A model generated the notes under the pieces. That model had not been told where the DNA came from. It ran no database searches and saw only the letters and a program-made list of their open reading frames with translations. Source: Clostridia bacterium (lineage in GTDB: Bacteria > Bacillota > Clostridia > DUPQ01). From it: a stretch of DNA of 43,194 nucleotides. Where the stretch lies: the NCBI GenBank assembly GCA_016938455.1, contig JAFGUQ010000256.1:1-43194 (forward strand), written 5' to 3'. The translations under genes were made by a program, and so were the position numbers. This document shows positions 1-43,194 of the stretch, in pieces (the stretch's first letter is position 1; each line of letters begins with the position of its first letter).

Positions 1-68
1 AAGGAGCACTTGTCAGCTTAAGCCAACTCCTTGTTTCAAATTTCATGTATAAAAGGCTGATTCATTAG

Positions 69-1856
69 TTACTTATACAACGGTCCGAAGTTTTTACATG
101 CTCTGTAGTCAGCTCCTTCTGGATCTGCTGTTCCAAAAGCATTCCATGAACTTGGTCTGAAGATTCTGTCGCTTTCAACATTATGCATGCAGACAGGAAT
201 TCTTAAGATAGAAGCTAGTGTAATGAACTCATCTCCAATGTGGCCATAACTGAGCACTCCATGATTGGCTCCCCAGTTGGCCATGACAGAATAGACATCC
301 TTGAAGGCTCCTTCTCCTGTCAATTTCGGAGCGAACCAGGTTGTCGGCCAGGTCGGGTCTGTTCTTAAATTCAATTTGCTGTGCACATCTTCTGGAAGAG
401 CTACAGTATATCCTTCTGCAATCTGCAACACAGGTCCTAATCCGTCCACGATATTGATTCTTGACATTGTGACCGGCATCTTTCCTTCTGTTAGGAAAGT
501 AGAGGAATATCCGCCTCCTCTGAAGTAACCGATATTAGCAGGTCCCCAGCTGGTATTATCAAGACATGCCTTCATTTCATTGTCAGTGATTTCATAGAAT
601 GGTTTCATTGCAGGTTGTCCGTTTATCTGCTGCTGTCCGGTTCCGTCAAGTGCTGCAGCTCCAGAATTAATCAGATGAATGATACCGTCTTTAGCCAAAC
701 CTGTAAGTTCTTTCCCTGTCACTCTTTTGACAGCTTCAGGACTCCAGTATGTTCTTACATCAGCAAAAATCTGAGCAGTTCCTGAAAGAAGATGACCGAA
801 TAGCATGGCAGTTCCGTTTAAACCATCATTTTCAGTGGCTACTATATATGGTTGTCTCAATCCATTCCAGTCAAATGAAGAATTAAGGATCGCTTCCAGA
901 TAATCTCCGTTAGGCATGAAATCTGTCCACATTCTCTGTCCCTGGAACCCTGATAAGATGGCATTTCTTCCTAATGCTTCTTCACCGAACCCTATTTTCT
1001 CAAGATTTTCATTTCCAACCATGATGTCTCTTGCAATCATTGCCATTTTTACGCAGGTTTCCCAGTCTTTATCTTTCTGCTCTCTTGATCTCTGCACTTC
1101 TTTTGGATTTCTGTCTTCTCCTTCTTTACAGTTTACTTTAGTCCATTTTAATGCTTTTTCGTATTCATCTTTATCATATATTTCTTCCTGCATTCTTCTG
1201 ATGAATTCCACCATGTCAACATATTCATTCCTGATACCAAGATATTTCTGGAAAAAGTTTTCATCAGTAATCGACCCTGCAATCCCCATGGATACAGAAC
1301 CAAACGAAACATATGATTTACCTTTCATGTATGAAGCAGCAATTCCTGCTTTGACAAATTTAAGTATTTTTTCTTTGACATCTTCAGGCATGGATGAATC
1401 ATTCATGTCCTGAACATCTTTTCCATAAATTCCAAATGCAGGCAATCCTTTTTGAGAATGTGCTGCCAGTACCGCTGCCAGATACACAGCTCCTGGTCTT
1501 TCTGTTCCATTAAAGCCCCAGATGGCTTTAGGCATATGAGGATCCATGTCCATGGTTTCAGAACCATAGCACCAGCTTGGGGTAACTGTCAGTGTAATCC
1601 CGACCCCTTCTTTTCTGAACTTTTCAGCACAGGCTGCCGCTTCTGCCACACCACCGATGCAAGTATCAGCAATGACACATTCAACTGGTTGTCCGTTTGG
1701 ATATTTTAAACTATCTGAAATCAGCTTTGCCGCTGCTTTTGCCATATTCATTGTTATAGGTTCAATTGATTCTCTGACCCCTCTTCTTCTGCCATCAACT
1801 GTAGGTCTGATTCCTACCTTTGGCAATGTCCCTTTTAATCGCTCTTTACCAGCCAT
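69..1856 (-). CDS. fucI: L-fucose isomerase
   Basis: This 595-residue cytoplasmic enzyme interconverts L-fucose and L-fuculose, and often also D-arabinose and D-ribulose, in the first step of fucose catabolism. The length and the whole sequence match the FucI family. The metal and catalytic residues line up with E. coli Glu337, Asp361 and His528: here Glu342 in ATEND, Asp366 in FADVRTY and His532 in GANHG. The start is backed by a strong ribosome binding site (CTTGGAGG) seven bases upstream. The gene follows the foldase gene but is separated from it by a terminator, so it is probably the first gene of its own unit running out of the left edge. No other fucose genes are visible here. The function is confident. 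Confidence 0.95.
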
Positions 1857-1911
1857 TTTACACCTCCAAGTTAATATTACCGTTAGCTATATTTTATCAA
1901 ACTACGTGATT

Positions 1912-1949
1912 AAAAACAAACAAAAGCCACAACATTTTGTTGTGGCTTT
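1912..1949 (-). terminator. Rho-independent terminator after the foldase gene
   Basis: A perfect 12-bp stem (AAAGCCACAACA) with a 3-base loop lies just beyond the foldase stop. On the minus strand it is followed by a T-rich run (TTTGTTTGTTTTT). It separates the pth-mfd-foldase unit from fucI. Confidence 0.85.
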
Positions 1950-1970
1950 AGTTTGTTTTATCATTATATG

Positions 1971-3077
1971 CTAAAATTCATAATAGGCATCAAAATAACC
2001 GATGGCATATTCATCTCTTGATTCTATCTCTTCCAGAATCTTTGCCATTTCTCCATAGGCCACATTATATTTCGCTGTGTCTTTCAGGTCTTCATAATCA
2101 GTTCTGTCCATGAGTTCAACAATATGATAACCGATATATGACTCAATTAACCCAATGTCGCCTACTTCAGCTGCAAATGCCCAATCAGCAAATTCAGTCA
2201 AATCAGTTTCATCTTTCTTGAACTGATAGATAGCTTCATTATCTGCCACTCCAGGATCTGCAGAATACTCAATCGCCAATTCCAGGAAGTCACCGCCGTC
2301 AAGTACTTTCTGATATACCTCTTCTGCCAGAGTTTTAGCTGCTGCCAATTGCTCTTCGGTATAGTCAGCTCCTGTTTCAACATCAAATGTAGCAATCAGT
2401 ATATGTCTGACTGTAACAGTATCCATTGACTCCTTAAAGGTGTTATAATATTCAAGCTGCTGCTCTTCAGTCACTTTGCTTTCAAATTCAGCAATTTTAT
2501 CTTCCTGATACTTATTGGCAACCCAAGACATTTCATATGCCTTCAAAAGAGACTTATAGCTGCATCCATATAACCCCTGTGCGACTTCATCCAGTTTCAT
2601 GTCGTTTTCTTTTGCATAATTTTCAAACTCTTCTTTAAAGGATGCAAGTGCTTCATCAAGTTCAACTTTGTCATATGCATAATCAGGGTCGTCTCCGTTG
2701 GCCAGGTCAAATACCACATATGTTTCAAGAATGGTTCCTAAAGCTCGCTGTGCCGCTGCCTGTGAATAGGTATATCCATTAGTATATTCTGACATCAGAA
2801 AATCATAGTCTGCCACATCAGGGGCAACGCTGTTTTTATAGTTGATAATCAAATCTGCCTGGTATTTGTAGTAATACAGGAATTCATCCTGTGTGATCTT
2901 GTTTTTACCGATAGCCACGGCTTTTTTAGGAATGGAAGATATGATTACAAAAGCAGCAATACTGAGGGCTAATACGATTCCCAAAGTAATGAAAGCATAC
3001 TTTATAATCGTTTCTTCTCTCCCTTTAATGACTACCTTTTCTTCCACTTCAGTTTTATTCTCAATCTCCTTGGTCAT
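1971..3077 (-). CDS. Membrane-anchored peptidyl-prolyl cis-trans isomerase (parvulin/PrsA-like foldase)
   Basis: This 368-residue protein has a charged cytoplasmic N-terminus of about 24 residues and one membrane segment at roughly residues 25-48, with no lipobox cysteine. An outer SurA-N-like helical region follows (ITQDEFLYYY onward). The parvulin (PPIC) domain runs from about residue 215 to the C-terminus; it starts at VRHILIA and ends with the typical GYHIVEL. It should sit on the outer face of the membrane and help exported proteins fold. Unlike Bacillus PrsA it is held by a transmembrane helix instead of a lipid. It lies 51 bases after mfd with a good AAGGAG site, so it probably shares the pth-mfd transcript, and a strong terminator follows. 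Confidence 0.88.
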   Translation of the reverse strand: MTKEIENKTEVEEKVVIKGREETIIKYAFITLGIVLALSIAAFVIISSIPKKAVAIGKNKITQDEFLYYYKYQADLIINYKNSVAPDVADYDFLMSEYTNGYTYSQAAAQRALGTILETYVVFDLANGDDPDYAYDKVELDEALASFKEEFENYAKENDMKLDEVAQGLYGCSYKSLLKAYEMSWVANKYQEDKIAEFESKVTEEQQLEYYNTFKESMDTVTVRHILIATFDVETGADYTEEQLAAAKTLAEEVYQKVLDGGDFLELAIEYSADPGVADNEAIYQFKKDETDLTEFADWAFAAEVGDIGLIESYIGYHIVELMDRTDYEDLKDTAKYNVAYGEMAKILEEIESRDEYAIGYFDAYYEF

Positions 3078-3128
3078 AAATTACTCCTTCTTTCACTAAC
3101 CCCATTATGAAACATTATACTAGGTATA

Positions 3129-6100
3129 TTATACTATTTCAAACATATTTATCATATCAAGTATTTTTTTTGTAAATTGCAGTAACAAAGCTCCTTCTTT
3201 TTGTGTATAGAGGGCAATCCCCATATTCTTGTCTGCTTTTAGAATCATTTTCTCGTCTATTTTTCCTGCTATTTGTGTAATCATATTTAAATCAGGTGTT
3301 GCCTTTTTACTGTATAACAGTTCCAACCCATACCTTTTCTGAGTGACACTGATAAACTGGTTGTCTTCTGCATAGTGCTTGATGATGGCAATATCCAGAA
3401 GATTTTCACATTCTTTCGGAATATCACCAAATCTGTCAATCAGTTCATCTATCAGATCATTTTTCTCTTTTTCATTGGAAATATCAGCTATTCTCTTATA
3501 AACGTCCATCCGCTGGAGGTCATTTGGAATAAAGGTATCTTTGATGAAAGCATCTACAGAGATATCAACACTGGCTTCTTCAAGCAGTTCCTCTTTATCA
3601 TGTTCTCCGCCCAGTTCTTTTATAGCGCTGTTTAGCAGTCTGATGTACATGTCATAACCTACTTTTTCAAGATGCCCATGCTGATTTGCTCCTAAGAGAT
3701 TGCCTGCGCCTCTTATTTCAAGATCTCTCATAGCAATTTTAAAACCACTGCCGAATTCAGTGAATTCTCTGATGGCTTCCAGTCTTTTAGCTGCATCTTC
3801 TGTAATGACCTTGCCTTTCTGATAGGTAATATAGGCATAGGCTACTTTATCTGATCTTCCTACTCTTCCCCTGATCTGATAAAGCTGTGCCAATCCCATG
3901 CGATTGGCATCTTCTACAATGATGGTGTTGACGTTCGCCATATCAAGTCCAGATTCAATAATAGTAGTGCATAATAAAATATCATATTTATGATTGATGA
4001 AATCTTTCATGACATTTTCCAGTTTCTTTTCTTCCATCTGGCCATGAGCAACAGCAATTCTGATGTCTTCTCCCAGCAGTCCTGTCAGTTTTGAATATTT
4101 AAGATCCATTTCTTTGACACTGTTAAAAAGATAAAAAACCTGACCATTTCTAGCCACTTCTCTGTCTATGGCATCTCTGATGACATCATAGTCATATTCC
4201 ATGACATATGTTTGAACAGGAAACCTCTTTCCTGGAGGATCTTCGATGACGCTGATATCTCGAATACCGCTTAAAGACATATTCAGCGTTCTTGGAATAG
4301 GTGTTGCCGTCAATGTCAGAACATCAATATTATTCTTATAGTTCTTGATTTTTTCCTTGTGCTCTACTCCAAACCGCTGTTCTTCGTCAATGACAAGAAG
4401 ACCAAGATCATGATATTGCACATCCTTCTGCAGCAGCCGGTGGGTACCCACTACAATATCAATGCTCCCTGCTTTCAGAAGAGAAGTGGTTTTCTCCTGC
4501 TGCTTCTTGTTTCTGAAACGGCAAAGCAAATCCACTTTCACCGGAAAATCCTTGAGTCGCTCAACAAAGTTATTATAGTGCTGATAAGCAAGAATAGTAG
4601 TCGGAACCAGGAATGCCACCTGCTTGCCATCCATCACAGCTTTAAAAGCAGCTCTGATGGCTACTTCTGTTTTACCATATCCCACATCTCCGCATAAAAG
4701 CCTGTCCATGACAGTCCCCGACTCCATGTCACTTTTAATTTCCTCAACACATCGAAGCTGATCTTTTGTTTCTTCATAGGGAAACTGATCTTCAAATGCC
4801 ATCTGCCAGACAGTGTCCTCTGAATAGGTGTGACCGATAATTTCTTTTCTTCTTGCATAGAGTTCAATGAGTTCTTTTGCGATGTCCTTGACATTGGCTT
4901 TCACTTTTTTCTTGGTATTTTCCCATTCAGTACCCCCTAATTTGGACAATTTGGGACGATTCCCATCTGATCCGATATATTTCTGGATCATTTCCATTTT
5001 AGAGACAGGGATATAGACACTGTCATCATTTCTGTAAATGATATGAAGATAATCTTTAGTGATGCCGGCCACTTCCATTTTTTTTAATCCGACATACTGA
5101 CCGATCCCATGCACATCATGGACCACATAATCGAACACTTTTAAAGTGGCAAATAAATCAAGATCTCGGCCGCTCTTTCTTCTCCCGCTATCTTTTTCAG
5201 TTTTTCTGAAAATCTTACTGCTTCCCACAATGCAGAGCTTGGCATCTAAAAACTCAAACCCCTCATAAATACCTTTATCAACCACTGTGACTGCACTTAA
5301 AGTATCGATCTCATCCAGATTCTCCACATGACTGGAATAAATGTGATTTTCCTCAAGGTAATCTGCCAGAATACCCCCGCTTTTTTTAGTTGGTGTGAAC
5401 AGAACAATTTTACGGTCATGTTCTTTCCATTTTGTGATGTCTTCCAGAAGCAGGTCCATCCTCCCCCTGTAAGCAATGTTCTCTCTTGTCAGAAAGCCAA
5501 ACTCAATTTGCGGCTTGAAGTTCATATCATAATTCTGTACCTCAGGCATGATGATTGACACCTGCCGTTTTTTTGAAGCTTCAAAAAAATCCGTGACGAT
5601 ATTCATCCCCTCAGGTAAAATCTTCTTATTAGCCAGCAGCTTTTCACACATGATTCCATATTCATTCAGTATATTATCAAGTTTCCCTAATGACCGGCTG
5701 TCATTGTCTAGGATAATCATTGCTTTTTTTTCAATGTATTCAAAAGCTGAAGTCGCATGAGGAAGCAATGAAAAATACTTGTCGATTGGCAGATTATAGG
5801 TACCTGCAAGAAGCTTTTCCTTATCTTCTTTTAAAGGTTCAGAGAGATTAGTGTCATGCAGGAAAGTATCACAAAGGTATCTGATATCCTCATCACTGAC
5901 AATCTGCTCATTGCATGGAAGAACTTTTATGTCATCAATGCTTTCAATAGAACGTTGAGTGTCCGCATCGAAATATCTGATCAAGTCAAGAGTATCATCA
6001 AAGAACTCTATTCTCACAGGGTTTGATTCACCTGGTGAAAAGACATCTATGATGTCACCCCTTGAAGAGAATTGTCCGACATATTCAACCATGTCGCATT

Positions 6101-6587
6101 TCTCATAGCCGATGGAAACAAGACGTTTTATTAATTCCTCAATCTGGTAGGTGTCTCCTTTTTTCAAGTCAATAACTGACTGATTAAATCTGCTGCTATC
6201 TGAAACCTTAATACAGAGAGCTTCAATAGGGGCTACCGCAATGGTGTAGTCGTTGTTAAGAAGTCTGTAAAGACTTTTTACTCTCTCTATTTCATCAATA
6301 TGGCTTTTTGCCTCGATATCATGCAGGATAAGTTCCCGTGCAGGAATATGTATGACCCTGTCATCCAGAAATGTGGTCAGTTGTTCGTAGATGGCTTTAG
6401 CTCTTACCCTGCTGTGTGTAATGATGACTCCACGCTTATCTGCTTCATTTAGCAGACTGTAAATGAAGAATGGTCGTGAACACTCTACCAGCCCTTTGAT
6501 TCCGATCGGAAATTTTCTGTCTTTGATGCATTTCAGAACGCCGTCGAACTGCGGCATTTTTAAAAGCTGTTTTGCTAATATTTTCAT
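3129..6587 (-). CDS. mfd: Transcription-repair coupling factor Mfd
   Basis: This 1152-residue ATPase removes RNA polymerase stalled at DNA damage and recruits UvrA. In order it shows a UvrB-like N-terminal region, the RNA-polymerase-interacting domain starting near residue 485 (VHDVHGIGQYVG), and a RecG-like helicase core. The core has a Walker A motif near residue 632 (GDVGYGKTE), a DEEQ box near 734 (DEEQRFG) and the motif VI region QIRGRVGRS. A C-terminal regulatory domain follows. The length is normal for the family. Its ATG overlaps the pth stop codon (ATGA), so the two are translationally coupled. The neighbourhood pth-mfd is conserved in Bacillota. Confidence 0.97.
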   Translation of the reverse strand: MKILAKQLLKMPQFDGVLKCIKDRKFPIGIKGLVECSRPFFIYSLLNEADKRGVIITHSRVRAKAIYEQLTTFLDDRVIHIPARELILHDIEAKSHIDEIERVKSLYRLLNNDYTIAVAPIEALCIKVSDSSRFNQSVIDLKKGDTYQIEELIKRLVSIGYEKCDMVEYVGQFSSRGDIIDVFSPGESNPVRIEFFDDTLDLIRYFDADTQRSIESIDDIKVLPCNEQIVSDEDIRYLCDTFLHDTNLSEPLKEDKEKLLAGTYNLPIDKYFSLLPHATSAFEYIEKKAMIILDNDSRSLGKLDNILNEYGIMCEKLLANKKILPEGMNIVTDFFEASKKRQVSIIMPEVQNYDMNFKPQIEFGFLTRENIAYRGRMDLLLEDITKWKEHDRKIVLFTPTKKSGGILADYLEENHIYSSHVENLDEIDTLSAVTVVDKGIYEGFEFLDAKLCIVGSSKIFRKTEKDSGRRKSGRDLDLFATLKVFDYVVHDVHGIGQYVGLKKMEVAGITKDYLHIIYRNDDSVYIPVSKMEMIQKYIGSDGNRPKLSKLGGTEWENTKKKVKANVKDIAKELIELYARRKEIIGHTYSEDTVWQMAFEDQFPYEETKDQLRCVEEIKSDMESGTVMDRLLCGDVGYGKTEVAIRAAFKAVMDGKQVAFLVPTTILAYQHYNNFVERLKDFPVKVDLLCRFRNKKQQEKTTSLLKAGSIDIVVGTHRLLQKDVQYHDLGLLVIDEEQRFGVEHKEKIKNYKNNIDVLTLTATPIPRTLNMSLSGIRDISVIEDPPGKRFPVQTYVMEYDYDVIRDAIDREVARNGQVFYLFNSVKEMDLKYSKLTGLLGEDIRIAVAHGQMEEKKLENVMKDFINHKYDILLCTTIIESGLDMANVNTIIVEDANRMGLAQLYQIRGRVGRSDKVAYAYITYQKGKVITEDAAKRLEAIREFTEFGSGFKIAMRDLEIRGAGNLLGANQHGHLEKVGYDMYIRLLNSAIKELGGEHDKEELLEEASVDISVDAFIKDTFIPNDLQRMDVYKRIADISNEKEKNDLIDELIDRFGDIPKECENLLDIAIIKHYAEDNQFISVTQKRYGLELLYSKKATPDLNMITQIAGKIDEKMILKADKNMGIALYTQKEGALLLQFTKKILDMINMFEIV

Positions 6588-7147
6588 GGATTAAACCTGT
6601 TCATTGCAGTATCAATCTGACCTTGAATGATATAAACAGCTGATTCCGCACTGTTTTTTATTGATTCAAACGCCACTTCTCTTTCTTCTTTTCTGATTTT
6701 TGAAAGTACATGGTTTTTTGCGTCAGCTTCCTTTTTTTCACCGATTCCCACTCTTATCCTGGGGAATTCCTCATTTTTCAGATGGTACATGATTGACCTC
6801 ATCCCATTATGTGTCCCGCTGCTTCCTTTTTTTCTGATTCTGATTTTCCCCAGATCAATATCCATATCATCATAAATGACAATCAGGTTAGATAATTGAA
6901 TCTGATGATAACTGACAAGTTCACGAACACTCTCACCTGAATTATTCATATAGGTCTGAGGTTTAGCAAGGATCACATTCACACCTTCAATGATTCCTTC
7001 TCCAATAACGGCTTTTCCGTTAGTCTTATTTACCTTGATATTGTATTTTTGAGACAGGAAATCAACCACCATAAAACCCATGTTATGGCGTGTGTGCTTG
7101 AATCTCAACCCTGGATTGCCTAACCCTACTACTAAGAATTTTTCCAT
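6584..7147 (-). CDS. pth: Peptidyl-tRNA hydrolase
   Basis: This 187-residue essential enzyme cleaves peptidyl-tRNAs released from stalled ribosomes. The N-terminal signature GLGNPG is followed by the catalytic histidine in RHNMG. The PQTYMNNSG and YDDMDIDLGKIRIRKKGSSGTHNGM segments are diagnostic, and the length is standard. The ribosome binding site is AAGGTGG. It overlaps mfd by four bases. In Bacillus the same two genes sit downstream of prs, as here. Confidence 0.97.
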   Translation of the reverse strand: MEKFLVVGLGNPGLRFKHTRHNMGFMVVDFLSQKYNIKVNKTNGKAVIGEGIIEGVNVILAKPQTYMNNSGESVRELVSYHQIQLSNLIVIYDDMDIDLGKIRIRKKGSSGTHNGMRSIMYHLKNEEFPRIRVGIGEKKEADAKNHVLSKIRKEEREVAFESIKNSAESAVYIIQGQIDTAMNRFNP

Positions 7148-7169
7148 GAATCCACCTTTTAGACATCAA

Positions 7170-7199
7170 TAAGGGCTACATGTCAGCATGTAGCCCTTA
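7170..7199 (-). other. Strong hairpin between the PRPP-synthase paralogue and pth
   Basis: A perfect 13-bp inverted repeat (TAAGGGCTACATG) with a 4-base loop TCAG lies 19 bases after the stop of the PRPP-synthase paralogue and shortly before the pth ribosome binding site. Neither strand has an immediate T-run, so it is not a classical intrinsic terminator. It may be an RNA processing or stability element, or a weak terminator. Confidence 0.5.
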
Positions 7200-7217
7200 C
7201 AGTATACCATTATTTCT

Positions 7218-8330
7218 TTATTTTTTTAAGACTTTTTCCAATTCTTTAAGCCGATGTCCCACATCAAACATCTCACTTAATGAAATGTCGTAGTTCAGCC
7301 GGTCTATGACCTCAGAGATCATATATGACATATCTACCTCTTCATACCATTCTTTCTTTTTAATTTCTTCCGGAATATATGATAAATTGGAGCAGTAAAT
7401 TCTTTTGATAATCCCGTCTTCATAAGCTTTATCAAATTTGGCAGTTCCCTCTGTGAAAAAAGCAAAGGAAACGATACAGTAAACATTGTTCGCTTTTCTT
7501 TTTTTCGCTTCAATGGCAATGTCAAGGACTGATTCCCCGGAGGATAGCATATCATCGACTATGATGATGTTTTTATTCTCAATGGGACCACCAAGATAAG
7601 CATGTTCAACAATAGGATTCTTACCATTGACGACTTTTGAATAATCTCTTCTTTTATAGAACATCCCCACATCAACACCAATGGCTTCTGCATAATATAT
7701 GGCTCTGTCCATGGCTCCTGTATCCGGGCTCACGATCATCATCTCACTGACATCGCCTTCCACTTTGTTGTCTCCCATTAAAATGGCTTTTAACATATCA
7801 AAGGTAGGATACATGTTTTCAAATCCATAAAGTGGAATGGCATTTTCTACTCTGGGATCATGTGCATCAACCGTGATGATATTATGGACACCTAATCTGA
7901 CAAGTTCCTGAAGCGCAACAGCACAGTCCAGTGATTCTCTTCCTTTTCTTTTATGCTGTCTTCCGGAGTATAACAAAGGCATGATGACATTGACTCTTCT
8001 GGCGTTACCGCCGATGGCAGAAATTGTTCTTTTAATACTCTGGAAATGCTCATCCGGACCCATCCTGTTTTCATACCCGAACATATCATAAGTACAACCA
8101 TAATTCCCGACATCAGCAATGATATAGATATCTTTTCCTCTTGCTGTTTCTTTAAGGACCACTTTCCCTTCACCATTTGAAAATCGGATATCATCAACCT
8201 TGAGAACATAAGTCTTGTTTTCTGCACGTCTCATGGCAACCAGATCCTGGTCAACCAGGCTACCGAATTCGCTGCTTCCGTTTAACAGAATAATTCCTAA
8301 TTCTCCAACTGCCTCTCTTTTACTAAACAT
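7218..8330 (-). CDS. Divergent ribose-phosphate pyrophosphokinase paralogue
   Basis: This 370-residue protein has the two-domain phosphoribosyltransferase-type fold of PRPP synthases. It keeps a recognisable PRPP motif (IIIVDDMLSSGESVL), the KRR of the flexible loop (MFYKRRDYSK) and an RQHKRKGRES version of the RQDRK segment. It is about 50 residues longer than the canonical enzyme encoded next door, and its ribose-5-phosphate loop reads SSGES instead of DTAGT. Catalytic competence is therefore open; it could be an active class, or a regulatory partner like eukaryotic PRPP-synthase-associated proteins. The site AGGGGG lies about ten bases before the ATG. A terminator separates it from prs upstream. 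Confidence 0.8.
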   Translation of the reverse strand: MFSKREAVGELGIILLNGSSEFGSLVDQDLVAMRRAENKTYVLKVDDIRFSNGEGKVVLKETARGKDIYIIADVGNYGCTYDMFGYENRMGPDEHFQSIKRTISAIGGNARRVNVIMPLLYSGRQHKRKGRESLDCAVALQELVRLGVHNIITVDAHDPRVENAIPLYGFENMYPTFDMLKAILMGDNKVEGDVSEMMIVSPDTGAMDRAIYYAEAIGVDVGMFYKRRDYSKVVNGKNPIVEHAYLGGPIENKNIIIVDDMLSSGESVLDIAIEAKKRKANNVYCIVSFAFFTEGTAKFDKAYEDGIIKRIYCSNLSYIPEEIKKKEWYEEVDMSYMISEVIDRLNYDISLSEMFDVGHRLKELEKVLKK

Positions 8331-8367
8331 ATGATTTTCTGCCCCCTAAAATTATATTCTAATTATA

Positions 8368-8399
8368 TCAAAAAAAAACTTATCTTTTTAGATAAGTTT
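8368..8399 (-). terminator. Rho-independent terminator after prs
   Basis: A 10-bp stem (AAACTTATCT / AGATAAGTTT) with a 4-base loop is followed on the minus strand by eight T. The stem overlaps the prs stop codon, so transcription ends tightly behind prs. Confidence 0.85.
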
Positions 8400-9360
8400 A
8401 ACTTTTTTCGTCAAATAGTGCACTGACAGAGTTGTCATTATAGATTCTTTCTATGGCCATCATAAAAATTTTATCAACAGAAAGTACTTTTATTTTATCA
8501 ATCTGTTTTTCCTCTGGAAGCTGGATAGTATCCAGACAGTAAAGTTTTGATATAGCTGAGTTTTCAATGTTGCTGATGGCCTTTCCTGAAAGCACACTGT
8601 GTGTGCAGCAGGCAATGACTTCTTTGGCCCCCAGATTAATCAGCTGAGTGGCGGCATTAGTCAATGTCCCTGCTGTATCAACAAGGTCATCTACTAGTAT
8701 TGCTCTCTTGCCCTCTACATCTCCAACTATGTTCAGAATTTCACAGCAGTTTGCCTGCGGTCTTCTCTTATCGATAATGGCAATCGGAATATCCAGTCTT
8801 CTTGCAAAATTTCTGGCTCTTGCCACAGAACCGATATCAGGAGAGACTGCCACATACTCTTCTCCGGTCATTTCATTGTTGAGAAAATATTCTGCAAGAA
8901 TGGGTACTCCCTGCAGATGATCCACCGGGATATCAAAAAAGCCTTCCAGCTGCGGAACATGAAGATCCATGGTCAGAATTCGATTAGCGCCTGCTTCTGT
9001 TAACAGATTGGCCACAAGCTTCGCTGAGATCGGATCTCTTGCTTTTGATTTTCTGTCTTGTCTGGCATAGCCGAAATAGGGAATCACCGCTGTGATTCTG
9101 CCTGCGGATGCTCTTTTTAAAGCATCTATCATTATAAGAAGTTCCATTAAATGATCATTTACCGGGTGAGAAGTGGATTGAATGATATACACATCATCTC
9201 CCCTGACAGAAGTGTTAATATCAATCATGCATTCTCCGTCAGAGAATCGCCCTACATGAGATTTCGATATTTCAATTCCCAGATTCTTTGCAATTAATCC
9301 TGCTAATTGAGGATTGGCATTACCAGCAAAAATCTTGATTTCTTTTCTTCTACCATTCAT
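8398..9360 (-). CDS. prs: Ribose-phosphate pyrophosphokinase (PRPP synthase)
   Basis: This enzyme makes PRPP from ribose 5-phosphate and ATP for nucleotide, His and Trp synthesis. It carries the family marks FGYARQDRKSKARDPISAK, the DLHVPQLEGFF segment, the flexible loop DKRRPQAN and the PRPP-binding motif VDDLVDTAGTL. The ORF track opens 11 codons earlier. I chose the internal ATG (MNGRRKEIKIF, 320 residues) because CAGGAG lies seven bases before it, while the upstream ATG has no ribosome binding site. It follows the GlmU-like gene by 58 bases, as prs follows gcaD in Bacillus. Confidence 0.96.
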   Translation of the reverse strand: MNGRRKEIKIFAGNANPQLAGLIAKNLGIEISKSHVGRFSDGECMIDINTSVRGDDVYIIQSTSHPVNDHLMELLIMIDALKRASAGRITAVIPYFGYARQDRKSKARDPISAKLVANLLTEAGANRILTMDLHVPQLEGFFDIPVDHLQGVPILAEYFLNNEMTGEEYVAVSPDIGSVARARNFARRLDIPIAIIDKRRPQANCCEILNIVGDVEGKRAILVDDLVDTAGTLTNAATQLINLGAKEVIACCTHSVLSGKAISNIENSAISKLYCLDTIQLPEEKQIDKIKVLSVDKIFMMAIERIYNDNSVSALFDEKS

Positions 9361-9418
9361 TAAAAAACTCCTGTTTCGTTTTAGGTCTTTCATATTATAC
9401 TAATAAATCATTCTGTTT

Positions 9419-10327
9419 TCAATCTTTTTTAAAGCCTTTTTTAATGACCCAGTCTTCTTTGTTTGTCTGTCTTTCTCTTGCGATTGCCAGTGAATTACTT
9501 TTTACAGTTTCAGTGATGGTTGACCCGGCAGCTATATAGGTGTCGCTTTCGATTGTCACAGGTGCGACCATGGTAACATTGCATCCGATGAAGGCATTAT
9601 CTCCGATAGTGGTCTTGTATTTTCTCTTTCCGTCATAATTTGCTGTAATGACTCCGCAGGAAATATTACAGCCTCTGCCCACTTCACTGTCACCGATATA
9701 GGCAAGGTGTGAAATTTTGGTATTCTCTTTGATGACAGATTTTTTGATTTCAACGAAATCTCCTATTTTAACATGATCTCCTATATTGCTTTCCGGTCTG
9801 ATATAGGCAAATGGTCCAATATTACAGTGACTTCCGATGACACTTTCCATTATAACAGACTTCAGTACATTCGTGTCGCTATTAATAGTACTATTTACGA
9901 TTTTGCTTTCCGGGCCGATGACGCAATTGTCTCCTACTTCGCATTTCCCTTCAAGATAGGTGTTAGGATAGATCATTGTCTCTTTTCCGATGATTACATT
10001 CTCATCAATATATGTGTCAGACAGACTAAGAAACTTGACACCGTTTTTCAAATGTCTGCTGTTAATCTGAGATTTTATTTCTGATGCCGCATGATAAAAA
10101 TCGCACTCATCTCTGACTGGTTTATAATTGAAATTAATATTTTTCAATAGTCTGCTTAGGTCTTCTTCAGAAAGATAAAAAGCATCCTCACTGATGCTTT
10201 GGTTCTCATCATCATTGACTTCAACTCCTATGTTTTTCAACTTTTTACTAAGATAATAAGCTGCTTTTTCTCCGAAAATGACTCTGTCTCTGAAGCCATT
10301 GAAATATTCCTGTTTTTTAATAATCAT
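9419..10327 (-). CDS. Stand-alone GlmU-type glucosamine-1-phosphate acetyltransferase (no uridylyltransferase domain)
   Basis: From about residue 80 the protein aligns with the C-terminal half of GlmU: the linker helix (EIKSQINSRHLKNGV), then left-handed beta-helix hexapeptide repeats to the end. The acetyltransferase residues are present: Arg177 in YIRPES, Lys195/196, the catalytic His207 in SHLAYIGD (E. coli His363), and Asn230 in ANYDGK. The N-terminal Rossmann-like pyrophosphorylase domain of about 225 residues, with its LAAGxGTRM loop, is missing. About 75 unrelated residues replace it. The start has a TTGGAG site. It lies in the normal glmU place before prs. It should acetylate GlcN-1-P, with the uridylyl step done by another protein; that part is inference. 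Confidence 0.85.
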   Translation of the reverse strand: MIIKKQEYFNGFRDRVIFGEKAAYYLSKKLKNIGVEVNDDENQSISEDAFYLSEEDLSRLLKNINFNYKPVRDECDFYHAASEIKSQINSRHLKNGVKFLSLSDTYIDENVIIGKETMIYPNTYLEGKCEVGDNCVIGPESKIVNSTINSDTNVLKSVIMESVIGSHCNIGPFAYIRPESNIGDHVKIGDFVEIKKSVIKENTKISHLAYIGDSEVGRGCNISCGVITANYDGKRKYKTTIGDNAFIGCNVTMVAPVTIESDTYIAAGSTITETVKSNSLAIARERQTNKEDWVIKKGFKKD

Positions 10328-10340
10328 GTTTTCACTCCAA

Positions 10341-11036
10341 TCATGTTCTGCTATATATCATATAAGTGCTTTCAAAAGTGTAAAGCGGATAAAAAGAACC
10401 GAAGACATACTTCCCTTTGAGTCCTTCATTCTTAAATCGTTCTATGGCAAAGGTTTCATGCTTGACATCACTGGTGTCAAAATATACCTTATCTCCACCT
10501 GTAAAAGATGTCTTCATCTCCAGAACTTCAAAAGATTTCAAATTCAGAACATAAATCTCATTTTCATATCTGTTTTTAAGGATCTCTTCTATCTCTTTAG
10601 TGTCTGGCAGAGACTGTCTGATGATATGGTCAAGTCTGATATCACCCATTCTATACGATATGAATAATTTTTTCCTGTTTTCTTTCACCATGTGAAGAAA
10701 TTCATCAAAAGAGTTTCCTGACAAATCAAATCCATGGATGGATGGATAAATGCGTATCCCTTCATATTCAAAACTTTCATTGGCCTTTTTTATGTCTCTT
10801 TCTATATAAGGTAAAGAAAGATTCAGACTGATGACCATTTTATTCTCTGTCTTCTTCAGTTTTTCAGCCAGCTCTTTGTCTCCTTCAAAAGGGTCATGAT
10901 AGAAAATACTGTCAAGACTGGAAATATATCCATACTCGATTTCATACTTTTCATAGAGGAGTTTCAACTCCTCGAGAGACTGCTTTCTGATTTTTCTGAA
11001 TGGCCAGTGGCCAATAAGGCAATTATAATCTATCAT
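10341..11036 (-). CDS. Amidohydrolase-family protein lacking metal ligands
   Basis: This 231-residue protein opens with IDYNCLIGHWPFRK, where active members of the amidohydrolase-2 (COG2159) family carry the HxH metal motif. It ends with YVFGSFYPLY, where relatives have FGTDxP with the catalytic aspartate. No histidines replace the missing ones at the expected places, so it looks like a non-catalytic relative of the gene immediately upstream, which it overlaps by four bases (ATGA). The start has a GGGAG site. It may form a heteromer with its partner or have diverged to another role. The substrate is unknown. It lies 13 bases before the GlmU-like gene, so the two are co-transcribed. Confidence 0.65.
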   Translation of the reverse strand: MIDYNCLIGHWPFRKIRKQSLEELKLLYEKYEIEYGYISSLDSIFYHDPFEGDKELAEKLKKTENKMVISLNLSLPYIERDIKKANESFEYEGIRIYPSIHGFDLSGNSFDEFLHMVKENRKKLFISYRMGDIRLDHIIRQSLPDTKEIEEILKNRYENEIYVLNLKSFEVLEMKTSFTGGDKVYFDTSDVKHETFAIERFKNEGLKGKYVFGSFYPLYTFESTYMIYSRT

Positions 11037-11767
11037 ATTCTTTCTCCCAGCAATGAAATAATATTTTCAGAATAGATCATTCGTTTCTCAGCTTCTGTCA
11101 GTTTTGCACCTTCCACTTGCCCGATGCACTGAACACACCCGGTTGGCAGGTCAGTTCCGAAAAGCACTCTTTTTGCTCCGATCAGCTCTACTGTGTAATC
11201 GAGGTCATCTGCTCTGTATATTGTTCCGCTTATGTCTGTGTATACATTGTCAAGATCCTCAATACAACGAATCCCGTCATAGCAGTTTCCCCCTAAATGA
11301 GCCATAATGATTTTCAGTTCAGGATATCTAAGCGCCATGTTTCTTACATGAATGGCTGTTGTCTCATAATTCAGCTGTCCTGTCGCTTTTTTGAAAGCAT
11401 GTGTCAGCACCGGTAAATGATTTGCTATGCAAAATTCTGCAATCTGGTTGACATGGAAATCATCGAAAAAACAGGACACCCATAACTTCACCGCTGACAT
11501 GTTACTGTCAAGCCCTTTTTTAATCACATCAATACAGTTGTCATGCAATGGATCCACATAAATGAAACCACCGATTCTCTGATCCATCATCATAAATTCA
11601 AGTGTCAGCTGATTGTAGTTTTTAACATCCTCTTTGTCAGGATAATATTTCAAGAGTGTCGATACATAGACTTTGTCTATTGAAAAACGGTCAAGTACCT
11701 TTAATATTGTATTTCTGTTTTCAATATAGTGATCTTCCCATAAATGAGCATGCATATCTATAATCAT
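11033..11767 (-). CDS. Metal-dependent amidohydrolase-family protein (COG2159)
   Basis: A TIM-barrel amidohydrolase of 244 residues with an apparently complete metal site: HAH near the N-terminus (MIIDMHAHLW), histidines in LTHAF and MAHLGG, and the aspartate in FGTDLP. Such enzymes hydrolyse or decarboxylate small ring or amide substrates; the substrate here is unknown. The ORF track starts five codons earlier, but that ATG abuts the T-run of the spoVG terminator. The ATG of MIIDMHAH has GAAAGGG six bases upstream and matches the usual family start, so I chose it. It overlaps the next, degenerate family member by four bases. Confidence 0.75.
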   Translation of the reverse strand: MIIDMHAHLWEDHYIENRNTILKVLDRFSIDKVYVSTLLKYYPDKEDVKNYNQLTLEFMMMDQRIGGFIYVDPLHDNCIDVIKKGLDSNMSAVKLWVSCFFDDFHVNQIAEFCIANHLPVLTHAFKKATGQLNYETTAIHVRNMALRYPELKIIMAHLGGNCYDGIRCIEDLDNVYTDISGTIYRADDLDYTVELIGAKRVLFGTDLPTGCVQCIGQVEGAKLTEAEKRMIYSENIISLLGERI

Positions 11768-11782
11768 CATATTCCCTTTCAT

Positions 11783-11809
11783 AAAAAAGTCGCAAGTAAA
11801 ACTTACGAC
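11783..11809 (-). terminator. Rho-independent terminator after spoVG
   Basis: On the minus strand the stem GTCGTAAGT / ACTTGCGAC (nine pairs, one G-T) with a TTT loop is followed by TTTTTT. It lies between spoVG and the amidohydrolase genes, with almost no room for a promoter after it. Confidence 0.75.
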
Positions 11810-11858
11810 AAATTATATCATACTAGACTACATTTTTTCATGATTTTTCACCATCTAA

Positions 11859-12134
11859 CTATTGTTCTTCTACCGGTTCTTCTTCAAGCTCATTGTATTT
11901 CTCTATGATGAGCTCCTCAATCGCCTTTCTAGTTTCAGAGTTAATAGGATGTGCAATGTCCTTAAACTGTCCATCGGGAGTTTTTCTGCTAGGCATTGCA
12001 ATAAACAATCCGTTCTGGCTTTCAATAACTTTAATGTCATGAACTGCAAAGCAATCATCGATCGTTAAAGAAACTACTGCCTTCATCTTGCCACCAGTTG
12101 TGATTTTTCTTATACGCACGTCCGTAATATTCAT
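11859..12134 (-). CDS. spoVG: SpoVG family regulator
   Basis: This 91-residue nucleic-acid-binding regulator starts [11 protein letters not shown] and has the conserved core [20 protein letters not shown], both diagnostic of SpoVG. It acts in sporulation, capsule and virulence control in various Bacillota, and is also found in non-sporulating species. A purine-rich site (GGAAGGGGAAG) precedes the ATG. The acidic tail ([11 protein letters not shown]) is typical. It heads the block spoVG - (amidohydrolases) - glmU-like - prs, the same relative order as in Bacillus subtilis. A -10-like TATAAT lies about 30 bases upstream, without a clear -35. Confidence 0.95.
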
Positions 12135-12324
12135 GCTCTTCCCCTTCCTGTTGATGTTTAATGATTATATGACAAACATATAATTACATTCCCTATTTGA
12201 TTTTTAAAAAATTTTCACCCGTTAATCACATTATACACTATTTTTACAATATTTTCATCATTTTGAAACTTTTTATGAAATTTTCAACTCATATTAGTAG
12301 ATATATCATTAAAGGAGAGAAAAA

Positions 12325-12633
12325 ATGATCAGTAATTTTGATAACAGCCTTAGTAAATCAGGTTCCACACAATTGAATGGGTTCGTCACCACCAGTACTA
12401 CCAGCACAGTGGAAAGCATAGAGTATGCAATGTACTTTCAGCAGGAAGTCAGTGGAAACTGGTCAACGATTGCCACCAGAACAGGAATCATGTACAATAC
12501 AAACCTTCAGACAGCATATGAATATCTTACAGTTTCTTCCGGATATTATTATAGAATCAGAACAATACACACAGCAAGGAATTTAGGTGATGTTGAAACA
12601 AGAACAGTACTTTCCTCAGCAGTTTATGTTTAA
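12325..12633 (+). CDS. Small beta-rich protein of unknown function, possibly DUF6147-like
   Basis: This 102-residue protein has a strong ribosome binding site (AAAGGAG) and stands alone on the plus strand. It is rich in Ser, Thr and Tyr and reads as alternating beta strands. The pattern GYYYRIRTIHTARNLGDVE near the end recalls small beta-sandwich proteins of Bacillota that I associate with DUF6147; I cannot confirm that by search. Those relatives are usually secreted, but no signal peptide is visible here. It is convergent with the anti-sigma gene and their stop codons overlap. An ECF-like TGAAAC lies about 60 bases upstream, without a matching -10. Being a real gene is likely; the function is unknown. 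Confidence 0.6.
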   Translation: MISNFDNSLSKSGSTQLNGFVTTSTTSTVESIEYAMYFQQEVSGNWSTIATRTGIMYNTNLQTAYEYLTVSSGYYYRIRTIHTARNLGDVETRTVLSSAVYV

Positions 12634-13382
12634 TTAAAAATAGACTCGACAACTTTAATCAGATCGCTTTCAGTGAGATTCCCTTCAACGGTAAACTGAA
12701 TGTTGTCATAGACGAATGTCAGATTCTTTAATTTATGGTCGTCACTTTCGAACATAACCATTTCAATGTTGTTAATCTTGACTTCTTTTACTAAATTCAT
12801 CTGAAAATTAGCTCCGCCATCATTGCCATTGTTTAAATACAGCATGATGACTCGTAAAAAATTGCCACTCAGGTCTTTATAAAAGATATATATGCTGTTT
12901 GTCCCTATTTTATCTTTATGCCAGTTGATTTTATCAAATCTGAACTGCTCCGGAACATATGTAGGGTAGTATAGTGTAGTGTCTATTCTATCTTTAGCAC
13001 TGATGACATCATAAAACTCTATTTCAAGCTGGTTCTCATCATTTTTCAAAATGGTATAATTATCATTTTCAGTTGTATCTATTTTAAATGTTCCGCCTTC
13101 GTAATTATATTTCATTTTAAAGATATCAAATTTTATAGCATTGACGAAAGGTGAATCGCTTAACATGATGGCTAAAAAAGCGACCGTTAAAAAAGCAAGC
13201 AGAATCACCAGCGGTCTGATGACATTGGTAACGATCTGCTTTCTTCTTTTCAGCCTGATTCTTGATTTTATCTCACTTAATGGAGTAATCTCAAGATTGG
13301 AGTTCCCGACGTCCTTGGTATCCTTCATGCTGGTTTCTATTAAGTTTTCCAGATTATTCTTTTCTTTCATATTTCCTGTCAC
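12630..13382 (-). CDS. Membrane anti-sigma factor (DUF4367-like extracellular domain)
   Basis: This 250-residue protein has a cytoplasmic N-terminus of about 50 residues that should bind the sigma factor, one membrane segment (about residues 55-75, RPLVILLAFLTVAFLAIML), and an outer domain. The C-terminal part (YYPTYVPEQFRFDKINW to the end) has the layout of DUF4367 sensor domains found in anti-sigma factors. It overlaps the upstream sigma gene by four bases, the usual arrangement. No zinc-binding HxxxCxxC motif is seen, so it is not a ZAS-type anti-sigma. Its signal is unknown. Confidence 0.75.
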   Translation of the reverse strand: MTGNMKEKNNLENLIETSMKDTKDVGNSNLEITPLSEIKSRIRLKRRKQIVTNVIRPLVILLAFLTVAFLAIMLSDSPFVNAIKFDIFKMKYNYEGGTFKIDTTENDNYTILKNDENQLEIEFYDVISAKDRIDTTLYYPTYVPEQFRFDKINWHKDKIGTNSIYIFYKDLSGNFLRVIMLYLNNGNDGGANFQMNLVKEVKINNIEMVMFESDDHKLKNLTFVYDNIQFTVEGNLTESDLIKVVESIFN

Positions 13383-13873
13383 TCTTTTTCAAATTTCTGC
13401 TTTAATGTTAGCAGCGCCCTTCTATGCCAGGTTTTTGCTGTATTGATGTTTATGCCCATCGCCTTGGCAATTTCATCAAATGTCAATTCGTAATAGTACC
13501 TGTGTTTTAAAAGCTCTTTCTCATTTTCATCAAGTTCATCAATATATTGCAGCACTCTTGACTTGTTTTCGCTGTCAATAATAAGGCTCTCCACATCAAT
13601 AACATCATTGTCAATATATTCTTCAAAACTTTCAACGCTGACTTCTCTTCCATACTTCTGCAGATGAGAAAAACATAAATGCTTTCCAATGGTGAAAATC
13701 CATGATTTGAATTTCTCGTCTGACTTCAGACTCCTGAAGTTTTTCAATCCAGCCAGTATCGTATTCATTATCACATCATCACTGGCACTTTTATTGCCAA
13801 TAATGCTGTAAATAAAGCGATATAACTCGTCATATACTATTTCAAGTTCTGCGTCAAACTGCCTTCTATTCAT
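13379..13873 (-). CDS. ECF-type RNA polymerase sigma factor
   Basis: This 164-residue protein has both ECF domains. Region 2 covers about residues 8-75, including FKSWIFTIGKHLCFSHLQK. Region 4 covers about 108-160, including LTFDEIAKAMGININTAKTWHRRAL, a helix-turn-helix. It overlaps its anti-sigma partner by four bases. The upstream sequence has a sigma-A-like TATACT, but I see no clear GAAC/TGAAAC type autoregulatory promoter. The family is clear; the regulon is unknown. Confidence 0.9.
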   Translation of the reverse strand: MNRRQFDAELEIVYDELYRFIYSIIGNKSASDDVIMNTILAGLKNFRSLKSDEKFKSWIFTIGKHLCFSHLQKYGREVSVESFEEYIDNDVIDVESLIIDSENKSRVLQYIDELDENEKELLKHRYYYELTFDEIAKAMGININTAKTWHRRALLTLKQKFEKE

Positions 13874-13918
13874 TCAATCCTCTATCATAAATCTATAATA
13901 GAGAAAGTATATCATATT

Positions 13919-14016
13919 ATGAAAAGGGAACCAAATAATTTTTTGGTTGGAAAGAACCGTTGAACTAATTTTTAAGAAGATTAAATTTCATAATAATCTG
14001 CTGGTTCCCTTTTCAT
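13919..14016. repeat. 98-bp segment bounded by a perfect 15-bp inverted repeat
   Basis: ATGAAAAGGGAACCA at 13919-13933 is repeated inverted as TGGTTCCCTTTTCAT at 14002-14016, with 68 AT-rich bases between. It may be the ends of a miniature or decayed insertion element. No transposase coding is visible nearby and I see no obvious target duplication. Confidence 0.55.
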
Positions 14017-14272
14017 GTTCCGTGTTACATATATAAGAGCATCAATAATACAGAAAAGTTTCAAATTTTCGAATTATTTTTGATTATTATCTTTTATATT
14101 CTAATTTTGCTATTGCACCTGATCAATTTATGCTGCTATTTTCTTTTTCTTGTTCTGATTGCTTAGGAATTCATGTAATTGTCATCATAAGAGGTTTGGA
14201 AAATGCACATTATACTTAAATCAACATACCGATACTAGCCAAATCTCTTTAGATATTGGTGATAAATCTTCA

Positions 14273-14495
14273 CTCATGCAGTGGTGTTGTTTTCCCTACC
14301 CGTCTTATTCCAGTCACGATTAGTTATAAAAAATCAAAAGAACTCGTTCAATTTAAAATATGGTTTTAAATTAAACGGCAATTTAACTTTTTTTAATAAT
14401 ATTTACTACCTGATATCCTGCTTCATACCTGTTATCTTATCGGTCTTAAAATCATCTTTGCTTATGTGGGATACTAGTGATTTCATCAAATACAA
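14273..14495 (-). pseudogene. Possible relics of a P-loop ATPase gene
   Basis: On the minus strand 14273-14323 reads LIVTGIRRVGKTTPLHE between stop codons, a good Walker A context as found in AAA-type ATPases of the AAA_14/DUF4143 kind. 14455-14495 reads VVFDEITSIPHK, which resembles a Walker B context. The second lies upstream of the first in the transcription sense, the wrong order for one gene, and stops are frequent. If real, these are scrambled remnants. Chance resemblance is possible. Confidence 0.3.
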
Positions 14496-14580
14496 CAGTT
14501 TGCTGTCATTAGCTTTTATGGATCTCTAATTACCAAAAAAAATTCACTCTTAACTGGGATAACTTCTTATATTCATTTTT

Positions 14581-15192
14581 TTATTTGCGGCTTTTTATGA
14601 CTTTTAACCGGGTAAAGTCTTCTCTGTCTTTTTCTTCCAAAGAATCCTGGATTGTCTTTGTCAGTAGTTCATATCTGGGTATTAAAATATTTTTCAAGGC
14701 ATTGGCTCTCTTTTGAGTACGCTTGATGTTAATCGCCAGCCTGAAAACCGCATTTTCAATTTCAGCCAGTTTAAATGTCATTTTCTTGGCTTTTTCAAAT
14801 TGCTCATATGCTTCATCAAGGGCAATATTTGTTCTGGAAAATCCATATTGAGGTTTCAGTTTTTTATCATCAAAAGAAACCATAGGAATTTCCACCCCCA
14901 TGACATGCCGTATTTTTATATCAACGCTGTCTTCTTCCTTAATGGCAAATCCGATCTGTTCCACATTCTTGATTCCCAGGACAATATTGGCATTCTGAAG
15001 CTGTGCATACGCCAGCTTATAAACATCTGCAATTTCACTCTGCAGTTTTTTAGCATCCTCAATCAGAGACATCATTTCTCTGATGAGAATATTTCTTTTT
15101 TTGTCAAGCAGATCATAACCCTGTCTTGAAAGGATCAGTGTATTTTTCGATTTAATTAAATTCCCCTTTGTTGGAAAAGAATTGTTATCCAT
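14581..15192 (-). CDS. atpD: V/A-type ATP synthase subunit D
   Basis: This 203-residue subunit forms the central rotor shaft of the V1 part. It shows the typical N-terminus (PTKGNLIKSKNTLILSRQGYDLLDKKRNIL), long helices at both ends forming the coiled coil, and the C-terminal TQKRANALKNILIP segment. It is the last gene of the operon and starts two bases after the stop of subunit B. No convincing terminator follows it. Confidence 0.95.
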   Translation of the reverse strand: MDNNSFPTKGNLIKSKNTLILSRQGYDLLDKKRNILIREMMSLIEDAKKLQSEIADVYKLAYAQLQNANIVLGIKNVEQIGFAIKEEDSVDIKIRHVMGVEIPMVSFDDKKLKPQYGFSRTNIALDEAYEQFEKAKKMTFKLAEIENAVFRLAINIKRTQKRANALKNILIPRYELLTKTIQDSLEEKDREDFTRLKVIKSRK

Positions 15193-15194
15193 TT

Positions 15195-16589
15195 CTAAAA
15201 TCCTTTAACTTGAATAGATCGTTCATCTACCTCTTTATAATGTTCTTCAATCAGTCCAGCATTCAACCTGTCAAGCTCCCCTTTTGGAAGTAATCCCAGC
15301 AAGGTCCATCCGAGGTCAAGTGTCTGCTCTATGTCACGTTCTTCATCATGATCCTGAGCAATGAAGTAATCTTCAAAATGTTTCCCGAAACGCATGTAAT
15401 TCTTGTCAATCTCTGAAAGTTCATCTTCGCCGATAACCGAAGCCAGTGCTCTGATTTCCTGGACTTTGGCATAGGAGGCAAACAGCTGATTTGCAAGATC
15501 AGGATGATCGTTTCTTGTAAATCCTTCACCGATACCGTCTTTCATCAGACGTGACAAAGAAGGTAAAATAGTGACAGGCGGATAAACACCTCTCTGGTGA
15601 AGTTCTCTGCCAAGGACAATCTGCCCTTCTGTAATATAAGCAGTCAAGTCAGGAACCGGATGAGTAATGTCATCGTTAGGCATAGTCAGAATCGGTATCT
15701 GTGTGATTGATCCTTCCCTGTCCTTAAGCATCCCCGCTCTTTCATATAATGAAGCCAAATCACTGTAAAGATATCCAGGGAATCCTTTTCTCGAAGGAAT
15801 TTCATTTTTTGAAGAAGATATCTCTCTTAAAGCCTCTGAATAAGATGTCATATCTGTCATGATGACCAGAACATGCATATTCATTTCAAAAGCCAGATAT
15901 TCTGCAACAGTCAACCCGCAACGTGGTGTGATGATTCTTTCCACAACAGGGTCATTGGCAAGATTCAGGAACATGACCACTTTCTCAAGTACTCCACTCT
16001 CCTGAAAACTTTGTTTAAAATATTCAGCGACATCATACTGCACACCCATGGCAATAAAGACAACCGCGAAATTCTCTCCTGATATTTTTGCCTGTCTGAC
16101 AATCTGTGCCGCAAGTTTATTATGTGGAAGTCCGTTCCCGGAAAAGATAGGAAGTTTCTGCCCTCTGATTAAGGTTGTCAAACCGTCAATCGAGGAGATT
16201 CCTGTCTGGATATAGTTCCTCGGATATTTTCTTGAGGCAGGATTCAAAGGCATTCCGTTAATGTCTCTTTTATCCTCTGCATAAACTTCGCCTAATCCGT
16301 CAATCGGTTTTCCAGTTCCGTTTAATATTCTCCCCAGTATTTCTTCAGACAACGGCATCATCATCGGATATCCTGTAAATTTCGTGGTAGTGTTGGTCAA
16401 GGATAAATCACTGGTTCCTTCAAAAACCTGTATGATAACGGCATCTTCTTTAATCTGTACAATTTTTCCAAGGCGCTTTTTGCCGTTTGAAGTGATCTCC
16501 ACAATTTCTTCGTTGGCTGCTCCCTTAATCCCATCTAAAACTACCAGAGGACCATTTATTTCGTTTAAACCCATATATTCCAGTTTCAT
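15195..16589 (-). CDS. atpB: V/A-type ATP synthase subunit B
   Basis: This 464-residue regulatory subunit alternates with A in the V1 hexamer. The nucleotide-binding domain lacks a true P-loop ([15 protein letters not shown]), as expected for B. The segments [21 protein letters not shown] and the [38 protein letters not shown] block are diagnostic. It lies six bases after subunit A. The length is standard. Confidence 0.96.
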
Positions 16590-16595
16590 ACTACT

Positions 16596-18368
16596 TTACC
16601 TTTCATACTTCATGGACAACTCATTTAATTTATTAAAGATTGAAGTCTCAAGTTCTTTGAATTTTTCAAGATGTGTATTATCAATAGAATATTTCATTTT
16701 TATCAAATCATTGAAAACTTCCGTTTTTCTGATTACAGAGACCGGAATTCCTTTTGCTACCAATGTTTTTGCTTTTTCATGCATTTTAAGGATCAGGTCC
16801 ATCATCAGATACTGTTTTTTAATCGGTACATAAGTATCATCTTCATGGAATGCATTCTGCTGTAAAAAACCCTGTCTTAATACTTTACAGCTTTCAAGTA
16901 CCAGTTTCTGCTCATCTGGTAATATATCGCTTCCTATCAGTTTGACGATTTCCATCAGCTTTGATTCTTCCTGTAATAATGCTGATACCATCGTTCTTTT
17001 TTCCATGAAGTCAGGTGCCACATTATTCTTATAGTAAAGAGCCAGTTCATCAATATATTCGCTGTAGCTGTTGCTCCAGTTGACTGCAGGGTAATGTCTT
17101 TCATAGGCCAGCTGCTTGTCAAGTGCCCAGAAACATCTGACAAAGCGCTTCGTATTCATGGTGACAGGTTCAGAGAAGTCACTCCCCTGAGGTGAGACTG
17201 CTCCGATGACAGTTAAAGATCCTTCCGATTCATTTAGATTTGTGACAAATCCGGCTCTTTCATAGAACTCAGACAATCTGGATGACAGATAAGCAGGAAA
17301 TCCTTCTTCTGCAGGCATTTCCTCCAGTCTTCCGGAAATCTCTCTTAAAGCTTCTGCCCATCTTGAGGTAGAATCTGCCATGATGGCTACATGATATCCC
17401 ATATCTCTGTAATATTCAGCCAGTGTGGTTCCTGTATAAATTGACGCTTCTCTGGCAGCAACAGGCATATTTGATGTATTGGCTATCAGGATAGTTCTTT
17501 CCATCAGCGGTCTTTTTGTTTTAGGGTCAATCAGTTCAGGAAAATCTTCCAGTACCTCTGTAATCTCATTACCTCTTTCTCCACAGCCGATGTACACAAT
17601 GATATCTGCATCAGACCACTTGGCGAACTGATGCTGTGTCATTGTTTTTCCGGTACCGAAACCACCCGGAATAGCTCCTGTTCCCCCTTTTGCAATCGGG
17701 AACATAGTATCAAAAACCCTTTGTCCTGTAATTAAAGGTTGCTTAGGTGTCTGTCTGTCTTTATAGGGTCTGGCTTCTCTGACAGGCCACTCCTGAAGCA
17801 TCCTGATTTCGTTTTCATGTCGTTTATCTTTTAAAACGGCAAGCACCTCATTAATGGTGTAGCTGCCGCTTTCTTTTAACTTTATTACTTCACCTTCAAC
17901 AAACGGAGGAACCATCACTTTATGAATGACAGCTTCACTTTCCTGGATTTCACCAATAACACTGCCACCAGTCAGGTAATCCCCTTTTTTCACTTTTATC
18001 TCAATATCCCATTTTTTATCTGTGTCGAGTCTGTCCACAGTCAGTCCGCGGTTGATATAGGCTCCAGAAAGATCTCTGATTTTTTCAAGCGGTCTCTGAA
18101 TCCCATCAAAGATATTACCGATGATTCCAGGTCCTAACGTCACGGAAAGAGGTTTCTTTGTTCCGATGACCGGCTCATTGAGTTTTAATCCTGTTGTGAT
18201 TTCATAAACCTGAGCAATGACATCCTCACCCCTGATTGCAATGACTTCGCCAATCAGCTTTGAATTCCCGACGATGACCATTTCCCGCATTTTAAAGTCA
18301 GGACTTCCGTTGATTGTTATGACTGAACCATTTATACCATTAATATATCCTACTGTTTTATCTTCCAT
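16596..18368 (-). CDS. atpA: V/A-type ATP synthase catalytic subunit A
   Basis: This 590-residue catalytic subunit hydrolyses or makes ATP. The Walker A motif is GGFGTGKT near residue 238. The extra bulge domain between about residues 110 and 190, typical of V/A-type A subunits, is present, and [27 protein letters not shown] is conserved. The ORF track starts four codons earlier inside the end of subunit E. I prefer the ATG of [11 protein letters not shown], which matches the family start and follows the subunit E stop by five bases. TAGGAG overlaps that stop and couples the two, though the spacing to the ATG is short. Confidence 0.96.
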
Positions 18369-18373
18369 TACTC

Positions 18374-18976
18374 CTACCATCTGTTAACACACAATCCGCA
18401 ATAGCACATAAAGTCTGCTTTTGCCTCCACAATCATTTCCTTGACAGTTAAGTCCAGTAATAAACCTTTTTGTTTACATTCCAGAATAACGCCGCCATAA
18501 ACCTCTTCGAGATCACTTATTATCTTAGCTTTCATATTCAGCTGTTTAACCGCTTTTTCAACGATTTTCTGATCCACCTGCTCACAGAAAACAAGATACT
18601 CATCGCTATTGATTTTTTCGGCTCCGTCTTTCAATAATTTTTCAAGCCATTTTTCGTATTCGTCACTTTCTCTGAATTTTTCAAATCGTTTTAAAACACT
18701 GTCAAAAACATCCTCCATGATTTTAGTTCTTGTCATCAGCAAAGTTTTCTTGCTTTCAAGCATGGCTTTTGAATAGTCTTCGTTCCGTATTCGTTTTGTT
18801 TCCTTCACAGCATCTTGTACTTTGATATAGGCTTTTTCCAGAAACTCTCTTTCCTTCTGATCCAGCAAGTCCTTTTTCTCTTTTGTGACTTCATCAATAA
18901 TATGCTGCCTTTTATCAGAAGCTTCTTTCATCACTAGTCTTGTAAAACCATGTATTATATCATCTCTGCCTGCCAT
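18374..18976 (-). CDS. atpE: V/A-type ATP synthase subunit E
   Basis: This 200-residue subunit pairs with G/H to form the peripheral stalk. The first 110 residues are a long charged helix (ITRLV-type N-terminus, KKDLLDQKEREFLEKAY). The C-terminal half is the compact domain that binds A and B, with VYGGVILECKQKGLLLDLTV matching the family GGVIL...D.T pattern. The last residues, FMCYCGLCVNRW, are unlike the usual ending and are cysteine-rich. The site AGGAG lies before the ATG. It lies 11 bases after subunit F. Confidence 0.9.
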   Translation of the reverse strand: MAGRDDIIHGFTRLVMKEASDKRQHIIDEVTKEKKDLLDQKEREFLEKAYIKVQDAVKETKRIRNEDYSKAMLESKKTLLMTRTKIMEDVFDSVLKRFEKFRESDEYEKWLEKLLKDGAEKINSDEYLVFCEQVDQKIVEKAVKQLNMKAKIISDLEEVYGGVILECKQKGLLLDLTVKEMIVEAKADFMCYCGLCVNRW

Positions 18977-18987
18977 TTTACTTTCTC

Positions 18988-19296
18988 CTAAATTTTCAAA
19001 CCGATGGCTTCTCTAATATATTTTGTAATATAATCGCCACCTTTATGGGAACCATGCCTGTCAGGAATTTCAACAATAAGCGGTCTGCTGATACTGATTT
19101 TCAGTTCGGCAATTCGTTCCGGGATAAGGTCCACCAGTTTTTCAGTAATCAGAATAATTCCGATGGTCTGATCGCTGATTGCTTTTTCAAGCGCTTCTTT
19201 CACTTCATCAATCTGATGAACAACCGTCCCTTCAACACCAGCCAGGCGCATCCCTGTTCTGGTGTCAATATTGTCACTGATTAGGAACATTCTCAT
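18988..19296 (-). CDS. atpF: V/A-type ATP synthase subunit F
   Basis: This 102-residue subunit sits on the central shaft beside D. The N-terminus MRMFLISDNIDTRTGMRLAG and the IGIILITEKLVDLIPERI segment are typical of the family. The ribosome binding site is TAGGAG. It lies between subunits K and E, whereas many operons of this type place C between E and F. Confidence 0.93.
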   Translation of the reverse strand: MRMFLISDNIDTRTGMRLAGVEGTVVHQIDEVKEALEKAISDQTIGIILITEKLVDLIPERIAELKISISRPLIVEIPDRHGSHKGGDYITKYIREAIGLKI

Positions 19297-19305
19297 TTTC
19301 TACTC

Positions 19306-19746
19306 CTACTGATTCAATATCAGGATGGTGACGATCAGACCATAAATGGCAATACCTTCTGCCAACCCGACGAATATCAGTGTTTTACCTAACAAGCTTG
19401 AATCTTCAGATATTGCCCCTAAAGCAGCTGAACCTGTAGCTGCAACAGCAATCCCAGCTCCTATACTGGCAAGACCGGTTGATAAAGCGGCTGCCAGGTA
19501 CTTTAATCCATCAGCACTTGCTGTGGCAGTTGTCGCTGCTGTGGCGGTTGTTGCGGTTGCTGCATAGGCAGCTGAATTGGATAAAAGCACTATAGTTGCT
19601 ACAATCAGCATGCCAAACAGTGAAACAATATTGATTCCCAATATCTTTCTGGCATTCTTCCCATTGGCTTTCTTAAACACAATGGCCAATCCTAATCCTA
19701 CGACACTTAATACCAAACCTAACGATACGATTAATACAAAATCCAT
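19306..19746 (-). CDS. atpK: V/A-type ATP synthase proteolipid subunit K (c ring)
   Basis: This 146-residue subunit forms the rotor ring. It has four membrane helices in two hairpins: about residues 2-25, 36-58, 80-106 and 115-144. An Ala/Thr-rich linker (AAYAATATTATAATTATASA) joins the hairpins. The ion-binding glutamate is in the last helix (GLAEGIAIYGL). The first hairpin has no acidic residue, as in duplicated V-type rings with one site per subunit. No glutamine lies in any membrane helix, so the Na+ ligands Gln65 and Gln110 of Enterococcus hirae NtpK are absent. The ribosome binding site is AAAGGAG. Confidence 0.92.
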   Translation of the reverse strand: MDFVLIVSLGLVLSVVGLGLAIVFKKANGKNARKILGINIVSLFGMLIVATIVLLSNSAAYAATATTATAATTATASADGLKYLAAALSTGLASIGAGIAVAATGSAALGAISEDSSLLGKTLIFVGLAEGIAIYGLIVTILILNQ

Positions 19747-19759
19747 AATTTCTCTCCTT

Positions 19760-21679
19760 TTAGTTGTCCTCTCCTATATTTTGTGAAACAAATTTACGTC
19801 CATTGATACTGAAAAATCGACTGAACATTTCATAGTACTGCAATCTTAAACATTGAATGCCTACTATTAACCCTTCTAAACCAATAATCAATAGATTCCC
19901 TATGATTAAAACGATCACTTTACCTCCCGCCGAGGTATTCATGTTATATAAAGTCCAAACCGCAAGAGATAATCCTGCATGGTTCAGAGCAAACGCACCT
20001 ACTCTGACAAATGATATAGTATTGCTTAAAAACCCGAGAAGCGCTTCAAAAAGTTCAAAGAAAGCTTCAACAAAGCTGTGCTTCTCCTGATGTTCTTTTT
20101 TAACTTTTACAATTTTCTCACTGAGTTGTTTTTCGAAGAAAATCGCCACGATCGGTAAAACAAAAAACAGCACAATCAGCACAATAGACCCGATGGCTTT
20201 ACCAGTAATAACAAAATTCAGGATGAAAAGAATAGCTCCAAGATACAGGACAAACCCCGCTATACCGTTTTTACTGAAAAAAAGCTGTCCATAATCCTTT
20301 GTTCTTATTTTATTGATGATGTTAATCACCATGGCTACAAGGATCATGAAAACTCCCATTCCCACAGACATATAAAGTATGGTGTTTATGCTGTGAAGCG
20401 GTGAACTCCAGATCGGTCTGATGATTTCTTCATTACCGAAGAAACTGCCATATAGAAATCCGAAAATCATTGAGAAAATACCGATGTTGAGAACAATTAA
20501 TCCGAACGATTTCTTTTTTACGAATTTAAAATATATTCCGGCAAGAAGGAACAGGAAACCCTGTCCGATGTCACCGAACATGATTCCAAACATGACAGTA
20601 TAAGTAATGGCCACAAAAGATGTAGGATCGATTGTATTGTACTGTGGTAACCCATACATGGTAATCAGCATCTCATAAGGGGCAATCATTTTTCTGTTTT
20701 TCAATTTAGTAGGAGGATTGGTATTCTTCACATCATCAGCGTCTTCTTCAATATACATCATTTCAAGATCACTTGACAGTGCTCTCTTGATTTCCTCAGC
20801 TTTCTTTTCAGGAACCCAGCCCACAATATAAAAGCTTTCCATGGTATGACCTGCATAGACTTTTATCTCATTTGCCCTTTGAAGATAGTGGATTTCAGTA
20901 AAAGCTTTCTGGAAATTACTTTTTTCAGCGCGTATAAACTCATCAAACTCTTTTTGCTCTTTTTCAATTTTCAGATTCAGCTGATTGATTTCCATGTTCA
21001 GTACTTCCTGCACATGTTTCGGAGTTCCTTCAATCCCTCCGGCAAGTCTGATTCTTTCAAAGAACAGTGAAGCAAAAATGGAATCGATTTTTTCTGCAAT
21101 GATGGCAGGCATGAAGTACGAAAGCCATACAGTATCTTCTGTGACCTGGTTCGTGATTAATATGACATCAAGATCTCTGATGTATCTTTTCAGTTTCCTG
21201 TAATTGTCTGAGGACAGTTTTCCGAATCTGAATTTAACATAATCAAAATGGAAGAGATTATCAATATTGATATCAAGTTCCATAATCGGAATCATCTGGT
21301 TCATCACCTGCTGTTTTTCTCCGATTTTAGAAGTGCTCTCATCAATAATTGAATGGTGCAGGTTCACTCTGTCCTGAATTGTTTTAATATAGGCATCAAG
21401 TGTTTCTGCTTTTTGATTTTCTCCCAGGATGTCATTGATTTTACTTATCGAGAGCTTTTTAGTCGTCACATTGAAATGCTTGTTCAAATCTTCAATCGAA
21501 AAAAGCTTGTTATCATATTGGTTTTCATCCATGAAAGGAAACAGTCCATGAATTGATTCAAGAACTAGCTGTGCGTCTTCGAGATGGACATCATTGTTAA
21601 TGATGTGCTTTAAGATGATTTCTTCAAATTTTCTGATTGGTCCTGCAATATTAACCAATTTCATTTTTTCAACTGACAT
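19760..21679 (-). CDS. atpI: V/A-type ATP synthase subunit I (a-type stator)
   Basis: This 639-residue membrane subunit carries the ion half-channels. The cytoplasmic N-terminal half (residues 1-335) has long coiled-coil helices. From about residue 350 there are seven to eight membrane segments, including MFGIMFGDIGQGFLFLLAG, and FVRVGAFALNHAGLSLAV near the end, which holds the conserved arginine thought essential for ion transfer. The site AAGGTGG precedes the ATG. It lies 14 bases after subunit C. Confidence 0.95.
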   Translation of the reverse strand: MSVEKMKLVNIAGPIRKFEEIILKHIINNDVHLEDAQLVLESIHGLFPFMDENQYDNKLFSIEDLNKHFNVTTKKLSISKINDILGENQKAETLDAYIKTIQDRVNLHHSIIDESTSKIGEKQQVMNQMIPIMELDINIDNLFHFDYVKFRFGKLSSDNYRKLKRYIRDLDVILITNQVTEDTVWLSYFMPAIIAEKIDSIFASLFFERIRLAGGIEGTPKHVQEVLNMEINQLNLKIEKEQKEFDEFIRAEKSNFQKAFTEIHYLQRANEIKVYAGHTMESFYIVGWVPEKKAEEIKRALSSDLEMMYIEEDADDVKNTNPPTKLKNRKMIAPYEMLITMYGLPQYNTIDPTSFVAITYTVMFGIMFGDIGQGFLFLLAGIYFKFVKKKSFGLIVLNIGIFSMIFGFLYGSFFGNEEIIRPIWSSPLHSINTILYMSVGMGVFMILVAMVINIINKIRTKDYGQLFFSKNGIAGFVLYLGAILFILNFVITGKAIGSIVLIVLFFVLPIVAIFFEKQLSEKIVKVKKEHQEKHSFVEAFFELFEALLGFLSNTISFVRVGAFALNHAGLSLAVWTLYNMNTSAGGKVIVLIIGNLLIIGLEGLIVGIQCLRLQYYEMFSRFFSINGRKFVSQNIGEDN

Positions 21680-21693
21680 GTATCCACCTTTTC

Positions 21694-22734
21694 TTAAATT
21701 ACTACGAACTGCTTAATGTTCTCCTTATCAATATTATATCTTATTCCTTCAACAATCGATATGACATTGGATATTTCAAACTCCTTTAAATGGATATAAG
21801 CAACAATCGCACCAATACTGAAATTATCTCTCCTTAAATTGTTCAAATGCATTTTATAGATGAACCGGTTATAGTTTCTTTCAAAGGAACTTTGATTGCT
21901 GGTTTCAAAGATGTCTTTATATCTGGTGTTTTTTATAAGGACATTAAACTGTTTCTCATCTTTGCTGTCAACCAGTTCCTTGATTGTCTCTCTGTTCAGT
22001 TTTGATTTGTTCTGTATCATATTATTGAAAATCTCTTCTCGATCCATGGTGAAATATTTTTTACTTCTGTAAATCCAGAGAAGATTCATGATGTCTATCT
22101 GTACAATCAGAGCATCATTAATGATTTTTTCGTCCTGACCCTCCAGAAGTTTCTTTTTCTTTCTGGTAAGAAGAGAGAAATAGTACTGATCGAGTGAGGT
22201 TTCTATATTGAAAAGATTTAAAAATGTGCTGTTATTTTCATAGTCTTTTAGAATATCATAATAAATGGATCCTTTTAGGTTAGCAATCAGTTGTCTTGAA
22301 TTCCTGCTCTCCTTCAGTTTTGATATATTCAATGATTCATTTTTACTCAGGAAAGCAAATGAATCTTCGTCAAGTTCAGTAAGTTGACCTGCTTCTAATA
22401 TTCTGAAAACCACCTTCAGACTTTCTATTTCATATTTATCATATAATAATTGAATAAACTGTTTGATATTTCCGTTGACATGATGGAATATCTTATCATA
22501 ATCATTGATCATCTGTTTAATCAGTATACTTTCCAGCTGTCCCCTGTGTATTGAAGATACATTGACTTTACTTAACAGTTCGTTGTAATTTGTTCTGTTT
22601 TTAAGATATTCAGCTACATCAGCAACACTTTTCTTTTCTATTAGATTTTTATAGTCATCTTCATCAAGCAACTTTTTATACATTGCTCTGATTTTAGTAG
22701 ATATGCTGCTGTATTTGAAAATCTCAGAGAACAT
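21694..22734 (-). CDS. atpC: V/A-type ATP synthase subunit C (AC39-like)
   Basis: This 346-residue all-helical protein is the socket that joins the central shaft to the membrane ring. It has the usual weakly conserved pattern of the family, including IKQFIQLLYDKYEIESLKVVFR and a C-terminal IHLKEFEISNVISIVEGIRY. It begins three bases after the G/H gene. Its place before subunit I, instead of between E and F, is unusual compared with the common I-K-E-C-F-A-B-D order. Confidence 0.88.
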   Translation of the reverse strand: MFSEIFKYSSISTKIRAMYKKLLDEDDYKNLIEKKSVADVAEYLKNRTNYNELLSKVNVSSIHRGQLESILIKQMINDYDKIFHHVNGNIKQFIQLLYDKYEIESLKVVFRILEAGQLTELDEDSFAFLSKNESLNISKLKESRNSRQLIANLKGSIYYDILKDYENNSTFLNLFNIETSLDQYYFSLLTRKKKKLLEGQDEKIINDALIVQIDIMNLLWIYRSKKYFTMDREEIFNNMIQNKSKLNRETIKELVDSKDEKQFNVLIKNTRYKDIFETSNQSSFERNYNRFIYKMHLNNLRRDNFSIGAIVAYIHLKEFEISNVISIVEGIRYNIDKENIKQFVVI

Positions 22735-22737
22735 TGA

Positions 22738-23052
22738 TCATACTCTTTCCACAATACTGTCGTAGATGCTGTCTTCCCACATTTTCATATTTTTTTTAGC
22801 ATCTTCAAGCATTTTCTGTAATTTTTCTTCTGTTGTCTCATTTAACTTGACAATCTTTTCTTCAGCTTCATCATGAGCTTTTTGGATAAGCTGTTCTTTT
22901 TTAATCTCAACCATTTTCATGATTTTCTTTTCCAGCTCATCAACCTGGCCCTGCAGTTCTTTTTCAATGCCCAGTTTTTCATTCTCAGCTTCTTTGACAA
23001 TCTGCTGCGCTCTTTCTTCTACTTTAATGATTTTACTAATTAATGAGTCCAT
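22738..23052 (-). CDS. V/A-type ATP synthase subunit G/H (peripheral stalk)
   Basis: This 104-residue protein is almost entirely a charged coiled coil (VEERAQQIVKEAENEKLGIEKELQGQ onward), as expected for the small stalk subunit that pairs with E. It is the first gene of the operon, 24 bases downstream of the -10 box of a strong promoter. The ribosome binding site is AAGAAGGTG. Sequence identity in this family is low, so the call rests on length, coiled coil and position. Confidence 0.85.
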   Translation of the reverse strand: MDSLISKIIKVEERAQQIVKEAENEKLGIEKELQGQVDELEKKIMKMVEIKKEQLIQKAHDEAEEKIVKLNETTEEKLQKMLEDAKKNMKMWEDSIYDSIVERV

Positions 23053-23075
23053 TCAATTCACCTTCTTAATGAATA

Positions 23076-23104
23076 ATTATACCATCTTATACAATTCAGC
23101 TCAA
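23076..23104 (-). promoter_or_regulatory. Sigma-A-type promoter of the V/A-ATPase operon
   Basis: On the minus strand TTGAGC is followed by a 17-base spacer and a perfect TATAAT. It is 24 bases before the ATG of the G/H subunit, so the leader is short. No other candidate is as good in the 207-base divergent gap. Confidence 0.8.
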
Positions 23105-23259
23105 CTTTATATATACCCGTCTGATAAGATTTATAGCATTATCACTGATTTTTTTCCTGATTGGCTTTTATATTATGATAACCCTGGCTCTGCAAGGTAG
23201 TAACCACAGTCAATATCGATTATAATATAGATATGATATTTTAGAAAGGTAAAACATTC

Positions 23260-24558
23260 ATGAGCACAGAGCAAAGCAGTCTCTGGTATCGTCTTGATAC
23301 ATCAGCGAACATCTATCCGGGAATAGAGTCTTCCAGAGATACCGCTATTTTCAGGGTGTCTCTTACACTAAAAGAAGATGTCATACCGTCGATATTGCTT
23401 CAGGCAATGGAGAACTGCAGGAAGCGGTTTCCATATTATAATGTTCATTTAAAAAAAGGATTGTTCTGGAATTATCTTCAGGAAAACCATAACAGTTTTA
23501 TTCTTTGGCCAGATACACCATACCCCTGTGAAAGAATGTATCCTTTTCTTAACAACGGTTATCTGTATAAAATCAAATATTTCAATAAACGAATTGCGCT
23601 GGAAGTTTTCCATGTACTGACAGATGGTTACGGAGCTATGGAATTTTTAAAAACCGTTCTGCAGGAATATCTGATCCTGTCAGGAAAGCTAAGTTCTCCT
23701 CTTCATGGAATTCTTCATAAAGAGGAAATCCCACCGGAAGAGGAATATGAAGATGCTTTTCTAAAAGTATTAGAAAATCAGAAGGAAATGACTATTGAAA
23801 AAAAAAGGTCTCTATTTGGTAATAAGGGGATCTATCAGCTGCATGACAAGCTGGAGCCTCATGGTGTCTATCATGTGGTGACCGGAGTAGTGTCAGTGGA
23901 TCAGTTGCGAAAAGCGGCAAGAGAACATGATGCCACCATAACAGAGCTGTTAGCAGCTTTATATATGGAAGCACTCATTCATATCCAGGCCGAGCAGGTC
24001 AAGGTCCAGAAAAACCATAAGGAAATCGCTATTCAAATCCCAGTCAACATGCGAAAATATTACCCTTACAAATGTATGAGAAACTTTTCCCTCTTTGTCA
24101 TCCCCTTTATCGATCCCAGAAAAGTGTTTAATCTGGAAGATATCATTGTACAAATAAAGAGTTTTTTAAAAAGCCATCTGACCTCAAAGCATCTTCTGAC
24201 CATGATTCAGGATAACTGTTCTCTGGCTACCAATAAAGTAGTCAGGCACATTCCTGTAGACTTTAAAAACATGTTTATCAGTTTCATCAACAATACGCTG
24301 GGATCATCTCAGTTTTCCGGAACCCTGACAAATCTGGGGCAGCTGTCCATGCCTGATGAAATGGCTGCATTCATAGAAGATGCTACGATTATCGCAGGCC
24401 CTTCTCCCCATGGGAAAACAACCTGCGGCATTGTCAGTTACCTTGACCACCTGAATATCACATTCGGAAGAAGTATCAATGACACAAAGGTGGAAGAATA
24501 TGTATTCACAAAACTTGTTAAAATGGGTGTCCATGTGAAAATAAAGAGCAACACTTAA
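23260..24558 (+). CDS. HxxxDG-type acyltransferase (alcohol acetyltransferase / condensation-domain superfamily)
   Basis: This 432-residue protein has the chloramphenicol-acetyltransferase-like fold. The active-site motif HVLTDGYG is at residues 118-125 (HxxxDG), and a later motif region is FSGTLTNLGQLSMPDEM. It resembles proteins annotated as alcohol acetyltransferases in clostridia and the PapA/Atf families. It should transfer an acyl group from CoA or a carrier to an alcohol or amine; the substrate is unknown. No membrane segment or signal peptide. The site AGAAAGG precedes the ATG. It forms an operon with the zinc-ribbon membrane protein 10 bases downstream, a pairing I have seen in other Bacillota. 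Confidence 0.75.
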   Translation: MSTEQSSLWYRLDTSANIYPGIESSRDTAIFRVSLTLKEDVIPSILLQAMENCRKRFPYYNVHLKKGLFWNYLQENHNSFILWPDTPYPCERMYPFLNNGYLYKIKYFNKRIALEVFHVLTDGYGAMEFLKTVLQEYLILSGKLSSPLHGILHKEEIPPEEEYEDAFLKVLENQKEMTIEKKRSLFGNKGIYQLHDKLEPHGVYHVVTGVVSVDQLRKAAREHDATITELLAALYMEALIHIQAEQVKVQKNHKEIAIQIPVNMRKYYPYKCMRNFSLFVIPFIDPRKVFNLEDIIVQIKSFLKSHLTSKHLLTMIQDNCSLATNKVVRHIPVDFKNMFISFINNTLGSSQFSGTLTNLGQLSMPDEMAAFIEDATIIAGPSPHGKTTCGIVSYLDHLNITFGRSINDTKVEEYVFTKLVKMGVHVKIKSNT

Positions 24559-24568
24559 GGAGGTTATC

Positions 24569-25447
24569 ATGTCTTATTGCGTACAGTGCGGTGTTGAATT
24601 ATCAGATTATCATACTGAGTGTCCCTTATGTCACACTAAGGTAGTCAATCCAAACTCAACTGAAGCTGTCAGGGAAAAAGATTATCCTGATTACAGATCA
24701 TTACCTGTGACAGGAGGGAAAAGAGCCAATAAAATTTTTACAGGCATCATTTTAAGCCTGTTGCTGTTTATTTATGCTATTGTCCCGCTTTTCATCAATC
24801 TAATTGTCTCAAGAAACATCACCTGGTCACTTTACCCACTTATCTCAGTGGTTCTTGTATGGTTTGGAGTAGCCTATCCCTTTTTCAGAGAAAAAAACTC
24901 TTTTTTCAGATTATTCACCTATGATAGTCTCGCCGTCATTCTTTATCTTCTTTTATTGAATTTCATCATATCCGGCAATTTATTGTGGGCCAGATACGCC
25001 TGCTTATCCATCATTATCGTCTGGGTGATTTTATCTGGTATTTTCATACCTGAAAAAATCAGAGCAATCCTTCCGCTGACTTTTTATTTCATTTTGAATG
25101 CCATCATCATCTCTGTGTTTTTCGCTTTATTCTTTGATACAGAGCTGTCAATCATCAGATTATTGCTGCCGGCCAATGTCATTTTGTTTGTCCTAGTCAT
25201 CTTATCTTACTTTATCATTACTTCTAAAGTGTATGATTTTCTGGGGTTACTCATGGTGCTGCTATCTGATATTACCCTCTTCAGTATTTCGCTTGATTTA
25301 CTGCTGACAAGGTTTCTGCAAGGCAGCTCTTCATTTACCTGGTCCATCATTGTGGTTGTTGCGACTCTCCCAATCATCGCCATTGCCCATGCCATCAGGA
25401 AAGGCAAAAAAATAAGAAGCATTGTTTCAAAAAAGCTTCATCGTTAA
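24569..25447 (+). CDS. Zinc-ribbon multi-pass membrane protein (DUF6320-like)
   Basis: This 292-residue protein starts with a zinc ribbon (CVQCGVELSDYHTECPLCHTKV, two CxxC pairs). A linker of about 35 residues with conserved-looking DYRSLP follows. About eight membrane helices fill residues 55-275, and the tail is basic. The layout matches what I recall as DUF6320. The start has AAGGAGG. It is co-transcribed with the acyltransferase, so it may localise or partner it, for instance to bring substrate from the membrane; that is inference. Its stop codon overlaps the stop of the convergent Uma2-type gene. Confidence 0.7.
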   Translation: MSYCVQCGVELSDYHTECPLCHTKVVNPNSTEAVREKDYPDYRSLPVTGGKRANKIFTGIILSLLLFIYAIVPLFINLIVSRNITWSLYPLISVVLVWFGVAYPFFREKNSFFRLFTYDSLAVILYLLLLNFIISGNLLWARYACLSIIIVWVILSGIFIPEKIRAILPLTFYFILNAIIISVFFALFFDTELSIIRLLLPANVILFVLVILSYFIITSKVYDFLGLLMVLLSDITLFSISLDLLLTRFLQGSSSFTWSIIVVVATLPIIAIAHAIRKGKKIRSIVSKKLHR

Positions 25448-26145
25448 TATCGGTTGAAACTGACTTCCAGCCCTTCAAAGGAAAAAGACTTAGCTGTCTG
25501 GTCAAAAGAATATGTTTTGCTGTTTATAATTTCCCTGTTGCAGAAAAGGTAAGTATGAACTTCTCTGATAGAAGCATCGACTATCCAATACTCAGTCACT
25601 CCGCAATTCAAGTACAAGTCAAGTTTTTTGACATAATCAATGCTTTTTGTTGACTTAGAAGTAATTTCAACAATGAATGTCGGAACGCCAAGATAATAAT
25701 CCTCATCATTCAATTGATCATCTAAATCACATATGACCATTAAATCTGGTTGAACCACATTAATGCTACCATTTGATCTGATAAGTTTAATATCATATGG
25801 AGCCATCATCGGAGTACATTTTTTTTCTTTAAAATATGGATGGAATGTACCTGCCATATCAAACAGGATTTTCTGATGAGTTGTTTTTGGCGAAGCCAGC
25901 TGATAGATTTCTTCATCAATATATTCAAATTGTTTCTCGTTATCTCTGCTCATTTTTAAAAATTCATCATAGGACTTTATTTTCCGGTTAGTTTCATATT
26001 TTGCCTCTGAATCATTTAAATATGAAGTAGAAGCTGTCAGCTTTCCCACTTCTTTCCCATTTTTCGTAATAACAATATCTTCTTTTATCGCCAGCCTAAT
26101 GTATTTTCCAAAGTTATTCTTGATATCAGTAGAAGTGACTTTCAT
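25444..26145 (-). CDS. Fusion of a Phd/YefM-like antitoxin domain with a Uma2-family (DUF820) nuclease-like domain
   Basis: Residues 1-45 (MKVTSTDIKNNFGKYIRLA, then IVITKNGKEVGKLTAS) match the Phd/YefM antitoxin fold. Residues of about 65-233 form a Uma2 domain of the PD-(D/E)XK superfamily: VVQPDLMVICD supplies the Asp, FIVEITSKST the ExxS/K part, and KKLDLYLNCGVTEYWIVD the usual end. The ORF track starts five codons earlier; TTGGAGG lies five bases before the chosen ATG. The gene has its own promoter with operator-like repeats. I infer that the N-terminal domain binds them. Whether the nuclease domain is active is unknown. Confidence 0.8.
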   Translation of the reverse strand: MKVTSTDIKNNFGKYIRLAIKEDIVITKNGKEVGKLTASTSYLNDSEAKYETNRKIKSYDEFLKMSRDNEKQFEYIDEEIYQLASPKTTHQKILFDMAGTFHPYFKEKKCTPMMAPYDIKLIRSNGSINVVQPDLMVICDLDDQLNDEDYYLGVPTFIVEITSKSTKSIDYVKKLDLYLNCGVTEYWIVDASIREVHTYLFCNREIINSKTYSFDQTAKSFSFEGLEVSFNRY

Positions 26146-26165
26146 TTTGTCCTCCAACATCTTTA

Positions 26166-26183
26166 TTAGCTAATTTAGCTAAT
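26166..26183. promoter_or_regulatory. Tandem operator-like repeat upstream of the Phd-Uma2 gene
   Basis: TTAGCTAAT occurs twice head to tail (26166-26174 and 26175-26183). Each copy is a near-palindrome (ATTAGCTAAT is a perfect one). The pair starts three bases after the -10 box, so it covers the expected transcription start. This is the kind of site Phd-type proteins use for autorepression. Confidence 0.6.
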
Positions 26184-26186
26184 ATT

Positions 26187-26215
26187 ATTGTACAAATATT
26201 GGCCATTGTTGTCAA
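26187..26215 (-). promoter_or_regulatory. Sigma-A-type promoter of the Phd-Uma2 gene
   Basis: On the minus strand a perfect TTGACA is followed by a 17-base spacer and TACAAT. The ATG lies about 40 bases after the -10. It is among the best consensus matches in the window. Confidence 0.82.
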
Positions 26216-26296
26216 TTGCATTATAAGGCACTATGAAAAACATGTTTAATGGTCATAGTACATTGATCTAAAAAATATTCTTATCAGTATTTGTGG

Positions 26297-27691
26297 TTAA
26301 GCGATAACTTTCGGAAGTAATATTTCTATGGTTGTACCTGATCCTTCTTTACTGAATAACCTGATTTTGCCGTTATGTGCCAAAATAATGGCCCTGGCAA
26401 TTGGAAGTCCAAGTCCTGAACCTCCTGTTTCTTTGGCTCTTGAAGTCTCAACGCGGTAAAAACGGTTGAAAATATTTTTAAGGTGATCTTTGCTGATTCC
26501 GATACCCTTGTCTTTAATAGTGATGATGATATATTTATCACTTTCTTTACAGTTCAAATGAATATCTTTTCCAGGAGGAGTATACTTCAACGAATTATCT
26601 ATGAATATCCGTAAACACTCTTTGATTTTATTGTAATCACCAAGGCAAATCAGTCCTTCTTGTATATCGATTGACAGATGATGATTGTCCTTATCCATCA
26701 GTTTGGTTTCTCTGTAGACATCCTCAAGTAATCCCGAAATATCAAGTTCCTCAGATTCATATTTTATTGAATGATTATCATATCTGGCCAGGAAAAGAAG
26801 CGCTTCTACCAGTTCTTTCATGTTTTTGGTTTCTGACAGAATCGCTTCAATTGATTCATCCAGCACTACCTGATCACTGCTGCCCCATCTTTTAAGCATG
26901 TTCACATATCCGTCAATGACACTGATAGGTGTTCTTAACTCGTGTGAAACGTCAGAAACAAACGTTTTTTGTTTCATATATACTTTTTCAATACGATCAA
27001 GCATGCTGTTCAGCGTAATGCAGAGTTCCTTTAATTCATACCTTGCAGATTCCACATCAATGCGGAGATTCAAGTTATTTTCATTAATAGAGGAAGTCAG
27101 TGCAGTCAGGTCATGAATCGGTTTCAGCGCTTTTTTTGCTTTGGCATTTCCAATAGAAACAAAAAGCAGCACGCCGATAAGATAAATGACTATGAAAGTG
27201 ATCAGTAGAATAAGAAGTTCACCGAAGAACACATTATCCAACGAGTAATTGAACAGATCAAATGTAATAAACATGGTCCTATTATCATCACTGTAGTTTT
27301 TACAGTTGAATATGGTATCTCCGGTTTTGGTGAAATACCTTATGCTGTTGAAAAACTTGAAATTTTTCAGAAAATCATATTCCGGAATCGATCCTTCGCC
27401 ATCTACAAATACTGCATCATCACCTGTGACTCTGTATTCTGCATAGCTTAGTATATATTGCTCATATCCGTCTTTATAGTATTCTCCTGCACTGATGATC
27501 GGTTCTTCATTATGAATCTTTTTATAAACACTGTCGGTAAGATGGTCTCTTGTATTCAGATATTCAGCTTCCACTCTTGTAATCATGATAATTAAAAGCA
27601 AAAGAAAATATACAATGGTAAAAATACCCAGATATTGATTGGTGAGTTTTCTTCTCAGTGACTTCGCGACTCCAAGCCTCGGTTTAATCAT
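26297..27691 (-). CDS. Sensor histidine kinase
   Basis: This 464-residue membrane kinase has a membrane helix at about residues 20-40, an outer sensor part of about 110 residues, a second helix at about 155-180 and a HAMP linker. The HisKA box is SDVSHELRTPISVIDGY. The ATPase domain has N-box NSLKYT, DKGIGI and GGSGLGLPIA. The ORF track starts 24 codons earlier inside the regulator gene; the ATG of MIKPRLGV, preceded by CAGGGAGG, is the better start and overlaps the regulator stop by eight bases. It resembles ArlS-type kinases. The signal is unknown. Confidence 0.92.
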   Translation of the reverse strand: MIKPRLGVAKSLRRKLTNQYLGIFTIVYFLLLLIIMITRVEAEYLNTRDHLTDSVYKKIHNEEPIISAGEYYKDGYEQYILSYAEYRVTGDDAVFVDGEGSIPEYDFLKNFKFFNSIRYFTKTGDTIFNCKNYSDDNRTMFITFDLFNYSLDNVFFGELLILLITFIVIYLIGVLLFVSIGNAKAKKALKPIHDLTALTSSINENNLNLRIDVESARYELKELCITLNSMLDRIEKVYMKQKTFVSDVSHELRTPISVIDGYVNMLKRWGSSDQVVLDESIEAILSETKNMKELVEALLFLARYDNHSIKYESEELDISGLLEDVYRETKLMDKDNHHLSIDIQEGLICLGDYNKIKECLRIFIDNSLKYTPPGKDIHLNCKESDKYIIITIKDKGIGISKDHLKNIFNRFYRVETSRAKETGGSGLGLPIARAIILAHNGKIRLFSKEGSGTTIEILLPKVIA

Positions 27692-28370
27692 TGTCATCCT
27701 CCCTGATGATATAACCGACCCCTCTGATTGTTTTGATGATTTCAACATTATATTTCTGATCAATCTTTGTTCTTATATAAGAGACATAAACATCAACGAT
27801 GTTTGTTTCTCCAATATATTCATAACCCCAGACTTTTGATAAAATGGTTTCTCTCGGAACAACGACATTGATATTATCAAGCAAATAGACAAGCAGTGAA
27901 AATTCTTTTTTTGTCAGAACTATTTTTTCATCATCATATGACACTTCATAATTATCTGCATTAACTGTTAACCCCTTATACTGATAAAGATTGCTCTCAT
28001 CAGTTTTTTTCTTTGCTCTTTTCAGTGCCACTCTGATTCTGGCAAACACTTCTTCAATCGCAAATGGTTTGGTTATATAATCATCTGCTCCCATATCTAA
28101 CCCTGTGACTTTATCTGATATATCATCTTTGGCTGTCAGCATGATAATCGGAACTGAAGAACTGCTTCTGATTCTACGGCATACTTCAATTCCGCTGAGA
28201 CCAGGTAACATTAAATCAAGCAGGATTAAGTCAAAAGACTCCTCACTCCCTTTTTTAAATCCCTCATGTCCATTATAGGCAACGACAACTTCATATCCTT
28301 CATGGATGAGCTCGAGCTGTAAAAAACGCGCAATCTTTATTTCGTCTTCAACTACCAGTATTCTTGCCAT
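27684..28370 (-). CDS. OmpR-family response regulator
   Basis: This 228-residue regulator has a receiver domain (residues 1-115) with the acidic pocket VEDE, the phosphorylation site Asp52 (LILLDLMLPG), the Thr/Ser position in MLTAKDD and the lysine in TKPFAIEEVF. The C-terminal winged helix (about 135-225) ends with the typical IKTIRGVGYII. Its ATG overlaps the stop of the upstream DUF4342-like gene by one base (TAATG), and it overlaps the kinase gene, so all three are one unit. It is probably activated by the kinase next door. Confidence 0.95.
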   Translation of the reverse strand: MARILVVEDEIKIARFLQLELIHEGYEVVVAYNGHEGFKKGSEESFDLILLDLMLPGLSGIEVCRRIRSSSSVPIIMLTAKDDISDKVTGLDMGADDYITKPFAIEEVFARIRVALKRAKKKTDESNLYQYKGLTVNADNYEVSYDDEKIVLTKKEFSLLVYLLDNINVVVPRETILSKVWGYEYIGETNIVDVYVSYIRTKIDQKYNVEIIKTIRGVGYIIREDDND

Positions 28371-28891
28371 TATTCATCTACCTCAATGCTGTATTCGCCG
28401 TCTTCATTTTCCTTGACTTCATATTCAAGGTCATCAGTGACAACCTGCCTTACTTTCTTCTGGACGTTTTTCAAACGGATTTTTGCCTCATATTCTTTTT
28501 TGCTGATCAGAACATCACAGCCTGATAATAGCGTAACCAGAATCAGCAGAACAGTAATCAAGGTAATAGCTCCTTCCAGTTCAAAATAATAAAAGCTGGT
28601 ATTTGCTGTTCCTAACATCATGATAATTGCTACAATTCCTACAAGCCATAAAGGGACATTGACAAAAGTCTTGTCACGCTTCTTGATAATGAATTTATAA
28701 AAGAACAATCCGATAAAAGCTCTTCCTGCAATGGCAAATACGGTTCTTCTCTGAGAAACAATCCATCTTGCTGTTTTTTCTTTATCACCTTTATTCCTAT
28801 GTAAAGCTTTTTCAGCCTCTTCATAAGAAACTCCGGTCTGATCAATCACATATTTGACTTTGTCAACTGTGACTTGTTTATCTCTTTTCAT
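28370..28891 (-). CDS. DUF4342-like membrane protein with a UBA-like N-terminus
   Basis: This 173-residue protein has an N-terminal UBA-like helical domain at residues 8-48 (VKYVIDQTGVSYEEAEKALHRNKGDKEKTARWI), the pattern I know from DUF4342. Membrane segments follow at about 50-66, 78-96 and 102-120. The tail is charged and acidic (EVKENEDGEYSIEVDE). It is the first gene of the two-component operon, translationally coupled to the response regulator, so it may be an accessory sensor or a target of the system. The site AAGTAGG precedes the ATG. Confidence 0.7.
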   Translation of the reverse strand: MKRDKQVTVDKVKYVIDQTGVSYEEAEKALHRNKGDKEKTARWIVSQRRTVFAIAGRAFIGLFFYKFIIKKRDKTFVNVPLWLVGIVAIIMMLGTANTSFYYFELEGAITLITVLLILVTLLSGCDVLISKKEYEAKIRLKNVQKKVRQVVTDDLEYEVKENEDGEYSIEVDE

Positions 28892-29024
28892 TTTGTACCT
28901 ACTTTTCTGATTATGTCTCTATTTTACCATACATTGTTTTATTTGCCCTTAATCCACGATTAAAATTCCATTAAAAATGATTTTATATTCACTTCATTTG
29001 TAGTATTATTATTTTGAGGTAATC

Positions 29025-30416
29025 ATGAAAAAACTTGATAACAGCAAAATCAGAAATATTCATTTCATCGGCATAAACGGGTCAAGCATGTCAGGACTTG
29101 CCGAAATCATGCTTGGACTCGGGTACCATGTTTCAGGGTCAGATATCGAGCAGACAAAAAAGGTAGATTACCTGAGAAGTCTTGGTGCTGTCATTCATGT
29201 TCCGCAAGATGAAAAAAAAGTCGGTCATCCCGATCTCATTGTTTATACTGCAGCCATCAATAAAGAGAACTGTGAATATCAGTATGGTATCAGCAACAAC
29301 ATTGAAATGATGAACCGGAAAGATCTTCTGGCAAAGTTGATGGAACAATATCAGTATGGCATTGGTGTATCAGGAACACATGGAAAAACAACTACTACCA
29401 CTTTTGTCGCTTATCTGCTGGAAAAATGTAATTTTGACCCTACTGTTCATATCGGAGGAGAAGCAAGGTTCCTCAACAGTAATGTCAAGGTGGGAAATTC
29501 ACCGTATTTTGTAACTGAGGCAGACGAGTTTACTGATTCCTTTTTATCTCTTCACCCCTTTATAGGGATTATCCTTAACATCGAACATGACCATGTAGAT
29601 TATTTCCCCACTTTTGATGATATGAAAAAATCCTTTTTGAAATATGCCAAGTTAATTCCTGACAATGGTTATTTAATCATCTGTGATGATGACGAAAATA
29701 CTCACTTCATTTATGATCAGGTAAATTGCCATGTCATTAAATATGGATTGAATAATAAGGAACTTGATTACAGTGCACTCGATATCACCTATAACGGACT
29801 TGGTTTTCCGTCATTTAATCTTTTTATCAACAGGAAATTCAGGGGTAGAGTCACACTTGGTATGCCAGGAAGGCATAATGTTCTTAATGTGCTTTCTGCC
29901 ATTGCTGCAGTCCATGTGCTTGGAGGCAATATCATCGATATCATAGAAGCCATTAAATCCATTGAAGGGGCTAAAAGGCGACTTGATGTCAGAGCGGATA
30001 TAAGAGGGATAAAAGTCATTGCTGACTATGCACACCATCCCACTGAAATTGATGTGACCCTTGAAACGGTCAGCCATATGGATCATCATGAAATATATGC
30101 TGTTTTTGAGCCTCATACTCATTCAAGAGTAAGAAGCCTGTATAAAGAATTCACCGGATGTTTCAGATATGCCGATCATGTCATCATGGCAAAAGTTTAC
30201 GATGACCGTGAAAAAGAAGATTTAATTAATAATTCAGAAAATCTGGCTAAGGATATTGCAAAAACAGGGAAAGATACTGTCTATCTTGACAGCTATGATA
30301 AAATACGGGACCATCTGATCAGGCACATGAAATCAGGTGATATCATCATGATTCTCGGATCTAAATATGTTGAGGGAGTAGCAGATCAGCTTGCAGAGTA
30401 TTTAAACAGCCTCTAA
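29025..30416 (+). CDS. murC: UDP-N-acetylmuramate--L-alanine ligase
   Basis: This 463-residue enzyme adds L-alanine to UDP-MurNAc in peptidoglycan synthesis. The N-terminal UDP-binding domain opens with HFIGINGSSMSGLAEI, a variant of the usual GIGGIGMSGLA. The ATP loop is GVSGTHGKTTTT at residues 114-124. The central Mur ligase motifs (NIEHDHVDYF) and the C-terminal domain (IADYAHHPTEI, FEPHTHSR) are present. TTTGAGG lies before the ATG. It stands alone on the plus strand between two minus-strand operons. Confidence 0.95.
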   Translation: MKKLDNSKIRNIHFIGINGSSMSGLAEIMLGLGYHVSGSDIEQTKKVDYLRSLGAVIHVPQDEKKVGHPDLIVYTAAINKENCEYQYGISNNIEMMNRKDLLAKLMEQYQYGIGVSGTHGKTTTTTFVAYLLEKCNFDPTVHIGGEARFLNSNVKVGNSPYFVTEADEFTDSFLSLHPFIGIILNIEHDHVDYFPTFDDMKKSFLKYAKLIPDNGYLIICDDDENTHFIYDQVNCHVIKYGLNNKELDYSALDITYNGLGFPSFNLFINRKFRGRVTLGMPGRHNVLNVLSAIAAVHVLGGNIIDIIEAIKSIEGAKRRLDVRADIRGIKVIADYAHHPTEIDVTLETVSHMDHHEIYAVFEPHTHSRVRSLYKEFTGCFRYADHVIMAKVYDDREKEDLINNSENLAKDIAKTGKDTVYLDSYDKIRDHLIRHMKSGDIIMILGSKYVEGVADQLAEYLNSL

Positions 30417-30431
30417 TCTTTTAAAGTTCTG

Positions 30432-31157
30432 TTATTTAAACGCCTGGTTTGACTCTCTTCTTATTTCAATATTCTCAATCACACCGTTATTTCTTCTTGT
30501 CAGCAGAAAAACTATCAAATCTGCAATCTCGTCAGCTTCAATCAGTAATGAAGCATCAAGATCCGGCCGCGTTTTCATCACCATTTCAGTTTTTACACCG
30601 CCTGGAGCAATCAGATGCACTCTGATTCCATCTTGCTGAACTTCTTTGGCAAACGCTTTTGTAAAACCTTCCAGTGCATGTTTGGATGCTGAATACAGGC
30701 TCTGGTTTTCATACCCCTTCTTACCAACTACTGAAGATAAGTTGATAATTGTAGGCACTTCTGATTTTTTTAATAGCGGTACTGCGTTTTTACATATGAC
30801 AAATGGTACTTTCGCATTCAAAGCCATGATGTTATCCCAGTCAGTCATGGTTGATTCAAGGAATGGTTTTGCAAAAGCGATTCCTGCATTATTGATGATG
30901 TAATCAAGTCCATCCATCAATTCAAAGGCTCTTTCAGGTAATGAAGATGAAAAATCCATATCAAGTAAATCCCCGCAGAGATAATATATATTATTTTCAC
31001 CTATTTCTTTTTTCAGTTCATAAAAGCTTTCCTGTTTAGTAGCAACCAGGCAAAGAGTCACTCCTTCTTGATGAAGATAACGGGCAATTTCCCTCCCGAT
31101 TCCTCTGCTGGCTCCTGTAATCAGGCATTTTCTGTTTTTCAAATTCACTTGCTTCAT
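30432..31157 (-). CDS. Short-chain dehydrogenase/reductase
   Basis: This 241-residue Rossmann-fold oxidoreductase has the cofactor loop TGASRGIG at about residues 15-22, the structural NNAG, and the catalytic YSASK. The position after the first strand carries a neutral residue, so cofactor preference (NADH or NADPH) is uncertain. It begins two bases after the stop of the DUF1667 gene, so it belongs to the glycerol-3-phosphate operon. It might act on a product such as dihydroxyacetone or on an unrelated ketone; the sequence does not tell. Confidence 0.85.
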   Translation of the reverse strand: MKQVNLKNRKCLITGASRGIGREIARYLHQEGVTLCLVATKQESFYELKKEIGENNIYYLCGDLLDMDFSSSLPERAFELMDGLDYIINNAGIAFAKPFLESTMTDWDNIMALNAKVPFVICKNAVPLLKKSEVPTIINLSSVVGKKGYENQSLYSASKHALEGFTKAFAKEVQQDGIRVHLIAPGGVKTEMVMKTRPDLDASLLIEADEIADLIVFLLTRRNNGVIENIEIRRESNQAFK

Positions 31158-31158
31158 G

Positions 31159-31527
31159 TTATCTTCTCACATCAGTCTGTGAAGTCGCTACAAGATCTGT
31201 CCCTTCTCCATCTATATTCTCATAAAGGACATCACCGATTTTGACAGGTGCATTCACATCAATCGTATATATTTTCTTCATGATATCAAAAATATGCTGT
31301 TTTCTGACTGGTCTCACTGTTTTCACCGGAAGTACCGCCAATTCTCCGTTTTCTACTTTCACCGTACTGGTGACCACTCTTTTAGGAGAAAGGATTTCCT
31401 CTTTTGCATACGCTTCTCCACGTTTACAGAAGTTATTCTCTACTTTCTGTACACTTTTTTCATCATAAGTAACTTCCATTTCACATCCTCTCGGACATAC
31501 AATACAGGTTATTTTCTTATTCATCAT
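31159..31527 (-). CDS. DUF1667 cysteine-motif protein
   Basis: This 122-residue protein has an N-terminal cysteine cluster (CIVCPRGCEM and a fourth cysteine in NFCKRGE) that could bind a metal or an iron-sulphur centre. The conserved core is RVVTSTVKVENGELAVLPVKT. Such proteins are encoded together with GlpA-like and NAD-linked FAD oxidoreductases and are thought to be part of that complex. It overlaps the upstream gene by four bases. Confidence 0.85.
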   Translation of the reverse strand: MMNKKITCIVCPRGCEMEVTYDEKSVQKVENNFCKRGEAYAKEEILSPKRVVTSTVKVENGELAVLPVKTVRPVRKQHIFDIMKKIYTIDVNAPVKIGDVLYENIDGEGTDLVATSQTDVRR

Positions 31528-32771
31528 GCATCCACTCCTATATACACAGTATCATCTTTAATATCGTTTGTGTTAACTTCAATAAATTCCATTTCGGCCG
31601 GCAGTAATCGCAAATGTCTTCTCTTGGAAATCCACACATCATCGCATGATGCGAAAGTGCTCACTTCTTTAAAAACTTTTCGGCTTCTGAAATACACCCT
31701 GACAACTTCCTCTTCTTCAGTGATGTCAATATATTGTGGCATGACATATCTGATTCCCGCTGCAGCGACAACAGTAACTCTTCTTATTGTTTTCAGTGCA
31801 TTGTTTTTAATATGTTCAACAGCATGTTCTGCAGCCTTGATGCCTTCAAGGGTCACATAATCCACCAGGTCATGAACATGAAGGACATTCCCGCAGGAAA
31901 ACACTCCTTCCACTGATGTTTCAAGGTTCTGATTAACAAATGCCCCGTTAGTGACACTGTCTATTTTCGCACCCATGGCAAAGGTCAGTTCATTCTCGGG
32001 AATAAGACCTACTGACAGCAGGAGAGTGTCACATGCAATATATTCCTTTGTATTTTCAATGATGTTAAAATGCTCATCAACCATGGCAATGGTGACCCCT
32101 TCCACTCTTTTCTTGCCATGGATACTGAACACTGTATGTGATAATTTAAGTGGAATATCATAATCGTTAAGGCACTGTTCAATGTTTCTGACTAATCCAC
32201 CTGGGTGAGGCATGATTTCGCAGACCGCTTTCACTTTGACACCTTCAAGAGTCAATCTTCTTGCCATGATCAGTCCGATATCTCCCGATCCCAGTATGAC
32301 ACAGCTTGTTCCCGGCAGATACCCGTCAATATTGACAAAACGCTGTGCTGTTCCTGCAGTTAAGACACCACTCGGATTAGATCCCGGAATTCTCAGGTTC
32401 CCCCTTGGCCGTTCTCTGCAGCCCATGGCAAGTATAATCGCCTTTGCCTTGTAAATCACATAGCCGTCTTCCTCGTTTGAAGTATATACCATCTTGTTCC
32501 CATCAACTGACAATACCATGGTATTTAATTTATAGCTGATTTTTAATTCATCAATTTTATCCACGAATTTAGCAGCATATTCCGACCCTGTCAGCTCTTC
32601 ACTGAAGTAATGCAGTCCGAATCCATTGTGAATGCACTGTTTCAGTATGCCACCTAACATGTTCTCTCTTTCAATGATCAGAAGGTCACTGATGCCTCTT
32701 TCCCTTGCAGTTACGGCAGCTGCCATTCCTGCAGGACCTCCTCCGATGATGATAAGTTCATGATAAATCAT
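31524..32771 (-). CDS. FAD-dependent NAD(P)/disulfide-type oxidoreductase of the glycerol-3-phosphate operon
   Basis: This 415-residue flavoprotein has the FAD-binding motif IIGGGPAGMAAA at its N-terminus, LGGILKQCIHNGFGLHYF, a second dinucleotide motif near residue 145 (CVILGSGDIGLIMARRLT) for NAD(P), and GVFSCGNVLHVHDLVD as the C-terminal FAD contact. It is likely the electron-accepting partner of the GlpA/GlpO-type dehydrogenase, passing electrons to NAD(P) or another carrier. It overlaps both neighbours by four bases, so the three genes are tightly coupled. Confidence 0.85.
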   Translation of the reverse strand: MIYHELIIIGGGPAGMAAAVTARERGISDLLIIERENMLGGILKQCIHNGFGLHYFSEELTGSEYAAKFVDKIDELKISYKLNTMVLSVDGNKMVYTSNEEDGYVIYKAKAIILAMGCRERPRGNLRIPGSNPSGVLTAGTAQRFVNIDGYLPGTSCVILGSGDIGLIMARRLTLEGVKVKAVCEIMPHPGGLVRNIEQCLNDYDIPLKLSHTVFSIHGKKRVEGVTIAMVDEHFNIIENTKEYIACDTLLLSVGLIPENELTFAMGAKIDSVTNGAFVNQNLETSVEGVFSCGNVLHVHDLVDYVTLEGIKAAEHAVEHIKNNALKTIRRVTVVAAAGIRYVMPQYIDITEEEEVVRVYFRSRKVFKEVSTFASCDDVWISKRRHLRLLPAEMEFIEVNTNDIKDDTVYIGVDA

Positions 32772-34201
32772 TGTCTTGTCCTCCCTGTCAGTATATAGGA
32801 ACCCTCGTCCCCTTTTTGAATCTTATCCTTATCTACTTTCAATTCTCTTGACAGGATATCCATGACATGCGGAAGGCAGAATCCCCCCTGGCATCTGCCC
32901 ATACCAGCTCTTGTTCTTCTTTTCACTCCATCAATCGTCACTGCACCTGCTTTCTGATGAATGCTGTCAATGATTTCTCCTTCTGTAACACTTTCACAAC
33001 GGCAGATGATTTTTCCATATAGCGGATTTTTCAGAATAGCTTCTTTTTTTTCTTCTTCATTCATTTCCGAGAAATATTTTTTCTTTTCCAGTGTCATTGA
33101 ATAGTTTTCTTTTTCACTTATATCTCCAATGATTGATTTGACAATCAAGGCCACATGATTTCCTATGGCCGGTGCACTGGAAAGCCCGGGCGATTCAATT
33201 CCTGCCACATTTATGAAACCCTTGCAGTATCTGCTTTCTTCAATAATGAAATCTCCTTTATCAGGAGTTGCTCTGACTCCTGTAAAGATGGTCACTGATT
33301 TATGAAGCAGCAATTTGTCTGTTGTCTGAAGCCCTTTCTTATATACATAATCAATACTGCTTCTATGGGTATCTCTTTCATCCTTATCTTTGATTTCCTT
33401 GGCATCAGGGCCAATAAGAAGATTCCCGTCCACAGTGCTGGTAATCAGTACTCCTTTTCCTTCCATGGTAGGTGCCTGGAAAACCACATGATTCACCAGT
33501 GTCCCTTCAGATTTATCAAGAAGTATGTATTCTCCGCTTCTGGGAATGATTTTAAAGCTGTCATCTCCAACCATTCTGGCAATTTCATCTGCATATAATC
33601 CGGCACAGTTAATCACCATCCTGCAAGTCAGTGTTCCTTTATCAGTTATTACACTGAAAACTTCTTTTTCTTTCTTTATGCCCAGAACAGTGTGCTCACG
33701 TAAAAATTCCACGCCGTTTCTGACAGCATTTTCAAGTGCATTGATGTTCAGTTTATACGGTGAAACAATCGCAGCTGTTTTTGCTAAAAGCGCACCTTTG
33801 ATCTCAGGGCTCAAGTTCGGCTCAAGGGTCAGCACCTGCTCCTTGCTGATCAGACTCATATCCCTGATACCCTCTTTTGTACCATGGTCATACATTTCCT
33901 GAATCTTACTGATTTCCTCATCATTGAAAGCAATGACAAGCGATCCTGTTTTTTTATATGGAACATTAAGTTCCTCACATGTCTTTTCCATCATATCGGA
34001 ACCTTCAATATTGAATTTTGCCTTCAGTGTACCGGGAATAGCGTCATAACCGGCATGGATAATGCCTGAGTTGGCACCCGAAGCACCCATGGCAGCATCA
34101 ATATGCCTGTCAGTTACGCAAATTGAAAGCTGATATTTTGATAAGCTCCTGGCTACAAAAGATCCGATGACCCCTGCTCCTATAATGACTATGTCAACCA
34201 T
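32768..34201 (-). CDS. GlpA/GlpO-type FAD-dependent glycerol-3-phosphate dehydrogenase with [2Fe-2S]-type C-terminal domain
   Basis: This 478-residue protein has an FAD motif at the N-terminus (VIIGAGVIGSFVARSL), the D-amino-acid-oxidase-like fold, and a C-terminal BFD-like cysteine domain (IICRCESVTEGEI, then GMGRCQGGFC) that should bind a [2Fe-2S] cluster. It oxidises glycerol 3-phosphate to DHAP by family and context. The ORF track starts 28 codons earlier inside the leader hairpin. The ATG of MVDIVIIGAG has TTGGAGG seven bases upstream and is clearly right. It is the first gene of the operon and its leader holds a terminator, which suggests GlpP control. Confidence 0.85.
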   Translation of the reverse strand: MVDIVIIGAGVIGSFVARSLSKYQLSICVTDRHIDAAMGASGANSGIIHAGYDAIPGTLKAKFNIEGSDMMEKTCEELNVPYKKTGSLVIAFNDEEISKIQEMYDHGTKEGIRDMSLISKEQVLTLEPNLSPEIKGALLAKTAAIVSPYKLNINALENAVRNGVEFLREHTVLGIKKEKEVFSVITDKGTLTCRMVINCAGLYADEIARMVGDDSFKIIPRSGEYILLDKSEGTLVNHVVFQAPTMEGKGVLITSTVDGNLLIGPDAKEIKDKDERDTHRSSIDYVYKKGLQTTDKLLLHKSVTIFTGVRATPDKGDFIIEESRYCKGFINVAGIESPGLSSAPAIGNHVALIVKSIIGDISEKENYSMTLEKKKYFSEMNEEEKKEAILKNPLYGKIICRCESVTEGEIIDSIHQKAGAVTIDGVKRRTRAGMGRCQGGFCLPHVMDILSRELKVDKDKIQKGDEGSYILTGRTRQ

Positions 34202-34216
34202 CTGTTTTCCTCCAAT

Positions 34217-34266
34217 AAAAAAACCGCAATTGCAATAAAAAGAAATTCTTTTTACAATAATTACGG
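34217..34266 (-). terminator. Leader terminator/attenuator of the glp operon, candidate GlpP target
   Basis: A long imperfect hairpin (arms of about 21 bases, CCGTAATT... pairing with ...AATTGCGG, inner AAAAAGAA/TTCTTTTT) is followed on the minus strand by seven T. It stands between the glp promoter and the ribosome binding site GGAGG of the first glp gene. In B. subtilis glpD has this promoter-terminator-RBS layout, and GlpP with glycerol 3-phosphate allows read-through. Confidence 0.75.
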
Positions 34267-34300
34267 CTCCAATTCTCCTCGCCATGATTCGATTGATATC

Positions 34301-34329
34301 AGTATATACCTGTTTCTCTAAAATATCAA
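34301..34329 (-). promoter_or_regulatory. Sigma-A-type promoter of the glp operon
   Basis: On the minus strand TTGATA, a 17-base spacer and TATACT lie immediately after the stop codon of the rubrerythrin-like gene. Transcription should start around 34294, about 28 bases before the leader hairpin. The untranslated leader would be about 90 bases. Confidence 0.8.
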
Positions 34330-34330
34330 A

Positions 34331-34813
34331 TTAATACTCTTTACGAATTCCGAATTCTGCAGACTCAACCCAGTCATTCGGACGGTTGACCAGAATGATG
34401 ATATCCTCAAGTACTCTGAAATGTTCCTGCTCCTGATTGATCAGAAACTTATAAAGAGCTTTTTCTTCTTCACTGACTGCCTTTTCCAGAAATTCGCTGT
34501 ATAAATCAATGCTTTCTTTTTCTTTGGCCAATGCAAGACGATACACATCAAGCTGGTCCATATGAACCTTATACTCGCTATGAAACTGTTTGCTGTCCTT
34601 AAAGATAGATTTACTTTCTTTTAAGGTATGGCTGTCTTTCAGCTCAAATGTCATATTCTCCATTTTGCTCTTGATTATCTCTGCATGTATTTTCTCGTCA
34701 TGTGCAAGAATTGTAAACACCTTTTTGAGTTGACCTTCGTATTTATCTGCCTGTTCAAGATAAAAGGCTTCTCCTTCGTTTTCCATTTTCATCGCATATT
34801 CTAAAGTATTCAT
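34331..34813 (-). CDS. Rubrerythrin-like ferritin-fold protein (no rubredoxin domain)
   Basis: This 160-residue four-helix protein carries the diiron ligands of the rubrerythrin/ferritin family: ENEGEAFY in the first helix, AHDEKIHAEI in the second, AKEKESIDLY in the third and NQEQEHFRVLEDI in the fourth. The rubredoxin domain of classical rubrerythrin is absent. It probably reduces peroxide or handles iron, a common need of anaerobes. The start is the ATG behind GTGGAGGG; the ORF track reads into a GTG that is part of this ribosome binding site. It has its own promoter. Confidence 0.85.
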   Translation of the reverse strand: MNTLEYAMKMENEGEAFYLEQADKYEGQLKKVFTILAHDEKIHAEIIKSKMENMTFELKDSHTLKESKSIFKDSKQFHSEYKVHMDQLDVYRLALAKEKESIDLYSEFLEKAVSEEEKALYKFLINQEQEHFRVLEDIIILVNRPNDWVESAEFGIRKEY

Positions 34814-34846
34814 AAATCCCTCCACTTAAATAGTTTCTCTTATCCT

Positions 34847-34876
34847 ATTATACCTTAATAAACCATTGTTATTCAA
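34847..34876 (-). promoter_or_regulatory. Sigma-A-type promoter of the rubrerythrin-like gene
   Basis: On the minus strand TTGAAT, an 18-base spacer and a perfect TATAAT lie 33 bases before the ATG. The -35 overlaps an inverted repeat described separately. Confidence 0.7.
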
Positions 34877-34883
34877 ACAACGG
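34863..34883. repeat. Inverted repeat over the -35 of the rubrerythrin-like gene
   Basis: CCATTGTT and AACAACGG form eight near-perfect pairs around a 5-base centre. It may be a weak terminator for the sialidase-like gene (TTTATT follows on the minus strand) or a regulator site over the promoter. It does not resemble a PerR box. Confidence 0.4.
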
Positions 34884-34915
34884 ATAAAATCATATAAACA
34901 AATCAGTTATGGTAA

Positions 34916-36640
34916 CTATATCTTGTCATGATTATAATTCCCGATCACCTCTGAAGTCATCAATGCCACTCCATAGATTTTTACAACCCTTGCCGATGCA
35001 CTGACTTCAGCTGTTTGTGCTCCGTTAGCCTCTCTGAAATAGGGGCTGAATCGGCCGAAACCAAATTCCCTGACCTCTCCGCCGTCATTATATCTCCCGT
35101 CAATGATAAATGAAATGATTCTAGGTCCCCCATCAATAACGACTGCGATATGATGTGTTGAATTTACTCTCAGCACCTCATCATCACTCTGCCATGAGCA
35201 TTGCATCAACCCATCATTCAGCACAATGGAAACTCCATGATTCAAGTTGGTTTCGATCAGAATTCCCTTATGATTTTTATCTCTGCTGTCAAAAAGAATC
35301 TGCCTGTTTACTTTCTCTTTGAATTCACACCACATTTCAATGGTCAGTCCATGGCCGAGATTCTTTGAATTGTATGTTGAATTCACTACTTCTCTTTCAG
35401 TGAAATATGGAAGATCAGGCATTATCAGTTTTCCTCCATCACTGCTTTCATATTCCATAAGAAGTCCTCTTTTTGAAACATCAGCATTATCAAACTGATT
35501 AAGCAGATTTATCATGAATTCTTCTTTTATTTCATGACATCGAGCTTCAGTTTTCATTGTCTCCGTGATATAGAAACGATTGCCATCTTCGATAAAATCA
35601 GGATAACTGATAATGGTGTATGGATCTCTGTCATATAATATAAGTTCAGGTTGTGACCATTTTATGGTTTTCCCTTTATCGGTATCAGCTTCAATCCCTG
35701 AAGAAACGAAAACAGGATTTCTGTTTTCATACCACCTTCCGCCATTATTGTGAAACCAGTACAGGAATTTACCGTTTTTCAGTTTCCAGATGAAATTTGC
35801 GGCTCTTGGGTTTTTCATAAGTCGGCCATCAGCATAAGCCTGGTACTGCGGTTTTGAAAAAGTATGTCCGCCATCTCTGCTTATTGAATAAGCAGGATGT
35901 CCATCTACCGTTCGATAGACACAGTAGAGGCTGCCGTCGCTAATACTGACTATGCTTTGTTCTTCAGCGATCAACCCTCCTCCTTCAGGAGTTTTTAATC
36001 CCTCCTCTCCATCAGGGAGTGTTTCAAATATAAGTTTTGAAACCTCTTTTTCTACCCCGATATTCGGAGAATGTATGAACCAACCTTCGGAGACGGTCAG
36101 CATATCCTGTATTTTATGAATGGGAAAATAGCATGAGTCTCTTATTAACAGTGGTTTCCCTACAGTCCAGAAAAGGCGGATTTTCCCCTGATAAGCATTG
36201 TTTCTGTCCACTTTTGTTTCTCTGACCGGCACTTCATAACGGTCAGACCATGTAACACCATGATCATCGCTGAATCTGAATACAAAATAACCTTGCATAT
36301 CAACACGATGGTGCAGGCCTTCCGATGATTCAATGAAGCGGACATCATCTTTGTTGAAATTGTAAAAACAGTATATTCTTCCATATGGTACTTTTAAAAG
36401 AACACCATATGCAGATTCAGGTTCCTGTGCATTTTCTAAGAATAAAAGCGGTGTCCAGGAGTCACCTTTATCAGCGCTTCTTGTAATTCCAATATGTTCT
36501 CCCCTGGCACCTTCGTCACCTTTTACAGTAGTAATCACACATACCCAGTCTCTGTTATCTGCTATGACCACATATGGCTGATCGCTGTACTGCTCTCTTG
36601 GAATTTGCTTTCCCTGACTGATGTTTCGAAAATCATTCAT
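34916..36640 (-). CDS. Intracellular sialidase-fold protein with C-terminal lectin-like domain
   Basis: This 574-residue protein has three Asp-box-type repeats: RSADKGDSW near residues 55-62, FSDDHGVTW near 124-131, and SRDGGHTF near 254-261. They mark a six-bladed sialidase-type propeller. Residues of about 395-570 look like a concanavalin/LamG-type beta sandwich (GLTIEMWCEF, LFDSRDKNHKGILIE). No signal peptide is visible and no clear RIP motif, so sialidase activity itself is unproven; another exo-glycosidase role is possible. The ORF track starts five codons earlier, overlapping glpP; the ATG of MNDFRNIS follows the glpP stop with a GGAAGTGA site. Confidence 0.7.
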   Translation of the reverse strand: MNDFRNISQGKQIPREQYSDQPYVVIADNRDWVCVITTVKGDEGARGEHIGITRSADKGDSWTPLLFLENAQEPESAYGVLLKVPYGRIYCFYNFNKDDVRFIESSEGLHHRVDMQGYFVFRFSDDHGVTWSDRYEVPVRETKVDRNNAYQGKIRLFWTVGKPLLIRDSCYFPIHKIQDMLTVSEGWFIHSPNIGVEKEVSKLIFETLPDGEEGLKTPEGGGLIAEEQSIVSISDGSLYCVYRTVDGHPAYSISRDGGHTFSKPQYQAYADGRLMKNPRAANFIWKLKNGKFLYWFHNNGGRWYENRNPVFVSSGIEADTDKGKTIKWSQPELILYDRDPYTIISYPDFIEDGNRFYITETMKTEARCHEIKEEFMINLLNQFDNADVSKRGLLMEYESSDGGKLIMPDLPYFTEREVVNSTYNSKNLGHGLTIEMWCEFKEKVNRQILFDSRDKNHKGILIETNLNHGVSIVLNDGLMQCSWQSDDEVLRVNSTHHIAVVIDGGPRIISFIIDGRYNDGGEVREFGFGRFSPYFREANGAQTAEVSASARVVKIYGVALMTSEVIGNYNHDKI

Positions 36641-36645
36641 CTGAT

Positions 36646-37206
36646 TCACTTCCATAAAAGAGTATTTCCGGTTGAAATTCCTATGGCTCCGCTATTCATC
36701 ATCAATGTGACATCCTCTTGCTTAGAAATCAGTCCTCCGGCGATGATAGGTGTAGTCATGGTACCTGAGAGGTCTTTCACCACCTGCGGCATGATTCCCG
36801 GCATGATTTCTATCAGATCAGACTGGACATTCAATACCGTCTTGATACAGGTTTCCAGGGATTGAGAATCCACTATGAAAAATCGCTGTATAGCATAAAG
36901 ACTGCAATCTTTTGCATACTTGATCAAATTACTCCTTGTGGTGATGATCCCATCAGGTTTTATTTTTTTAGCGATAAACTCAATCGCTTTTTTGTCTTTA
37001 CCCAGACCTTCGAGAAAATCAATATGCACAAAAGACAGTTTTCCCGCTTCTCTGATATGATGAATATAGGCTGAGATATTGAAAATGTCAGCAGCCAGTA
37101 TGAATATAATCTTCACATCAGACTGAAGTGCCATGCTCAAATGACCGGTGTCTCTGATTGCGGCAATCACAGGATTGATTTTTAATGCTTCTCTTATATT
37201 CATCAT
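36646..37206 (-). CDS. glpP: Glycerol-3-phosphate-responsive antiterminator GlpP
   Basis: This 186-residue TIM-barrel RNA-binding regulator matches GlpP along its length: NPVIAAIRDTGHLSMAL at the start, VHIDFLEGLGKDKKAIEFI, PDGIITTRSNLIKYAK, IQRFFIVDS, DLIEIMPGIMP, and PIIAGGLISKQEDV with GAIGISTGNTLLW at the end. In B. subtilis it binds glycerol 3-phosphate and prevents termination in glp leaders. It overlaps the small membrane gene upstream by four bases. The glp operon with a leader terminator lies 2.4 kb downstream and is its likely target. Confidence 0.92.
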   Translation of the reverse strand: MMNIREALKINPVIAAIRDTGHLSMALQSDVKIIFILAADIFNISAYIHHIREAGKLSFVHIDFLEGLGKDKKAIEFIAKKIKPDGIITTRSNLIKYAKDCSLYAIQRFFIVDSQSLETCIKTVLNVQSDLIEIMPGIMPQVVKDLSGTMTTPIIAGGLISKQEDVTLMMNSGAIGISTGNTLLWK

Positions 37207-37490
37207 AATGTGATCCGTCCCGTGAAAATCCCAAGAAGAAACGGGAAAATGACTAGAATGGCAAACATGGTGATGATATATCTGATTGTCAGTGCTCCTT
37301 TTTTCAAGGAGGTATAAAACAGATAAAGGAATATTCCAGTACAGACAATTGATAAGTAATTATATCCCTGAGAGCTGTTAAAGAAAAGTATGCTTTTTGA
37401 TACGATAATACTGATTAAATTAATGATATAGTAGATGAATCCCACCACGAAGGCAGCTCTTACATAAGTACCTTTTCCAATTTCCTTCAT
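37203..37490 (-). CDS. Small membrane protein, unknown function
   Basis: This 95-residue protein has three likely membrane helices (about residues 10-30, 44-60 and 68-90) and few charged residues. No family is recognised. It lies directly between the TSCPD gene (no gap) and glpP (ATGA overlap), so it is translated as part of this operon. The start is supported by coupling with a GGAGAAATAA site. Confidence 0.6.
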   Translation of the reverse strand: MKEIGKGTYVRAAFVVGFIYYIINLISIIVSKSILFFNSSQGYNYLSIVCTGIFLYLFYTSLKKGALTIRYIITMFAILVIFPFLLGIFTGRITL

Positions 37491-37748
37491 TTATTTCTCC
37501 AAATGTTTTTTTATTGCTTTTGCTAACTGATCAGGGCATGATGTGTCTTTTTTACCGCAAGTCACTCCTTCAAGCGCTTCCATTACTTTTGTCGCTTCCA
37601 TTCCTTCTGCTAAAATTGATATCCCTTTTAAGTTTCCGTCACATCCGTTTTCAAATTTAAGATTTCTCACTTTTCCCTCAATAATGGTAAATGAGATTTC
37701 TTTTGAACATGTTCCCTTAGTTTTATATTTTACTGCTTTGCTGTCCAT
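37491..37748 (-). CDS. TSCPD domain protein
   Basis: This 85-residue protein carries the signature TSCPDQLAKAI near its end and cysteines at GTCSKEI, NGCDGN and VTCGKK. It is the stand-alone form of the domain also found at the C-terminus of some B12-dependent ribonucleotide reductases (TIGR03905-like). It probably binds a metal or acts in thiol chemistry; the role is unknown. It lies 16 bases after purN. Confidence 0.85.
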   Translation of the reverse strand: MDSKAVKYKTKGTCSKEISFTIIEGKVRNLKFENGCDGNLKGISILAEGMEATKVMEALEGVTCGKKDTSCPDQLAKAIKKHLEK

Positions 37749-37764
37749 TTTCTTCCCTACCCTT

Positions 37765-38355
37765 TTATTTTAACATAATTTTACCTGTTGAAATCATTTT
37801 TAGTGTTTCAAGATATATTTTATGCTCTTCTGTTAAAACACGTGCTGCTAATGACTCAGGTGTATCGTCTTTCATCACTTTGACTTTAATCTGATGCAGG
37901 ATATCTCCTTCATCATAATTTTCATTTACAAGATGAACAGTCACTCCGGTGTATTCCTCTTTAGCCTCTATCACGGCTCTATGCACATTCAGACCGTACA
38001 TTCCCTTTCCTCCGAATCCGGGTAAAAGCGCCGGATGAATATTTAATATATGATTTCTGTACTCATCAATGACCTTATCGGGTAGTTTTTTCATATAACC
38101 GGCAAGTACGATGATGTTAATATCATACATGTGCATCAGTTCAAGAATTTTTTCATCTACCTTTTCATGAGTATAAGCACTGATATGAAAATGCGGGATG
38201 TTTTCTCTTGCTGCTCTTATCAATGCAAAACTGTCTGAATTATTACTGATGACCACCTTGATCTGACCATCAAGCTGTCCTTTTTTAATACCATCAATAA
38301 TAGCCTGTAAATTGCTGCCTCCATGAGAAGCAAATGCAGCGATGTTCAGCTTCAT
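37765..38355 (-). CDS. purN: Phosphoribosylglycinamide formyltransferase
   Basis: This 196-residue enzyme transfers a formyl group from 10-formyl-THF to GAR in purine synthesis. The phosphate loop is SHGGSNLQAI. The catalytic triad is visible as Asn105 and His107 in NIHPALLPGF and Asp148 in NYDEGDIL. The segment YTGVTVHLVNE is diagnostic. No other pur genes are nearby; it overlaps the fructokinase gene by four bases, an unusual pairing. Confidence 0.95.
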   Translation of the reverse strand: MKLNIAAFASHGGSNLQAIIDGIKKGQLDGQIKVVISNNSDSFALIRAARENIPHFHISAYTHEKVDEKILELMHMYDINIIVLAGYMKKLPDKVIDEYRNHILNIHPALLPGFGGKGMYGLNVHRAVIEAKEEYTGVTVHLVNENYDEGDILHQIKVKVMKDDTPESLAARVLTEEHKIYLETLKMISTGKIMLK

Positions 38356-39317
38356 AACATTACAGCCTTTTTACCAAATTCGATGACTTCCTGTAAGGAA
38401 GGCATAGCAGGAACACCACCTTTTTTCATGGCAGTCAGTGACCCTGCCAGATTGGCGAATCGGTTAATCTCATCCAGCTCATCCTTTGACAGATGTTCAA
38501 GTCTTTGCTCACGAGTCATGATCTTAGAAAGCACCGCTCCTACAAAGCTGTCTCCGCATCCTGTTGTGTCAACCACTTTGACATCGTATGTCTTCTGGCT
38601 GCCTGTAATATCCTTATATAGATACATCGCTCCCTTTTTACCAAGCGTTGCAAAAATCAAAGACACCCCCAGTTTCTGAATAATTCTGCATCCTTTAAGA
38701 AGATCATTTTCACCTGTCAGAAAAAGAAGTTCCTCTTCTGATATTTTTAAAATATCTGCATAGGTAAGCATGCTTTGAATCACTTCTTTTGCTTCTGATA
38801 AGCTGTTCCATAAAGGTTCTCTTAAATTAGGATCAAATGAAATCAGCTTTCCTTTTTCTTTTGCATATTTTACAGCATTGACGGTAGTGGTTCTTGAAGG
38901 TTCATCAGTCATGGAGACAGATGAAAAATGAAGCAGTTCACAGTCGTCAATCAGATGGTAATCCACTTCGCTGTCTGTGATGGTGATATCCGCTCCCGGT
39001 TTACGGTAAAAAGAAAAACTCCTGTCATTGTTTTCATCTAAATGAACAAAAGCAAGTGTTGTGTTGACATTATCAGAAAAAACCAGCCCTTTCATGTTCA
39101 CTTTTTTATCAGTAAGTGCTTTTTGAAGCGCCATTCCGAATCTGTCTTTCCCTACTTTTCCGATAAAAGCAGTATCAATCCCCAGCATGGAGGTAGCAAC
39201 TGCCACATTAGCAGGTCCGCCTCCTGGATTCTGTTCAAAAAGATTATTCCCCTGATCAGATTTCCCGACTGGTGTAAAATCTATGAGTAATTCACCAATG
39301 GCACATATTTTAATCAT
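38352..39317 (-). CDS. PfkB-family carbohydrate kinase, probably fructokinase
   Basis: This 321-residue ribokinase-fold kinase has the first PfkB signature (GGGPANVAVATSMLG) and the second (DTTGCGDSFVGAVLSKI) with the catalytic aspartate. The N-terminus CAIGELLIDFTP matches bacterial fructokinases best; related 2-keto-3-deoxygluconate kinases cannot be excluded. The site CAGGAG lies before the ATG. It is the first gene of the operon that ends with the sialidase-fold gene. Confidence 0.85.
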   Translation of the reverse strand: MIKICAIGELLIDFTPVGKSDQGNNLFEQNPGGGPANVAVATSMLGIDTAFIGKVGKDRFGMALQKALTDKKVNMKGLVFSDNVNTTLAFVHLDENNDRSFSFYRKPGADITITDSEVDYHLIDDCELLHFSSVSMTDEPSRTTTVNAVKYAKEKGKLISFDPNLREPLWNSLSEAKEVIQSMLTYADILKISEEELLFLTGENDLLKGCRIIQKLGVSLIFATLGKKGAMYLYKDITGSQKTYDVKVVDTTGCGDSFVGAVLSKIMTREQRLEHLSKDELDEINRFANLAGSLTAMKKGGVPAMPSLQEVIEFGKKAVML

Positions 39318-39365
39318 TTCTTTCTCCTGTATTATTTTTCTTCATTATATTATATTTTGACACAT

Positions 39366-39399
39366 AAAAAAAGAACGGTTTTACCCGTTCTCTTTTTTT
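39366..39399. terminator. Rho-independent terminator after the first exported paralogue
   Basis: GAACGG / CCGTTC pairs around a 6-base loop. On the minus strand seven T follow, so it ends the exported-protein gene at 39411; a T-run on the plus side makes it look bidirectional. Confidence 0.8.
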
Positions 39400-39410
39400 A
39401 CTGACGGTTT

Positions 39411-39998
39411 TTAATCATTATCCTGATTTCTGAATCCTCTTCCTGAGTTTCCTCTCATATTCCCTTCAGCCATCAGTCCCTGTGAAACCATATCTGCTCT
39501 TACTGCTGTCATATAATCATGGATTTCATCCATTGCTGCTTCAACAGCATCACACTGCTCATCTGTCAGATCTTCATTTAGAGTACTTTCTACTCTGAAT
39601 CCCTTTCCTCTTTCGAAAACATTAACCTGGTCAGCCTGTTCCTGTGTCAGAATACCATCTGTGACAAGCTTATTGAATACTTCATCTACCTTTACCTGAA
39701 CTGCTGCAGTATAAGTGTTAAGAGCGTCCGAATTCGCAAGCTGTCCAGTGCTTCCCCTACCGCCGAACATACCGCCTCTTTGCATCATAAGTCCATCAGT
39801 AGCTTCTATTGCTTCGAATACTTTATTGAAAGTATCCACTTCTGCCTGTGTCAATTCACCATTACTCACTTTCTCGCTTAATACTGTGGTAAAGGGATTG
39901 ACAAAGTTCCCGTTTTCATCAAAACTGGCCATGGCCACTCCGCCTACTAATAACAGCGATACTACCACTGCTGCAATGACTAATTTCTTGTTTTTCAT
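39411..39998 (-). CDS. Exported helical protein, paralogue 1 (DUF2680-like)
   Basis: This 195-residue protein has a signal peptide (KNKKLVIAAVVVSLLLVGGVAMA, cleavage likely before SFDENG). Two repeated helical motifs follow: SNGELTQAEVDTFNKVFEAI and TDGILTQEQADQVNVF. An LTDEQCDAVEAAM segment with the only cysteine of the mature part comes next, and the end is Gly/Arg-rich. The motif style resembles DUF2680/YckD and, loosely, the LTxxQ motif of Spy/CpxP; no relationship is proven. Its first 60 residues nearly match paralogue 3. Its leader and C-terminal half resemble paralogue 2, so the family arose by duplication. Confidence 0.7.
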   Translation of the reverse strand: MKNKKLVIAAVVVSLLLVGGVAMASFDENGNFVNPFTTVLSEKVSNGELTQAEVDTFNKVFEAIEATDGLMMQRGGMFGGRGSTGQLANSDALNTYTAAVQVKVDEVFNKLVTDGILTQEQADQVNVFERGKGFRVESTLNEDLTDEQCDAVEAAMDEIHDYMTAVRADMVSQGLMAEGNMRGNSGRGFRNQDND

Positions 39999-40185
39999 TT
40001 TTTTGTCTCCTTTTCTTTCGTTATCTTAATCATAGTCTTCACATTTGTATGTCCTATGAAGATTCTGTATTAAAATGTGTTTTTATTTCACTTAATTTCT
40101 CCACAAGTAGGTACTGTCATTTAGTTTCCTTACTAAAACTTAATTAATTCCTTGTTTTATATTTCTTTACATAGTATATGAGGTA

Positions 40186-40212
40186 TAAAAAAAGAGCAGT
40201 ATTTCTGCTCTT
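40186..40212 (-). terminator. Rho-independent terminator after the second exported paralogue
   Basis: AAGAGCAG / CTGCTCTT pairs around a 5-base loop and on the minus strand a run of T follows. It lies about 20 bases after the stop codon. Confidence 0.8.
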
Positions 40213-40232
40213 CTTCTATATGGTTATGATTC

Positions 40233-40820
40233 TTAGTTGCGTCTTCCTTTTACTCCGCCACCTTTGTTACTGCCATCTAAAGTCATTCTCGGGTTTGATC
40301 CGATGATTCCAGCTTCTGATAAATCAGATTTAAGCTCACCCATGTACTCATGTACATCAGCCATAGCAGCTTCAACTGCATCACATTGTTCATCTGTCAA
40401 ATCACCTAACGCACCTTCTACATTGAATCCTGCACCTCTTTCAAATGGGTTAAGGCTATCTACCTGTGCTTGAGTCAATATCCCATCATTGACAAGTCCT
40501 TGAAAAACCTCATCAATCTTCACTTGAAGTTTTGCAGTATACTCTGCCATTGCTTCAGAATTCATAAAAAGACCTCTTTTGCTGTTGTTTGTGTTATTGA
40601 ATCTTTGCATAAGTTCATTATTCTCTTCACAAAGTTCCTCATACAGCTGATAAAAAGCATCTGCCTCTGCCTGGGTGATATCTCCACTTTCCACTCTATC
40701 TGCTAAAGTGCTCTGATATAAGTTAGTGTTTCCATTACCATTATAGCCTGCCATGGCAACACCACCTACTAATAACAGTGAAATCGCAATAGCGGCAATG
40801 ATCATTTTCTTGTTTCTCAT
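40233..40820 (-). CDS. Exported helical protein, paralogue 2 (DUF2680-like)
   Basis: A 195-residue paralogue with a signal peptide (NKKMIIAAIAISLLLVGGVAMA, likely cut before GYNGNG). It carries the same two helical motifs (ESGDITQAEADAFYQLYEEL and NDGILTQAQVDSLNPFERG) and the LTDEQCDAVEAAM segment of paralogue 1. It has one further cysteine (ELCEENN). The end is basic (KGGGVKGRRN). The 27 bases before the AAGGAG region are identical to those before paralogue 1, so the promoter region was duplicated with the gene. It is divergent from the polyferredoxin gene. Confidence 0.7.
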   Translation of the reverse strand: MRNKKMIIAAIAISLLLVGGVAMAGYNGNGNTNLYQSTLADRVESGDITQAEADAFYQLYEELCEENNELMQRFNNTNNSKRGLFMNSEAMAEYTAKLQVKIDEVFQGLVNDGILTQAQVDSLNPFERGAGFNVEGALGDLTDEQCDAVEAAMADVHEYMGELKSDLSEAGIIGSNPRMTLDGSNKGGGVKGRRN

Positions 40821-40835
40821 TTTTTTTCTCCTTTT

Positions 40836-40862
40836 CTTTCGTTATCTTAATCATGACCTTCA
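40836..40862 (-). repeat. Duplicated leader shared by exported paralogues 1 and 2
   Basis: The sequence CTCCTTTTCTTTCGTTATCTTAATCAT upstream of paralogue 2 recurs without change upstream of paralogue 1 (about 40009-40035). It includes the ribosome binding site (AAGGAG on the minus strand), and looser similarity continues about 20 bases further (TTCACATxTGTAT). It marks a recent duplication or a shared regulatory leader. Confidence 0.7.
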
Positions 40863-40971
40863 CATCTGTATATCTTGTGCATTTTTTGTATGAAAAATAA
40901 ATGTCATTTAACATATTTTCTCCATAATTGAATGATATACTTTCTATATATTAAAATTTGTGAGGAAAAAA

Positions 40972-41793
40972 ATGAAAAAATTTAAAATTCGTCATGTCAT
41001 CCAGGCCATATTCTTCATAGTGATTACTCTGTTTGCAGTGAATCACTCTCTGTCTGAAGCTGGAAAAGCTTTTTTACCTGAGATATCATTACATGCCATT
41101 TGTCCTTTTGGCGGAGTGGAAACCTTTTATACACTGGTCACTTTGGGCATACTGGTAAAGAAAGTGAAGACTGCTTCAATTGTATTGATGGTATTAGTCT
41201 TTATCCTGACATTGTTTTTAGGACCTGTCTTCTGCGGTTGGATCTGCCCTCTTGGAAGCCTGCAGGAATGGATCGGGAAACTTGGGAAGAAACTTTTCAA
41301 GAAAAGATATAACCATATGATGCCGGTGAAACTTGATAAATATTTACGGTTTCTAAGGTATTTTGTATTGATTGCCGTCATTTATGTCACCGCAAGATCT
41401 TTGACGCTTATCTTTGCTGACTATGACCCGTATTACGCCTTATTCAACTTCTGGACCGGCGAAGTTGCCATCACTGCCATCATTATATTAGTTGTCACCA
41501 TATTGCTCTCTCTTATCATGGAGCGGCCATGGTGTAAATATCTTTGTCCATATGGTGCATTGCTTGGTATTTTCAATCTATTCAGCATATTCAAGATTCA
41601 CAGAAATGAAACTTCATGCATCAGCTGTAAAAAATGTACTAAGGTATGTCCGATGAACATCACTGTTGATAACAAGAAAAAAGTGACAGATCATCAGTGC
41701 ATCCGATGTCTTGAATGCACTTCAGAATACGCTTGTCCTGTTGATGACACACTTGACTTAAAACTGCCAGGAGGTAAGAAGAATGAAAATTAA
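40972..41793 (+). CDS. NapH/YccM-like membrane polyferredoxin
   Basis: This 273-residue membrane protein has four to five membrane helices and two CxxxCP signatures of the NapH/NosR/CcoG group (CGWICPLGSLQEW and CKYLCPYGALLG), plus HAICPFGG early. Two 4Fe-4S cluster motifs lie near the C-terminus (CISCKKCTKVCPM, and CIRCLECTSEYACP with a longer last gap). It should move electrons across or along the membrane, perhaps from a quinol or flavin to an outer acceptor. The ORF track begins at a GTG that is part of the GTGAGG ribosome binding site; the ATG follows it. It overlaps its downstream partner by 11 bases. Confidence 0.85.
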   Translation: MKKFKIRHVIQAIFFIVITLFAVNHSLSEAGKAFLPEISLHAICPFGGVETFYTLVTLGILVKKVKTASIVLMVLVFILTLFLGPVFCGWICPLGSLQEWIGKLGKKLFKKRYNHMMPVKLDKYLRFLRYFVLIAVIYVTARSLTLIFADYDPYYALFNFWTGEVAITAIIILVVTILLSLIMERPWCKYLCPYGALLGIFNLFSIFKIHRNETSCISCKKCTKVCPMNITVDNKKKVTDHQCIRCLECTSEYACPVDDTLDLKLPGGKKNEN

Positions 41794-42487
41794 CTCAAAA
41801 ATCATAGCGGTAGTCATTGCCGTAATCATGGTTGGCGGAATCATTCTCTCAGATGCTTTAGGTTTCTGGGAAACTGAAACAGTAAAACAGCCGAATAAAC
41901 TGGTCTCCGGTGAATATGATGCAGAAGATATCCGCGGTTCATATACCTTCCTGGATATAGAAAACTCTTTTGACATTACCAGTGAAACACTGGCGCAGGC
42001 TTTCGGAATAGTCACCGAGAATCCTGATGAAGTAGCTGTCAACTCATTTGAAAGCATTTTTACCAATCTTGGTGAGGATATTGAAATAGGGACTTCCTCA
42101 GTCGCTTTCTTCGTCGCTTTATATACTGATACCCCTTTCACTGTATATGCTTATTTGCCGCAATCTGCTTATGATTTGCTGATCAGCGAAAACAGGCTAA
42201 GCAGTGAGCGTGCAGAAATTCTGAAAGATTATATTGTTCCGACCGAACTTGTCTATTATGATAATCTGACAATCACAGAAGAAACTGAAGAAGAAGAGGA
42301 AATTGGTGTCAAGGGAAAAACCACTTACAACGATCTACTTGATTATGGTTTGACAAGCGAGGAAATCGATCCCATATTAGGTGGTGCTGTCAGTGTAAAA
42401 GGGATGCTGATCAGAGATATCTGCACCGATAGAGGATTATCGTTCTCAGTGGTAAAAGAACAGATAAATGCTTTACTAACCAACTGA
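41783..42487 (+). CDS. Membrane-anchored partner of the polyferredoxin
   Basis: This 234-residue protein has an uncleaved anchor or signal peptide (residues 4-26) and an outer part with no cysteine. Two similar helical motifs stand out: SYTFLDIENSFDITSETLAQAFGI at about 53-76, and KGKTTYNDLLDYGLTSEEIDPILG near 175-200, separated by an acidic stretch (EETEEEEEIG). The style xxTxxDLxxxxgixxEexxxxLG recurs in proteins tied to NapH-like polyferredoxins, from memory. A good site (AGGAGGTAAG) lies in the end of the upstream gene. The role is unknown; it probably holds or positions the outer end of the electron chain. Confidence 0.7.
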   Translation: MKINSKIIAVVIAVIMVGGIILSDALGFWETETVKQPNKLVSGEYDAEDIRGSYTFLDIENSFDITSETLAQAFGIVTENPDEVAVNSFESIFTNLGEDIEIGTSSVAFFVALYTDTPFTVYAYLPQSAYDLLISENRLSSERAEILKDYIVPTELVYYDNLTITEETEEEEEIGVKGKTTYNDLLDYGLTSEEIDPILGGAVSVKGMLIRDICTDRGLSFSVVKEQINALLTN

Positions 42488-42505
42488 ATAAAAGAGTAGC
42501 ATTAA

Positions 42506-42540
42506 AAAAGGGGTGTTTCATTTTCTGAAATACCCCTTTT
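42506..42540. terminator. Bidirectional terminator between the polyferredoxin operon and paralogue 3
   Basis: A 15-bp stem (AAAAGGGGTGTTTCA pairing with TGAAATACCCCTTTT, one G-T) with a 5-base loop has T-runs on the plus side and A-runs on the other, so it can serve both convergent genes. Confidence 0.85.
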
Positions 42541-42563
42541 CTTATGATAAGAATATGTTCTTA

Positions 42564-43103
42564 CTAGTCGTTTGATTCAAAAGCAGAAAATCCTCTTCCG
42601 CCTCTTTTAGCTCCCATCATGCCTTTTGATGCAAAATCTCTTAACGGAGCACATTGTTCTCTTACTTTAGCTAGTGCGTCTTTCAATGAGGCTATCTGCT
42701 CATCAGACAAATTCGCCCAGGCTTCTTTATCAATTCCTCCTGCACAATATTCGTTTAATAATGCAGCTTGCTCAGAAGTGATTATTCCGTCTTCAACCAT
42801 TTGTGAAATTCTATCAGTCAGTCTTGTTCTCAGAAGTTCCTTGTCCTGAAGCATGGTTCTGTCTCTGTCCATGATACCTTTTCCGCCTGCAATAAACGCT
42901 TCATCCTGATGAATAGCATCAAATACTTTATAGAATGTATCCACTTCTGCCTGTGTAAGTTCTCCGTTTTGTACCTTTTGACTTAATATATTCGTAAAAG
43001 GATTAACAAAGTTTCCATTTTCATCAAAGCTGGCTGCTGCGATTCCGCCAACTAAAAGAATGGCCACTACCATTAAAACAATGATTACTTTCTTATTCTT
43101 CAT
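42564..43103 (-). CDS. Exported helical protein, paralogue 3 (DUF2680-like)
   Basis: This 179-residue protein has a signal peptide (KNKKVIIVLMVVAILLVGGIAAA, cut before SFDENG). Its SFDENGNFVNPFTNILSQKVQNGELTQAEVDTFYKVFDAI is almost identical to paralogue 1. The rest differs: EDGIITSEQAALLNEYCAG, then LSDEQIASLKDALAKVREQC, and a basic GAKRGGRGF tail. Its two cysteines are placed differently from the other paralogues. The ORF track starts nine codons earlier; the ATG of MKNKKV is the proper signal-peptide start, with only a weak ACGGTG site. A 6-bp inverted repeat (GAGTAG/CTACTC, 43116-43135) lies in its leader. Confidence 0.7.
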   Translation of the reverse strand: MKNKKVIIVLMVVAILLVGGIAAASFDENGNFVNPFTNILSQKVQNGELTQAEVDTFYKVFDAIHQDEAFIAGGKGIMDRDRTMLQDKELLRTRLTDRISQMVEDGIITSEQAALLNEYCAGGIDKEAWANLSDEQIASLKDALAKVREQCAPLRDFASKGMMGAKRGGRGFSAFESND

Positions 43104-43194
43104 TAAAACACCGTCGAGTAGACAGCCCACTACTCTTTCCCTTTCTTAATATTTATCACATCAAGCGAGGAGTAGCTGCTGCCCCTCACAGAAC

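Follow-up and report, generated by a model that had tools for sequence, protein, structure and literature searches.

A conserved GAG element in the leader of a Clostridia glpO operon and its predicted role in antitermination by GlpP

GlpP of Bacillus subtilis, together with glycerol 3-phosphate, disrupts the terminators of PglpD, PglpFK and PglpT (PMC9604022), and B. subtilis is the experimentally known GlpP system (PMC7430163; PMC9604022). In a 43,194-nucleotide stretch of DNA from a Clostridia bacterium (hereafter the window), a promoter, a long hairpin and a ribosome binding site precede an operon headed by a glycerol-3-phosphate dehydrogenase gene, and glpP lies nearby. This arrangement raises the question of whether the leader is a GlpP-controlled switch and, if so, which part of the RNA GlpP would recognise.

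The glpO operon and its leader

The first gene of the operon (positions 32768–34201, minus strand, as are all genes of the unit) codes for a glpO-type glycerol-3-phosphate dehydrogenase/oxidase of 477 amino acids with a BFD-type [2Fe-2S] domain (PF01266, PF04324). Its best family is the type 2 glycerol-3-phosphate oxidase NF033460, with a score of 337 bits that falls under the curated cut-off of 460. The GlpD models gave only about 20 bits against cut-offs of 352–360 and Fer2_BFD was present, in agreement with the first-pass annotation of this DNA, which had taken the enzyme to be of the GlpA/GlpO kind and not a GlpD. A gene for a pyridine nucleotide-disulphide oxidoreductase (31524–32771; PF07992) overlaps glpO by 4 bp and is itself overlapped by 4 bp by a DUF1667 gene (31159–31527; PF07892), 1 bp after which follows an SDR oxidoreductase gene (30432–31157; PF00106). 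The same annotation had placed all four genes under one switch, and for the first three this reading is supported. The SDR gene is kept in the sister genus G004 but was not found by synteny at the corresponding place in genus-mate G001, and it is a less certain part of the regulated unit than the other three.

GlpP, the glycerol-3-phosphate responsive antiterminator, is encoded in a single copy in the genome, three genes and 2.4 kb upstream of the leader (36646–37206, minus strand). The protein, already recognised as a clear GlpP, matches PF04309 with an E-value of 5e-64 and is related to the solved Listeria structure 3KTS. Between glpP and a rubrerythrin gene lies a gene for a BNR-repeat (sialidase-like) protein with a laminin-G-like domain (34916–36655, minus strand), which had no match at the same place in genus-mates G002 and G003. 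The window also holds a cluster of three genes for paralogous small proteins (39411–39998, 40233–40820 and 42564–43130, minus strand) with a signal-like N-terminus, MKNKK...LLVGGVAMASFDENGNFVNPFT.

Direct reading of the sequence recovered every part of the leader that had been described, a TTGATA-N17-TATACT promoter, a long hairpin with seven T, GGAGG and an ATG, and placed them on the minus strand, which had been left unstated. The −35 hexamer TTGATA (34324–34329) almost adjoins the end of the rubrerythrin-like gene at 34331 on the same strand, starting 1 nt past its stop codon. Together with the −10 hexamer TATACT (34301–34306), from which it is separated by a 17-base spacer, it makes 10 of 12 sigma-70 matches. 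Transcription would be expected to start near 34294, giving a leader of about 93 nt up to the ATG at 34201. The computed fold contains a terminator hairpin, GAGCCGUAAUU...AAUUGCGGUUU (34221–34269), with an A/U-rich stem whose 11 + 9 pairs are interrupted by a 3 + 3 nt internal loop and capped by a 3-nt end loop, and a centroid energy of −18.8 kcal/mol. With the T7 tract (34217–34223) it forms a computed intrinsic terminator, followed by the GGAGG ribosome binding site (34209–34213) and the glpO ATG (34199–34201).

Taken alone, the promoter match and the hairpin energy are no better than chance. A promoter scan of positions 30000–40000 returned 29 sites against 29.5 expected, the leader promoter being among four with 10/12 matches, and the leader folded with a z-score of only −1.27. 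A program scan for terminators made no call at the leader hairpin because its stem is A/U-rich. When the whole window was scanned for a GAG-N4-6-GAG motif with a hairpin and a T-tract behind it, five candidates were found on the minus strand and one on the plus strand. The other candidates span 80–110 nt and are mostly coding; the glpO leader is the sole compact hairpin with a T7 tract between a promoter and a start codon. What lifts the leader beyond chance is its conservation in relatives.

The GAG element and its covarying arms

Orthologues of glpO came from two sets, 60 related genomes and another 80 GTDB contigs; a search of the contigs with a single protein returned none, and an alignment query gave the 80 loci. 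The hairpin, the U-tract and a GAG-N5-GAG motif were kept in all three genus-mates. Absence of the hairpin from relatives had been named beforehand as the finding that would tell against the switch; instead it is conserved, and across 109 genomes the element is associated with GlpP. Many Clostridia glpO leaders have a hairpin and T-tract with GAG-N4-6-GAG just before or overlapping the 5' arm of the terminator, and GAG...GAG was seen in 65 collected elements, with the consensus GAGAUUUGGAG. In the window the motif reads GAGAAUUGGAG (34267–34277, minus strand). It had escaped the first-pass annotation and is most likely the part that GlpP recognises, as the loop of a proposed antiterminator hairpin.

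The arms of this proposed hairpin, X and X', flank the GAG pair. In the window, the 5' arm X, AUGGC (34281–34285), would pair with X', GCCGU (34263–34267), in a stem of five pairs, one of them G-U, that includes the last G of the second GAG. On its own this pairing is marginal (p = 0.05 by shuffling); it gains its credibility from the strong pairing across the family. X and X' are complementary despite differing in sequence between genomes, as in GCAU/AUGC, GCGU/ACGC, AUAC/GUAU, CGGU/ACCG, GUGC/GCAC, UUUGUG/CACAAA and CUUG/CAAG. Over 47 leaders the pairing energy was −259 kcal/mol, compared with −121±12 when partners were swapped (none of 20000 as good). Over 65 elements the pairing score was 752, compared with 417±30 after swapping of partners and 345±30 after shuffling, and each of the five inner positions showed all four Watson-Crick pair types. 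The terminator also has conserved pairs with two-sided changes across 37 leaders. Since X' is at the same time the base of the 5' arm of the terminator, the X/X' hairpin and the terminator are mutually exclusive.

GlpP might instead bind GAG-N5-GAG as a single strand and occlude the 5' arm of the terminator, X/X' not being the working structure, perhaps with an added control of mRNA stability. Conservation is indeed much higher in the GAG letters than in X/X', almost every leader has the second GAG next to the terminator arm or overlapping it, and X/X' of the window is weak. A dual role of GlpP that includes the stability of B. subtilis glpD mRNA is mentioned where PMC3997798 cites Glatz 1996. 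Against simple occlusion, the arms covary over 65 elements far above the swapped controls, and we consider it unlikely.

Association with GlpP and predicted targets

Among genomes with glpO, automatic calling placed the element directly before that gene in 44 of the 60 that encode GlpP and in 3 of the 49 that do not (Fisher p = 2e-13, with genomes counted as independent). Several of the 16 GlpP-positive genomes lacking such a call have the element at a more upstream place in the operon or ahead of glpP; in a few, no element turned up. Because genomes are not independent, a matched pair of relatives is better evidence than these counts. Genus-mate G002 has the order pfkB-purN-hyp-glpP-leader-glpO, and in sister genus G004 the order is pfkB-purN-hyp-glpO, glpP and leader both missing.

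The same comparisons bear on whether the hairpin is simply the terminator of the rubrerythrin-like gene, without a role in glpO regulation. A terminator would be expected just there, given the stop codon 1 nt before the −35 hexamer. The hairpin, however, lies downstream of the promoter, stands directly before glpO also where glpP is the upstream gene (G002 and locus L005), bears GAG-N5-GAG, and is missing where GlpP is missing, which makes this explanation very improbable. Slightly less probable still is that translation of a leader peptide, or of an N-terminal extension, runs through the hairpin and controls termination. The frame is open across the leader from 34285 to glpO, and the gene caller placed its start at ATG 34285 (505 aa). 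This ATG has no ribosome binding site before it and lies about 9 nt from the expected RNA start, the extension has no counterpart in relatives and no equivalent ATG exists in the genus-mates, and the orthologue alignment begins at the MVDIVIIGAG region.

We extended the search with a covariance model (A2, R1) built from 37 glpO leaders. In the window's own genome the leader was the sole strong match (E 9.6e-4; next 0.51). The weaker R1 matches there (E 0.5 or worse) were rejected for want of a convincing GAG pair and hairpin before a glp gene; one of those that looked better sits inside an ORF. Among 293 genomes of the class, 28 matches were obtained at E ≤ 0.002, 20 of them in genomes new to the analysis. 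Of these 20, 18 precede glpO, glpF or a HAD phosphatase gene of glp context, the last of these either leading into glpO or closely following glpP; at one (L234) a short ORF separates the element from glpO. Of the other two, one precedes an Ldh_2-like gene in a GlpP-positive genome and one a MATE-like gene in a genome without GlpP (G208); the latter was rejected. Of the 20 genomes, 19 encode GlpP; the base rate was 20/60. Also set aside were 24 matches, several on both strands, in the GlpP-negative genome G056; a palindromic hairpin with T-tract occurs there many times over (L144) and looks like a repeat element family, and the copy inspected lacked the GAG pair.

The model search added glpT as a target beyond the training set, and scanning with a pattern located elements upstream of glpP, glpF, glpT and a ugpA-like gene. 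The loose pattern has an appreciable background, matching 74 times in real sequence and 35 times when the sequence was reversed or complemented, and therefore only matches before glp genes were used. The names glpT, glpF, HAD, Ldh_2, ugpA and MATE come from inspection by eye, or from BLAST against a sequence identified in that way, and not from a curated model. The Ldh_2-looking gene, a malate/lactate dehydrogenase-like gene by eye from its N-terminal sequence (L226, G242:C24:35001-35070), is a possible new regulon member. At seven loci the element directly precedes glpP, and GlpP autoregulation is for this reason likely in several Clostridia. A HAD phosphatase gene was seen repeatedly, at five loci, in or beside GlpP-linked glpO or ugp-type clusters; its product may be a glycerol-phosphate phosphatase.

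No element was found directly before glpK in the window's own or related genomes; where one was found, it sits before glpF or glpP. In the window's genome glpK lies in another context, beside a tRNA-like gene (L195, G000:C68:4259-5728), with no element upstream, so that the predicted GlpP regulon of this organism may consist of one operon. GlpP, glpO and the element are all present in five genomes (G017, G027, G029, G037 and G052; 85–98% complete) in which no glycerol kinase match was found at E ≤ 1e-100. Their inducer may stem from phospholipid or from uptake of glycerol 3-phosphate, not from glycerol. An E. coli record (NZ_CP134663.1) encodes a GlpP homologue with 38% identity to the window protein, near which no convincing GAG-type element was found.

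Relation to known systems and the proposed switch

GlpP antitermination is, as a kind of system, already known from B. subtilis, and homology ties the Clostridia element to it. The link runs through Cytobacillus spongiae (L214), whose gene order glpP-glpF-glpK-glpD is of the Bacillus type. Its glpF leader carries GUGAAA-GAGAUUAAGAG-ACUCAC and its glpD leader GGUUA-GAGACCACGAG-AGACC, each with a terminator, and both contain GAG-N5-GAG with X/X'; the likeness to the B. subtilis leaders rests on these two and on the B. subtilis-like gene order. An element also stands before glpF in Acetoanaerobium, and in records of Acetoanaerobium and Paenibacillus it lies downstream of glpP, where it precedes glpF and a HAD/ugp-type cluster. 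The leader shares with the B. subtilis glpD, glpFK and glpTQ systems a terminator between the promoter and the first glp gene, GlpP in the genome and targets in glycerol-3-phosphate metabolism. In contrast to B. subtilis, the target in the window is a glpO/oxidoreductase/DUF1667 operon and not glpD, glpP lies three genes upstream, and glpK is outside the predicted regulon.

Other antiterminators offer partial parallels. At the RAT elements of LicT, SacY and BglG, a small protein-stabilised hairpin likewise overlaps a terminator so that one or the other forms (PMC3369931), but the protein encoded in the window belongs to PF04309 (GlpP) and the loop sequence is another. The target RNAs of the ANTAR proteins EutV, NasR and AmiR also have an antiterminator that excludes the terminator. 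They are two tandem hairpins with hexanucleotide loops carrying A at position 1 and G at position 4 (PMC3369931), whereas the leader has a single hairpin with a variable stem and a larger GAG-N4-6-GAG loop. Although terminator/antiterminator alternatives are common to all such elements (PMC3369931), a riboswitch, T-box, RAT or ANTAR-type element of a described family is the least probable explanation, as neither the window nor 20 related loci gave an Rfam 15 match at the gathering score and presence of the element tracks GlpP.

Altogether, the comparison of relatives shows the terminator, the GAG-N4-6-GAG motif, the mutually exclusive X/X' pairing and the link to GlpP and glp genes, and we hold it very probable that this leader switches the glpO operon through transcription antitermination under GlpP control. 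Binding of GlpP to the GAG loop, glycerol 3-phosphate as the ligand and the direction of control are proposed by analogy with B. subtilis GlpP. RNA polymerase would start near 34294 and, without inducer, the nascent RNA would fold into the terminator hairpin (34269–34221) and transcription would stop at U7. In the presence of glycerol 3-phosphate, GlpP would bind GAG-N5-GAG and hold the X/X' hairpin (34285–34281 with 34267–34263). The terminator could then not form, because X' is also the base of its 5' arm, and glpO, the pyridine nucleotide-disulphide oxidoreductase gene, the DUF1667 gene and probably the SDR gene would be transcribed.

We further think it likely that these leaders represent an uncatalogued RNA family, for which we suggest the name GlpP response element, with a covarying short stem, a constant GAG-N4-6-GAG loop and a 3' arm that is the base of the terminator. 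In Clostridia and Bacilli it would control glpO, glpT, glpF, glpD, ugp-type genes and glpP, and allow GlpP regulons to be read from sequence. According to one regulon paper, the GlpP regulon had been left out of comparative genomics (PMC3750489), and the GAG site or the antiterminator may partly be drawn already in older glpD leader papers (Glatz 1996, 1998; Rutberg group). Now that a covarying recognition element is defined, point mutations can test what GlpP binds, and GlpP regulons become predictable in gut and environmental Clostridia, among them the genomes that carry GlpP, glpO and the element but gave no glycerol kinase match.
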